64,000 nt of DNA, taken from contig JAEMWC010000197.1 of the NCBI GenBank assembly GCA_016490735.1, positions 875,001 to 939,000 on the forward strand, in the 5' to 3' direction. Under the pieces are notes generated by a model. The model was not told where the DNA came from and made no database searches. It was given only the letters and a program-made list of their open reading frames with translations. This DNA comes from Pachyseris speciosa (Eukaryota > Cnidaria > Anthozoa > Scleractinia > Pachyseridae). How positions within the stretch are numbered: the stretch's first letter is position 1; every line of letters starts with the position of its first letter. Shown in pieces: positions 1 to 64,000 of this stretch. Made by a program: the position numbers and the translations under genes.

Positions 1-107
1 ACTCGTTCAGCCTTGCTTCAGCCCTCGTCAGCAGCGTCTGGAATAGTGTTCTCTATCCTTACAACGTCGTTTGGACATCTCCAGGATATTTTTATTTATT
101 TTATTAG

Positions 108-474
108 CTTCGCCAGAGACCTGGCAGGGACACTACTACAGCTTGCGCCAATTACTGTAGGCCCGAAACTGCAAATCCCTCCCCCATAACCACATTCTAG
201 TAGAGATAGACCACCACACCGGGGACTACGTCCCCTACTCTTGTCGAACAGTGCGTGGGTTCTTTTACGTCCCACGAATCAATTATGAAGAGTTGTGAGA
301 CGGGGCCTACGGTTTATCGTCCTTATCCGAGAAGACTAGAAAGTCTAACCATTTGCAGATGTCGTTACAAAGGCAGCACTTTCTCGTCAATTATTTAAAG
401 ACCCTGAGTGTTGGTCCGGTCGGGGTTTGAACCCGCGACCTCCCGCACGGTAGTCCGGTGCTCTACCACTGACC
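108..474 (-). repeat. tRNA-derived SINE
   Basis: On the minus strand, positions 474 to about 414 read as a tRNA-like head: an A box of the form TAGCTCAGTGGTAGAGC type (CAGTGGTAGAGCACCGG) followed by a B box GGGTTCAAACCCCGAC. The body continues leftwards and contains the segment with CTGGCAGGGACACTACTACAG at its far end. A second, headless copy of the body occurs at 3478-3665. The head-body layout is that of a tRNA-derived SINE transcribed by RNA polymerase III; family name not known to me. Confidence 0.75.
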
Positions 475-1026
475 TGCAAGACTACTTAATGCTACAGTTT
501 AACAAGAGATGAGTAAACATCAGGAGACAGGGCACAGGGGTTGGTAAGAATACTGAAGGATGTGGATGTGGACTTTGGAAAAATTGAGTTTTTCGGAAAC
601 GTGATATTAAATACATGGGAACATTAACGTTTAAACATAATGTCAAGTTCATTTTTGTTACAGTTCATAAAACATGCATGTTATGAAAAGAATACAATTT
701 TTGATAAAGGTGCATGTAAGTGCTATAATCCTATAAAGCAATACTGTCACGAGAGACTTTATTGTTTGTAACTTACTTTTCGATGCTGTTAGTTTTTAAC
801 AACTTTGGCTCAGCAAATATTAAACTGAATAATTATTGTCTAACATTTCTTGCAAAAATAAAAGACTTGGAATGTTTAATAATAGGTACGGGCCTATGGG
901 TGTGGGATGGAAGTGTCACTTTAGTCCGGCATAATTTGATCATTATACCTCCAGCCGAGCATAATTTTGAGCAAAATACCCTGCTTTCACGGGTGACGCC
1001 CGAAAGCATAATACTCTATTTTAAGA

Positions 1027-1139
1027 CCCGGCCAAACACTCGCAACATTTCAACGCAACATCTTGCAACATTGTTGCATCATGTTGTGACGATGTTGTGA
1101 AGGGACCGGCCAAACACACGCAACATTTCAACCCAACAT
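1027..1139 (-). mobile_element. MITE fragment (CCGGCCAAAC family)
   Basis: This stretch matches, in inverse orientation and almost base for base, the right 113 bp of the complete element at 40933-41390, including CCCGGCCAAAC and the AACATT/AATGTT-rich interior. It is a truncated copy; its other terminus is missing. Confidence 0.8.
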
Positions 1140-1387
1140 TTAGGAGAGACTTACCATTTGCACGTTCCATCCGGATGGAAATTTTACGTGTGAACATTCA
1201 GTGCTGCAGCTTGTTCAAACGAAAAATGGATAAATCACAAAATGTACTAGTATCAGTTGCAAAGCTCAAAAAGAACTGAAAAATTACATTGATTAAGTCG
1301 ATGGCCTATAATTACTGAAACGTTCCGAATGGAGTGGTACGTACCATTTCATTTTCCAACCAGAATTTCCGGGTTAACCGTGTAAAT

Positions 1388-1728
1388 GGTGGGTGCTTAC
1401 CATTTGTCAGAAAAATCCGGAAATTTCGGTTTCAAGTCAAATGGTAAGGTAATTTTCCGGAAAATCTTTTCGGGAATTGTGGACAACCTCCAGAGGTAGT
1501 CCTCTTTTCCCGTTCGGAACGGAATTTCGGAAAATTGCTTACCATTTGACCGAACCGTTCCGTTTCCAGGTCCTTTTGCGCCAGAACGAGTTAGTGCGCA
1601 TGACGGTACGCCTTGTAGTAATGGTAAGCTCCAGTCTCATCCGGTTGGTCAGTAAATTCGGAAAATGGCTTACCATTATTCAACGGTCATTCCATCCGGA
1701 TTTTTCTGGCAAATGGTAAGCACCCACC
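1388..1728. mobile_element. MITE immediately upstream of the GOLM-like start
   Basis: The ends form inverted repeats of about 33 bp: GGTGGGTGCTTACCATTTG at 1388 and its complement ending at 1728, each followed inward by a CAGAAAAATCCGGA-type segment with one mismatch. The 340 bp interior repeats the words ACCATTT and CCGGAA many times and has no coding capacity. A related element, with the shared end GTGCTTACCATTTG, lies at 20915-21148. Only 62 bp separate this element from the ATG of the next gene, so it must overlap or abut that gene's promoter or 5' UTR. Confidence 0.8.
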
Positions 1729-1790
1729 AATCATTTGCATTTCCGACCTGCCGCAGAGGTTCCTGGGATTGATCTTCAAGAATCCCCACG

Positions 1791-4700
1791 ATGGCGTCCA
1801 ATGGCTTAGTATTCAGAGCTGGTCGAGGCCCTTCATTCATCCTTGTAGGTCTCGTAGTCATCGTCATCATCCTGTTTTATAGTTACTGGGGTGTTTCGTC
1901 CAAGAACAATAAGCTCCTTAGAGATGTTAGTGTTCTTCAGGACCGGCTGCGCGTGTTGGCGTCTCGTAAACTCACCTCAGACAAGAAAGGTTCTGCGTTG
2001 GCAATCCAACTCACTCAACTGCAAGACGAAAAACAAAAGATCGAAAAAGTCATTGAATCTAAAGACTCGGAGATTTATAATTCACAGGATCTATTGAAAC
2101 AGAAGGAAGCTGAGCTGCAGAAACTTCAAGAGCAAGAGGTACCGTACGGTTCAAGTAACTAGAAGCAAATGAAAATCCAACCATGCATGCATGTACAGCT
2201 GTATTAATTTTAGCTTTCACGCGATGATTTGCTCCGTTATCACATAAAGTCTGTATGTATTTTAATTAGTTTTCAGTTTTCATCTTTGTGAAACGGTTTG
2301 AGCTTAAATCACTTTGCTTTGATCTCATTCAACGGTGTTAGTATCTCATTATTGCTGAAAATACTGTTCTTGTATGTTAATGTTTTCGATAAAGTTTATG
2401 ATAATTAAGCTTATTAATGCACACAGAACTTTCTTAGATTGTTTCTACAAACTTTCTTTGTGTAGCGTGGCAACTTCGCTGTCCATTGGAGCACGCACCG
2501 CACTAAATGTCTATGGCTGTAGCTCGTTTAAACGCTGTTAAAACTTTCATCTGGGCAAGTCAACGGCAAAAGCGCCGGCAAACAACAGAGACATCGAAAA
2601 TATGCATGCCAAAATATATTTAGGCTTAATTTGATATTCGATGTCTGCCTTGTTTTTCAACTATTGGTGCAAATGGGGTAGTTTACCCAAGAAGAAGCAA
2701 CCCATCAGGGGTTTCAATGGTTGAACAGGTGACTATGACAACAAAGGGGGCCGTAGAAATACAAAGAAATACAAACTGAATAGACGGTGGTAAGAGGCAT
2801 GATAGGCAGCGGTAAACCGCCGCTAACCGGCTTTTGTTGAAATTCCCTGACCCATTATGCTTTGTAATGTGCAATGTAGAATGTTAAGGCAACCTCATTA
2901 ATATGACTGCTGTTGCATGGAAATCAATGTATAACTGTGTGTTCAGGGTCTTGAGGAAATGGTTGGTTCATGCTGACAGGTGGTTTTCCTTTATAGATAC
3001 CTGTAAATAAGAAAAGGATAAGTTTGTAGAAGTTTTTGTTACTTGAAAGGTTGTTGCAATATTTAAATTAATACAGACAACAGTCTTAGAATGTACACTA
3101 AATCACATAGTCAATGGTACACATTTGAGAACACATTTACATGCTTACACAAATTCTAAAATAATGTTCTTAAAGTGTATATGACACAAATTTTTCATTA
3201 GCTTGTTCGAAAGAGCTTTCAAAATGATGAAGAACAGCGCTTATTTTATTGTGATAGCACTCTTGGTTGCCGAGTTATTCAAGATTTTGATTTATGCAAA
3301 TTAGAGGACTTGTGATGTCACAAGGTGGGTACAAAGTGAAGTAAAATCACAAAATTTGGAATATCTGTGCAAATACTAAGTCTACAGGGTTGAAATTTTG
3401 CAGGGTTGATGTGCTGCCAGAACTATACATTGTGATAGTGGTTATGATGTCACCATAGCAACATACTCGTTACCATCAGCCTTGCCAGACCCCTGGCAGG
3501 GACACTACAACAGCTTGCACCAATTACTGTCGGCCCGTAACTGCAAATCCCCCCCCCCCCCCCCCTCCCTATAACCACATTCTAGTAGAGATAGACCACC
3601 ACTCCGGGGACTATGCCCCCTACTCTTTTTGAATAGTGCGTGAGTTCTTTAACATCCCAACCAACACCTGTAACATCGACTGAGCTCAGCTGTAACAGGT
3701 GTTTCAAGATTATGGCCCCCTACTCTGATTTGAAAAGTGAGCAAAGTTTTGAACACATTCTTAATTTTATGCTAAAATTGCATTTAATGTTGTACATGTA
3801 GCATGCAGAATAAAACAACACTCTCAAATTTGGGCAGAAGTTTGTGCGAGGAATGCACTGGCATAGGCTAGGAGGGGATAGGACCCTTCAACCGAATGGG
3901 GGGATGAGGGGCCTCAACACATGGCACCATGCCAAGGGGGTGCCTCGTGCCTGTACTGCAAGGAGGTCAAAGAGACTTGTATTTAGCAACAAGGACTGCA
4001 ACAATAATTATTACAAGAACGCCAGAAAACAATAGGTTTAATGAGCAAAAACAATGGCTCTGCACATTTTACATTTTCATGCATTTCTATGCTGTCCTCT
4101 GCAAAACAACAACATGAAATGACCAAATTTTAGGTTTCCTTGAGAAAGCAAGTGCATGACAGTAAATTTTTCTTTCTTTTTTCTTACTTTAACACTGTCC
4201 ATAGTAATTTAGTTCCTGTATATTTTGCCAGCATTTTTCAAGTTAAACAAATTGAAATAATCACTTAAGAGTCCCAAAAAAGAGAAGTCACATTTTTTAA
4301 ATGATGTTTTCATTGCTGTTGCCGTCGTTATTGCTAAAGCTCCCTAATGTGTCTGAGTTTAAACAATATTGTTTAATTGAAAGTAAAACATTGGGTTAGT
4401 ATTGTACTTGAGAGTTGAGAGAAAGAGAGAGTACAGTATTCAAGAACTCAAAAGTATTTAGTTTCAAAACATAAATTTGTGATTTATTGTAGGGAGTAAT
4501 GAATGTCTTTGTAATATGCCTCTTTCTACAAAGTCTGCTGACACAATATTGCAAAGAGCTGCACAAATTGGCTTTGCAGTCTAATTTCCCTCGTAAATTG
4601 TAAATTTTTTGACAAGTAGCCTGTCAGTTAATTTTTCATAACATGCTAGACAAAAAAGTCTCAGCTTAAATGAAAAAAGCCAAAATAATTAGCCAAAAAC

Positions 4701-7700
4701 CTTACATTGCTCAGACTGAAAGGCCGAGTCAGGATTACATTCCACATTTTCTGTTGTTTGTTCATGATTGTCCTGCTCATGCATGATGGTTGAGAGCCCG
4801 CGATGCTAAATCTTTGAATATGTGAATGATCATCGCAGTTATGAACACTGCTTAAGCAGTTTAGTGGAAATAAAGCCTGAAAAAATCCAATCCCATACAA
4901 GCCTGAATTTTTTTTCAGGCTTTATTTTCACTACTGCTTAAGTAGTGTTCATAACTGCGATGATCACTCGCATATTCAATCATTAATCCGCAGGTCAAAT
5001 ATATGATTTTCATATTTTCATTCTCAGATACTAAATCTGTCCATATCATAATGTAGGGTAGTACTTGGTGTAAGGCTGCGAGAAATTAAAGCGAAGGAAC
5101 GAGTGTGAAACGTGAGGAAAATGTACAGCTGTACACATCCAATATCAAGTGAATGTTTAATACAGCCTGAGTTCAAGCTGTCTCCAGTTGTTGTATTTTG
5201 AACCCTGCAATTGTATCCTAAAGGGTTATGAGCAAGAGTCCAAGCTTAAAGGACAAATCTTTTTTTTCTTTTTTTTCATATAGAAAGTCTACCACCAGGA
5301 GTTAGAAAAGCTGAGAAGAGGAGTGAATGGATCATCCTCTCAACTCAAGATCGTGTCACGTAAGTGAACTCTTGGCTTTCATTTGTCCTGACCAAGGAGG
5401 GAATCCATAATAAATTATTCTTGTCTTTGTTCCTGTACCAATTTGAGCCAGCTTTTAAAAAAATCGTAGAATGCATTTGTGGAATATTTGATGTCCAAGG
5501 GATATTGGGTAGGGTGTGGTCAGACAGTGTTAAATAGAAGTGAAGGTCTTATTTGTAAATGAATGCGTAAGACTAAAGCCTCTTATAGGTCAGAATGATT
5601 TTAACCTAGGTCAAAATGAAATTCCTTTGTCTTCTAACCATAATTCATGATTCATCAATAACAAGAGGCTACAATTGAAGGCCTCGGAGCATAACCATCC
5701 TATATCGAATTTTGGGTTGTTTTTCGATTTTGCCTGGATTTGCCCGAACTGTTGCATGTAAACTGCAATTCGATTGAAAGAAGATGTAATGCAACTTGCA
5801 AACCACTCCCATGGAAGCTTACTTGATCACATTAATTTGTGAAGTATCCTTGTCACTCCAGCCACATCCCACAAGCTTGACGTTTTCATTGCTTGTTTTA
5901 TTGTTGGGTCCTTGAGCCTGAGCATTAGCTATGCCATGCTGATGAGGCCTAACAAGGCCGAAACAGCTGTCCATGGCTGCTAATGCTTGGGCTCAATCTT
6001 TGCTTTGGTAGATTTAAGGGGTAATGCCCGCTACCTTGTGGCCTTAGTGCCTTTTGAGTGGCTTCAGCTTACTTGATCACATTAATTTGTGAAGTATCCT
6101 TGTCACTCCAGCCACATCCCACAAGCTTGACGTTTTCATCACTCCCATGGAAGGTTGGTTTCTTGGTGTACATAAGAAAAAATGCATTTCTGGATTCTGG
6201 ATGAATCAGTCAAAAAAATACCATACAATGTGTTTCCATCGAATTGCAGTTCACATGCAGAAATTCAGACAAATCCAAGAAAAATCGAAAAACGACTCAA
6301 AATTTGACATACCTGTAGGATGGTTATGCTCCGAGGCCTTCAATTAGCCTAAACTCGGGCTTGCAAAAAACAGCATTGTATCCCTAATTTAGCACTAAAC
6401 ATTAAAGAATAGAGAGGCGTCCGTCTTTCTTACATCGGACACATTGCGCTTAGCTTGTGTTGGAGTCTATTTCTTTAGACCCCTATCAACATATAGCCCC
6501 CTAAAATTACATTATACAAACTTGCTTTACAGCTCAACCATTGTAACACTTGTAAAAAAGAAGCAAAAAAAGAGAAACGAAAAAAAAAAGGCTGTGATAT
6601 ATGCTAATAATAGATATCGAACCCAGGTTAGCTGAGTCAGAGGCAGGAACAATGACTTCTTGGCCACAGAGGTTCATCACAATGTAATATGATAAAATAG
6701 TGTATTGATTCCAAAAAAACTAAGCACACTTATTTTCGCTTCAATTGATATTTGTTTGAGAAAGAAAGCACTTATGAAACGATGTAGTTTTATTTCGCAT
6801 AAACGTTAATGGAGTCCCGGTGAAATGTGAGGAGAAAATAATCAACAGAGTGAAACTGTTTACAAATATGTCAATCCAGGGTCATTTGAAACATAAGAAA
6901 GCTGAACGTTTCTGCGGTCAGTTTCAAGTCACGCAAGTCAGAACCAATCGCTTATCATTACAAAACTAATGTCCAGAAATAGAGATTTTGTGGAAAAATA
7001 GTAAATAAACTACTTGTCAAAGTCTCAGGGGTGTATGATATCCCATACTTGAGTTATTCAACAAAATGTACTGTCTACCTCTTAATGGAGCAGACATGGG
7101 GAAACATGGCAGTCTAATTAAAAACATATGGAGGTAAGTTCGGTCATGTTAAAAGCTTTCTTCTCGCAGTTGAACTTGCAAACATTCGTATGGACACTTC
7201 TTTTAACATATTAGTTGTTCAGACTTCAAAGACACAAGGTGAATCGGTGTTTTCCGACACGTGACAACAGGCATCATTCATGGGTTCGTGTCTGTTTCTT
7301 TGCAGTGTATATCCATGGACCCCTATAAACATATATCCCTTGAAAATTACTTTACAGCTCAACCATTTATAACTTACAATAATTATAACAGTCTTGTAAA
7401 AAAAATATTTACAAAAAAATATGAAAAAAAGGAACGCAAAAAAAAAAAGAAAAAGAAAAAAAAAGCGGTACAGATGACCACTAGGCCACTGTCATTCAGA
7501 ATAGCTAATGAGGTAAAAATAGTTTATTTATTCCAAAATGACCATTATTAGTTAGCGCTTGCGCAGAAACGCCAGAAGTGAGCTTTGTGGATGAAACTCA
7601 AAGAAAAAGAAGAACGGACGGTAATTTTAGACCTGGGCGACCCGCGAGAGGCGGGAAGCCCAGTAATTATTACTGATGAATCATGAATAATTAGGGTTAG

Positions 7701-10700
7701 GAAACAAAGGAATTTCATTTTGACCTACAACATATACATGTGAGATTGCTACCTTACTGGGGGGTTCAAGTTATCAAGGTTGTGCTGTATTGATGGAAAT
7801 TTGCTTAATATACAACAGAAAAAGCTGAAAAACTAATGAAAAAGTTCAAGGATGTGAAAGCAAACCATTCTGCTCTTTTGGAGAAGATTACCAAACTAAC
7901 AGCTGAGAGGTGAGTCTGTAAAGCTCTTTTTGATTGTTTGTTCAGCTGAATGTGCATCTATTTCCTTGAATGAAGTTCTGTTATTTCAGGTAGTGTCAAG
8001 GGGCCTGTTAAAACCTACGAAGTGTTTTCAGTCCAGAGAGTGTTTTTCAAGTTTGTTTCCTTTTCCTATTTCCTATTGAAATAGCCTTCTGGGCCCGGTT
8101 GTTCAAAAGCTGATTAACCCTAATCCAAGATTAAGAATTAACCAAGGACTTTATTTCTCTATCCACAAACGTTGTTCAACGCTGATATTCTCCAGAATTT
8201 TAGATTAGAGGACGTCAATACTGAAAAGCAAAAAGCACCAAAAGAAACTTTTATCCAAAACTTAAAAACTGCAACCAAAGTTTATGCTAATCCTGGATTA
8301 AGTTAATCGGCTTTCGAACAACCGGGCCCTGAGCTACAGTAACTAAAGTACAGCTGTAGGCAGTGACCTGGTGAATTTTTTTAATAATTTGAGTGAAAAT
8401 ATGGACAAAGTACATGTAGGTGGCGGTAAGAGGTAAATTCTAACAAAGTAGGCGGCGATTTTCACAAGTTGCCAGCTTCTACTGAAACCCCTGTAATTAG
8501 TAGTAGCTTTTAGAGCAAAGTAGCCCAACGTATATTTAATCTTGTGTTTTTCTCAACTTTTTCTCATTCAGAAACAAATGTCTGTTAATGAACATTGTGC
8601 ACATGAAAAATTTATTATGTCCGAAATGTTTTTGGAGTTCTAGCCAAAGTCTAAGCTGGCCATTATGTGGATAGGATTTTTGTAGGCTTGTCACTTCCGC
8701 TGTTGTCACTAAAGATCTCAGAGGCGTGATTCTCCCAGATCATATACATGTACATTGTATTAAAGCACATGATGATCACTGGGAATGAGCACGGCACAGT
8801 TTTAAATATTTATATTAAACCACTACCAAGTCACTGCTATCTTTTCCCCAACAATTGAACATGCCATTACGTTATAACAACGTCTTGATGTTGTTGGTTG
8901 ATGGGAGATTCATTGTAATCTATTTTGGCGATTTTAGTAAGCCACTGACTCAACGCTTGGCAATCACAAAGCCACAGTACATTGTATTCTACTAATTTGA
9001 CTGTGTGCTACTTCCATTATATTTGTTATTAAAGTGACAAAATTCTTGTTCTTTTCGAACATGAGATATTTCACCATCTTAGTGTTTATTCTAGAAAGTA
9101 TAAAAATGGAACTAAAGTCATTTACGTGACTGGTCCAAATGTATGGCAATTTATTATAATTAGTACAAAATAAAGGAAAATAAACATTGAACCAAGGATA
9201 GAATTGAACCACAACATAATAATGCAATCCAGTTCTCCAACCCTGTTCCTCTGAACTACTCAGATTTTGAGAATTCTCTTTTCGTCCATGCTAGAACCCA
9301 GAATACGTACATTGTGTACTGTACATCTGTATGTGCATGTTGCTCTGAGTGTTGTCAAGTTCAAGGAATTAATTTGTTTTCATTGTCAGAGTACTAAAGT
9401 GGTGACATCACAAAAACTAAATTTGTGAAATTATGGGATTTGTTTGGATATCCAGAAAGAACACTATAAAGAAGGCCTACTTGCCAAAAATCAGCATTTT
9501 CTTACAGTTTGAGAGCAAGATATTAGCACCGTTATGCTCTGCTGACTCCATACAAATCCTTCTAAATTTTACTTAGTTCATAACATTATGAACTGAGTCA
9601 AATTTAGAATGATTTGTATGGAGTCAGCGGAGCGTAACGGTGCTAATATCTCAAAGCCAATTTGCCTTTAATTGCTGATTTTTAGCAAGTTAGCATTTTT
9701 CATCTTGTTGTTCTGAAAATCTCAACGTACAAATCCCATAATTTCAAAAATTCTTATATTTGTGACGTCACACTTTAGCACTCTATTGTGATACTTTTTA
9801 ACAGGGAAATCTGCCAAGAAGATTTGCAAAAGATGAGGGAAGAACTTGAAGATGCAAAGAAGGCTCAAGGTATAATTATGTACATGTTATATCTTAGTAC
9901 TGATTTAATTATGTTTTCCTCCACAAACAGGTTCCTCCATAATAAGCTTAAAAGTCAACAAAATTAATCTTCCTGGCTGGACTTATTGCAATCCATTATG
10001 AAAACAAAACAACAACAACAACAAAAGAAAAAACAAAACAAAAAAAAGGTTCATCCTTTTATTCTAATAATTTTTTTTATTGTATGTTCTCTGCACCAGC
10101 CTGTTAAGAGGCTATCAAAGCCACTAACAGGCTATCCAAGGGATCACTTCACCCCATTATTTTCTTGTAACCACTTCCTCGACATCTACAGTAACTAAAA
10201 ATGGTGCATGAGCTGACAATGAGAGAAATGAAGTTTGAGAGGTCAATTTTTCAAGAAATCAAACCAATGAATGGCTTTAAAGTTCTTGAAATTGTTGCTA
10301 CATGTATGTCAACTTTTTGAACAAATCTACATGTGCATGTATCTGTTGCATTGGGAAATGGATTACATTGGGAATTGGAACATTTTATGCTGGCAAGGGC
10401 TAATTACAGTTTATCTTGCAGGATTCTGTTCCACAGATTCCACCTTAACTTTTCTTGTGCTGCAGAGTATTTGTTTGTAGTAGCCAGGGCTGTAGTTAAT
10501 ATGAGGGGAACCAATGCACTTGCCTCGGTAAAAATTTGGAGTCTACATTATATTGTTTCCTTCCTTGTGTGTGTCTTACGAAAAATATAAAGGTTTGGTA
10601 ATACGGGCAACAAATTTGTGCAACGTTCGACGCAAAATTATTGCGATACAAGTTAGAGCGATGTTGGCCATTTTACCACTTGTGCACCACTCCCCGATTT

Positions 10701-13700
10701 TGTTGCACAAAGTAGAAGACTGTTCTACTTTCTGTAACATGTTGCTGTAACATGAAATGACGAAAATTGTTGCACAACAAGTTGCTTGTGCGGGTGGTAA
10801 AACAGGCAACATCACTCTTCAACTCGTACCACAACAATGTTGCGCAGAAAGTTGCACAAATTTGTTGCCCATTTTACTTCACCTTAAGCGGCCTATGTAG
10901 TTTCACAGAGACATAGCATTTTATGATTTCCTGTAAGAGGCTATGCATTGAAAAATAATTTAAATGAACATCATAATCATGGTGTTTTTTGTACACATTG
11001 CCTCAATGACAAATTTAGGATTTTAAAACATAAAAAAATATATAAAATTTTCCTGTACTCAGAGCACAATTAAAAGACTTAAAAAAGTGGAATATTTCGT
11101 TCGGATCAACCGAACTTCGTCAGCCACAATGTAAATTTGAAAGTTAAGAAGGGTTATATAATGGACCCGAGGGAGCTAAGATAGTGTCATAGATTCTGGC
11201 TAATTCGAACCCATTGTCTCTGTTCAAGGAGGGCTACGTAATTTTATCTCAATTGCCTCCCTTATGCGGCGTTTGAAAGTGTTACTTTCCGTGGCAAGAA
11301 CTTTTGTTTTACTTGAATTCACCGAATGACCTGTGAGGTGGCAATGTTCACAAACAGCTGACGAGTTTGTAGAAAGATGTTCCTTTACTCGAGTTTCCAA
11401 TAAACGAGACGTTTCGCCCACATAGTCTTTGTCACATTGTTCGCAATGGATATGATAGACTGTTCCACACTTTCTAAGATTTTCCGTTTTGTCCTTAACC
11501 CGAACTAGTTGTGATCTTAAGGAATGGAGAGACAATGGGTTCAAATTAGCCAGAATCTATGACACTATCTTAGCTCCCTCGGGTCCATTATATAACCCTT
11601 CTTAACTTTCAAATTTACATTGTGGCTGACGAAGTTCGGTTGATCCGAACGAAATATTCCACTTTTTTAAGTCTTTTAATTGTGTTCTGAGTACAGGAAA
11701 ATTTTATATATTTTTTTTATGTTTTAAAATCATGATTCCAGAGCAAGAAAACAATATTTTTGATTCAAATTTAGGATTGTCTTAGAAAGAGATTCAATAT
11801 ACATGTTTTGACTACAATATACACAATGACTTTTCTTTCAACTGTTTCATTACCACCAACAGTTTCAAACAACACTAAATCCACATCAAAAGGTACAGTA
11901 GCTGATGAGAAAGAAAGTGCTAAATCAAAGCAGAACATTAAGGACTTTTCTGATGAGAGTCAAAACAAAAAGCCTGATGTGGATGAAGGGAAGATAGGCA
12001 GTGAGGAGAAAGGAGAGGAACAGGAGAAGAATGAGGGGAAAGAAGTTGTTGAGAAGACGTCCAAACCCAGTGTTGTGAAACCTGACTTAAAAGAAAAAAA
12101 GAACATTCCAACACCTACAGCAAACAGCAGCAAGGCAGGTGAAAACAGATCTAAAAGTGACGGTGTAAACAAAGTTAAACCCACGCTAGCACTCCAGACC
12201 ACAAGCATGAAATCAAAGGAAAGAGAGAAGAGAGATGAAAAAAATGATGAGCAAAAGATTTCTGAGGAGGAAAAGATTGCTGAGAACGAAGCTGTGGAAG
12301 ATGAGGATGCTGCTGGAAAAAAAACTGAATCTGAAGAAGCCGGCATTGACAAGGAAAGGGAATTAGAAGATGGTGAAAAAGAAGAAGATGATGAATCTGA
12401 CGATACTTTGGATGATAAGGAGAAGGGTCAAGAAAGTATGAATTCCCCTTTACATGACAGAATTGTCATGCGGCCACAATTCAAAGACCCTGCCAAGCAA
12501 GAGCATGAAGAAAGGCTACCAGGTCCTGACTACATTAAAAAGCTTCAAAAAGAGAAGGTGAGCATTTAATGCACCGGTATGTGGGATGGTACCCATGAGC
12601 ATATTGAAAATTACAGGTTACAGGGAAACCTTATCCTCAAAGGGTTTCAACAGGGCATGTGAACTTCCAGGGCTGTTTAACCCACAAACTGTGGTAGTTA
12701 TCTGTAGTTGGTAACCTATGCAGACTTTTAGGGGTCATGTGCTCACTATAGGGGACATACATGTAAGCTACAGTACTGGGCAGATGTAAGTTGACAGTCT
12801 AGACTCGATCCTTGTTAGAATCGAGGATCGAGTTGGTAATCAAGACTTGATTCACTTGAAACTTGACTTGATTCTCTATACTCTATTCTCGCAAAAATCA
12901 CCATAGTGAAACGTTCTCATTAGTCATACTTGATTCACGTTTCAAGAAAGCTATTTGCTCCTCAATGAAACAACAATAGGAACTGTTTAAACAGTCAGTA
13001 CAAGTGGCTATCGCACCATATCGAGCATTGCTCGAAGTAAAGTACTTTGAGAGCGCTGTTCACAGTTTTTCATTGCCTAGTCCAATGTGGCAGGGTAATT
13101 TCTGCATTTACTCCAAAATGAAAATTGTTCCTTCATGTCTTAATTTTAAAAGTACAAGGTAATGCTGGCATTACTTAACTGTAAAATATAAAAGTGAAAC
13201 AAGGAGCTTTAATGTGCAATTAAATTTCGTCTTGAATCAAATGTAAATTTCACTGATGTTAACAATGAAGAAAAAAAATTGCATAACAAGCACCCAAAAA
13301 AGTAACGCATTGCTTCTCCTATTTCTACAATTTCCTATTCGTAAAAGCAAACATGATTATTCTAACAGTTTGATCGAAAATAAAAATGAAATGAGATGAT
13401 GAACGAAGCCATCTTGTGAAGGTAAAAAGATGTTAGTAATGGTTGATTGGTTCTCATGTGTTCCCAGGAAGTTTGCAATTCATTCAAACTTTTGCGGGTC
13501 TATCTTTCATTCATATTCCCAGTTGAGTGTGTGTGAGAATCAAGCGTCAAGAATCGAGGTTCAATGATTGAGTCGAGAATCGAGACTCAAAAGAGACTGT
13601 CAACTTACTTGGAACAGAATGCAAAATATCACAATATGCAGACGATACAACAATGATTTTGAATGGCAGTGAAACATCCTTTTCTAGAACTCTGTATATG

Positions 13701-16700
13701 CTCGATACATTTGCACTCCCTTCTGCCCTAAAAGCCAACTATGAGAAGACCGAAGCCCTCTGGATCGGCTCATGTCGAAATTCGAACGTTAAGCTACCCG
13801 CAAATAAACCAATAACATGGGCTGAGGGAAAGGTCTACGGCTTAGGAGTATGGTTCTCGACAGCAGAAAAAAAATGCCGTCTTGGCTAATCTGTCTGACA
13901 AAATTGAAAAATTGAAGAAGATTCTAAACAGGTGGTCTATCAGGAGACTCACTCTTTTGGGTAAGATTGCAGTTATAAAAAAGTTTGGCGGTGTCTCAGG
14001 CTGTTTATGTCCTGTCTTCTCTCCCAACACCTCCAGGTGTCCTTAAAGAGATAAACTCTGCGCTGTATGAATTCCTCTGGGATGGCAAGGGCGACAAAAT
14101 AAAAAGGACTGAAATCATTAATGACTATGATAAGGGAGGTCTTAAAATGATTGACGTTCATAGCTTTAAAGAATCGTTAAAATTAAAATGGATTCAAGGT
14201 TATTTAGATGATAATAACCAAGGTAAATGGAAGCTCTTTTTTGATTACCACCTAGGAAAATATGGAGGGAAGCTATTGTTTGTTAGTAATTTAAAATGGC
14301 AGGACGCCTCAAGGCTTAATATAACTGATCCATTCCTAAAAGAGATTGTTCATTTCTGGTCCAATTTAAACTATAGAGATAAGAATCTGGAATTTGTCTC
14401 CTCCCGAATCTGGCATAACTCGATGATTAGAATCGGAAATCAACCCTTTTTTATAAATCGTGGTTAGATGCAGGTGTGGAAACAGTTGAAGATCTGTTGG
14501 ACAATGAGCAAAATTTTCTGAGCTATGCTGCTTTTGCAGCGAAATTTAAAATCAACATTAACTACCTCGAATACTACAAAGTTGTGTCTGCCTTGAAATA
14601 CTTCAAGATGCTTTGTACACCGGATATCAATAGGCCATGTCCAAAAGGTGTCATTGAGGTTGTCCAGTCTTCACGGAAGCTTGTTAAAGAGCTTTATCGG
14701 CTTCTCATTCAAAAGAGAGCTTCCAACCAACAAGAAGCGAGGAGAAATGGTTATCTAAAGGGGAAGTACTCGGAATATCCACTGTCAGTTGGAAAAATAC
14801 ATATCGGTTGCCCTTTTTATGTACGAGAGAATCAAAGCTTAGAGTCTTTCATTTCAAGCTCCTGCACAGAAGGATTGCTACTAACGATTTTCTCGTTAAA
14901 ATAGGATTATTAAAACAAATTGACAGTTGTTCCTTTTGTGAAGAAAGTACAGAAACCCTTATCCATCTCTTCTGGAATTGTAAATATACAATGGCCTTTT
15001 GGGAGGAAAATTTTCCAATGGATATCACAAAATTTTAGCGGATTAAAGGACTTTCAACTCTCCTCGCCTCTTTGTCTGGGCATTATTGATGAAATATCTG
15101 ATCTGCTAGTTCATCACATACTCCTTATTGCGAGATATTATATTTACTCCTGCAAGTTAGCAAATGCCCTTCCTAGGCTGGAGGTTTTCATACAGCAAGT
15201 TATAAATTCTATGAATGTTGAAAGACAAATATAGCTTCTGGGAACAACACTAGGAAAGCATTTCAACAAAAGTGGTCTCGTTTTAATAGAAGGGCCCCTC
15301 TACCTTAAGTCTTCAGGTAAGAGTTTATAATTGCAGCAGTTGCAACATAAGTCGATAGTTTGTAAGGTGTATCCAAGTTATATTTACATCAATATCCATC
15401 CTCGGTGAGCGCGTGCGTGGGTGATTATTGTTTGAAGAGTAGTGGTTAATTTTCGTTTCTTTTTTTTTAAAGTGACTTTGTCCCTTATTATTTTCTTGTA
15501 GTGTAGTAATATGTTATTGTTGTAAATCTATGTTCTATGTTTCCAATAAAATGTGGAAAAAAAAAAACTTACTTTTGCCTGGCACTTTATGTGATTTTCT
15601 TACACAAAACTCTAGTTAGTTAGTTGTTGCCATGTTTCCCGAGTTACTTCAGGGCTGCAGTGAAACAACTTTATGACAGTCAATTACTAGTGATCATTCT
15701 CAATGTTGAGAGTGCCATATGGCACAACATTGCATTTACATGCTCAATATGTAAGGCATTAAATCATTTCCCCTTCCAGTATAACACTTGATTTACTACC
15801 CCAGCAATATTTGGAACTTTTTGTCTTAGTTTGTACATTTTTTGTCAAGGTAATATCTCACAGCAATAATAATAATGATAATAATAATCACTTATTTAAG
15901 TCTCAAATCTATGTAGCCAAGCACAGATGCTCTACTAATTGGGGAGACTGAATCAAATCAACTCTAAATAAATCAAATCAAATGTTGGCTTTTGGGGAGA
16001 GGGGAAAACCAGAGTACCAGGAGAAAAACCTCTCGGAGCAGAGTAGAGAACCAACAAACTCAACCCACATATGACACTGAGTCCGAGAATCGAACCTGGG
16101 CGCTCTCACCACTGCGCCAACCCTGCTCCCCAATCAATGCTCTGAGAGCTGCAATTTAAGCTATAGTTTAGTGCTATACCCTATATGCACGAGGCAAACG
16201 GAACCTTTTGACTTTTTTCACTTTGGACACTTCTCAGTCTATTCTGTGACCTCCTCCACACCTGTTGGTGTCATTAATTTTATAGTGTTGAAAGATATGT
16301 TATATGCAGTCTAATGCTTCATTGTTCTCATTAATTTTAGAAAAAATTGGCATTTCCTTTGGGCCATTCAGGGTTAAAATAATTCAAATTCTCTGCAGTG
16401 AGAACTTATTTAACCTGGCATAATTTTGTGTGCTCTGTTTGACATGTCTGTGCAATTGTTGCACACCAACACTTATTTGTGGTTAACCTCTATGCCAACG
16501 ACTGTGTCTGATAGTCTGTAACTTTTCGGAGGGATCTTCTGGATTGAGAGCAAAAATGTTTGGAATTACCTCAACATTTAGCCAACTTGTTTTATTCAAT
16601 TATCTCCACTGAAATGTGACTGCAAAACTAAATATCTATCTATCTATCTGCATTTAAAGCTTACTTTTGTTCAGCATTAAGTTATATGTGTTTCATTGGG

Positions 16701-16804
16701 GCTAATCTCCATTCTCTGGGCCCTTGTTTCTTTAGATGTTACGCAAACACCTAGCAGAGAATCCTGGTGACTATGATGGAAATGAAAATGGAAATGATTT
16801 CTAA
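1791..16804 (+). CDS. GOLM1/GOLM2: GOLM1/GOLM2-like Golgi type II membrane protein, six coding exons, 447 aa
   Basis: Exons that I joined by reading frame and GT-AG sites: 1791-2138, 5284-5359, 7819-7909, 9805-9869, 11863-12557, 16736-16804; the lengths (348, 76, 91, 65, 695, 69) keep one open frame of 447 codons plus TAA. The first exon gives a short cytosolic tail with RAGRGPSF, one membrane segment at about residues 15-34 ending FYSYWGVSS, then a coiled coil to about residue 194. The RAGR-x-P, hydrophobic, YW-x-x-SS pattern is the signature of vertebrate GOLM1 (GP73) and GOLM2 (CASC4). Exon 5 encodes a low-complexity Lys/Glu/Asp-rich lumenal region, and exon 6 ends LAENPGDYDGNENGNDF, like the acidic DPADYG tail of CASC4. 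The family resides in the cis-Golgi; its biochemical role is poorly known. All introns carry transposons. I found no upstream ATG in frame, so 1791 is taken as start. Confidence 0.9.
3478..3665. repeat. SINE body fragment with poly-C tract
   Basis: The stretch CCTGGCAGGGACACTAC through ACCACTCCGGGGACTA is a close copy of the body of the SINE at 108-474, but the tRNA-like head is absent. A run of 18 C, at about 3549-3566, replaces the shorter C tract of the other copy. Confidence 0.75.
4808..5030. repeat. Two SINE tails in head-to-head inverted orientation
   Basis: GTGATCATCGCAGTTATGAACAC-type sequence occurs at about 4955 inverted relative to 4825, each arm carrying the stem CCTGAA-T-run-TTCAGG that marks the SINE family seen complete at 40222-40372. 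The arms are about 65 bp and separated by about 20 bp, so the transcript could form a long hairpin. Confidence 0.65.
5818..6139 (+). mobile_element. Retrozyme-like insertion (1.3 monomers of 250 nt) with 14 bp target duplication
   Basis: The 74 bp at 5816-5889 is repeated without a difference at 6066-6139, so the insertion is one 250 nt monomer plus 72 nt of a second. It is flanked by the exact 14 bp duplication CACTCCCATGGAAG (5804-5817 and 6140-6153). The monomer contains a complete hammerhead ribozyme (separate entry). A partial tandem repeat with one hammerhead per unit and a target duplication is what is known for small metazoan retrozymes, which spread through circular RNA copied by reverse transcriptase of other elements. 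It has no ORF. Assignment to that class is by structure, not by sequence search. Confidence 0.8.
5912..5996 (+). ncRNA. Type I hammerhead ribozyme
   Basis: Core CTGATGA at 5939-5945; helix II GGCC (5946-5949) / GGCC (5956-5959) with loop TAACAA; second core GAAAC at 5960-5964; helix III is the short palindrome ACAGCTGT (5963-5970); cleavage triplet GTC at 5969-5971. Helix I pairs 5935-5938 with 5972-5975 and 5933-5934 with 5976-5977, then after a TAT/T internal loop GCATTAGC (5922-5929) with GCTAATGC (5979-5986), then TTGAGCC (5912-5918) with GGCTCAA (5990-5996). All core bases match the consensus. The very short palindromic helix III suggests dimer-assisted cleavage, as known for hammerheads of Penelope-like elements and retrozymes. 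Confidence 0.88.
8091..8329. mobile_element. MITE, GGGCCCGGTTGTTC ends
   Basis: Terminal inverted repeats GGGCCCGGTTGTTCAAAAGC at 8091 and GCTTTCGAACAACCGGGCCC ending 8329, extending inward through TGATTAA/TTAATCGG. The 240 bp element is non-coding and lies in intron 3 of the GOLM-like gene. Confidence 0.85.
9389..9783. mobile_element. Foldback element, near-perfect palindrome of about 395 bp
   Basis: GAGTACTAAAGTGGTGACAT at the left end is complemented by a segment ending CACTTTAGCACTC at 9783, and the two arms pair through the centre at GTTCATAACATTATGAAC near 9587. Inner arms, such as ATGGAGTCAGC, match closely. There is no ORF. It sits in intron 3, 22 bp before exon 4. Confidence 0.85.
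10598..10877. mobile_element. MITE with GCAACAAATTTGTGCAAC ends
   Basis: Inverted termini GTAATACGGGCAACAAATTT and its counterpart ending ATTTGTTGCCCATTTTAC at 10877; the interior is rich in TTGTTGCAC words in both orientations. Non-coding, in intron 4. Confidence 0.75.
11224..11544 (-). pseudogene. GIY-YIG endonuclease fragment of a Penelope-like element, 106 aa
   Basis: The protein shows KCGTVYHIHCEQC, then DYVGETSRLLETRVKEHL: the TVYHI and YVGET strands match the GIY and YIG motifs, with the Arg of the following helix and the Cys-x-x-Cys pair between the motifs that is common in Penelope-like endonucleases. The domain fills about residues 25-60, followed by a Cys/His-containing tail (CEHCHLTGH). 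No reverse transcriptase precedes it; the N-terminal 18 codons run into the inverted arm. The intact ORF is therefore a fragment of a larger polyprotein. It is antisense to the GOLM-like host gene. Confidence 0.75.
11622..11662 (+). ncRNA. Hammerhead-like motif in the Penelope arm
   Basis: Order read: GTGG (11622-11625), CTGACGA (11626-11632), an extra A, helix GTTCGG/CCGAAC around TTGAT (11634-11650), GAAA (11651-11654), AUAU-like palindrome, then CCAC (11659-11662) pairing with GTGG. This follows the Penelope-type hammerhead layout with a minimal palindromic helix III, but the extra A after CTGACGA departs from the canonical core. The inverted copy lies in the left arm near 11088-11128 on the minus strand. 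Confidence 0.5.
12786..13608. mobile_element. Non-autonomous DNA element, GTAAGTTGACAGTCT ends
   Basis: The 15 bp terminus GTAAGTTGACAGTCT at 12786-12800 is exactly complemented at 13594-13608. Next to the ends are AGACTCGAT / ATCGAGACTC repeats in loose inverted order. The 820 bp carries no transposase. Its right terminus was later the insertion site of the adjacent LINE. Confidence 0.7.
13603..15574 (+). mobile_element. 5'-truncated LINE with 8 bp target duplication and poly-A tail
   Basis: The body runs from about 13611 to the A tail at 15556-15566, and the octamer ACTTACTT stands on both sides (13603-13610 and 15567-15574). AATAAA occurs just before the tail. The left duplication overlaps the end of the DNA element at 12786-13608, so the LINE landed on that terminus. 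It lies in the sense direction in intron 5 of the GOLM-like gene. Confidence 0.8.
13612..15234 (+). pseudogene. LINE reverse transcriptase C-terminal half, broken by frameshifts and stops
   Basis: The first frame reads LGTECKISQYADDTTMIL with the catalytic YADD at 13635-13646, then about 80 aa of RT thumb. After a frame change near 13860-13990 the reading continues as ALYEFLWDGKGDKIKRTEI and GGLKMIDVHSF, the connection region typical of L1/Tx1-like LINEs. A stop near 14465 and another frame change near 14870 precede the Cys-containing tail with FHFKLLHRRIATNDFL and CSFCEESTETLIHLFWNC, matching the zf-RVT region. The N-terminal half and ORF1 are missing. It is inactive; insertion was through 5' truncation just upstream of YADD. 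Confidence 0.85.
15863..16134 (-). repeat. tRNA-derived SINE with ATT-rich tail
   Basis: On the minus strand from 16134 the sequence reads GGTTGGCGCAGTGGTGAGAG, then CCCAGGTTCGATTCTCGG: A and B boxes of a tRNA-like promoter. The body follows to 15863, ending in a TTATTATTATT-type microsatellite tail. Located in intron 5. Confidence 0.8.
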
Positions 16805-17129
16805 TTTGAAAGGACATGCTAAGGTGAGTAACTTATCACATGGCTTGTTCTGAATTGTGGCCAATTTAGTTTGTTAAAACCTTCCATTCCTATTCACAAA
16901 CTTGTTTGGACTGGCATGTTTTTTGATTTGGCTGGATTTGAGCTGTGATAATGTACTTGGATGTGGAAAAAAGTGACGGTAAAATAATGCTGCATTTTAT
17001 TCATTCTGGATCTCACATTTTAATCCGGAGGACATCAGAGAACTTTTTCATATCCTGATAAGTGATAACTCTAACAGTGTATTCAAAGTCATGTATTATG
17101 CTGGTTAATTGCTTCTTTTTTGTTACAGG
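16805..17129 (+). other. 3' UTR of the GOLM-like gene with a probable UTR intron
   Basis: Nineteen bases after the stop codon stands AAG|GTGAGTAAC (donor at 16824), and TTCTTTTTTGTTACAG ends at 17128, so a 305 bp intron in the 3' UTR is likely. The final exon starts at 17129; I see no clear AATAAA until 18213, so its end is undecided. Confidence 0.55.
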
Positions 17130-17485
17130 AATGGGGCTGAGAAGTGGTAGTGGTTAAATTAGGTCTTCGCACACAAGGTTTTGTAGATTGTCCTCTGCAA
17201 TGTCATTTAAGCATTTTAATGTAATTTTCTTACAAAGTTGTACAGTATCTTGGTTTTGCCTTTTCCATATTTAGGCTTTGTGCAGTCCATTGTTATTATG
17301 GTCACCTCCAGGATAATGATTTTGGTGGTGTCTGTGGAATGTTTGTGATGACATGTCAGAGAGTATAACTTGTACAATTAGTTCAATAGAATATTAGTGT
17401 AAAAGGTCTGAATTGGAAGTTCTGAGGTTGTGTGTACACTGTAGTTGCATGGAAGTTATACAATAGTGTTAAATGCAAGGGTTGC

Positions 17486-17591
17486 CCCCCCCCCCCCTAT
17501 TATTTATGGGGTATTAAGGTATTTGACTATTTTTGAATATTGTTTTAAAAGTCACAACCCCCCTCCCCCCCCCTCCCCCCCCCCCCCCCCT
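17486..17591. repeat. Poly-C tracts
   Basis: Two C runs (about 17486-17500 and 17560-17590) separated by AT-rich sequence. On the minus strand these are G runs able to form quadruplexes; they are also places where assembly length is unreliable. Confidence 0.8.
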
Positions 17592-17790
17592 CACTTCAAA
17601 TCCCCAAACCCCAAATCTTGATGAAATTACATAACTTCCTTGGTTTGTGGCGGTTTGCTTGATTCCCTTTCAAGTAATTTAACCCAGGGCATGTAGTTGA
17701 TTTAGGAAACTTGTTTGATGAACTATTGCACTTAGAAAGGATGTATCATACCAGCACATTTAGCTCGTTGCAGGCTTATTTCTTGCTATT

Positions 17791-17791
17791 G

Positions 17792-17829
<38 letters not shown>

Positions 17830-17830
17830 T
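17791..17830. repeat. (TTA)n microsatellite
   Basis: About twelve TTA units. Confidence 0.9.
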
Positions 17831-18038
17831 ATTGTTATTGTCTCTTTTATCACAGTCTTTGCTGGTGTTCTTTTTGTGCATCAGCCGGGCGCAAACCATG
17901 CACCTAGAGCGTCAGTCACTCAAGTCAATCATTCTGTCATACACTGAGCACCTTTCTGAGGATTCGCACAGACCCCAGCATGCAGATCTTTTGAATCTCT
18001 GTCATAGTAGCTCTCTCTGATACTTTCTTGATGTTTTT

Positions 18039-18070
18039 ATTATTATACTTTCTTGATGTTTTTATTATTA

Positions 18071-18134
<64 letters not shown>
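18039..18134. repeat. (TTA)n microsatellite with duplicated flank
   Basis: About 25 TTA units, preceded by two copies of TACTTTCTTGATGTTTTTAT in direct order at 18019-18065. Confidence 0.9.
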
Positions 18135-18726
18135 GTCTTGAAAGGATGGTTCTTCTTTAGTCCATTTGTTTAGGCATCAAACACTCAGTCTGTCACTCAT
18201 ACTCATATGGACTTACAATAAAAAAGCCTAGAGGGGGCTCAAATGGATACACAGCAAACTTCCAAATTAAAATTTGATGCATATTTGCAATTATGTGGAA
18301 TAGAGGGTAAGAATCTTCGATCAAATTGTATCACCCGATATCAACTGTGTTCATACTTGTAATGCTGGGAGTAGTGGTTAGATCATGGTTATTTTGGTGA
18401 TTTCTTTTAAATGCTCTTGTGACCAATTCCTTTTAAACTTACACCCCACTTACACCCGAGCTTAAACATGTCACAAAGTTGACTGAGTATAAAATTAATG
18501 ATATAGCATTTTTCCAAGGGTTAAATTCTCTTGTTGGTCTTAATGACTTGAAAGTTCATTTTTTCTGTTACTGAATATGTTACTGTTCTCGGTGTAGGAA
18601 CGTAGGCAAAGAGTATTGTAACCATAGTTGTAAATCAATGTCTCGAGGCAACTCCAATCAAATAGCAAGAAAAGATAAAATGAAATCACAAGTTGTAGAA
18701 ATTTTGTCCAAGCATCTCTTGTAGTA

Positions 18727-20105
18727 TTTTTACAGCGGTGATTGTATTGCCGTGAACACCTAAAATATGTCTGGAATGTTAATTGTGTTGTAACCAATCA
18801 CAGGCGAGATCTTCAAACCACAGAAACCACAGGCAACGGTTTCCTATCTGTCACGGAAAAAATTATTTTCGTTTTGTTTTAACATTCAGTCTCTTTACAA
18901 GCAAACAATTGCTTTTCCTTCCTATTTGTTTACAGTGTGTGCTATAATAGCGAAGAATACAGGTTTGAAGGATTTTGAAATAACTTACAAAGCCGAAGTG
19001 CCGGGCCGACGCAGGCGACGGTTTGGCGTGGGAATTTTCAAACTTTTTGTAACGATCGAAATCGGTTGTTACGCCTGATCGCAAGTTACAATGTTGCAAG
19101 GTAAGCCGCTAGAATTTTCTGATTCCCATCGCTTCGCGGCTATTGCAGCACGCTTTAACCCTTTTTTGTTAGGTCAGGTAGATTTACTATTTTGGTAATT
19201 TATTCTTTTTTTTTGGTAGCAAATAATAAAGTTGAAATTCGAGAGTTGTTCTTGTCGATGTTTTCGTTTCTGATAACATAATCCTCGCTAATATTTTTTT
19301 GTAGAACAAGGAGATTGGATTTACGTGCGCTAACGATTAAACCTTCGAACTACTGTGCCGGCAGAAGTTCCTTGATCGCAAGATCGCAAACTGGAAAAAC
19401 CACCGACCAAATTCAACATCTATGGAATGTTTAACACATCGCGCAAAGTAAACAGCCCAATTTTCGGTATTCCTTCCAAAATATAATTTTGCTTTTTCTC
19501 TGAAGGCATTTATGCATTTGATATCAGGGGGATTACATGCTGTAGGAAACTAGTTATGAGGGGATTCAGCCAAGAAGATTTGAAGTCCCCTTTGGATGCG
19601 ATTATTAGCACATTTTGCGCGCAAAAGAAAAAAAACATAATTATCTCCGATCGCAGTTCTTCTTACCAAAAGAATCTCCGTAAATGTCCGTAAACTCGCA
19701 TGTTACAACCCAACGGCTTTATATTGTTGAATGCATATCTGAAAATTTATTTTTCTAAGAAGAATACACGATTGTTCATTTTTTATTGTCTCCATGTAAT
19801 ATGTCGTTACATGGAAAGCCGGTCGTCGTCGCGTCGCGTTGGCTTCTAAATTTTCCTTTCTAAAATCGAACGATGTGCTGAATGCGGTCCTCAGCACTGA
19901 TCTTGGGGAGCAGTGGTGTTTTAAATTCCTAATAAGACAGCTTGTATCCTTAAACATGTTAAACAAAACGAAAATAATTTGTTCCGTGACCGTTCGTTGC
20001 CTGTGGTTTCTGTGGTTTGAAGATCTCGCCTGTGATTGGTTACAACACAATTAACATTCCAGACATATTTTAGGTGTTCACGGCAATATAATCACCGCTG
20101 TAAAA
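18727..20105. mobile_element. 1.4 kb element with 113 bp terminal inverted repeats
   Basis: Left arm 18727-18841 (TTTTACAGCGGTGATTGTAT inward to CCACAGGCAACGGT) is inverted at 19990-20105 with only a few differences. The 1.15 kb interior has no recognisable transposase; the ORFs across it are short and cross the repeat arms. Probably a non-autonomous DNA transposon. Confidence 0.8.
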
Positions 20106-20914
20106 CAATTGTCTATGACACATATAATGTGATGTATTTCCTTAAATAGCAGCTGCCTCTAAAATTACCCAAACCTTCTGTGGATTGTTTGAAATAATCG
20201 CACCTGCCTGCCTGAATTTGCCTTTAGATAATCTGTGAAATGTCTCTGTTCATATTATTTGCGATCAAGAGCGAACGATAAAAGAGAGAAAAATTTCACA
20301 GGACTGGCAGCTTGATTGCTCCATCCTATTTTGGACCATTAGAAAACCTAACCGGCAGGAGCGATTATTAAAAAAAAAATAGTATTAAGTTACAAGTAAG
20401 AAAAATGTAAGGAATTTTTGTAAGCATTCGTTGGATTCAGATGTAGAAGTCTTGGCAAATAAGTTAAGTAGTTCATTGTAAGTTAAGCGTGTTTGTAGCC
20501 AGCTATTTATTTTGTGGTTAATTTTTTAAGGGAAATACTCGAGAATAAAATGGTACCTTGTGATGTAGTTTGATTCTTCTCAGTTCTCACTAGAAATTCC
20601 CACTTTTGATAAATATGGTGCTGAAAATTTGTTTAGGAGATCGGACAACCTTGAGAACAAATTGTAATTATTAGTTACGAGTGGTTTTGAGAGTTTTCGA
20701 AATTGCACGAGCCCTGAGGTGAGCGCAATTTGGGAACTTCCAAAATCACGAGTACTTATTAATCAGGATATGTACTGCAAGGTCGTGCAAGTTTTTATTT
20801 ATAGGTTGCTCAACAAAACTACGAATTGTATGGGGTCGCGCATTTTATAATCTATCGTATATTCTAGTAAATTCTGGCCGTCAATCATTCGAGAGAATCG
20901 CAACTACAGATCAC

Positions 20915-21148
20915 GAGTGCTTACCATTTGAATGGAATTTTCGATGGATTTTTTTGAACAAAAAAAACAAGAGTTTCACCGTGAGGAGCCTGGCACTGGT
21001 AATTGTGGACAAATGGTATTTCCGGGAATTCCGGTAAAAGCGAGAAAAAGGTAATACCTCGAAAGATATAACCTTTTTTCCGAAAACATTCCACTGGGAT
21101 GAACCGTTCCATTTGAATTCTTCCCGGAAATCCAAATGGTAAGTGCTC
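20915..21148. mobile_element. MITE related to the one at 1388-1728
   Basis: Ends GAGTGCTTACCATTTG and CAAATGGTAAGTGCTC, with ACCATTT/CCGGAA words inside. Same family as 1388-1728 by terminus and interior style. Confidence 0.75.
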
Positions 21149-21844
21149 CACGCGTCTTTTCGTCCAATTTCACACGTCAAAACATTCAATTTTTGTCATA
21201 TTTGGCTGTGCTCACGCGTCGTTCCTATGGAAACGGAGTACAATTTGGGATTTTGACCAATCGGAAATGATAAATTTTGCAGACTGCAATAAGTTGCAGA
21301 AGCATGACTATCAATTTCTTGCCAGGTGAATTTTCGACCCAATCAATCTAATCAGCCTCTCTCACCATAATCACACAAAAGAGCAGTTTTCAATTCATGA
21401 GAGTCCTAACACCAAACCAAAGTAATTACTGTGGCCAACTACAACAGACTCGAACAGCCGAAAGACCATTTGTGTACAAATGTGTACACATCATGCATTG
21501 CATCATGCCTACAAGGTGCATCAGTAAACGTATGTTGTTGTTTCTGTTGTGGTAAGTGGCAAGTAGGATAATCCAAGGTATACCACGAGAAAGCTTTCGT
21601 CACTATTTTATTCTAGAGCTAAGAAACTACGCGGGCCAATACAATGATTGCGACACAAGGTCAGTGTAGGATTGGAGGTACCGACGAATGAACATCGGCT
21701 ATCCTGCATTCTGATAAGCTGAATTTCCTGGCTATGGCAGATTTTGCAGATTATACGATTAGAATTAGAATTAGAATGGCATGGTAAAAATCGGATTATT
21801 AAAAACCTTGATGCCTGGATAATATAATTCCAGGGTTTTGGTCG

Positions 21845-22091
21845 CGGCAAGGTAAATATCCACCACTTTCACCGACACTGAGGTGAATAATTGTTTTAGT
21901 ATATACCACACAAGCTGAATAATTAGCGGACTAAAACATTACTTTATGTGTGACAATATACCGACAAGCGGTCGGAAATTGTAAAATCTCGCGCGCCGGC
22001 TGCTCGGAGGTGAATAGTACTTGCTAATTACCTCCGAGTTAACCAATCAGAGCGCGCGAAAAGTACTATTCACTTGTGTGGTATATACTAA
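21845..22091. mobile_element. Composite MITE: GGTAAATATCCACC unit plus TTAGTATATACCACACAAG unit
   Basis: Positions 21896-22091 have inverted ends TTAGTATATACCACACAAG / CTTGTGTGGTATATACTAA and an inner GC-rich hairpin around CTCGGAGGTGAATAGTACTT. The adjoining 21845-21895 carries half of the second unit (GGTAAATATCCACCAC...GAATAATTGTTT). The same two units lie side by side at 50540-50855 in the opposite orientation. Confidence 0.75.
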
Positions 22092-22692
22092 TAGCCATTA
22101 TACCATGACTGACAAATGGCGGCCATTAAATCGTATGATCTTCCGTGGAAAATGAAGTCAGCCAGATCCAGCAATGTTTCATAGTTGTTTCTAAAACAAT
22201 TATTCTACTCACGCTTGTTGGAAATGAGACCATTATAATCAACTTGGTGCCACTTATCATCTCATATCCAGTGCGCGCTCGTTGAATACTGTCAAATGTC
22301 CAACTAAGTGAGGGACAATGTGGATATAATATTGAAGCTTGTTTCCGTTAATTTGTCTCTACATTGCGTCTCTAAAAACCTAGAATACAGTTTGCTGTTT
22401 TCTAGGGTAACTTAACTAGAAGATGTTCTACTTTCAAAGTGCTCCCTTATTCAAATTGAGATCTATGTACGAAGAAGGTAAGTAAGCCAAATTGTACATT
22501 GGACAAAAATACTCCTCTAACCCCTACGCGAACATATAAACTTTCATTTCCTTTCACAAAAGGTGCTAATGATGGTTTACACGTAATAATACTGTGATCT
22601 CAGGAAACTGAAATATTTTTTTACAATCAGATTTCAGTTAGCTCAAATCGACCTCCTGGAACTTCTAAGAACAAGGTCAAAGAGTATTTCTG
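22092..22692. other. Spacer downstream of HypX-like copy A
   Basis: AT-rich, no gene, and without similarity to the sequence downstream of copy B beyond the stop codon. No clear poly-A signal chosen. Confidence 0.5.
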
Positions 22693-24507
22693 TCAATGAT
22701 ACACAAAGTTCTTTCTCGCTTGGTGGTACTCCGGGTCCTGAAAGTTTGTGGCCATTATTGCCAGTTCAATTGCGCGACATTCTTCAATCTTCTCCATCAT
22801 CTCCTTACTTGCTTTTCTGTTCTTTTCCCTGACAAAATGCCTCTGTAAAGGCGAGTTGGCAAGAAACGATGCGTGATGCTTGACCCAGTTGTCAAACTGT
22901 TCCACACCCTCGCCGACGCATCCATCCAGAAGACCGATGTCCGCAGCCTCGCAGGCCATGATGGGCTCAGCACTATTCAACAGCTCACTGGCCTTTTCGT
23001 GTCCCACGCGCTTAGGGAGGAAGTAGGTGTGATATTCTGAGCTGTACAGCTTCATTTTCTTGTAGTGAGGATTGAGCACAGACCCTTCACGGGCAAACGC
23101 GAAGTCGCTGGCTAAGGCCATCAGCGCTCCTCCAGCACCGGCATTTCCGCGCACAGCTGAGATCGTGATCTTTTTGCTGGTAAAGATGCAACGTACCACG
23201 TCATTAATGGCGTTGATGTTGTTCCACGATTCCTCCGCTGGGTCCTGTGCTGCTTCTATTACGTTCAAGTGGATACCGTTGCTGAACATATCATTGCCGC
23301 CCATCAGCACCATCACCTTGCACGAATCATTCTCTTCCACTTTCTTCAGAACAGTTATCAGGCGCTCACATTGCTTGGTACTCATAGCTCCGTTGTAAAA
23401 GTCAAAGTGCACAAAGCAGACGCCATCCGGAGTCATACTGGTCCAGATGTCCTGAAATGTGTTGGGATAAGAACCATGTGGGATTGGTAGAGTAGGCACA
23501 TCTGGGATGGTGGGCGCGTTGGTCTGTAACCACATAGTGGCCGGAAGTTTCAGCTTGTTCGTCTTGAGATGTGACACCCAAACAGCTCCTCTACCACACT
23601 TCACTAGGAGAGAGCCATGACGTTGGCCCAATATCTCGCCCGGCTTTCCCGTCAGAAATCTAAGTTTTCCTTTCTCCAGATGTGCTCCAAATAACCGAAA
23701 TGCCTTGGTCCATCCCCAGTCATCAGCTCCATGATTGGTGCGAAAATAACCGACAGCCCCTGGTGATGAATCAGACATGCGTATCTGACAAGCCACCTCA
23801 TCTGCAGACATTTCCCAGTTGATCGTTCGGTCACTCTTGATCATGTTTGGCCGGCAAGCTCCTCGCACAAGAGGATTGTTATAGTCCAGGGGTCTGGGTG
23901 CTCGTCCTTCTGTCAAGTTATCCATGGCCTCTAGTACGGCTTTGACAGCTGTTTGCGTCACTTCATTCACGTACAAGCTGGATTTGGTCAGGGTGTTAAT
24001 GTTCCGTCGCTTGATCGGAAAGGTTTGGGTGCTCCAGATGTCTCCAGCGTCCATCTCCTCAGCCGCTTGCAGTATGCTGACGCCCCACTCATCCTCCCTG
24101 TCATATAGTGCCCAGTCGATTAAACTCGCACCGCGATCACCCTCGATTCCAGGATGGACGATCCAGCAAGGGGTTCTGGGATTAGAAAACACCTCCTCTG
24201 GGATACGTTTGGTGAGAAATGGACATAGGATGAGATCAGGCTGTGCGTCTGCTGCGAGCTCGGTCATCTGCCCTGGATCATTGATCTCATGCACGGTGAT
24301 ATTGTGTTGTCTCTTCGTTAATTCGAGAGCCATCCTTTGGCTGAGGCTGTTGTGCTTGTTTGAGAAGAATAGGATGTTAAGCTTCCTATCTGGCTCTGGG
24401 CAAATTGAAAAGTGCTCTGGATGCAATAGCTGTGATTCAAGTCTTCCGTGAAGAAGCGACAGGAGATGTGGCTTGAGAAAGCTTTTCAGAGTAGTGATCC
24501 TCGACAT
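22693..24507 (-). CDS. hypX: HypX/HoxX-like formyltransferase-crotonase fusion protein, copy A, 604 aa
   Basis: Residues 43-220 form a formyltransferase-type Rossmann domain: LNILFFSN at 43-50, WIVHPGIEGDRGAS at 115-128 with the catalytic-type His118, and EMDAGDIW at 151-158 with Asp156. Residues 225-320 resemble the C-terminal formyltransferase domain. Residues 360-555 are a crotonase (enoyl-CoA hydratase) fold with MGGNDMFSNGIHLN and GNAGAGG as oxyanion-hole loops and NPHYKKMKLYSSEYHTY as the segment unique to HypX. In bacteria HypX uses N10-formyl-tetrahydrofolate and CoA to make formyl-CoA and then CO for the [NiFe]-hydrogenase cofactor. The coding region is free of introns; TTTTTTTTACAG lies just before the ATG and may be a 5' UTR acceptor. 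The first 30 residues are basic, hydroxylated and nearly without acids, as in mitochondrial presequences. GC content is visibly above its surroundings. Function in an animal is unknown; bacterial origin by transfer is inferred. Confidence 0.88.
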   Translation of the reverse strand: MSRITTLKSFLKPHLLSLLHGRLESQLLHPEHFSICPEPDRKLNILFFSNKHNSLSQRMALELTKRQHNITVHEINDPGQMTELAADAQPDLILCPFLTKRIPEEVFSNPRTPCWIVHPGIEGDRGASLIDWALYDREDEWGVSILQAAEEMDAGDIWSTQTFPIKRRNINTLTKSSLYVNEVTQTAVKAVLEAMDNLTEGRAPRPLDYNNPLVRGACRPNMIKSDRTINWEMSADEVACQIRMSDSSPGAVGYFRTNHGADDWGWTKAFRLFGAHLEKGKLRFLTGKPGEILGQRHGSLLVKCGRGAVWVSHLKTNKLKLPATMWLQTNAPTIPDVPTLPIPHGSYPNTFQDIWTSMTPDGVCFVHFDFYNGAMSTKQCERLITVLKKVEENDSCKVMVLMGGNDMFSNGIHLNVIEAAQDPAEESWNNINAINDVVRCIFTSKKITISAVRGNAGAGGALMALASDFAFAREGSVLNPHYKKMKLYSSEYHTYFLPKRVGHEKASELLNSAEPIMACEAADIGLLDGCVGEGVEQFDNWVKHHASFLANSPLQRHFVREKNRKASKEMMEKIEECRAIELAIMATNFQDPEYHQARKNFVYH

Positions 24508-24539
24508 TTTCGCTGTAAAAAAAATACAAGGATATTTTA

Positions 24540-27223
24540 AGTTAGTGATGCCTGTAAAGTCCTAGATCTCGGATAATCAAAGGAGAAAGGAATCACACTC
24601 GCAGCTAGCCAACCTTTCGAGAAACGTTTGGTTACTTCTTAAACCCTTAAAGGCGCTACGTTTCGTATACAACGGAAAATGAGCAACCATCAGGCAACAT
24701 TGTTTGGGCTTAGATTTCACTTATTTTCTTCATTGGCTTCTGTGCCAGGAGGGAGGTGTCGTCTCCAGGCAAAACAGTGGTCGCCATCACTACCAGTGTG
24801 ACGTCACGTCATTCATAAGCGATTTTGACGGGCAAATTTGCGATACGGTATCTTCCGAAAAAATACAGAATGTACCACGGCTTTCACTTTTTCATATGCT
24901 ATTTTAGATGCTATTTAGGATTGAAAAAAGAAAAAAAAGATTTGTTTGAAATAATTTTCAATAGGCTTCAGTAAGTCTCCAACAGCCTCATATTCCGAAT
25001 AAAAAGGAACTCGCATAGGTTAATTCGTCGCCAGTTTTTGTTCGCGTGTTAACGTTTTCAGCCGAGAGTTAGCGTAGTGATGCAGTGTTATTATGAAGAG
25101 GCGTGAGGTTTGGCACATGCATGGTATGTTAAGCTTGCCGAGTGCCGCTTGTGCTTCAGTGCCAGCCGTTTTGGCATGAGGTCAGATATTTGGTTCCAGT
25201 TGATTATCCGTGTGTTTCGGACCGTTTCATGCCGATTGTAATGAGGGAGGTATATTAGGTATAACCGCCAAAAGAAGAAGCCAAAGATACATTTAAGCAA
25301 TGCCTTTTCACGCCGAACAAAGTATCCCTGGTGTCATCTTTGCTTGAGCTACCAAGAGGTAACAACTTTCCACTCACATGGCCATGGAATTCCGAATGGC
25401 CTTGGTTTACTAATAAAGGCCGCCACATCACTCAGTTTTATTGACAGTGCTCGGGCACTGCACCTGAATTTTTGCATATATGTAGGACGTATTACGTAAT
25501 AATCCATAGTGATAACATTATTTTTATATCAAACTAAATGTCCTAAAAGCAAACAAAGAAAACAACGATGTTAGACTTTTACGGATGCTCTGAACATCAT
25601 GTGCTTATAACCGGCTTACGATTCATCTGTATTTCATTTGATTCTGTTCTTTTAAATAAAAACAGCAATCGGAGTGCAGGATTTAAGCCACTTGGGCGAG
25701 TTGTTTGTAGTCTGCAAGTGCTAGAGGCCCCAACATTGTTGACAAAGAACATTCAATATTGATGGGCCCAAGATGTCGGGTGCGTTTGAATACGCCGTGA
25801 AATGTTGTTGGCAGTTGTTGAGCGAAGATCGAACAGCTTTAAAGCTTAAGAGCCAACAGTCCCAACATTTCTTTTGTCTTGTGATCGTTGAAGCGTAGCC
25901 TAGCAATGTTGCCTGCATTTGAGCGCGCACGTGTTGCATTCGATTTAAAATGGTGGACAAGCAGCAGCTAAAGCAGGTTTGTGGCTTGCTTTTTGTCTCA
26001 GAATCCATTGCATTGCTAGAGTATGTCCAATATTGTTGGAACTTGTTGGGATCGTTTGAACAAGTTCCACAACACTGCTTAACGACCTCCAACAATGGAA
26101 ATGATGCGAGCATTTGCAAGAGCCTTAACCTGTGATCAGGTCCTACCACTTTCCAGACAAAACGTATCGGTGTAATACGAAATTAAACAACAAGGTAGCC
26201 TTGAAAAAGAAGTCTAAAAAATGAAAGAAACTAGGCCTGTATCTTGCTGTAAGTATGACCGGCTTTCCATTCACACCCATTCCCTTGTAATGGATAGTCA
26301 CTTCGTGGCGTATGTGTCCCCGCGGCTTCAGTCAACAGCGAAGCAAATTTACCTCTTTATTCAAAGTAACCAACTGATCGACCAAAGGCAACAAAATTTG
26401 ACTAGAAAATCTAGGCACGCTATGAGGCCTCCCAAGGGGTGGTCTGGTGTCGCTTTGTCGCTCGTTTACGACTCTGTCTCTCGCTTGTTTTTTTAGAGAC
26501 AAATGTTGCTGTTGCAAAGAAAACAAAGACAAATGGAAAGTGAATTGTCACTGTTGTTAACTGTCGCGCGTTTTTTTTTTCCAAATTTTGTCGGTTGTCG
26601 GTGTTTTGGGAGAAGATTGTCGCCTTTTTTCGGAACCATTTGGCTTGTCGCCTCTACCCCTTGGAAGCCCTCCGCTATGCTAGAACCGACTATCGAATTG
26701 AGCAAATGCGATCTGATTTGTATTTAGAATAAACCACAACCATAAAATCGAGCTGAATCGTCCAAAGCTAATCAGATTGCAGAATTCAATTCAGCTGGGA
26801 ATCAGGAATTCAGCTGGAATCGTTAACTAATTAAGAATCAAACAACATGCAACTTTTACTCCTTAGATTGTCGGCCCTACCTGTGCTCAGATGCAACAGC
26901 TCCCTGGTTGTACAGTTGCCTGCGTCGCCGGCCACTCGTCATGTACGACTGATCTCTGATCACGTTAATTTCACGTGACTTCGGCACGCGACATCCCTGA
27001 ACGCTCTCTGAAAAACAACTGCGTTGATTGAGATTTCTGATAACGTTTCATGCACGTGACTTGACCTATGGATTGAAAAATGGGATTTATGCCCCAAAAG
27101 CATTCAGATGTTGATATTCCCGGCCGCTAAATTAACAGTAAATCTGAAGGTTGAGAAGAAGCTCGTTTTTGTGTTAAATGTACCAAGAGAACCAAGAAAA
27201 ACTTCTGGCTTGCCTGTAATGTA
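24540..27223. other. Spacer between the HypX-like copies, first part
   Basis: No gene recognised. 25700-26150 has loosely inverted CAACATTGTTG words suggesting an old MITE, and ORFs here are short and unlike anything known to me. The sequence has no resemblance to the upstream flank of copy B beyond about 35 bp at the ATG. Confidence 0.5.
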
Positions 27224-27571
27224 TCAGTCAATTCCAAGAGCGACCACCCCCCACCCCCGGGGGCATATCCCGGGTATTTGACTCGAACTGTGTCCCGAAC
27301 GGTACAAGGTTTCGGATTTGGCTTGCAAAGGTAAGGGATTTTAGACTAAAATATTTATTATAAGCGGGAGGGCGTGCCAAAATACTTCATGCAACGAGTG
27401 ATTTGCAATAGGTTTATACTTGATTTGCCCTCTTTGAGGCCCCGATGGTGGGGCATTTGACCGTTTAAACTGGAAACACAACGGAGCAATTGATCAAAAT
27501 TTTCCAAAAAAGTCGAATGCCCGGGAGTTTTCCCGGGGGGAGGGGGGATGGGCGCTTTTGGAATTGACTGA
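27224..27571. mobile_element. MITE with TCAGTCAATTCCAA ends
   Basis: Left end TCAGTCAATTCCAAGAGCG, right end CGCTTTTGGAATTGACTGA, followed inward by ACCACCCCCCACC and its complement GGGGGGATGGG. The 348 bp element is non-coding. Confidence 0.8.
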
Positions 27572-27798
27572 GACAGACATAACGAGCTAAGCTCTCGGCT
27601 ACATCGAGTGAGGATTTTAAAGCCGAGTTCAGTCTGAGAGGTGAAATATAAATACATAAATGTAATAAAAATTAACGATAAATGTAATACCAGCCATAAT
27701 AATCTGACTCACCATAAATGTAAGAAATTTTAGCTATAAATGTAGTAAATTTGTTATCTCTTTGAAATGGAGTTTAGAATTAAGTGTTCAGGTAGTTA

Positions 27799-28184
27799 GG
27801 CCCGGTTCAAACGTCGACCTTTTATGCGACGAATCAAATCATTTGATTCGGCGCATTAGAAGTTCGACGTTTGAATCAATTAAATCATTGACGAATTTGA
27901 TTTGGGTCGACCCAACTATTAAATTCGACCGAGTCGGTCGTATTTAATAGTTCGGTCGACCCAAATCAAATCGTCGAATTTAATTGATTCAAACGTCGAA
28001 CTTCTCATGTGCCGAATCTAATGCATAAATTATTTTAATGTATTTTCGGAAAAACACCAAGAGTAACATTTAATTCGACGCATTTAATTCGACCTCTGAA
28101 TCAACGTCGAATTTCAATTTATTTGGGTCGATCCAAAGAGGCATTTGATTCGGCGCTTGAAAAGTTCGACGTTTGAACTGGGCC
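27799..28184. mobile_element. PIF/Harbinger-like MITE, GGCCCGGTTCAAACGTCGA ends
   Basis: GGCCCGGTTCAAACGTCGA at the left is complemented (one or two mismatches) by TCGACGTTTGAACTGGGCC at the right, with TTA on both sides as a likely 3 bp target duplication. The interior repeats TTCGACG / CGTCGAA and GGGTCGACCC and has an inner palindrome. TTA duplications and GGCC termini fit PIF/Harbinger by family knowledge. Confidence 0.75.
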
Positions 28185-28300
28185 TTAGTCCATTGTTTAG
28201 ATTAGTACTGTTTATTATTTTTCACATTCATACTACACACTCAGCGGAGTTTTTACGAGAATTCCACTTCATTGTTTTGCTTTCTTTTCAATTTGCTTTT

Positions 28301-28591
28301 AGTATAAATCTACTAGCGTTCTATCACGAATGCCGTTCTCTGATTTGCTACGCTACTCGTTATTTATTCTGTGATAGATAGTGAGCAGCGGTTGACGACC
28401 GCATCTTCGCGTTTTCGAAGTGTCTTCGAGGAAGATTTAGACAATTTGCTTGTTTAGTTTTGAACGACTAGTAGATTTACACTAAAACAATTAGATTATT
28501 CGCTCTCGATTTCTATGCGTGATAGCTGAATCGGGCTGCGCCCTCATCAGCTATCACGCGATAAAAATCTCGAGCTCATAATCTAATTGTT
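28301..28591. mobile_element. MITE AGTATAAATCTACTAG plus adjoining AACAATTAGATTAT hairpin
   Basis: 28301-28483 has inverted ends AGTATAAATCTACTAG / CTAGTAGATTTACACT. 28486-28591 is a 106 bp hairpin with ends AACAATTAG / CTAATTGTT and the stem GCGTGATAGCTGA / CAGCTATCACGC. The same pair of units recurs at 35374-35804 and 43437-43719. Confidence 0.8.
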
Positions 28592-29534
28592 AAGTAAAAT
28601 CAACGCAGGGCGGGATTTACACTGGAATTGCGCAACTCGAGAAAAGATCGATTAGGTTAGCCAGATTATTATCGATGTTGCAGTGTTCTACTACAGCTAT
28701 TGGAGATGCAAAGAACGAGAAGTTAAAATCCATCATGGTGGAAAGTGCACCATGTTGTTAAGCCACGAACTAAAAGTCTCTCAGTTTCTACTTTCACTCC
28801 GACAGAACTTTCCAGGGTCCATTGTTTGCTATCCGCGGGTTAAGGGAGGCGAAAACTCATGAATTGAGCCTTCACGCAAAACCATCATACAACAGAAATG
28901 TAACGGTAAAGTAAACAATCAGAAATAAAAAAACCCAGGGATTTTGACTAAATACCGGACAGTTTAGCAGCGGTGGAAACTTAACGCCAAGTGGAATTCT
29001 CCCAAAAACTACTTCTGAATGTGTAGTATGAATGTGAAAGTAATGAAACATTTTCAGTTTCCTTCGTCCAAGCCAGTCTGTATTGGGTGCGTTACTTTTT
29101 GGGTGCAAGTTACCATCTGCAGCTACTTTTGTGGTTGTTGTAGACATCACCGCTTTTGCTTATAACGGCCAGCATTTTTTATATATATATTTTTTCAATG
29201 AAAGTTGAAAAATAAAACCTTAACACTTCTATGCACTTACTGTCTTTTAAAACTGAGACTTTTGATTGAGGTTACTCAACCAAGTAGTTGTTAAGATGGT
29301 ACCAAAATAAGATTTCAATGCCGTAAGAACTCTCTCCGCTCTTAACTCAAAACAACAACGACCTACACGATAGCGTTCAATGACACTAGATTAAACCTTT
29401 GTTTTTTAAAACAAACTTTCTTGAACTCAAATCGGCTTTGCTGAAATTCTACTGGGCTAGCTAATTGTTTTACATCGGCACCTAAAAACACCCTCCGGTT
29501 TACAGCAAGGTTACCCTTAATATACTGTTTCGGA
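28592..29534. other. Spacer downstream of HypX-like copy B
   Basis: AT-rich with no gene recognised. Similarity to the copy A downstream flank stops at the stop codon. Confidence 0.5.
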
Positions 29535-31343
29535 TTAGTGATAGACAAAGTTCTTTCTCGCTTGGTGGTACTCCGGGTCCTGAAAGTTTGTGGCCATTAT
29601 TGCCAGTTCATTTGCGCGACTTTCTTCAATCTTCTCCATCATCTCCTTACTTGCTTTTCTGTTCTTTTCCCTGACAAAATGCCTCTGTAAAGGCGAGATG
29701 GCAAGAAACGATGCGTGATGCTTGACCCAGTTGTCAAACTGTTCCACACCCTCGCCGACGCATCCATCCAGAAGACCGATGTCCGCAGCCTCGCAGGCCA
29801 TGATGGGCTCAGCACTATTCAACAGCTCACTGGCCTTTTCGTGTCCCACGCGCTTAGGGAGGAAGTAGGTGTGATATTCTGAGCCGTACAGCTTCATTTT
29901 CTTGTAGTGAGGATTGAGCACAGACCCTTCACGGGCAAACGCGAAGTCGCTGGCTAAGGCCATCATCGTTCCTCCAGCACCGGCATTTCCGCGCACAGCT
30001 GAGATCGTGATCTTTTTGCTGGTAAAGACGCAACGCACCACGTCATTAATGGCGTTGATGTTGTTCCACGATTCCTCCGTCGGGTCCTGTGCTGCTTCTA
30101 TTACGTTCAAGTGGATACCGTTGCTGAACATATCATTGCCGCCCATCAGCACCATCACCTTGCACGAATCATTCTCTTCCACTTTCTTCAGAACAGTTAT
30201 CAGGCGCTCACATTGCTTGGTACTCATAGCTCCGTTGTAAAAGTCAAAGTGCACAAAGCAGACGCCATCCGGAGTCATACTGGTCCAGATGTCCTGAAAT
30301 GTATTGGGAGAAGAACCATGTGGGATTGGTAGAGTAGGCACATCCGGGATGGTGGGCGCGTTGGTCTGTAACCACATAGTGGCCGGAAGTTTCAGCTTGT
30401 TCGTCTTGAGATGTGTCACCCAAACAGCTCCTCTACCACACTTCACTAGAAGAGAGCCATGACGCTGGCCCAATATCTCGCCCGGCTTTCCCGTCAGAAA
30501 TCTAAGTTTTCCTTTTTCCAGGTGTGCTCCAAATAACCGAAATGCCTTGGTCCATCCCCAGTCATCAGCTCCATGATTGGTGCGAAAATAACCGAGAGCC
30601 CCTGGTGATGAATCAGACATGCGTATCTGACAAGCCACCTCATCTGCAGACATTTCCCAGTTGATCGTTCGGTCACTCTTGATCATGTTTGGCCGGCAAG
30701 CTCCTCGCACAAGAGGATTGTTGTAGTCCAGGGGTCTGGGTGCTCGTCCTTCTGTCAAGTTATCCATGGCCTCTAGTACGGCTTTGACAGCTGTTTGCGT
30801 CACTTCATTCACGTACAAGCTGGATTTGGTCAGGGTGTTAATGTTCCGTCGCTTGATCGGAAAGGTTTGGGTGCTCCAGATGTCTCCAGCGTCCATCTCC
30901 TCAGCCGCTTGCAGTATGCTGACGCCCCACTCATCCTCCCTGTCATATAGTGCCCAGTCGATTGAACTCGCACCGCGATCACCCTCGATTCCAGGATGGA
31001 CGATCCAGCAAGGGGTTCTGGGATTAGAAAACACCACCTCTGGGATACGTTTGGTGAGAAATGGACATAGGATGAGATCAGGCTGTGCGTCTGCTGCGAG
31101 CTCGGTCATCTGCCCTGGATCATTGATCTCATGCACGGTGATATTGTGTTGTCTCTTCGTTAATTCGAGAGCCATCCTTTGGCTGAGGCTGTTGTGCTTG
31201 TTTGAGAAGAATAGGATGTTAAGTCTTTTTCTCAACTCCGGACGAATCGAGACATGTTGTGTTACTTGTGACTCAAGTCGTCTGTGGTTTGGAGACAGGA
31301 AACGTGGCTTGAGAAAGTTTATCAGAGTGGTTATCCTCGACAT
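29535..31343 (-). CDS. hypX: HypX/HoxX-like formyltransferase-crotonase fusion protein, copy B, 602 aa
   Basis: Same architecture as copy A. An upstream in-frame ATG would add 15 residues, but the conserved start MSRITTL at 31343 is preferred because both copies share it and TTTTTTTGCAG stands right before it. From residue 41 on I count 22 base differences from copy A (13 change an amino acid, 9 are silent); in copy A numbering these include E105V, L129S, V252L, S312T, Y347S, A424T, S489G, N551I and I580N. Residues 1-40 differ strongly (about half identical) yet keep a basic, presequence-like composition. Copy B has LYGSEY, which I recall as the family form, where copy A has LYSSEY. No intron is seen in the coding region. 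A TATA-like CTATAAATAG lies about 60 bp upstream. Probably an active paralogue; expression is not shown by the sequence. Confidence 0.88.
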   Translation of the reverse strand: MSRITTLINFLKPRFLSPNHRRLESQVTQHVSIRPELRKRLNILFFSNKHNSLSQRMALELTKRQHNITVHEINDPGQMTELAADAQPDLILCPFLTKRIPEVVFSNPRTPCWIVHPGIEGDRGASSIDWALYDREDEWGVSILQAAEEMDAGDIWSTQTFPIKRRNINTLTKSSLYVNEVTQTAVKAVLEAMDNLTEGRAPRPLDYNNPLVRGACRPNMIKSDRTINWEMSADEVACQIRMSDSSPGALGYFRTNHGADDWGWTKAFRLFGAHLEKGKLRFLTGKPGEILGQRHGSLLVKCGRGAVWVTHLKTNKLKLPATMWLQTNAPTIPDVPTLPIPHGSSPNTFQDIWTSMTPDGVCFVHFDFYNGAMSTKQCERLITVLKKVEENDSCKVMVLMGGNDMFSNGIHLNVIEAAQDPTEESWNNINAINDVVRCVFTSKKITISAVRGNAGAGGTMMALASDFAFAREGSVLNPHYKKMKLYGSEYHTYFLPKRVGHEKASELLNSAEPIMACEAADIGLLDGCVGEGVEQFDNWVKHHASFLAISPLQRHFVREKNRKASKEMMEKIEESRANELAIMATNFQDPEYHQARKNFVYH

Positions 31344-31398
31344 CTTCCCTGCAAAAAAATAATAAGGATAAAATTTTACATCGGTCATCAGTTAAGTC

Positions 31399-31406
31399 TA
31401 TTTATA
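31399..31406 (-). promoter_or_regulatory. Candidate TATA box of HypX-like copy B
   Basis: Minus-strand CTATAAATAG, 56 bp before the ATG, leaving room for a 25-30 bp distance to a start site in the short leader. Copy A has no equivalent. Confidence 0.35.
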
Positions 31407-31679
31407 GAGTGGACACTGTTATACTCGCCTTTTGATTGGTCTATAAGAGAGTTTCCATTTAAAATATACACCGACGAACGACCTAATGAGTCGGAAGAAA
31501 GTAAGCAATGTATAAAACAAATAGATTCTATTTGGCCGTGGGTGTGTATGGATGGAGGACGTCAAAACATTGTCAGAACTCTCAGTCACGCTGCTCACCT
31601 ACGGCTCCTAGCGTAATTCCTTGTTCTTAGCACGTTTTCACGTCGTCCATCCAGGAGTGCTCGATGGAGCCGATCTGCA

Positions 31680-32350
31680 AAATAACCGCTCTGCAGGCCG
31701 ATTTTGGGCTGGCTGGCAAAATGTTTGCTGAAATGAAAATCTTGCTGGCAGTGTTATTTTAACGAAATCTTGCTAGCATTTGTGTCCGTAATGAGTCTTA
31801 CTGGTTGACAGGAATCAAAACACGTCATATTTCTGGCAGTTGTCTTATTTCAGTTCTCATGCTGGCTGAGAGTACTGAGGGCGCACTTTTATCTGCGTGA
31901 GATTGAAAATAAAGTTAATGAAAAACAAACTGTTTTAATATCTTGGGCTCGTAACGCAACTTTCAAAAGTGTCAACTCATTGAATAGCATGTGCTGTCAG
32001 TTGGCTTCGTATTTTGGTGGATTTTTATGTGCGAGAAGATAGGAATTCGGTGGAAAAACTAAAAGGGATACAGATAGAAGCCTACTGCCCGTCTTGGGAA
32101 CGATCTGACATCCGAAATAAACCATTTGACATATTTTGCCCAAAAATTAAATTGAAATTAATACTTAGCTGGCTGGGTATTTTTCTTCCTTACGCGACTG
32201 CTGGCTGCCAAACTGGAAAGATTCCACCCTTGCTGGCTGCCATTTCATGTTTTGTGGCATTTTCATCTTTGCTGGCTCGTTGAGAAACGACACGCTCGTA
32301 GCTGGCTGGGATTTTTATTTCTCAAAAGTTTTGCTCGCTGGCATTGAAGA
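31680..32350. repeat. Region with dispersed GCTGGCT words
   Basis: GCTGGC or GCTGGCT occurs about ten times at irregular spacing (for example 31706, 31745, 31861, 32168, 32202, 32235, 32273, 32302), far more than chance in AT-rich DNA. No ORF follows the pattern. It may be a decayed tandem repeat. Confidence 0.4.
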
Positions 32351-34867
32351 GCGGTTATTTTTTTTCCCAGGAAAGTTAAATATTAACGAAGATTGGCAGG
32401 GGGACACTCAGCTAGTGTTTAGTACATCGTACGATACAAATTCTCAGAAAAGGTCGTTGGGTACTCCTGTCCATCCGTTGGAATTTATTTGTTAAACAGA
32501 GCATGGCCGTTCAGCAACATCAAGTAAACAGCTGATATTAATCACAATCTAATTAACACCAGCTGCAAAATCGACTGAAGTATCCCCTTCAAGTTGTCTG
32601 CTAAGAAGGATAAATTTAGCGCATCAAGAAAGTAAAGTACCCCGAAAATGTGTAGAATCCATATCTCAAAGAGACGTTTTCTCTTTTACTTAAAATAACA
32701 TATTAACTTGCACTTTAGAGGGGTTTAGAGTAATTGGAACGAGTGGACGTCCAAGAATAACGCGGCGCTGGAACCCGGCCGTTTCGTTCGGTTCTTAACT
32801 AACATCTACATCCAATTTAATACCCCGGCACATGAGTTTGCTGCCAAAATCCGTGATTTTTAACATCGTTTTATAACATAGCGAGCTTCATATTCCCTTT
32901 GTATACGCTGATGACGTCGGCTTAAACTAACGCGTTGAAAATGTTACAAAACAATTGGTTCATGCGTCAGCTGTGCGTCCATCGACCTATGAGCCCTCTT
33001 ACGCATCTTTCGTGCCCTTCAAACCTCCCTCGCGCTCCATAAATCTCGATGAACGCGCGCTAACGCATGAACCATATTGTCAATTTAACAATTGGCTAGC
33101 GCTGTAGAATAATGAGGAATACTAAATCATAGCCCGAGTATCAACCCCTCCCCTGATACTTACGTTAACTAAATCATCTCAACCCCCTTGATGCGTCTTT
33201 AAAATAATCATGGAATCTAAGCTTTTCTACAAAGTCCCGAACTCCCCCAGTGAGCTAGCAACAGGCAACAGTGATATTGCTAATTTTTCCCGGTCAATTT
33301 ACCGACAACTTTTCTGACCGCGATACGATGATGGAGGCCAAGCTGGCAAAGCGTACTTTTCGACACCTGTGTTGGGTCCACTTCACTGTAACAACTCGGA
33401 AAATGTTTGTACGGATTATTTACATTTTCAATTAAATAGAAGTCCTCTCAACTGCCAGTTAATAAATTTGACTCAACATAACCTCAATCGTCGTACGTCA
33501 CAAGAACTTGTTACTATATTTGGCCCCCGTGGGTCTTAAAATGGTCGTGATAAAATCTTAAATAGAGTGAAGTTTTACTACTGAGCCAACCGAGGTGGCA
33601 CATCTTAGCGAAAACTTTCTCGGCGTGTCTCGATATTGGTCAGCTTTCTTGAGCAAATAATTGCTCGCAAAACAGATGACAAGTATGAGTAAAACCGAAA
33701 AATATTCTCTTCACTTATTCAGATAAGCGAAAGATAGACAAACTATAGCCTTTTTATGCATAACAAGCCAAAAGAATGAAGCCTGGATCAAACTTGCACG
33801 AATGCTGGTAATCTGCTTTTATTCAACGGGAGAAAAGCAAGTGATCAATATTTACACGGTCCAAATTCAAAGGCAACCAGTTGTTGCACGATCCTAGGGC
33901 GCAACCGAGGAGAACTAGTTTTGTTGCGGTTGATTTACTGCTGACCGAATATTGATCACATATCCTGTAACTAAGGGAGAATTAAGACCTAAAGCGTGCC
34001 TCGCCGCATATAACACGGAACATACGGTGTATTAGAATAAGTGGGCATGAAAATTATCTCATTTGAAGGTAATGTTTCCTTTTTTTTTTTTTTTTTTTTT
34101 TTTCAATTAACGGCATAGTTCTGAGAGTTGGAAAACATGACTTTTCAAGTGGTTTGCAGAAAGTTCTTGCGACAGCCCATATGGTCCCAAGCTGAGAGCA
34201 CAGTGATCTCTTTGGTATTCGATTTTTCCAAACTGATAATAAAGCGCGAAAGAAATCAAGATTTCAAACAATTTCTAAACTTCCAACTTCAATTTGAGTT
34301 TTAGAGGCAGCCGCGCGCGTTTCCTATTTCAGTTTCGCGACAAAACCTTGCAAATTCTTCGGAATAAATGCACCTGAACACGCGCTTACACTTTCGGAAT
34401 AAAAGCGCTGGAACAAGTGGGAATCTGTGGTTTTTTTTATGAGGGAATGTTGGTGAGACCCTGAAAACAGAATATTCCACAAGATTGAGCAGGATAATTG
34501 CTTTATTATTCAACACATCGATACAAAAACATTATTGCAGAAAAGCTGGAAAAGAAGCCATTTTTCTCTGAGACTCTCAAAATTATGTATATCGCAAGGA
34601 TATCTGTTGACTGCGCACGACCAATATCGAGCCCACTAAGACCATATTTGGAAAGTGTTACGATGCATTCAATGACGCCAGTTAGCCATGTTTGGAAAGC
34701 CGATACCTGCTTGGAAATTCAATGATTAGAGCAGGTTTGGTTGGCTCTGACGAAGGACTAACGCTCAATATATAAAACTTCAGCTTCTGATACTGCGTGC
34801 GATGGTCTTAAAAACGTTCACAACTCAATTTATACTCTCTTGCTGAAGCAGCACCAAAGTTTTTTTC
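32351..34867. other. Gene-poor spacer
   Basis: No gene recognised. A short hairpin-type repeat GGTTCATGCGT / ACGCATGAACC brackets 32957-33071, and a T run lies at 34080-34103. Confidence 0.5.
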
Positions 34868-35335
34868 TTTATTTATTTTTTTTATCTAATCAAGTTTCAG
34901 ATTTACAATCAAATCAAATCAAACCGTTCAATCTGAGGTAGGCTTAAAACAGAGTACCAGACTCCTTAAAAATACGCCACCTATTAATACATCATAAATA
35001 ATTCTATAGAATTAATTAAGTAATAAAATTATCTTAAAAGACGGTTACTATAAACGGATCAATGATTAGGTAAAATACAATGTAAAGTTAAAAAAAATCA
35101 ACATTAAACTTATCATAATAAGAGGTCATCAAATCCTTACAGAAGATTGACAAGGCATTTGATTCTCTTATACTAAGCAGTAAATCGTTCCACAGACGAC
35201 AGATTCGAACAAAAAACGAATTCTTAAAGACGTCAGTCCTGCTGAAATGGACATCAAGCGTTAAATGATCAACATTTCTAAGCGGTTTTAATAGTACAAG
35301 AACGAAAAGTCCGTGAAATCCTCACAGATGAATTT
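34868..35335 (-). pseudogene. LINE 3' fragment, reverse transcriptase C-terminus
   Basis: On the minus strand, ending with a TAA at 35088-35090, the frame reads HFSRTDVFKNSFFVRICRLW, then WNDLLLSIRESNALSIFCKD and LMTSYYDKFNVDFF. The pattern SFFxRxxRLWNxLP...SLxxFKxxL is the usual end of jockey/CR1-like LINE reverse transcriptases. Everything upstream is missing, and the tail to the left is a CAAAT-rich stretch. It is a dead 5'-truncated copy on the minus strand. Confidence 0.75.
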
Positions 35336-35373
35336 GTAAACAGCTTCTGCAGAGCGAATAATCTAATTGTTTT

Positions 35374-35804
35374 AGTATAAATCTTCTATTCATTCAAAAC
35401 TAAACATGTAAATTATCTAAATCCTCCTCACAGACACTTCGAAAACGCAAAGAAGCGGCCGTCATTTTGCAGACAACCGCTGCTCACTATCTATCACAGA
35501 ATAGATAGCGAGTAGCGTAGCCAATCAGAGAACAGCATTCGTAATAGAACGCTAGTAGATTTATACTAATCTATGATAGATAGTGAGTAGCGATTGTCAA
35601 CAAAATGGCGGCCTATTCCTCGCGTTTTCGAAGTGTCTGCTAGGTGGAATTTGATAATTTACTTGTTTAGTTATGAACGACTAGTAGATTTATACGAAAA
35701 AAATTAAATTATTTACTCTCAATCTCTATGCGTGATAGCTGATTCGGGCTGTGCCCGAATCAGCTATCACGCGAAAGAAATCGAGAGCGAATAATCTAAT
35801 TGTT
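35374..35804. mobile_element. MITE cluster of the AGTATAAATCTACTAG family
   Basis: AGTATAAATC at 35374 pairs with GATTTATACT ending 35567; a second, partial copy of the same unit follows to about 35690; then comes the hairpin with GCGTGATAGCTGATTCGGGC / GCCCGAATCAGCTATCACGC ending 35804. The inner hairpin is a nearly perfect stem. Confidence 0.75.
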
Positions 35805-36226
35805 AAGTGGACATTGGAGCTCAGATCGCTGCTACTTTTAGCATAAGGTACCTGGTACTTGGCTTGGTTCACTCAGAGCACGTAATTAACACAATGTTGT
35901 TAGGTGTTCCCTATTTTTTTTATCTTGAAAAATAAATAAACCTTGAAATCACTGATGAAACCCATGGTAAAACATACCAAGTAATTTGTCCGTGGTATTC
36001 GTCTGTTAGCTTGGAAAACAAGCGGGAAAACTTCTTCCTGTATTATGAACTGCGTTGAACCTGAAGATCAATAACAAGACCAAACGTTCCTGTTATTGTT
36101 TTTGTTCCCATAGTATTTTGTTGATGATTGTAAACCTATTGCATGCTATGACGATTGAATGACTCAATAAAACCATACGGACAACATTGTGTAGATGATT
36201 AACTTATAAAACGACAGAAGTCGTTT

Positions 36227-36365
36227 CCGATAACAATCGGTAATAAATCGATAACATTCGATAAAACAAATTTTATCGATTTCTATAGGAAATCGATATC
36301 AATCGAACCCACAACTTTATTTCTTTAACGATTTCTATCGGTTGGTTTATCGATTGACTACGCCT
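36227..36365. repeat. ATCGAT-rich repeat
   Basis: Words ATCGATT, AATCGAT and TCGATTTCTAT alternate on both strands. A relative lies at 63746-63900. Confidence 0.6.
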
Positions 36366-37782
36366 GGCGAATTCGACATGAGTAACTCTGCCCCGGCGGG
36401 TAAAGGGCACCTCGCATCCGGTCTTCACTTCATGAATGCAGAGTTGCTTAATGTGTCTCAGTGAATCATCAAAAACAATTTCCCAGTATTTATCGAACAC
36501 GAGACTACAGTCCACAGGAAAGGCCAAGGGGCCAACCCAATCTCCCGACAGTAAATGTAGACGGTCTACATATGCAATTCTTCCCAGTTGATGTAGAGAA
36601 TCTACATTTATCAAGAACAACAACAACAAAGAACAAATTAAAAGAAATCAAGACATTTGCACTGGATTTGAACTCGGAACTACGGCGCTAGCAGGAACGG
36701 AAGCCATGCACATCCTTTGGGAGCAGCCTTCTTTAAATTCTCAGGTCAAACACCTTAATTTATCCCTTTCTTATTAATTAGTCTCCTTTCCTAGCATAAA
36801 TAGTTTCTTTACGCTTATAGTCTGGTGGCTTAGCGGAATGATCGTGACAGACTGAACAAAAGTGCCAAAATTTGTACACATGTAGCTTAGCACTAGTTAA
36901 TCAATTCTAGGATGGGTGCCCAATCCAATCGCCTATCGTTCTCATTTTATTAAGCAATCAAATATCTCACGTAATAACTATGATGGGGTACCTGTGGTGT
37001 AAATAACAAAACATCGAATTTTACTATTAATGTCAAGAAAATAGTAAATAACCCTTTTAATCTACAGAATTTCAAATATTCAAAAGGACAAATAGCTATT
37101 GCGTTCGAGAAAGGAGAACGCACACCTTATTTCGTGTTGGTTTCCTAGTGTTCCTTGCGCTTGGTGTTCCTGTGCACGTTAATACTGTAAGGACAATACT
37201 GTAGGGACTCCAAAATTATTTTTCAGGGGCGAATAGTCGGGAGGGGTCGAGAATTTATCGGGGGAAGTCGGAACTTAAAGTCGGAACGGTCGGGTAGGCG
37301 TATTTTCCGCTGAGTTCCTTGTATTACACTACGGCAACCAGTTTCCGTTTTCATCCCGAGAAAGACTTGTTTTGAATTTCGCTCGCTTTTCTTTGCTGTT
37401 AATTTTTTAGCTACCAAATACATTGTACTTTCGAGTTTTCTCACAACCATAACAGCGCAAGGTAAACATGGAATATGTAAATATGCTTTTCGGCCTACAC
37501 ATGACTGGCTTTCGACGATGTGAAAAGTACGGTGCTCCAAAGCTACTCTTTTGTTTTGCTTAGAACAAGCGCTGTTAACATTGTAGCAAAAACGTAAACA
37601 ATGTTTTATTTCACGCAGGCAAAGAAACTGAAACGTTGTTTTGAAATATCGAAGTCCACGGAATGGTGCAGTGCGAAACATGATCTAATGAAACATGATT
37701 ACTCTGTTTGCGTAGCACGTGACATAAATCTGCCACTGGTAAAAAGCTTTCTACCGCTTTCCGTGAACGTTCCGTTGGTTAA

Positions 37783-38309
37783 GGCCCTGTTTACAAACAG
37801 GGAAGGTAACCTAGTGCTAGGGTTACCCTAGCAGGAAGGTCAAAGATAGCCCGGGTTTACAAGCAAAATTTCACATGTAGGGTTACTCGGGCACCCAGGA
37901 CAACTGAATCGCAAACAAAATGGTCGACAAGAAAAGAGTTCTGCTAAGTACTTCGATTCTCCTTTCGTGCTGCCTGTTATTGCTCCTTTCGAGTGTCATG
38001 GAATGCTGTTATGTTACCTTTTTATTTCTTGACAACGACAACAAGTTACAATACAATACTTCACTCGCGCGAATGGCTTGAATGCAACATTTGAAACGGG
38101 AGAGTGATTCGACGAAGAAGATCACGAAGAAAACTTAGCCGTACAGATCACTGGTGGAAGAAGTTTTTCGAGGGAAGGATGCTTACCTACCTTGCACTTG
38201 AAATATTTTCTGTTTAGCTGCCTTGTAAACACGTTGATAACAAAAAAAAAAAAAAAAACGATGAAATGTGGGAGCGTTAGGGTTACCCTACCTGCTTGTA
38301 AACAGGGCC
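37783..38309. mobile_element. PIF/Harbinger-like MITE, GGCCCTGTTTACA ends
   Basis: GGCCCTGTTTACAAACAGG at the left and CCTGCTTGTAAACAGGGCC at the right, each next to TAA as a likely 3 bp duplication. GGGTTACCCTA occurs inside both ends. Non-coding interior with an A run at about 38241-38257. Confidence 0.75.
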
Positions 38310-38565
38310 TAAGTCAAGACCTCTGTCGAAGTAATCGGCAAGAATACAGCTTCAATATGGCTCAGAAATTGAACACGTATGGACAGTGAGTTTTTCCTTT
38401 CACTGCGCTAAAATTGTGCAGTTATTTCATTTGCAACGGTTTTTCCTTTGCGTGCTGAACTATTTTCTCTCATTCACCATTTTGTTTAAAAACGTCTTAC
38501 TCGGTCTGGTTACTGTGCCCCTAGCGGGAATGACAGACCTTCTGAGCTGACTGATTAATTTTGAA

Positions 38566-38566
<1 letters not shown>

Positions 38567-38596
<30 letters not shown>

Positions 38597-38597
38597 T
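38567..38597. repeat. (TTGA)n microsatellite
   Basis: About seven units of TTGA. Confidence 0.9.
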
Positions 38598-39962
38598 TAT
38601 CCGATCAGTATGAAATATTTTATACTTTGATTAATTTCATACTATCAGTCTATGCCGTTTTAACACATACTTTAAGTGAGCTCACTAAATTATATTTTTA
38701 CAGAGCAAATTACTGTTACCATTTAGTACTGAAAATATACTCCCCCCCACCCCCCTCCTCCCACCTGTACCCGTTTTCTCTTCCCATATTTGAAACACAG
38801 CAGTCACGTGTTTAGTTCGGAATAAATAGTTGATACAGGTTGTTGTTATATAATTTCGTCTCGTATTTTTGTCCATTTTCCACTACACACTGGATTCTGT
38901 TTCACCAATTTTTACGCCGTTTCAAAAATCACTGGCTTTTGGAAGGTTCGTCTGATTAGTTGTAAATTAACTGCTACGAGAAATTTCTAACGTACCAAGT
39001 TTCTGGCAGTTAGAATGGGGGAGATACTAATTCATGATCTGTGCATGGAACTACAGAGAAATTCTACGACTTACCTTCAATATTACATGAAAATTTTGCG
39101 ACATGTTTATTTCGCGATTTCACGAGGCGCTTATTTCGCGACACTTAATTTCGAAATTTTGCGGAAATTTTCCGATTTCGAATCACTTTAATTTCGCGTT
39201 TTTGATTAAGACTTAACTTATAACTTGTCCTTGAATCAAATAAAACTACTTCATTTTATTAACAACCGTAAAAGCCACTGAGAGGTTCAAGCAGCCAGCA
39301 GAACAGCAGGACAAGGAGCCAGTAAATGGACGGTTTGAGGACTGTTCAAAAGAAATGCTGTGATGAGGAAGATCAAGATGTTGCCTCAGAATAGTTAAAA
39401 ATATGATTCTCCTGAAGGTTTCATTGCTAATAAAGTGTATGGTCGTAAGACTACGAGGATTAAAACATAAGTAAGTAAGTATTATTGACATCAGAGAGTC
39501 ACCTCAGTTATTTTCGCATCATGTTATGTTCGCGACACTTATTGTTTGCGACACTTTAATTTTGCAAATCTTTTAAAATCGCAACATTCGCGAAATTAAC
39601 GTGTCACGAAAACGTTATGTAATAAAGTACCTGTCCCATGTCTAGCTACTCACAATAACATATATTGGTTATTATGATGAAATACAGATCGCACAATTTG
39701 ATTCATTGCACAATTGATAAGCTTGGTTGGCCTGTGCTGCAAACAATCCCTCAAAAGTGTAACTTGGTAACCACCCACATTTATGTTATATGCATTTATA
39801 CAATAATGAGCATAATTTGGATGACCTTCGAAATAAAATCTTCACAGAAATCCTAATGTTCATTATATTATCTTTTAATTGCCTAACAAACTTTGCAAAA
39901 GGGCTTATAATATAGATAAAAATAACAATTGCTTGGTAACCAGGCAATTTTGACACATTCAG

Positions 39963-40372
39963 GACTTCGACGGGGTTTGAACTCGTGACCTCGCGATTAC
40001 CGGTGCGATGCTCTAACCAACTGAGCTATGAAGCGTTGAAGTCCTGAATTTTTTCAGGCTTCTTTTCGCAATTGCATAAATTGCGTTCACAACTGCGAGG
40101 ATCATTCTTCATTTGATTTCATTTCCGCAGTTCATGTATGATTTATTTCATATATATCATTCACACTCATTTCTTTCACGGGAACATATGAACCCACAAT
40201 TGACCTGCTCCCAACGTCAGTGGCTTCATAACTCAGTTATTTAGAGCATCGCACCAGTAATCGCGAGGTCACGGGTTCCAACCCCGTTGAAGTCCTGAAT
40301 TTTTTCAGGCTTCTTTTCGCAATTGCATAAATTGTGTTCACAACTGCGAGGATCATTCTTCATTTGAATACA
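39963..40372. repeat. Two tRNA-derived SINE copies, one chimeric
   Basis: 40222-40372 is a + strand copy: GGCTTCATAACTCAGTTATT (A box), GGTCACGGGTTCCAACCCCG (B box), then the hairpin CCTGAATTTTTTCAGG and the body CAACTGCGAGGATCATTC. At 39963-40035 a tRNA-like head lies on the minus strand but is joined directly to a + strand body starting GTTGAAGTCCTGAA, so this copy is a head-inverted chimera. The heads resemble a tRNA with CATAGCTCAGTTGGTTAGAG. Confidence 0.8.
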
Positions 40373-40932
40373 CAATGTATTATTAGACCTAAAAACTGAC
40401 TAACTAGGTCTCTTAAAATGCTGCGTTATGGGGGAGTTTTCAACTTCACAACTGACTTCGAATTCGGCTGGAAGCCTCGAACGTCTAACAAGGCTTAGTT
40501 GTTGACTGAGTCTTTCAGTCACTGGAAGTGATTTGTGTTTTGTAAATCGTAGTTTGGAATAGGTTTTACGCCTAGTCTTTCAGTCAATGGAAAAGATTTG
40601 GGTGCCCGCTGAATCTTTCAGCTGCTCTCAGTCGCAGGAAATGACTTGTACCAGATATGTTTCTGTCTCACAGTTCGCAGTTTTGTACCGGAAGGTTTCT
40701 TCGAGTCTTCTCCTAAACTAAAATAAAACTTAAGAAGTTAAAACCTTGCTTACCTCGACAAACCATGTGCTTCTGTGTTCATAAATGCTATTCCGCCTAT
40801 ATTTAAAGCAGTGACGTCTTCATTACCCACAACTCCATTCGCTTTGGCTATTACTGAGGACGTCATCAACTCCCAGAACCTCAAGCGCGCTCATTTTAGC
40901 CAACTCGAGATTTCGTCCGGTGTATAGACTAA

Positions 40933-41390
40933 ATCCCCGGCCAAACGCTCGCAACATTTCAACGCAACATCTTGCAACATTGTTGGGCACAACATGTTGC
41001 ACACGTTTGGCCACCGTGTTGCGATATGTTGCAACATGTTGGATGGTGTTGGCTCAAATTTGAAAACGGTCAAATTTTTCGTGCAACATTTTGGATGTTG
41101 CATGATGTTGTACTCGTTTGGCCACATTCACGCAACATTGTTGCACTAGGGCATGCGCACTAGTTCGATTTGCTATTTCAAATCGCCAGAACACAACATG
41201 TTGCACATCTTTGGCCACCCTGTTGCGATATGTTGCAACATGTTGGATGGTGTTGGCCCATAAACATTGACAACCCGTTGGGTTGAAATGTTGCGGGCGT
41301 TTGGCCGGCCCCTTCACAACATCGTCACAACATGATGCAACAATGTTGCAAGATGTTGCGTTGAAATGTTGCGAGCGTTTGGCCGGGGCT
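40933..41390. mobile_element. MITE, complete copy of the CCGGCCAAAC family
   Basis: Inverted ends of about 53 bp (CCCCGGCCAAACGCTCGCAA and complement) with TAA on both sides. The interior holds two copies of a 65 bp word starting GCACAACATGTTGCAC and ending TGTTGGATGGTGTTGG. The truncated copy is at 1027-1139. TAA duplication again suggests a Harbinger-type origin. Confidence 0.85.
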
Positions 41391-43200
41391 TAATATATAG
41401 ATTTAGCCAAGCCTAAAAGCGGAGCTCCACGATTATTATTTTTTTGCTGGTATTGAAGAACACCGCACGGCTTTCCTTGCGCCAATATTTTATGTTTAGA
41501 GCAGACAACGGGAATTGACCGCGGTTCAAAAACATTACGAGAAAACAATACAGTCGACACGTGTGTTTGTTCAAAAACAAATTTAGCAATCAAAGAATGA
41601 TCAAATATTTTCATCCAACATCGTTGGACGAGCATGTTTGACGGTTTAGCCACCTCTCACAATAGTGCATTAAATGGCTTTCCATGTTTGATCGAAATCA
41701 AACATGTTCATCCAAAATTTCGCATTACGAACAAATGTTTGATCGTTTAGCCACCCCAACAAACAAATCGTGCACAAACGGTAAAAAGCAACCAAATGAG
41801 CCACGTAACGTCGAAAATTTCAGCAATGATACGCAAAAATCATTTATTTTGGACTCACTTGGTCCCGTGTTTGGTCAAACATTGTTTTGCGTTTAGCCAC
41901 CAAACGTTATGCTTGACAAACACGATAATGGAAGAAAATGTTTGATCTTTTAGCCGGGACTTAACAAACATATTTCATAGTACGTAAAGTTTAGACATAG
42001 CTTAAATGTCGTAGAAAAGACAAAAAGGAAAACAATCCTGATAGTTTGGATAGGTAATCGCATGGGGCCGAGTAAATATCACTTGTGCCAGTTTTCAGAA
42101 AGTTGCTGAAATTGCCCTCATCGCGCAAAACATAAGTGATACTAATTCTTAATTTTACGAGGATTCATTGCGATTACGTGTTAATAACATAAGGGCAAAC
42201 GTTTCTTTCAGTTTTTAACACTGCAGAAACACAGACGCCGAAAAACATGTGCAGTCAGCCAAGCGGAGGAAAACACTCGTTCGCTTGTAAAACAACAAAC
42301 AAACAATTCGACTAGCTACTCTTTGTGTCCAAAACGAGTGGACTGTTATTTATATCCAGTCGAGACAGAAATACAAGTTTCCTTCCTGAACAAAATTAAC
42401 AACGATTAAACCAAATGCTAAGCTTCAATTTATTTAAGTTACCTGTGTTGTCGAGGTTTCTACCACTTGAAAATACGCATCGATCCACTATAGTAAAAAC
42501 ACGCATCTACAAAAATAGCAAACGGTTTGTTCAAAGAAAGAACTTCTTCCACCAAGTGTGAGCTACTCGTTCCTCCCATTAATGCCGGTGAGTTGTTAAG
42601 AACTTTCTTGGTGAGCTGCAAGATGTCGCGGTAAAGTGAACAAGCCCTGAAGCATTAAATCATTTTGTTTTTCAACCACACAATCCGGGCGCCATAGAAG
42701 TGGATCCAAAAATTGAAGAATTTCCTGCGAACAACCTTTTGCTCTTCCATTTTCCAGTTGAAAATTCACCTTCCGGAGTATCTTTTAAGTAGTTCTTGAT
42801 TTTTATGCCCTTTATGCGAAATAGGAGACAGAAACTGAACTTCGAAGATTATGTTGTTTTGTTCAAAATGAAGACACCAACTGAATGTGAAATCTCGAGC
42901 CGCAGAAAGCGCGCGAAAAATTAAGCCTCGTTGTGGCTTGGGTGTCTCGTTTTGGTTAATTAACGTGACTTGAGCCTGCGATCCAATTGAAAACCATTAC
43001 CTGATCAGCGGTCAACTTCAAAAAACAGCGGACCTCTATGAGCTCTAACTTGAGCCCGCGATATGGTCAGTTGATACTGGTCAGCGGAAACCTTGTTTTG
43101 ACAGGTGTCAATTAGCCATGACAAGGATGCCCTATATCAAAGATGTACGCTGTAAACTAGGTGATCAGCTGGAGTATGGCCGCCATGTTGGATTATTATG

Positions 43201-43231
<31 letters not shown>

Positions 43232-43436
43232 GACTCCGTCGTCGTGCGTACGCGCCCACGAGCAATACCGCTAGCCATTTTTACCATGAGAAAAGCAGTT
43301 AACGGGTTTCTATAAGTATGGTGCTCCGCCGGAGCTCCGCTATAATATAATACTGTAAGTAATTTGTATATATACGAGCGGAATACAATGATGCCTCCTC
43401 CGGATTTGGCCTCTGGACCAAAACCCTACAGGGGCA
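41391..43436. other. Spacer with small palindromes
   Basis: No gene recognised. CATGTTTGATCGAAATCAAACATG-type palindrome at 41681-41705 and a repeated GTTTGATC...TTTAGCCA pattern to 41960 suggest another MITE without clear ends. Confidence 0.4.
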
Positions 43437-43719
43437 ATTAGATTATGAGCTCGAGACTTTTATAGCGTGTAGCTGATGAGGGCGCAGCCCGAGTCAGCTA
43501 TCACGCATACAAAAAGAGAGCGAATAATCTAATTGTTTTAGTACAAATCTACTAGTCGTTCAAAACTAAACAAGTAAATTATCAAAATCCTCTTCGCAGA
43601 CACTTCGAAAACGCGAAAAACCGGCAACCGCTACTCACTATCTATCACAGAATAGATAGCGAGTAGCGTAGCCAATCAGAGAACGGCAATCGTGATAGGA
43701 CGCTAAAAGACTGATACTA
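43437..43719. mobile_element. MITE pair, third copy (hairpin plus AGTACAAATCTACTAG unit)
   Basis: Hairpin 43437-43537 with AATTAGATTATGAG / CGAATAATCTAATT ends and the AGCTGATGAGGGCGC loop region, followed by the unit 43540-43719. Orientation is opposite to the copy at 28301-28591. Confidence 0.7.
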
Positions 43720-44973
43720 ATTCTCATTATTCCGTTTTGATCAGCAGTATCTTATTATAGCCAAGTAAAGTTAAGTGCAAAACTTCTGAAAAAATGTTTT
43801 GTAGAAAACCTGAGCAAAGAAATAGTGTTTTCTTGTTCTTTTCTGTACTCAAGAAACTCATGTTTGCGACAATTTCAAGGCGAGCAACTGATTAAGACAT
43901 AATAAGCTTCCAGGACTGGCCGTCGCTAATTGCCGTGCTGTCAAGATTCTCTTATGAAGCCTGAATTTCACATCGTTCGATCTCATCAGTTGTACTTAAT
44001 AGAATTGTTAAGCGACCTTCAGTGTTATTAAGGTAAACTGCAAGGCCAGATTCTCATTTAATTAACATGCAAATTAATAAAGACGGGGTAAGAATAATTC
44101 TTGTGTTGAAAATTACTTAAAAACACGGAAAACGGTGAAAGCGCGGAAATCCGTGTGACGTGTTCATTTCTGAAGGTTTCCAGTTTACCGGGAAGCGGAT
44201 GGCACGTAGCGTTCGAAAAACCGTACCGTATTCCGAGATCAAGAGAAAATTGATTTCTCTCTTAAGGTAATTTGATTAGGTAAACCAGCAAAGGTTTGTT
44301 TTTACCAGACATTTAAAGTCCCTAGTGTGCGTTCACAGGAGCACAGTCCTAAATGGTCATCACGTACCCCAGTTCAGTATTCCGCTATTAGGCCCTAGAA
44401 TATCCCTATCATAATGGTAAACCAACTGGCAATGATCCGCTTCCAAAAACACTTTTACTTACTATTTGTCCTATTTCGATATGTTCGACAAATAAATCTC
44501 TTGGTCTAATGATTTAAAAAGTGTTATGCGCTTCTAAGTTAAGACCAGCCTTGCAACTTGCTTATCATTCGTTGGGACGGTGCATGTATTTATTTCAGGC
44601 TCACTAAGACGGAAAATGATCTTTACAGAAACCGTGCTTTCTGCCTTTGTTATTATACTCACCATAACGCGCTGCTTTCGTGCTTGTTTTCTAGTTTAGT
44701 GACTGCCATGCAACTTTGATGCAAAAAGAGTGATAGCTGCAAACTGAAGTGAATCGAAGCGACTTTAGTCTCAGCAGTTTAATTGGAATTCTGCCAAAAA
44801 TTCCAAATTGCCAAGCTAACCATTTTGGTAATCTCCCGGGCTATAAAGTAAGTGTATCCACCCTATTTTTGTTCGCCTCATTTTATATTCATAGATGTTT
44901 TAGAAAAAAAGCAAAGTCACTCCCTACCTCCCCACATTTCGACTTGCAAACTGCACTGAGTTACTTAATTTGG

Positions 44974-46981
44974 TTGATTAAGATAGCAATTAAATTTAGA
45001 CTTACTTGTTACAGCGCAATCAAAAAACTGGTGAACGCTGTGAAAATATAGTACGAGCGCTTGCCTTTGCGAATCACAGATCAACTGGCTAATTGAGCTA
45101 AAACAAAGCATTTATCATATCTAACAGAAACAAGGAATTAACTGTCAGTCGTTGGCACTGGGTCAGGTGCTAGAAGAGTGAGAGGAATGGGGAAGTGTGC
45201 GCCTCTGACGTAAATGTAAAAAAAGAAATTGACTTTCCTTTTTGACGGCTTTGTTTCTGTTACGAGGAAAACAATTCTTGCTTAGTCATGATACGTGGGA
45301 CATAAACACTTAAGGTAGTTGTATAAGCAGAGTTCAATGTCCATTCTTAATTTACCTTTTAAATTTACACGAGGAAAATTAACTATGAACTGGCAACACA
45401 AAGTGACTAATTGTAATTCATATAAATCTTAGTAAGTTTCTCCGTTTAGCCGGTGACAGGTTACCTTGCATCGAAACTTCGTCACTTGAGATTGCCTTTG
45501 CGAACTTGAACGGACTAATCAATGGTAGTTTCCACCCAACAATGCATTTTAACTACGAAAATAGTTCGACTAGAGTGTTCCCGACAACAGACCTCGGAAA
45601 GAAACGTGTAAAACGAAAGCCCCCCCCCCCCCCCCCCGAAATAAAAGAGAAAAGAACCACATTCCGCCGACTTGCGAACTACAAATACTTGTTAATTTGG
45701 ATAAAAATTAGCAACGTTGAAACTTAATAATAATATTTAATTGTGTTTCCCACCCAGTGGAGGTCTTGTTGATTCCAAGAAAGAAAGCAATTAAAGTTAG
45801 ACTTTCTTGCTATATTTTTGTATCATATCTAACAGAAAGAATAAATTTTAAAACTGTCATTCGGCAGGGGCACCCAACGAGCCAAATCAACGAAACACAA
45901 CGTAGTAGAAAGGCAGTTTTGAGTACCTAATGGTGTTTGAAGTCTACCGGTTTATAGTGATGTTCAGTCACTAGCTAGAAGAATTTGATCTGTTCGGATT
46001 CTGCAGATGAAAATTTAATAGCCCGGCCGAGAATGTTAGGAGCAAAATCTTTCTTTGAGAAAATGCTAGCTGAACTGCACGTACTTTATAGGGAAGTAGT
46101 TTCTTTCCGAAACTGTTAGCTGACGTTCTGACTGCCAAAAACAACAAATACGACCTTGCCGAAAACCCTAGGGGCTATGATTTCCCCATTGCGAATCTTT
46201 TAGGTCACGTTTCAGCTACGATAATCTAAGTGCATAATCAACGCCGGAAGACTAAGGCGAACTACACTCCACAGATCGTGAACGGGGCAGTCTACCTAAA
46301 CTTGTCGTTGGGTTCCCCTTGTTGAGGGAAAGTGTTCACTTGTTACGTAAATATAAGGCGGGATAGAAATGATTTTCCTTTTTACTTTGTTTCAGCTACG
46401 TATACAAAGAAAACAATTCTTGTTTAGTCATGATACGTTGGACATAAAAACTAACTTGAGGTAGATATATATGAGCAGAGTTCACTGTTCAATGTCCGTT
46501 TTTTTAATTTAAACGAGGACAACTGGCAAGACACATATCAAACTCAGTAAGGTTTCTCCGGCGTTATCTTGCATCTAAACTTAGTTACCCGATACTTAAA
46601 CGAACAAATTTATGATAGTTTCCACCCAGCAATGTATTTTCAATACGAAACCGGACAACAAACCTCGGAAAGAAGCTTTCTGACAATTTTTCTCTCGGCA
46701 CGTGTATTTCGAAAGATTCTGTTTTCCCTGAAATTCGTACTTAAGGCAATAAGAGTCTAGCCAATGAGATTCGACCAGATTTGTCTGTTAGTGTATAATT
46801 GAATAGTCTTCGTCAGTTTCGCACGCTCACATATGTGTTGTATATACTAAAACAATTATTCACCTTAGTGGCGGTTAAAAGTGGTGGATATTTACCGAGC
46901 CGCTTCCCCCACCACTTTGGATACGCAATCAAACTGGTTTTCCAGTGAAACTCAGTTCTTTTCAAACTTTCAATAATGATG

Positions 46982-47027
<46 letters not shown>
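44974..47027. repeat. Tandem duplication, unit 1 (2,054 bp)
   Basis: Starts TTGATTAAGATAGCAATTAA and ends in an (AAT)n tract at 46977-47028. It is nearly identical to unit 2 except that it lacks a 714 bp internal block present there (47706-48421). ORFs inside are short and not conserved as proteins. Confidence 0.85.

Positions 47028-47028
<1 letters not shown>
46977..47028. repeat. (AAT)n microsatellite at unit 1/2 junction
   Basis: About 16 AAT units; it marks the boundary of the duplicated units. Confidence 0.9.
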
Positions 47029-49748
47029 TGATTGAGATAGCAATTAAATTTAAACTTACTTGTTACAGCGCAATCAAAAAACTGGTGAACGCTGTGAAAA
47101 TCTAGTACGAGCGCTTGCCTTTGCGAATCAGAGATCAACTGGCTAATTGAGCTAAAACAAAGCATTTATCATATCTAACAGAAACAAGGAATTAACTGTC
47201 AGTCGTTGGCACTGGGTCAGGTGCTAGAAGAGTGAGAGGAATGGGGAAGTGTGCGCCTCTGACGTAAATGTAAAAAAAGAAATTGACTTTCCTTTTTGAC
47301 GGCTTTGTTTCTGTTACGAGGAAAACAATTCTTGCTTAGTCATGATACGCGGGACATAAACACTTAAGGTAGTTGTATAAGCAGAGTTCAATGTCCATTC
47401 TTAATTTACCTTTTAAATTTACACGAGGAAAATTAACTATGAACTGGCAACACAAAGTGACTAATTGTAATTCATATAAATCTTAGTAAGTTTCTCCGTT
47501 TAGCCGGTGACAGGTTACCTTGCATCGAAACTTCGTCACTTGAGATTGCCTTTGCGAACTTGAACGGACTAATCAATGGTAGTTTCCACCCAACAATGCA
47601 TTTTAACTACGAAAATAGTTCGACTAGAGTGTTCCGGACAACAGACCTCGGAAAGAAACGTGTAAAACGAAAGCCCCCCCCCCCCTGAAATAAAAGAGAA
47701 AAGAACTTTAGGGAACCGAGAAGACAATACAGTGGGCAAAATAATTTGAATTTATTCAATGAAACAGCTTGTCTACGGTTGTTTATAATTTTTGTTTCCG
47801 GCAAAACTGCAGCCAACAGAACAACGGAGTGAAGAGTTCGTGAAGATCAAAGCCTGCTCAAAGAGAACAAGTGAGCTACTGTGTAAAGGCCTGACGGAAC
47901 TAATGAGCCTAGTGATGTTGACAAAAATGCCTTTTATTTGTTCCGGATCTTGCTTACACTTTGCTTGCTTTAAAAACGCTTGAATTTTCGGTGATCGATT
48001 TTTCTTAGTTACCTAATAATGACGTACAATCTAAATGTTTTCTGACTCTGTGTTTGTTCGGCAAATTTGAAACAAAACAAAAGTTTAGTGATTAGCGAGC
48101 GAGTGTTTCGTTGAAAAGCGGAAAACCGCAGATGAAGGAAGTTGCAAACTTTCAACAAAGCACAAATCGTTGACGAAACAATATGGTTTGGTCTGATGGA
48201 GGGCGCTGGATACGCAATCAAACTGGTTGTTCAGTGAAACGTCTTTTCAAACTTTCAATAGAGCACAAATCGATGAGAAAATAATATGGTTTGGTCTGAT
48301 GGAGGACTCGCTGGATACACAAATAAAGTGCCGGTTCTTTGGTCAGTTCAGTACAAATTCTTTCCTTAAAAACGTTCGTATAAATATGTTTAAATATTTC
48401 TGTTTGTCTCACTGTTTTAGACTAACCACATTCCGCCGACTTGCGAACTACAAATACTTGTTAATTTGGATAAAAATTAGCAACGTTGAAACTTAATAAT
48501 AATATTTAATTGTGTTTCCCACCCAGTGGAGGTCTTGTTGATTCCAAGAAAGAAAGCAATTAAAGTTAGACTTTCTTGCTATATTTTTGTATCATATCTA
48601 ACAGAAAGAATAAATTTTAAAACTGTCATTCGGCAGGGGCACCCAACGAGCCAAATCAACGAAACACAACGTAGTAGAAAGGCAGTTTTGAGTACCTAAT
48701 GGTGTTTGAAGTCTACCGGTTTATAGTGATGTTCAGTCACTAGCTAGAAGAATTTGATCTGTTCGGATTCTGCAGATGAAAATTTAATAGCCCGGCCGAG
48801 AATGTTAGGAGCAAAATCTTTCTTTGAGAAAATGCTAGCTGAACTGCACGTACTTTATAGGGAAGTAGTTTCTTTCCGAAACTGTTAGCTGACGTTCTGA
48901 CTGCCAAAAACAACAAATACGACCTTGCCGAAAACCCTAGGGGCTATGATTTCCCCATTGCGAATCTTTTAGGTCACGTTTCAGCTACGATAATCTAAGT
49001 GCATAATCAACGCCGGAAGACTAAGGCGAACTACACTCCACAGATCGTGAACGGGGCAGTCTACCTAAACTTGTCGTTGGGTTCCCCTTGTTGAGGGAAA
49101 GTGTTCACTTGTTACGTAAATATAAGGCGGGATAGAAATGATTTTCCTTTTTACTTTGTTTCAGCTACGTATACAAAGAAAACAATTCTTGTTTAGTCAT
49201 GATACGTTGGACATAAAAACTAACTTGAGGTAGTTATATGAGCAGAGTTCACTGTTCAATGTCCGTTTTTTTAATTTAAACGAGGACAACTGGCAAGACA
49301 CATATCAAACTCAGTAAGGTTTCTCCGGCGTTATCTTGCATCTAAACTTAGTTACCCGATACTTAAACGAACAAATTTATGATAGTTTCCACCCAGCAAT
49401 GTATTTTCAATACGAAACCGGACAACAAACCTCGGAAAGAAGCTTTCTGACAATTTTTCTCTCGGCACGTGTATTTCGAAAGATTCTGTTTTCCCTGAAA
49501 TTCGTACTTAAGGCAATAAGAGTCTAGCCAATGAGATTCGACCAGATTTGTCTGTTAGTGTATAATTGAATAGTCTTCGTCAGTTTCGCACGCTCACATA
49601 TGTGTTGTATATACTAAAACAATTATTCACCTTAGTGGCGGTTAAAAGTGGTGGATATTTACCGAGCCGCTTCCCCCACCACGTTGGATACGCAATCAAA
49701 CTGGTTTTCCAGTGAAACTCAGTTCTTTTCAAACTTTCAATAATGATG

Positions 49749-49780
<32 letters not shown>

Positions 49781-49795
49781 TAATAATAATAATAA
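47028..49795. repeat. Tandem duplication, unit 2 (2,768 bp)
   Basis: Same start as unit 1, with the extra 714 bp block at 47706-48421, which contains two tandem copies of TATGGTTTGGTCTGATGGAG. Ends in the (AAT)n tract at 49740-49796. Differences from unit 1 are few (for example ACGTGGG versus ACGCGGG near 45295/47349). Confidence 0.85.
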
Positions 49796-49796
49796 T
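49740..49796. repeat. (AAT)n microsatellite at unit 2/3 junction
   Basis: AAT units with one interruption (AAATAA). Confidence 0.9.
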
Positions 49797-50860
49797 TGAT
49801 TAAGATAGCAATTAAATTTAAACTTACTTGTTACAGCGCAATCAAAAAACTGGTGAACGCTGTGAAAATCTAGTACGAGCGCTTGCCTTTGCGAATTAGA
49901 GATCAACTGGCTAATTGAGCTAAAACAAAGCATTTATCATATCTAACAGAAACAAGGAATTAACTGTCAGTCGTTGGCACTGGGTCAGGTGCTAGAAGAG
50001 TGAGAGGAATGGGGAACTGTGCGCCTCTGACGTAAATGTAGAAAAAGAAATTGACTTTCCTTTTTGACGGCTTTGTTTCTGTTACGAGGAAAACAATTCT
50101 TGCTTAGTCATGATACGCGGGACATAAACACTTGAGGTAGTTGTATGAGCAGAGTTCAATGTCCATTCTTAATTTACCTTTTAAATTTACACGAGGACAA
50201 TTAACTATGAACTGGCAACACAAAGTGACTAATTGTAATTCATATAAATCTTAGTAAGTTTCTCCGTTTAGCCGGTGACAGGTTACCTTGCATCGAAACT
50301 TCGTCACATGAGATTGCCTTTGCGAACTTGAACGGACTAATTAATGGTAGTTTCCACCCAACAATGCATTTTAACTACGAAAATAGTTCGACTAGAGTGT
50401 TCCGGACAACAGACCTCGGACCAATTTTTCTCTCGGCACGTGTATTTCGAAAGATTCTGTTTTCCCTGAAATTCGCACTTAAGACAATAAGAGTCTAGCC
50501 AATGAGATTCGACCAAATTTATTCCTACAATATTGTTTGTTAGTATATACCACACAAATGAATAGTCCTCGTTTTCGCGCGCTCTGATCGCGGGTTAACT
50601 CGGAAGTGATTAGCAAGTACACCTCCGAGCAGCCGGCGCGCAGTTCATATATGATTTATTTCATATACCATTCACATGTCGGTATATTGTCAAACATAAA
50701 GTAATGTTTTGGTCCGCTAGTTATTCAGCTTGTGTGGTATACACTAAAACAATTATTCACCTCAGTGTCGGTGAAAATGGTGGATATTTACCTCGTCGCT
50801 TCGCGGCTTGGTAAATATCCACCACTATTCACCTCCACTTCGGTGAATAGTTGTTAATTA
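49796..50860. repeat. Tandem duplication, unit 3, internally deleted
   Basis: Begins like units 1 and 2, but at 50420 jumps from ACAGACCTCGGA to CAATTTTTCTCTCGGCACG, skipping about 1.08 kb between two sites that share ACCTCGGAAAGAA. It then carries the complete composite MITE at 50540-50855, of which units 1 and 2 keep only a shortened form. Confidence 0.8.
50540..50855. mobile_element. Composite MITE, second locus
   Basis: 50540-50747 has ends TTAGTATATACCACACAA / TTGTGTGGTATACACTAA; 50748-50855 is a hairpin with ends AACAATTATTCACC / GGTGAATAGTTGTT and the stem GGTGGATATTTACC / GGTAAATATCCACC. A SINE-like scrap GCAGTTCATATATGATTTAT sits inside the first unit. Mirror of the arrangement at 21845-22091. 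Confidence 0.8.
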
Positions 50861-52800
50861 TTCTCATTTGCCAGCCTGATTTGCGGTGATTCAGCTCATC
50901 ATTGAGTCTGAGTAAACCTCGGTTAAAGAAGAACATACGTCGATATTTAATAATATGGTTTGGTCCAATCAGGAAGAACGCTGGATATGCAATCAAACTG
51001 GTTCTCCAGTGAAACGTCTTTTCAAACTTTCAATACAGCAAAATAATATTCTTTGGTGTGATGTAGGACGCTGGATACGCAAATAAAATGCCGTTTCTTC
51101 AGTAAAAATTCTTTCCATAAAAATTTCCATAAAGATATGTCTATTTGTCTCATTTTAGACTCGGATGCTTTGGAAAAAGTGGAAATCACCCCACATTTCA
51201 ACTTGCGAACTGCACTGAGATACTTAGTCAGGGTAACTAAATTAGCAATGTGAAATACCTGATTACATCACTCCAAAATTAGGTGTGCTTCCCTAGCACA
51301 CCTTTCGAGTTGTCCACCACATAAAGGAAAGTAGTGGTGACAATGCTGTTTCATTTTAAAGTCCAGGCTAACAAACAAAAGTATGTAAATAAACACAGAG
51401 GGTGTGTAATTACAACACACCCTGTGATCATTCTACAACTCATCGTAAGTTAATGAGATGCAAATCTTCTCCAACTGGAGAAATCTACTTTATCCAAGGC
51501 AACACAGGTTTGCTATTTTAGGGCATCTTTATTACCAGACGTAACTAATCGCTGACATCAATGACATCTGAGTTACTGTATGCTTTAGTCTTTGTATATC
51601 GATGCATATATGCATCGATACAGAATAATGTTCAGTGTTCAATGTTTTCACTGTAACTTACGTTGAAACTGAAGAAACCTCACGCTCATTCAACGTTTTA
51701 AATGCGACAACATAGTCGAGATACGCAGCCGTTAGTCCGTGTAAACAGAGTACAACATCTTCAACTGAGCACCAGGAGCCGATGGTAGCATAATTGCAAC
51801 AAATGTCCAGTAAACCAGTGTCCGTAAAAAAACGAGGTTATCTTTGCTGTAGGTGCGTGAATTAAGTGTCAGTTGTAATGTAAGAGAAAACATATAAGCT
51901 ATTCGTCGGGACGAACAAAAACTGTGCGTACACATGTACTGATACATCAATAATAAGAGGATCAGGCCGTAATGCGAGATTTCAATGTATTCAATTCTTC
52001 TCTCGGAAAGTATTTTGTGGTTACATCACTCAATAAAATTCGTACACGAGCGATATAGAGTATTTATGATAGTTACCCTGTGAACTGATAAAGAAAACTG
52101 GAACTAGTAGAGGTAATAACAGATGAAATCAAAACGTTGGCAGTAGTCATTCAGTGGTGATTTGAATACTACTGAATTATAGTTGTACAATCGTCAGCTG
52201 ATCGTGGGTGTACAATGTCAGGTTTGCGTGACGCTGCCTTGTTGAAGAACAAATTAAACATGTCCTCAGTACGAGCAAAAGCAGGCTGATGACCTTTGCG
52301 AGCGGAGATGTTACAACATCAGATCAGTCACTCAGTATATGGCAACGGATCGTGAACGAGTCTCCAGCATGGAACACAAGAAAAAAACGCACACACACAT
52401 GGATTGGTGGACAGCTCTTCTAAGTCTCAAATGATGAAGCAAGACGCAAAAGATTGTGAAACTGGCACCAGATAGTATAACTTTCATCAAATCCTGTAGG
52501 CCAAGTTACACATGCGAATGATTTTCATCTTTAACACTTTATGTGTTTTATTACAGCCATTTTGAAGTCACTACTTGCTTCTTAATATCTGATTGCCTCT
52601 TATGCAACAGTGCCATCAGTTATTCACGAATCGCACTATTTTTTGCTCTAAATCGCATCCTTTTTACGTTAATGAGTCAGACGATGAGGACTAAACTTTG
52701 TTCTGCTGTGGCTTGACAGCTTTGAATGACTTATCAAAACCTGTTTCGTTTGATCATGACATGATTGTTTGCATAATTTATTTAACAGCGTTTTCCGGTA
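50861..52800. other. Spacer without recognised gene
   Basis: Contains diverged relatives of the duplicated units (51190-51230, 50950-51070). A 72 aa minus-strand ORF at 51732-51950 looks hydrophobic, but I recognise no family. Confidence 0.4.
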
Positions 52801-53027
52801 GGGGCCCGTTTCTCGCGAGTCCCGGTAACTTAACGGGCCCGAAACCGTATTTGAAATGAAAATCTCAAGAAAAGTAGGGTGTGTTCTGATCTCTAATGAA
52901 GCTCATTTTGTTACTCTAACTGGCTTTACAGTATAATTTTCAAAACTTTTGAAACTCCCATCTGGAATGGAAAACAAAACAGCTTAACGGACCCGGTGAT
53001 TACCGGGAGCTTCGAGGACCGGGCCCC
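52801..53027. mobile_element. MITE, GGGGCCCG ends
   Basis: Left GGGGCCCGTTTCTCG, right CGAGGACCGGGCCCC, with inner CCCGGTAACTTAACGG versus CTTAACGGACCCGGTGAT. Non-coding, 227 bp. Confidence 0.7.
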
Positions 53028-53180
53028 AGTTTCCTTGCTTCCCGCATAGTCGTCTATAAACGACTACGTGGGAGGCTACGGGTTTCCTGAAGAAGATAAA
53101 TAAATCAGTAATATTGACAAAAACAAAACCCTGTCTGATTTCAAAATGAGTGTAATAAAGTGGTAATTGAACCTCTTGCC

Positions 53181-53258
53181 GTGCAATTTTGGTCTGAAAT
53201 CATTCCGAAATTTGAAATCGAACTAAAATTACACGTATGATTTCAGACCAAATTGCAC
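53181..53258. repeat. Hairpin repeat, GTGCAATTTTGGTCTGAAAT
   Basis: GTGCAATTTTGGTCTGAAAT and its complement ATTTCAGACCAAATTGCAC stand 40 bp apart and form a 22 bp stem. Confidence 0.75.
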
Positions 53259-53980
53259 TCCACTCAGTTCATTTAGCATCAGTAAACAGCTTTTCTAAAA
53301 AAGTAATCCGTTTGTTGCCCTGCGTGTTTTCTGTCACGATCGCAAAATCGCGATGACGACAGCAAGTAATCGGTGCTTAGCAGCCGAAGAGAGAGTTTTT
53401 CCGTTTACCGAGCGGACGTGTTGAACGGCTATGTGCTCGTTACAGTTAAACGGACAGGTGTAAACTTTCTTTGATTTCAGTTTCCCCAATTTATTTAAAC
53501 ACGCTTTAAAAAGGTGGGGTAGCAAATGGCGCTCAAAGAATTTAATGTTCGATCGCACATACGACACAGGAGAATAAATCATTTTATGTTGGATATGTCG
53601 TCACCCAGTGACAGTTGCTTCCTCCTGTCTACAACGTGCATGATATCACGGCTCCGTTCTCTCCTCTCCTCCGAGGCCTTACGACACAAGGAAATAGGGA
53701 TACTCGAGGAAATAAGCCGGATGAACGTGGATTATTTTCGCTAAACGGTGCTCACTGTCGTTTTGCGGATTTTCCATCTGTGCGATATTCAGCACGGCAA
53801 GCAAGGTCTTTTGGGTGAACATGGGTGTATGGGAAGAACAAAATGTTGTACGAAAGTCGAGCGAGTCGATGTTTTGGCCGCGCGAAAATGGGGGGCGAGA
53901 GCAAAAGAGAACCAACCGCCCACTTGTCGGTCCTGTCACGCCTGAGGGCACTCATCGAGATTTCATGCTGTCATCGGCTG

Positions 53981-55130
53981 TCATAAATTGACCAATGAAA
54001 TGTTTCGACTTAGGTAACGGAAGTGAACTTTTAGGGACACGTGTTTAACCAAAACAAACTTGACTTGGCAAAATATTTTGAAAGCAACACGCGTACGTAA
54101 TTCTTCTTCCATCACTCTTTTCAACGAGTACAATTGTTTTCCTTTAAGAGACATGAGTGCTTCCACATCAACTTCCTGGACAGGAGTCTTACCATCAGAC
54201 AACAGTTTGACAATCAAACCAAAATTGTCTTCTTCTTAGGCCGCTTTTCTTTTCTGGGCCTTTCTTTTATTTTCCTGTTTTGAAAAGCACTTTTTTTCTC
54301 AGCAAGCCAGCACTGTTATCCTTTATTCATTAAAAATCTCTCTGGATTGCCAACCCATCTTTAAGCTTTTCATTTTTGGTATACATACAGGGTGCTAAGG
54401 TGTTCTTTCAGATCTTTCTCTTCTTCCTCTACGTGTTTTTGTACTTTTACAAGCTTTTCAATATTTGATCTTAGAGTTAGTTGGTCAGAAGGAATGAGAA
54501 CATTATTCTCATCAAAAAACTTTCATGCAGCACCAGGATTTTGGTGATTCAATATTGCATCAACATTTGAACAGAACATTGAAACACGCTGATGGCTTTC
54601 ATATTGCCGTCTTCCTTCAGAATGAAATAACTTCACAAATTCACAATTATTTTTACACTTGTGATAACATGAACCATAGATTTTTGGTAGCACGCTATTC
54701 ATGAACTTTGCTCTTTCTGTTGTTGGCCTTGGTATCCAGAAGTATTTGGTCTGCTCCCAAGGATGTGTGTGTGTGGTTTTTTTCTTTTTGGCCTTTGAAA
54801 TTTAATGCCTCCAAAACACAAGGTTTGATGACTTGTAGAAGGTACATGCCCTGTTGTTGACGCTGCATCACCTTTATTTGTTGATATAAATTAATTTCTC
54901 TTTCTAAAGAATCGCTTCACTTCAATGTTAGACATACCTGTCACCGAAAAAGGAATAAAAAATCTTAGATTACTAAGCTTAAACATTTTAAAATATAGCG
55001 GAATGCATGAAACTTCAAAGTTCAAACTTCAACAATAAAAATATATCTTACCGATTTGTTTCAGGTCACTTTCTTCAACATCCTGTAGATGATCTAATTT
55101 TTTTATCCCTTCTTTGCATAATTGCTCTTG
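53981..55130 (-). pseudogene. Broken gene with N-terminal SAM-like domain
   Basis: Minus strand. An exon ending at 55052 reads DLEGFQEQLCKEGIKKLDHL, then QDVEESDLKQI; donor GTAAGA follows. The next exon begins at 54937 after CGGTGACAG and continues GMSNIEVKRFFRKRN before a stop at 54891-54893. Joined, this is a SAM-like fold (DLxxIGM...RxRF). Further open pieces on the same strand follow: YFWIPRPTTERAKFMNSVLP and YGSCYHKCKNNCEFV near 54740-54620, a stop at about 54530, then the coiled-coil-like KLVKVQKHVEEEEKDLKEHL near 54420-54470, and a 78 aa ORF at 53981-54217 with KQLYSLKRVMEEELRTR. Stops and frame changes show decay. I cannot name the protein; it may belong to a multicopy or transposon-carried family. 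Confidence 0.5.
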
Positions 55131-55394
55131 GAAGCCCTCTAGGTCTGTAAATTTTAGAAATCCTTGCAATGTGTGTTCATCCGTCTGTTCATCCGTCTGT
55201 TCATCCGCCGTTTGGGGTGGGTCATGTTATTTTATGTTCTCACTCTTAGGGGCCACGTTAAGTTGTGCATTTGAAGGAACAGAGCCACATGAAAATATGT
55301 CTAAGGAAATGAAAATGTAAAAAATGCATCAACGCCCCCCCCCCCCCCCCCCTCTAATAAATGACCCGTCCCTAAAGACCGCAAATCGGTTCGA

Positions 55395-55770
55395 GTGTTT
55401 TCTCCTGTGACAAAACCAAACGACGGAAAGTCTTCACGCAAAACTTTAGAATTTCAAGAATCTGAGAAGGAAACTAATGATAATCTTGACCAGGTTTTGA
55501 ACATAGATAATCTTCCCGAAGGAGGGCTCCAAGTCAAAATTGTCCTTAATACCAACTCTGGAAATGTTCTCGCACGAATTCCCCGCCACAAAGGAGACCA
55601 AATACTGGCACGCTGCAGCTAGCACTATAACAAAACATTCCGAATTGTACTCAGAAGTTCTAAATGCTGTCACCAAAAAATCTTCTCATGAAATGTCAGA
55701 GTACCTGAAATCTGAAAGCATGTTGCTATCTAACAAGCCAGACGAAATCACTGGGTTTTCCAACACAGTA
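55395..55770 (+). pseudogene. Unrecognised ORF broken by one frame change
   Basis: Frame 1 (55395-about 55600) includes TLEFQESEKETNDNLDQVLN and LPEGGLQVKIVLNTNSGNVL; frame 2 takes over near 55600 as TKYWHAAASTITKHSELYSE and VLNAVTKKSSHEMSEYLKSE. The overlap lies at AAAGGAGACCAAATACTGG. The two halves have uniform codon style and join sensibly, so one protein of about 125 aa was probably encoded. No family recognised. It is cut off by a repeat at 55780. Confidence 0.4.
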
Positions 55771-55859
55771 TTCTTGGAGTTTCCTTCCCTCCTCTCCCCC
55801 CCCCCCTCTCTTTTTTTGCTCTCGCCCCCAATTTTCGCGCGGCCAAAACATCGAAAATC

Positions 55860-58800
55860 CCGTTTCTCGGCCTTTCTTTGCTCGGAAACCCCACGGAAAC
55901 GCTTGCTACGTAGGCTATTACCCGAGTTAGGGCAGTTTGAAAACAGTTACAGCAACTGCTCCATAATAACTAACACCAAAACGAAAATTGACATCTTTAC
56001 TAGAAAAAAATAATTGCAACAAAAACAAAATCTGTAGTAGTTTTCCTGGTGACAAGATCATTCGATTCAATCGACTAAATACATATTGTAACCTTTATTT
56101 GGACTTATTTCTCTTACGGTTGTTAAAGTGTTTGTTTCCAAGTAAGCAAACATTATTTAACCATCTATATCAATTGTCTGCTACCTGATCCACTAAACCC
56201 GGCGATTTAAGAAAAGAAAAGTTAAACTTTTGTTCAACATTTTTGACAGCGTCCGAGTTCTTCTGTGTAAAAAGACTTTCCAGGCGAGCAGTATTTGTCC
56301 AAAACACATAACGGTACATCCATGACATGTAAAATTCGACCAAATTACAAGGGGTTAAGAGTAGGAAGTGGCGATTAATACAAGGGTGTAGCTAGTTCGG
56401 CGCGCGGACACAGGTGCCTACCTGAAGAAGTCGATAATATAAACTAAACGAAAATTTAACTAAAAGGGCACAGTTTGCTTCTATTCATTGCTTTTTTCTT
56501 TGAAATGTTGTTTATTAATGAACCGACGGTTTTTGCCATTGTTGGCTTGTAAGGAGACTCGACGTGACTCATTGGAATAGATTTTGGACTTGGCGGGCTG
56601 CGGGAGGGGATTTGGAAAATTGTGCGCACCTGTGAATAAATCCTGGCTTCGTCCCTGTAATATATCGCTGGAAAAGAAAATACCAAGGTTGGTGTAAGAA
56701 AAAGCTATTGAAGCCATCAAAGTTGAGATTAAAATGGAGTTGGAAAAGGAATATTAAGCCGATGTTCTCGCAGAAAGAGCTTTTTCTTCAGTTTTTTATA
56801 TAATGGATAAAGAGTTTATTCCTTTCTTTAGTAATCCGATGCTCCATTTCAAAATAAACCGTCCTTGACTTTCGTTGGGAAAAGAAACGTTGATGATAAC
56901 ATACCCTGAGCTTTAGATAAAAATATACTCACGGTTTTGGCAGTTAAATCAGATGATTGTTTACGAGGTTTTTAGATTGACAAGTAATTGTGACACATTA
57001 CTCTACTCTCAGTGAGTGACTGGCCTCCATACAGCTCTTGTATCGAGGACCAAAAACAGTTTACCAAGGAAAGAAGAAATGGGACATGCTTTCTTTTGTC
57101 CTAAAACAAATGAAATGCTCAAAGACAACCCTTAATCTTTCCAACCCTGAAAAGGAATCTGTTCAAAGTTAACATTTGCTTTATGATTTTACACTTCAAT
57201 TCCCCAGATTCTGTGACAAGTGCACATTTCAATCGAATCGTATAGATAGTCTTCCAATTCTGAGCATTTTCTACCAAGGCCTATTAACTTTCACATTTTC
57301 CTTTTGCTGTTGGCGGTTTGGATCAGCCTCAAACTGAAAGTTCTTTGACAGTTGGTTCCGGATCAAAACAACCAATAAAAAAAAACAAGATACATGTTTG
57401 TTTTTCCTGTTACCAATGTAAACAAATGTAGACCTCCATAACTGAGCTTCCAGTTTGTTTTCTAGTTACACCATGACAACACACAAAAAAACCAACGCCC
57501 ATTTTTATTTGGTCAGATTTTAATTAGTTGCCAGGGCGTCCAATGCAATCAATAGCAAACCTCCATCTTGTTTCCATAGTTTCACCTTGACAACGTGCGG
57601 TGTTTCCCAAATACAGATTTGCAAGATGACAAAATTTTTTCTTCTGATTGGCCAGTATTCGGGGGGATTGAACTTATAAGGTTTTCTTTTGTGACGTTTC
57701 GCGGATAAAGGCATCAAAACACTAAGCTTACATTGCTTGTAGCTAAGGAGGAATGATTTCTGATTGGTAAGTATAAATTTACATAGCGCTTAATTACATG
57801 ATTTCGTTCGGCGCACGTTGGCTGTTTGCCTCAGTTGCGATTTGCAGTTCGCTGTTTGGGTTGTCGCTTAACAAATGGCCTTACCTGTAAGTGAGAGCTG
57901 TCATTTTCATGACTGTGGTGAGTCTTGGTTTGTTTTTCTTTATAGAATCAGTATACGGTACGGCCTTAGCAGTCACTTTATTAGTTGGACCAACTAACGC
58001 GTTTTTGCTCTTAGGCGACTGAGCAATTCTGGCTTAGGAAACAGAGAAACAAATGTTCATAGATTGCAAACTTAAAAAAACAAGCGAATCCTCTTGAATA
58101 AGAATAATGCAAAACTTTTTTAGGCATTAAGTGCGCAGGTCCAGGAATTTCACAGATGTGATGGGTCCAGCTTTCGCGTTTCACAAAGTAGCGACTAATT
58201 TTGATCACAGTTATTAATTCACAGTTACATTATCTAAATTAGCACCATTACATTTGTTTTGTCAGAGAAATTGGTCTCATAGAAATCTCTGAAACACGAA
58301 TTGCTCTCTCGTGCTTTTTGATGAGTACTGTGAAGACGTTTCCTGTCTGATCAATGCCCAACAAAATGTCTCAATTAGCATTTACGCGAAGTTTCGACTG
58401 GTGTAAATTGAGTCATAATTGACCGTCAGTTAGGACTCAATTTACATCATTACGAAGCGAAAGAAACTGGAAACTTAGATTAGACATGGAGATCTTGGCG
58501 CACAAAAGAATGTCTGGCTTAGAGACGAAACAGTTACCGTGCATGGTATTCTACGGCCTAACTAAGGTCGATAAATGAGCGTACACCTATGGAGACAAGT
58601 AACTCTTTTTGAACCGGAATTATCAGTGTTAGTTTTTCATTTAGTCGATGGTAAGATCTGAAAGTAAAATTTAAGGGAGCCTCAATATGGTTTTGTGGAT
58701 TAAAAGATGGGTAAAAAATTTTGATCTGTGTAGGAAAATGTTTGAATAAAAGTGAGAAATCAATGGAAGGAGTTAAAGGATTGTCATCAAAGAGTGCTAA

Positions 58801-58923
58801 CTGAATCTGAAATTTGGTGTAACTATAGCATATGCCTGCCCTATTTCTCAATATCAGGTTTGCTATTGCTGGTGACTTATCCTTACATTTTAAGATCCTT
58901 GAATATTCTTTTTCTCTGTGCAG
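55860..58923. other. Region upstream of the ETS exon
   Basis: No complete gene seen. ATGGCCTTACCT|GTAAGT at 57875-57886 looks like a short first coding exon with a good donor, but its phase (0) does not fit the ETS exon (which needs one preceding base). An inverted repeat GTGTAAATTGAGTC / GACTCAATTTACATC lies at 58400-58449. Confidence 0.4.
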
Positions 58924-59455
58924 TTTTTGTCAGCAAAGTCTCAAAACCAACCAAGATCTTCGAGTTTATTCTAGATACTCTGTCGGACTCCCGGTACTCT
59001 TCAATCATTGCATGGGAAGGAACAAACGGACAGTTTACTGTCATTCAGCCAGACCAGGTCGCACGTCTATGGGCGACAGGAATGGCCGACCAACCATGAC
59101 ATACCAGAACTTCACTCGAGCTCTGCGTTATTACTACCACAAGAAAGTTTTAAACAAGGTTCGGGGACGGAAACATACATACAAGCTCAATATCCGGGAG
59201 CTCGAGAGGCAGTACGGTTACCAAGGCATTACATTTTCCCGCGCCACAAGTGAGTGGAATGGCAATACCGACTACGAGTTTTCAGCCGCTCGTGATCCCT
59301 TTTATCAACCAATCAGCGACCACAGTCTTCCCGCCATTGATTTAAGTTTTTCAATGGGTTCCCCGATGGTGTTCATGGTTGCACATGAAAGGAAAAATTT
59401 GCGATTACCCTCTGATTCACATGGAAACCATTTTCCCGTGCCAGTTAACTTCTAA
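58924..59455 (+). CDS. ETS-family transcription factor, terminal exon (ERF/ETV3-like), one-base frame break
   Basis: After the acceptor TTTTTCTCTGTGCAG (ending 58923) the exon reads KPTKIFEFILDTLSDSRY and SSIIAWEGTNGQF, then QPDQVARLW in frame 1. From GGGCGACAGG (59071) the ETS homology continues only in another frame: GDRNGRPTMTYQNFTRALRY, YYHKKVLNKVRGRKHTYKL. The recognition helix with the two Arg (RALRYYY) is intact. The IIAW and the LNIRELERQYGY tail are closest to ERF/ETV3. One G fewer than needed in the GGG run at 59071-59073 causes the break. After the domain about 70 aa follow to the stop at 59453-59455, including YEFSAARDPFYQPISDHSLP. Such factors bind GGAA sites in the nucleus. Either a sequencing error in a homopolymer or a young pseudogene; upstream exons were not found. 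Confidence 0.8.
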
Positions 59456-60089
59456 GGTCAACGACTCACCTTGTACCGTTTCATTGGCACGTATTTGATT
59501 TTCTGTTTAATTTGATTACGGATTTTTAATTTTTAAATAAGCATTGTGTAAAGACCTTTGCGATGTATTTATAATCTTAGTGCTATATAAATCTAATTTA
59601 TTATTATTAGAATTACACTATTAATCTGACAAGTATTTTTCCAGGTAAATCATTCAAATCAAAACAGATCAGGTGTTCAAAGGCATCTATTCGAAAGAGT
59701 TCAGAACTTTTTTCAGATGGTAAGGACCTTTGGAAAATCTTAAAAGATAATTTTTGCATGCCCAGCTTTGTCGTGAATGCGCCTAGCTGAAATTGGAGGG
59801 AGGGGAGTTTTCTGCCAAATAGACTATGTGGTACACCAAAGAGTATAGGATTTTGAGCTGTTGTGGTTTTAAATGGAAATGGGATTTAACTACGTTACTC
59901 TTAATCCCAAAACAGGCCAGGATATTTGAGGGCAGGTCTAAGAATTGTGTCTGGTGGTGGAGATTTGATCAACCGTGCACCACACCACCACAATCTGGAG
60001 TTCTGCATCTGACAAGCATATTTTGAGACAAGCCAGTAATTAAAGCTTGTCCTGTTTTGACTTTATACAAAGTCATTGCCTTACCTTAA
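59456..60089. other. Downstream of the ETS exon
   Basis: Probable 3' UTR. GTGCTATATAAATCTAATTT followed by ATTATTATT at 59580-59610 resembles the 3' tail of widespread SINE/LINE elements. No further gene. Confidence 0.4.
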
Positions 60090-60310
60090 AACTTTAATAG
60101 TTGAACACGCACAGACAGAGTAAACAAGCAAATGAATTCTTTGACAAATCAGATCAACGACCAGAGTATTTATACCACCTACTGACGTTATACAAATCAC
60201 TTCACTCTGATGATGACTTCCGCTCAGATTGTCAAAACGTCAGTCAGTGTCACCACAAACACTCCTTCTCAGTACTACACTCACCCGGACGATCGTACTT
60301 CACTTAGTTA
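60090..60310 (+). repeat. Penelope-type repeat scrap with decayed hammerhead-like core
   Basis: CTGATGA at 60207-60213, a helix II region GAC...GTC with CC/GG inside, AAAAC in place of GAAAC at 60234-60238, and the cleavage triplet GTC at 60239-60241 through the palindrome ACGT. Helix I pairs ACT (60204-60206) with AGT (60242-60244) and CAC (60198-60200) with GTG (60247-60249). The change of the invariant G in GAAA should abolish cleavage. The flank ACACTCACCCGGACGATC is repeat-like. Confidence 0.45.
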
Positions 60311-62638
60311 TGAATTCTATTTGTTTTTTTTGGTCATTTCATTGCCAAAATAAAAATTTTGTAACTGGCTCGTTTGCTGATCAGCACTGCGCAGCTAAGT
60401 ACTAAACATGCCAGACAACCCAACCTAGCCGTGACTTTGTTTTTGTGCCGTTAACTTCTCACTCTCGATTTCAGAGCTCTCGCTTTGCGAATTAAACAGA
60501 ATACATTTGACGCAGCCGAAACATTCGTTACTCAGTGTCGAAGAAAACGTTTGTGTCATTAAAGTGCAAAGATGTGATCAGAGGCCACTGTTCTAACATA
60601 AGCCATAAACGTGGACCATTGAATTCTTGACAACGCTTACTGAAACACAGTTACTTGGCCGGCTTCAGTTCTTGACAAGGGTTACTGAAAAACAGTTTCT
60701 CGGGAAAGCAAAGGAAAAGATACTATAATTTCACGTTGAAAATAAACTTGCTTGAAGCAAACATGAAAACAGTTTAGTGGTGAATGGCTTATATACAAGG
60801 AGGCCCTCCAGCGGAGACACACTTTTTTCCAGGGCATGGTTTTATTTCATTCAGATTTTGTCTCATTGAGTTGCTTAATGTTTCACGTGATGCTGTCCTT
60901 TGATTAATTCCCCGAGCAGAAAGTGTTAGCCTACCACGAAAAGCAAACTTCCCAACAGCACAGCTCCCGCCTCTCCATCACCGACAAGGTGGCAGTCTCA
61001 TATGAAGAGGAAAAAATCATTCATAAAAGGACCAGTGTTTGATTCTAACACGCAAAACCTGGTATATGATTATATTCGGAAATACGTCTCAAATCTGAAC
61101 AAAACGTCGTGTTGAAAGTCAAATTTCGTCACACACTGTCGCGTTATCATTTTTTGCATGAAAACCCAAAAGTTGAAATCTTTGCAGAACGAACCGAAAC
61201 GGAAAGCCGTAACAAAAAAATTTACACTCGGAAACTTAGAGAAGCCTGACACGAGTGAGGAAATGTGGCATCGCTTGGAAGACGGACGACGACATGTGTT
61301 GTATTTTTTTTCGGTTTTTCGTATTCACTAAACTTAGGTCTTGTCCTACTTTGTCTAAAACAACTTACTCCAAACAATCACACAAATTCCACAATTCCTC
61401 ACTTGTACCAGTCCTCCCATAGTTTCTCGAGTGGGGAATGGGGACCTGATAGCCATTTTCCGTGATCAAAAGCGTGTTTCTGCTCAAAAACGAGACTCAT
61501 TTTCATTGCCCGTGGTAAGCAAACTATAAACGACGCTTATCTTTTGATTAAAGGAGATCCTGAAAGACGCAACCCGAAAGCCCACACAGATAACCACAGC
61601 ACAGCGCCAAGAGTTTCAAACGCTTGCAACAACTCCTTCGTGTTTGTGTGACTGAAACACAAAGGAATTGTTGCACGAGCCTTTTACAGTCAACTCCAAA
61701 GGCGAAACAGTGGAGATATGTACCAGGAATCCGTTTTAAACTGGATAGAATTAACTGTATTGTCAGAGTCAAAGAAACATGGTAGGAAATCCAAGCGCAA
61801 ACAGTAACCCACTTCTCAGTTTCGCCACGTACGTTTTATAATTGATGTGATCTTTATTTGTACCTTACATAATAGCTCCCACAAGAGTAGAAGGGTTTTT
61901 TCAGAAATGGATTTCATTCTAGGTCGTGAAAAGTTAGACTCAGTAAAGGCAAGTCAGCTGAACTATGGACAGCACAAATTTTATTTTTGTTTGCGTTGCG
62001 TCACTTCTTTGTCCGAGCGCCGGATAACCGGGACCTCGGAGAGAGTGCCCTAAGGGACGACGAAAAAACCCACCAGAAAAAAAATATGGGTATTACTTCA
62101 GGGTTGCCACTCACTGGCATAGAAAAAATTCCCTGCCATTTCCCCGACTTATCACTGACCACAAACCAATTTTCACGGATCATTCAAGATCAGTCCTTGG
62201 GCAATAAAGCCAGCAATGAAACCATAACTGAAGCCACAAGAATCAATCGCTTTGTATAAATTTTTGAATGACATTACGTTTGCGAACAAGGAAACACCTT
62301 TAACAAACCCACTGGCTAGCCGGAAAAAAATTCCTTCGACTTTTAACTGACTATCCGGTAGAATTTAAAGTTTCCTTGATTTCGTCACCTTGAAAAAATA
62401 TCTGTTTCCCCTGGCCTTTCCTTGCCTGTGTCAACCCTGCACTAGAAACGACTCGTCGCCATAGCTCCTGCCGCTTGTGTTTTTTCGTTCCTGAAAGTCG
62501 CCAAAGTCTGAATGAAATGCACCATTTGACCATTCGACGTGTTAACGTAATATTTTTGTATCTGCAAGTTCAAATATTACACAGCTACTAAAATAATAAA
62601 ACTCGCCAATGACACCCAAAATTTAACGAACTGTGAAA
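60311..62638. other. Spacer without recognised gene
   Basis: A hairpin GCAACAACTCCTT...AAGGAATTGTTGC occupies 61625-61674. Short ORFs have no recognisable domain. Confidence 0.4.
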
Positions 62639-62686
62639 CCGAATTCCTGGTGTATGAAACAAAGTCAGTTTACCATTAACTTTCAC
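62639..62686 (+). repeat. 48 bp direct repeat, first copy
   Basis: CCGAATTCCTGGTGTATGAA through TTACCATTAACTTTCA recurs without a difference at 63953-64000, a period of 1,314 bp. The second copy is cut by the window end. Confidence 0.85.
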
Positions 62687-63745
62687 CAGTTTTAATACAC
62701 AACGCTTACAATTTTCTCTTGAAGAAAACTAGTATTATCGTGTATCTACTAGTAATGCAATGCGTTCGAGTGGTATCCAATGAAATAGTCCACGAGATTT
62801 TTTTTCTTGAAATACACACAAGAAACTACAAGTGACAAGTGGAGTTTTCCGTGGTACATCCCGAGAAAGCTTTACTTAACTATCTTATACTATGCTGGCC
62901 CATACAATCAATAAGAAATAAGCCCAGTGCAGGATGGGTATACAACGAGAACGACGAGTATACGCCGGGTTTTCCAGCATTCTTATTGGCTGTATTGTAT
63001 GGCATGGTATAAAATATGTACGAATTTTTAGGTAGATAAATAATTACTTCTGCTCTTCATTTATCCCTAACTTTTACAAATGCAAACAATTTATATCTAC
63101 AACGAATTTATCTATACTCAGCTTTAAATAATTGACTATAACTTTGTAGTTAGAGGAATGAAAATCCTGGGATCATGTCTGAAAGCGCCACAGACTTCAA
63201 CCCTTTCTCGTGATAAAAGTGAAGCATGGATGATTGGATACTGGAACAGAGCGGGTGAAAAACTTGTACACCTAAATTAACACAGAGGATGTACTTCTCA
63301 TGTCCATTCGCTTCTTTGTTCAACTTTTATTTCCGTATATTGGTTTTGCCATGTCATCCGTTCAACCCTCACTACAGAAACCGCTACACGACGACACCGT
63401 AATATCAAGGCTGTTGGATGAGTTCAGTGCCTAAAATTCTGCCACGGTGATTGCGTGACTACAGTTATCTTGTTGCGTGACAGGCGTCATTTCAGTTGCA
63501 CGCTTGTATCATAAGTGTGGACTTGGTCCTCTCTCTCTGATTAGCTCAGATGTGCTGTGGTGTATCCAAACCAACTAAAAGCCGGTACATCGAAGCAGGC
63601 ATTGTCTTCATGCGGATCTGCAACAAATGTACGTTGGGAGGAAATTTAGAAATACGTGGATAACAACGCTCGAAGTTCGTACCATAACAACGCGTGGGAG
63701 TTGAAGAAACGCACACAGCAGCGTACCACTGAACAACGCCCGACG

Positions 63746-63900
63746 TGCCCAATCGATGAAAATCGGTAATCGATATAATCGATATTAATCGATAGCAATC
63801 AATCTATTATTATCTGAAATCGATAAAAATCAAAGATTAAGTTGAGCGTGACTATCGATTTTAATCGATTATCATCGATTTCTATCGATTTTCCCGTTTT
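63746..63900. repeat. ATCGAT-rich repeat
   Basis: Dense alternation of ATCGAT, AATCGAT and TCGATTTTAATCGATT words; same style as 36227-36365. Confidence 0.65.
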
Positions 63901-63952
63901 AAGATTTCCATAATTCACGGTGGAAAATAATTGGATGGCCCTTCTAGCAAAT

Positions 63953-64000
63953 GCCGAATTCCTGGTGTATGAAACAAAGTCAGTTTACCATTAACTTTCA
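63953..64000 (+). repeat. 48 bp direct repeat, second copy (reaches window end)
   Basis: Identical to 62639-62686; the length of the homology beyond the window is unknown. Confidence 0.85.

Follow-up and report, generated by a model that had tools for sequence, protein, structure and literature searches.

A tandem pair of HypX genes in the nuclear genome of Pachyseris speciosa, and a possible hydrogenase-independent route to carbon monoxide

The window analyzed here is a stretch of 64,000 nucleotides of contig JAEMWC010000197.1 from the Pachyseris speciosa assembly GCA_016490735.1. It contains two full-length HypX genes in tandem on the minus strand (Table 1), at the coordinates and with the coding lengths (604 and 602 codons) originally predicted for them, and both frames carry the formyltransferase and crotonase-type motifs on which that prediction relied. 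The second copy appears as 617 amino acids (aa) in the list of open reading frames because its frame extends across the 3' end of the presumed 5'UTR intron; the length of 602 aa is counted from the first ATG past the splice acceptor. Pfam assigned the domain order Formyl_trans_N, Formyl_trans_C, and ECH_1 to both copies, so that the formyltransferase part precedes the crotonase part within a single protein, as in HypX. More specifically, residues 31 to 602 of copy 1 form one continuous match to Aquifex aeolicus HypX (E ~4e-119), which was the top PDB match by sequence, the best protein holding a single one of the domains reaching ~1e-12; this full-length match bears out the predicted HypX identity. 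The Cupriavidus necator HypX is 38.5% identical to the animal protein. An NCBIfam search with four HypX proteins returned no family above the cut-off among the best 25 of 68, 29, 41, and 34 matches, respectively.

Table 1. Positions of the HypX genes and associated features in the window
Feature	Position	Strand	Remarks
HypX copy 1	22693..24507 (including stop codon)	-	604 aa; one open coding exon
N-terminal extension, copy 1 (codons 1-42)	24382..24507	-	Basic; low model confidence; first acidic residue at 24
3' splice acceptor of presumed 5'UTR intron, copy 1	24508..24534	-	Pyrimidine tract, AG 6 bases before ATG; from sequence and similarity limits
HypX copy 2	29535..31343	-	602 aa; one open coding exon; protein 95% identical to copy 1
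N-terminal extension, copy 2 (codons 1-40)	31224..31343	-	37/120 bases differ from copy 1
3' splice acceptor of presumed 5'UTR intron, copy 2	31344..31370	-	From sequence and similarity limits
Frame with second half of ETS domain	58832..59455	+	Marks the window as animal DNA

The AlphaFold2 model of copy 1 (pLDDT 85.5, pTM 0.86) shows the same arrangement of both domains as HypX over ~572 columns. Its first eight fold matches in the PDB were all A. aeolicus HypX (TM 0.91 to 0.95 of the target), and the later matches listed were formyltransferases, crotonases, or ArnA. According to the available sections of PMC6802093, the mechanism proposed for HypX involves His74, Asp80, Asp109, Tyr416, and Glu426 (A. 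aeolicus numbering), with an Asp playing the part taken by the triad Ser of related formyltransferases. These five residues correspond to H118, D124, D153, Y482, and E491 of the animal protein, and the alignment showed no deviation at any of them, either in the two copies or in the bacterial rows (90 of 90 conserved). Judged by domain order, predicted fold, the five residues, and open frames with few amino acid changes, both copies are best explained as catalytically complete HypX. Residue columns that separate hydrogenase-linked from other HypX were tried as a type marker; five columns passed the cut-offs, and the animal protein was of the hydrogenase type at one and of the other type at two, making the marker uninformative.

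Bacterial HypX proteins lack the N-terminal extension of 42 (copy 1) or 40 (copy 2) residues, in which acidic residues are absent before position 24. Mitochondrial-type N-termini had been predicted for both genes, and this is partly supported. The extension is real; the amphipathic moment of residues 1 to 30 was not above that of shuffled sequences (reached by 3,709 and 2,030 of 5,000 shuffles), and a targeting function is at most putative.

Divergence between the two copies is concentrated in this same region. A single change point at base 120 separates 37 differences in 120 bases from 25 in 1,689, a contrast reached by 0 of 500 shuffles. Likewise, dS was 1.08 within codons 1 to 45 (from few sites, 43 aligned codons) and ~0.03 thereafter; dN/dS after codon 45 was 0.3 to 0.4, estimated from few changes. 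Because of the single change point and the high N-terminal silent divergence, a recent simple duplication was ruled out, and we favor the view that the copies are old duplicates whose bodies were recently homogenized by gene conversion.

Both genes are nuclear and belong to an animal genome, the latter as had been predicted of the tandem pair. Their contig spans 1,078,590 bases and carries animal exons, including the ETS frame inside the window and PDZ and PTB exons within 10 kb after it; splice acceptors precede both ATGs, and copy-to-copy similarity stops at that of copy 1. No third HypX copy was found in the window or in the 983.7-Mb assembly, in which the best candidates were scored (5/5). 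Assembly contamination, named at the outset as an outcome that would overturn the prediction, was not borne out, being ruled out by the 1.08-Mb contig, the ETS, PDZ, and PTB exons, and the whole-genome search. Carriage by a virus was also considered and rejected, since none of 52 pattern stretches in the viral_contigs set encodes a relative. Profile searches of six frames of the window plus 10 kb on one side gave no match to hypD, hypE, or MHYT; the 10 kb flanking the other side are masked.

In a tree of 92 rows (80 loci of the bacterial scan described below, 10 of 48 plasmid hits, and the two window proteins), as well as in a tree of 70 rows omitting three long-branch rows (L085, L087, and L090) and 19 near relatives, the animal proteins fell outside the clade of hydrogenase-linked HypX, on a long branch of 1.3 to 1.7 changes per column. 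AU tests, run on 46 rows, did not reject a position as sister to that clade (p = 0.36) or a place inside it (p = 0.12 to 0.31 for four subgroups). Placement outside the hydrogenase-linked clade is thus favored by the trees, and the AU tests do not prove it. The locus L087 has hypD/hypE neighbors yet is placed across the split from the hydrogenase-linked clade in the 92-row tree; it is absent from the 70-row tree.

The bacterial set comprised the best 80 of 269 HypX loci, picked by likeness to the animal protein; for five of them (L016, L018, L026, L028, and L032), tblastn matches supplied the HypX frame. Genes for hypD/hypE adjoin HypX at 37 of the 80. A gene for an MHYT-domain sensor adjoins HypX at 14 of the 43 loci without hypD/hypE and at 0 of the 37 with them (Fisher p = 5.6e-5, for loci that are not independent by descent), and in 14 of 14 cases it lies on the HypX strand. 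The MHYT domain was confirmed by Pfam at 8 of the 14 loci (all that were submitted) and at the rest by our own profile built from nine such proteins. Among six MHYT-linked genomes searched, the HypX neighbor was the sole MHYT gene found in four (L003, L048, L049, and L072), one of two in L002, and one of five in L001. Marinagarivorans algicola and Bacillus aerolatus each gave one MHYT gene and no HypD match. A later sample added one more genome, which encodes HypX, an HD-domain protein, and an MHYT-GGDEF-EAL protein consecutively.

Of the 43 genomes without hypD/hypE beside HypX, 20 (13 named isolates and 7 metagenome-assembled genomes or uncultured bins) gave no HypD match, which makes the original view of HypX as a hydrogenase gene too narrow. 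HypD is encoded elsewhere in the genome in 7 of the 14 MHYT-linked cases. No MHYT gene was found anywhere in 11 of 20 searched genomes whose HypX has neither neighbor, and five genomes (L004, L022, L024, L042, and L079) gave HypX but no match to HypD or MHYT. Of 22 HypX loci in a sample of 369 Gammaproteobacteria, 18 had hypD/hypE within ~1.5 kb, 1 (in the genome at the center of the sample) had MHYT, and 3 had neither. The MHYT linkage is therefore a minority arrangement among HypX loci. At a further locus, L123, the HypX neighbors, judged by eye, suggest metabolism, not sensing.

How HypX forms CO in bacteria is reviewed in PMC12134894. By analogy, the N-terminal domain of the animal enzyme would transfer the formyl group of N10-formyl-tetrahydrofolate (N10-formyl-THF) to CoA held in the protein. 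Its crotonase domain, at the C-terminus, would then decarbonylate the resulting formyl-CoA, releasing CO and leaving THF. We infer that the animal HypX makes CO; more weakly, that this CO may act in the animal as a gas signal or as a local ligand of haem or copper instead of serving a hydrogenase. The latter reading draws on bacterial relatives without hydrogenase neighbors, on the 14 of 43 beside a same-strand MHYT sensor, and on the response of MHYT to CO: for one MHYT protein, CoxC, PMC11347149 reports both a response of the domain to CO and a requirement for copper. CO as a signal had been among the outcomes originally listed, together with formate/one-carbon disposal and formyl-CoA chemistry, and it gains indirect support from these bacterial neighborhoods. 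The animal need not use CO the way bacteria do. Taken as a whole, a hydrogenase-independent CO-forming enzyme, perhaps for signaling, is a reading that we regard as evenly poised between right and wrong. A broader proposal, which we consider doubtful, is that HypX would at root be an oxygen-tolerant synthase of a CO signal, with hydrogenase maturation as one specialized use; in some bacteria it would feed copper-based MHYT sensors controlling kinases and c-di-GMP enzymes, and the animal lineage would have captured a hydrogenase-independent type, yielding CO from the folate pool independently of haem oxygenase. The history originally proposed, in which the animal gained the gene and lost or never possessed the hydrogenase, is likewise hypothetical.

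The same conserved catalytic residues would suit one-carbon disposal, in which surplus N10-formyl-THF is removed and THF returned with CO as a by-product, on the mitochondrial folate pool if the protein is imported. The extension, being basic and having its first acidic residue no earlier than position 24, would suit such import, and the metabolic neighbors of some bacterial HypX (L123) point the same way; against this stand the unremarkable N-terminal amphipathicity and the MHYT neighborhoods, which disposal leaves unexplained. Moreover, animals already possess 10-formyl-THF dehydrogenase, which performs this task without toxic CO, and the hydrolase domain of that enzyme is the animal protein fold nearest to copy 1 in both sequence and fold searches. 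We consider disposal unlikely. A change of chemistry, whereby formyl-CoA (or another formylated CoA-like acceptor) is made without decarbonylation and supplies formyl groups, is conceivable in that the two active sites are separable and the animal proteins sit on a long branch; with the proposed decarbonylation residues Tyr416 and Glu426 kept in both copies, it is improbable.

Two further explanations are weaker still. That the genes are a decaying or unexpressed bacterial relic, or contamination, is very improbable in view of two full, open frames with conserved catalytic residues and a dN/dS of 0.3 to 0.4, the splice acceptors, and the long contig with animal exons. The other is hydrogenase maturation, either by the animal or by a symbiont living close to it and receiving the CO. 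This is the function of the family in bacteria, and the AU tests allow a place within the hydrogenase-linked clade; nevertheless, neither hypD, hypE, nor MHYT was matched in six frames of the window and the adjoining 10 kb, 20 of 43 bacterial relatives gave no HypD, and animals are not known to possess [NiFe]-hydrogenase, so that we hold this to be the least probable explanation of all. The preferred reading, hydrogenase-independent CO formation, would, if the enzymes are active, give the animal a second enzymatic CO route, from formyl-folate instead of haem.

Among known systems, the HypX/HoxX proteins of A. aeolicus and C. necator, CO synthases for [NiFe]-hydrogenase maturation, share with the animal proteins the two-domain architecture, the fold, and the five catalytic residues. 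Unlike them, the animal genes lie in tandem in an animal genome, have an N-terminal extension and a presumed 5'UTR intron, and show no hypD/hypE match in their window. The MHYT-linked bacterial HypX resemble the animal pair in having no hyp neighbors, and the trees tend to group both together with respect to the main split; they differ in their MHYT gene, a match to which is absent from the animal window. The hydrolase domain of 10-formyltetrahydrofolate dehydrogenase and methionyl-tRNA formyltransferase have the formyltransferase fold and folate use in common with HypX but lack its crotonase domain. Some invertebrate records presumably carry automatic "HoxX-like" protein annotations, and an automatic name such as "hydrogenase maturation protein" need not imply a hydrogenase role.

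No description of HypX in animals was found among the matches listed in the open-access literature. A search of the same literature for the pairing of HypX and MHYT genes gave no description either, and none with MHYT and hydrogenase together; the linkage in bacteria is new here. CoxC of Afipia carboxidovorans, an MHYT-LytTR regulator, offers a precedent for MHYT as a CO sensor of the kind encoded beside some HypX genes; it controls CO oxidation genes, and HypX, HoxX, and hydrogenase are absent from the text of PMC11347149. With a candidate CO maker and a candidate CO sensor encoded adjacently, the bacterial loci make endogenous CO signaling testable in HypD-free bacteria. Two related names occur elsewhere in the literature: as far as the available texts go, the hypX of PMC4374905 is an unrelated fungal gene, and a HoxX-like protein is reported in Chromobacterium violaceum (PMC3927592).

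The proteins encoded by the tandem genes share one domain order in Pfam (Formyl_trans_N, Formyl_trans_C, ECH_1), and the top PDB sequence matches of copy 1 were the A. aeolicus HypX entries (residues 31-602, E ~4e-119), the best single-domain protein match reaching E ~1e-12. AlphaFold2 modeled copy 1 confidently (pLDDT 85.5, pTM 0.86), with values <50 at residues 1-37 and 260-265, and PDB fold matches 1-8 of this model were HypX only (TM 0.91-0.95 of target). These results bear out the original prediction of a HypX/HoxX-like pair with both domain types. HypX is described as converting formyl-THF to formyl-CoA, with CO then released (PMC12134894). In the mechanism proposed for the A. aeolicus enzyme, formyl transfer relies on His74, Asp80, and Asp109, and decarbonylation relies on Tyr416 and Glu426 (PMC6802093). 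These residues align with H118, D124, D153, Y482, and E491 of copy 1, and copy 2 and 90/90 bacterial rows of the alignment carry the same amino acid at all five positions.

The pair lies on a contig of 1,078,590 bases, and its predicted location in an animal genome was upheld by the ETS domain and the PDZ and PTB exons that surround it; the latter exons resemble those of an APBA/Mint gene. No third HypX copy was found among the best candidates scored in the 983.7-Mb assembly.

Features in the window and in L130, the 10 kb just beyond it
Feature	Position	Strand	Remark
HypX copy 1	22693-24507	-	long frame, 604 aa
HypX copy 2	29535-31343	-	long frame, 602 aa
Second half of ETS domain	58832-59455	+	within a reading frame; one of the animal genes around the pair
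PDZ exon	L130 1295-1618	-	
PTB exon	L130 8720-9100	-	
Direct repeat, ~2 kb	45655-47652 and 48424-50420		99.3% identical
Partial copy of repeat	44974-45657		
tRNA match (Rfam)	40222-40295	+	34.9 bits; gathering score 29
tRNA match (Rfam)	39962-40035	-	31.9 bits; gathering score 29

The two tRNA matches are 91% alike, were not called by ARAGORN, and are perhaps a tRNA-derived repeat.

In each copy the ATG is preceded by a pyrimidine tract and a 3' splice acceptor, and the similarity between the copies spans this acceptor, ending 27 bases above the ATG. The conserved core starts at residue 43 (copy 1) or 41 (copy 2), and because M1 is the only Met preceding it, the N-terminal extension of 42 or 40 residues, respectively, probably belongs to the protein. 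As regards the mitochondrial-type N-termini proposed earlier, this extension has no acidic residue until position 24, but its helical hydrophobic moment is no higher than in shuffled sequence; mitochondrial import of the two proteins is possible. Coding differences between the copies affect 37/120 sites in the first 120 bases versus 25/1689 thereafter, a contrast matched by 0/500 shuffles. Since dS is ~1.1 in codons 1-45 and 0.03 in the remainder (where dN/dS is 0.3-0.4), we read the pair as an old tandem duplication whose gene bodies were recently homogenized via gene conversion.

The bacterial relatives considered are the best 80 of 269 HypX places confirmed by a scan of genome_contigs. A hypD- or hypE-like neighbor was present at 37/80 loci, and a gene for an MHYT-domain sensor occurred in the available stretch at 14/43 loci lacking a hyp neighbor versus 0/37 having one (Fisher p 5.6e-5, related strains not being independent). 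Pfam confirmed MHYT in 8/8 of the linked loci submitted, as MHYT-kinase in two Methylococcales (L006, L012) and one cyanobacterium (L013), MHYT-GGDEF-EAL in three Bacillota (L001, L002, L003), and MHYT alone in two Gammaproteobacteria (L048, L072). The MHYT gene of 14/14 linked loci shares its strand with HypX, at a distance of 4 to 1,106 bases (stop-to-stop frames), and in the seven Methylococcales loci a response-regulator-like gene, below the Pfam cut-off in the two tested, stands between them. On a 70-row tree the MHYT label requires 6 changes, at least 5 of them forced by well-supported branches, so the pairing was gained or lost repeatedly.

A 92-row tree split 47 rows (40/41 hydrogenase-linked, i.e., with a hypD/hypE neighbor, and 7 with neither neighbor) from 45 (14 MHYT, 28 with neither, the two animal rows, and long-branch L087) at SH-aLRT 100, and a 70-row mixture-model tree left the animal rows outside a hydrogenase-linked clade of 28 rows (support 100/99). 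The animal branch is long. Grouping with four Methylococcales MHYT rows was the only one of 8 placements likelier than the free tree (AU p 0.56); placements with Bacillota (0.45) or Cyanobacteria (0.34), as sister to the hydrogenase-linked clade (0.36), or inside it (0.12-0.31, four subgroups) were not rejected.

For each of the 43 loci lacking a hyp neighbor, the genome was searched for HypD with TIGR00075; it was present elsewhere in 23 and not found in 20. The latter comprise 7 potentially incomplete assemblies (MAGs or uncultured bins) and 13 named isolates (two Paenibacillus, Peribacillus, Bacillus aerolatus, six Lysobacter, Marinagarivorans, Marinomonas, and Moritella). The 14 MHYT-linked genomes divided into 7 with HypD and 7 in which none was found. 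MHYT was sought in 34 genomes. Among six of the MHYT-linked genomes, the HypX neighbor was the sole MHYT gene found in four (L003, L048, L049, L072), one of two in L002, and one of five in L001; among 20 with neither neighbor, MHYT lay elsewhere in 9 (six Lysobacter, L005, L019, L050) and was not found in 11; and 2/8 hydrogenase-linked controls carried it. Five genomes (L004, L022, L024, L042, L079) have HypX with neither HypD nor MHYT found, so MHYT cannot be the sole partner.

Independent samples demonstrate that the MHYT pairing recurs, yet is a minority arrangement. In the order of L001, HypX occurs in 4/296 genomes: L001's own, a new genome carrying HypX, an HD-domain gene, and MHYT-GGDEF-EAL consecutively, and two (L004's own and L092/L120) in which MHYT was not found in the bases read around HypX. 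Gammaproteobacteria yielded HypX in 21/369 genomes (22 loci), with hypD/hypE within about 1.5 kb at 18/22, MHYT at 1/22 (the genome at the sample's center), and neither at 3/22, longer stretches included. HypX was present in 2/292 Cyanobacteria (L013's own and one with hypD/hypE) and in 1/299 genomes of the order of L002, L002 itself.

The MHYT domain of CoxC, an MHYT-LytTR regulator of Afipia carboxidovorans, is CO-responsive and copper-requiring, with O2 as antagonist (PMC11347149). Because HypX adjoins a possible CO sensor in some bacteria, partly in genomes where no HypD was found, the simplest interpretation of the gene order is that one product generates endogenous CO and the other detects it. 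The animal pair would be an intact, putative CO-forming enzyme acting without hydrogenase; its likeliest use would be signaling, and folate disposal is the main rival role. Among the papers listed in searches of an open-access library, none described HypX in animals, nor did we find there a paper joining MHYT with HypX/HoxX or with hydrogenase.

Several bacterial loci show further arrangements. One Methylococcales genome (G009) has two HypX genes (L035/L095 and L116/L122), one adjoining MHYT and the other a DJ-1/AraC-type regulator; a regulator of this kind also lies upstream of HypX in L046. L048, L049, L072, and L127 carry, in the stretch with HypX and MHYT, genes for response regulators (identified by Pfam in L048 and L072) and genes judged by eye to be chemoreceptor-like. 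The HypX of L082 is carried by megaplasmids of the Rhizopus endosymbiont Mycetohabitans, with no hyp genes among annotated neighbors in an incomplete gene table. At L123 (2079-6945), genes that resemble FAD-dependent oxidases, judged by eye alone, follow HypX and may point to a one-carbon link. The HypX frames of two Gammaproteobacteria (L098, L106) contain one internal TGA.
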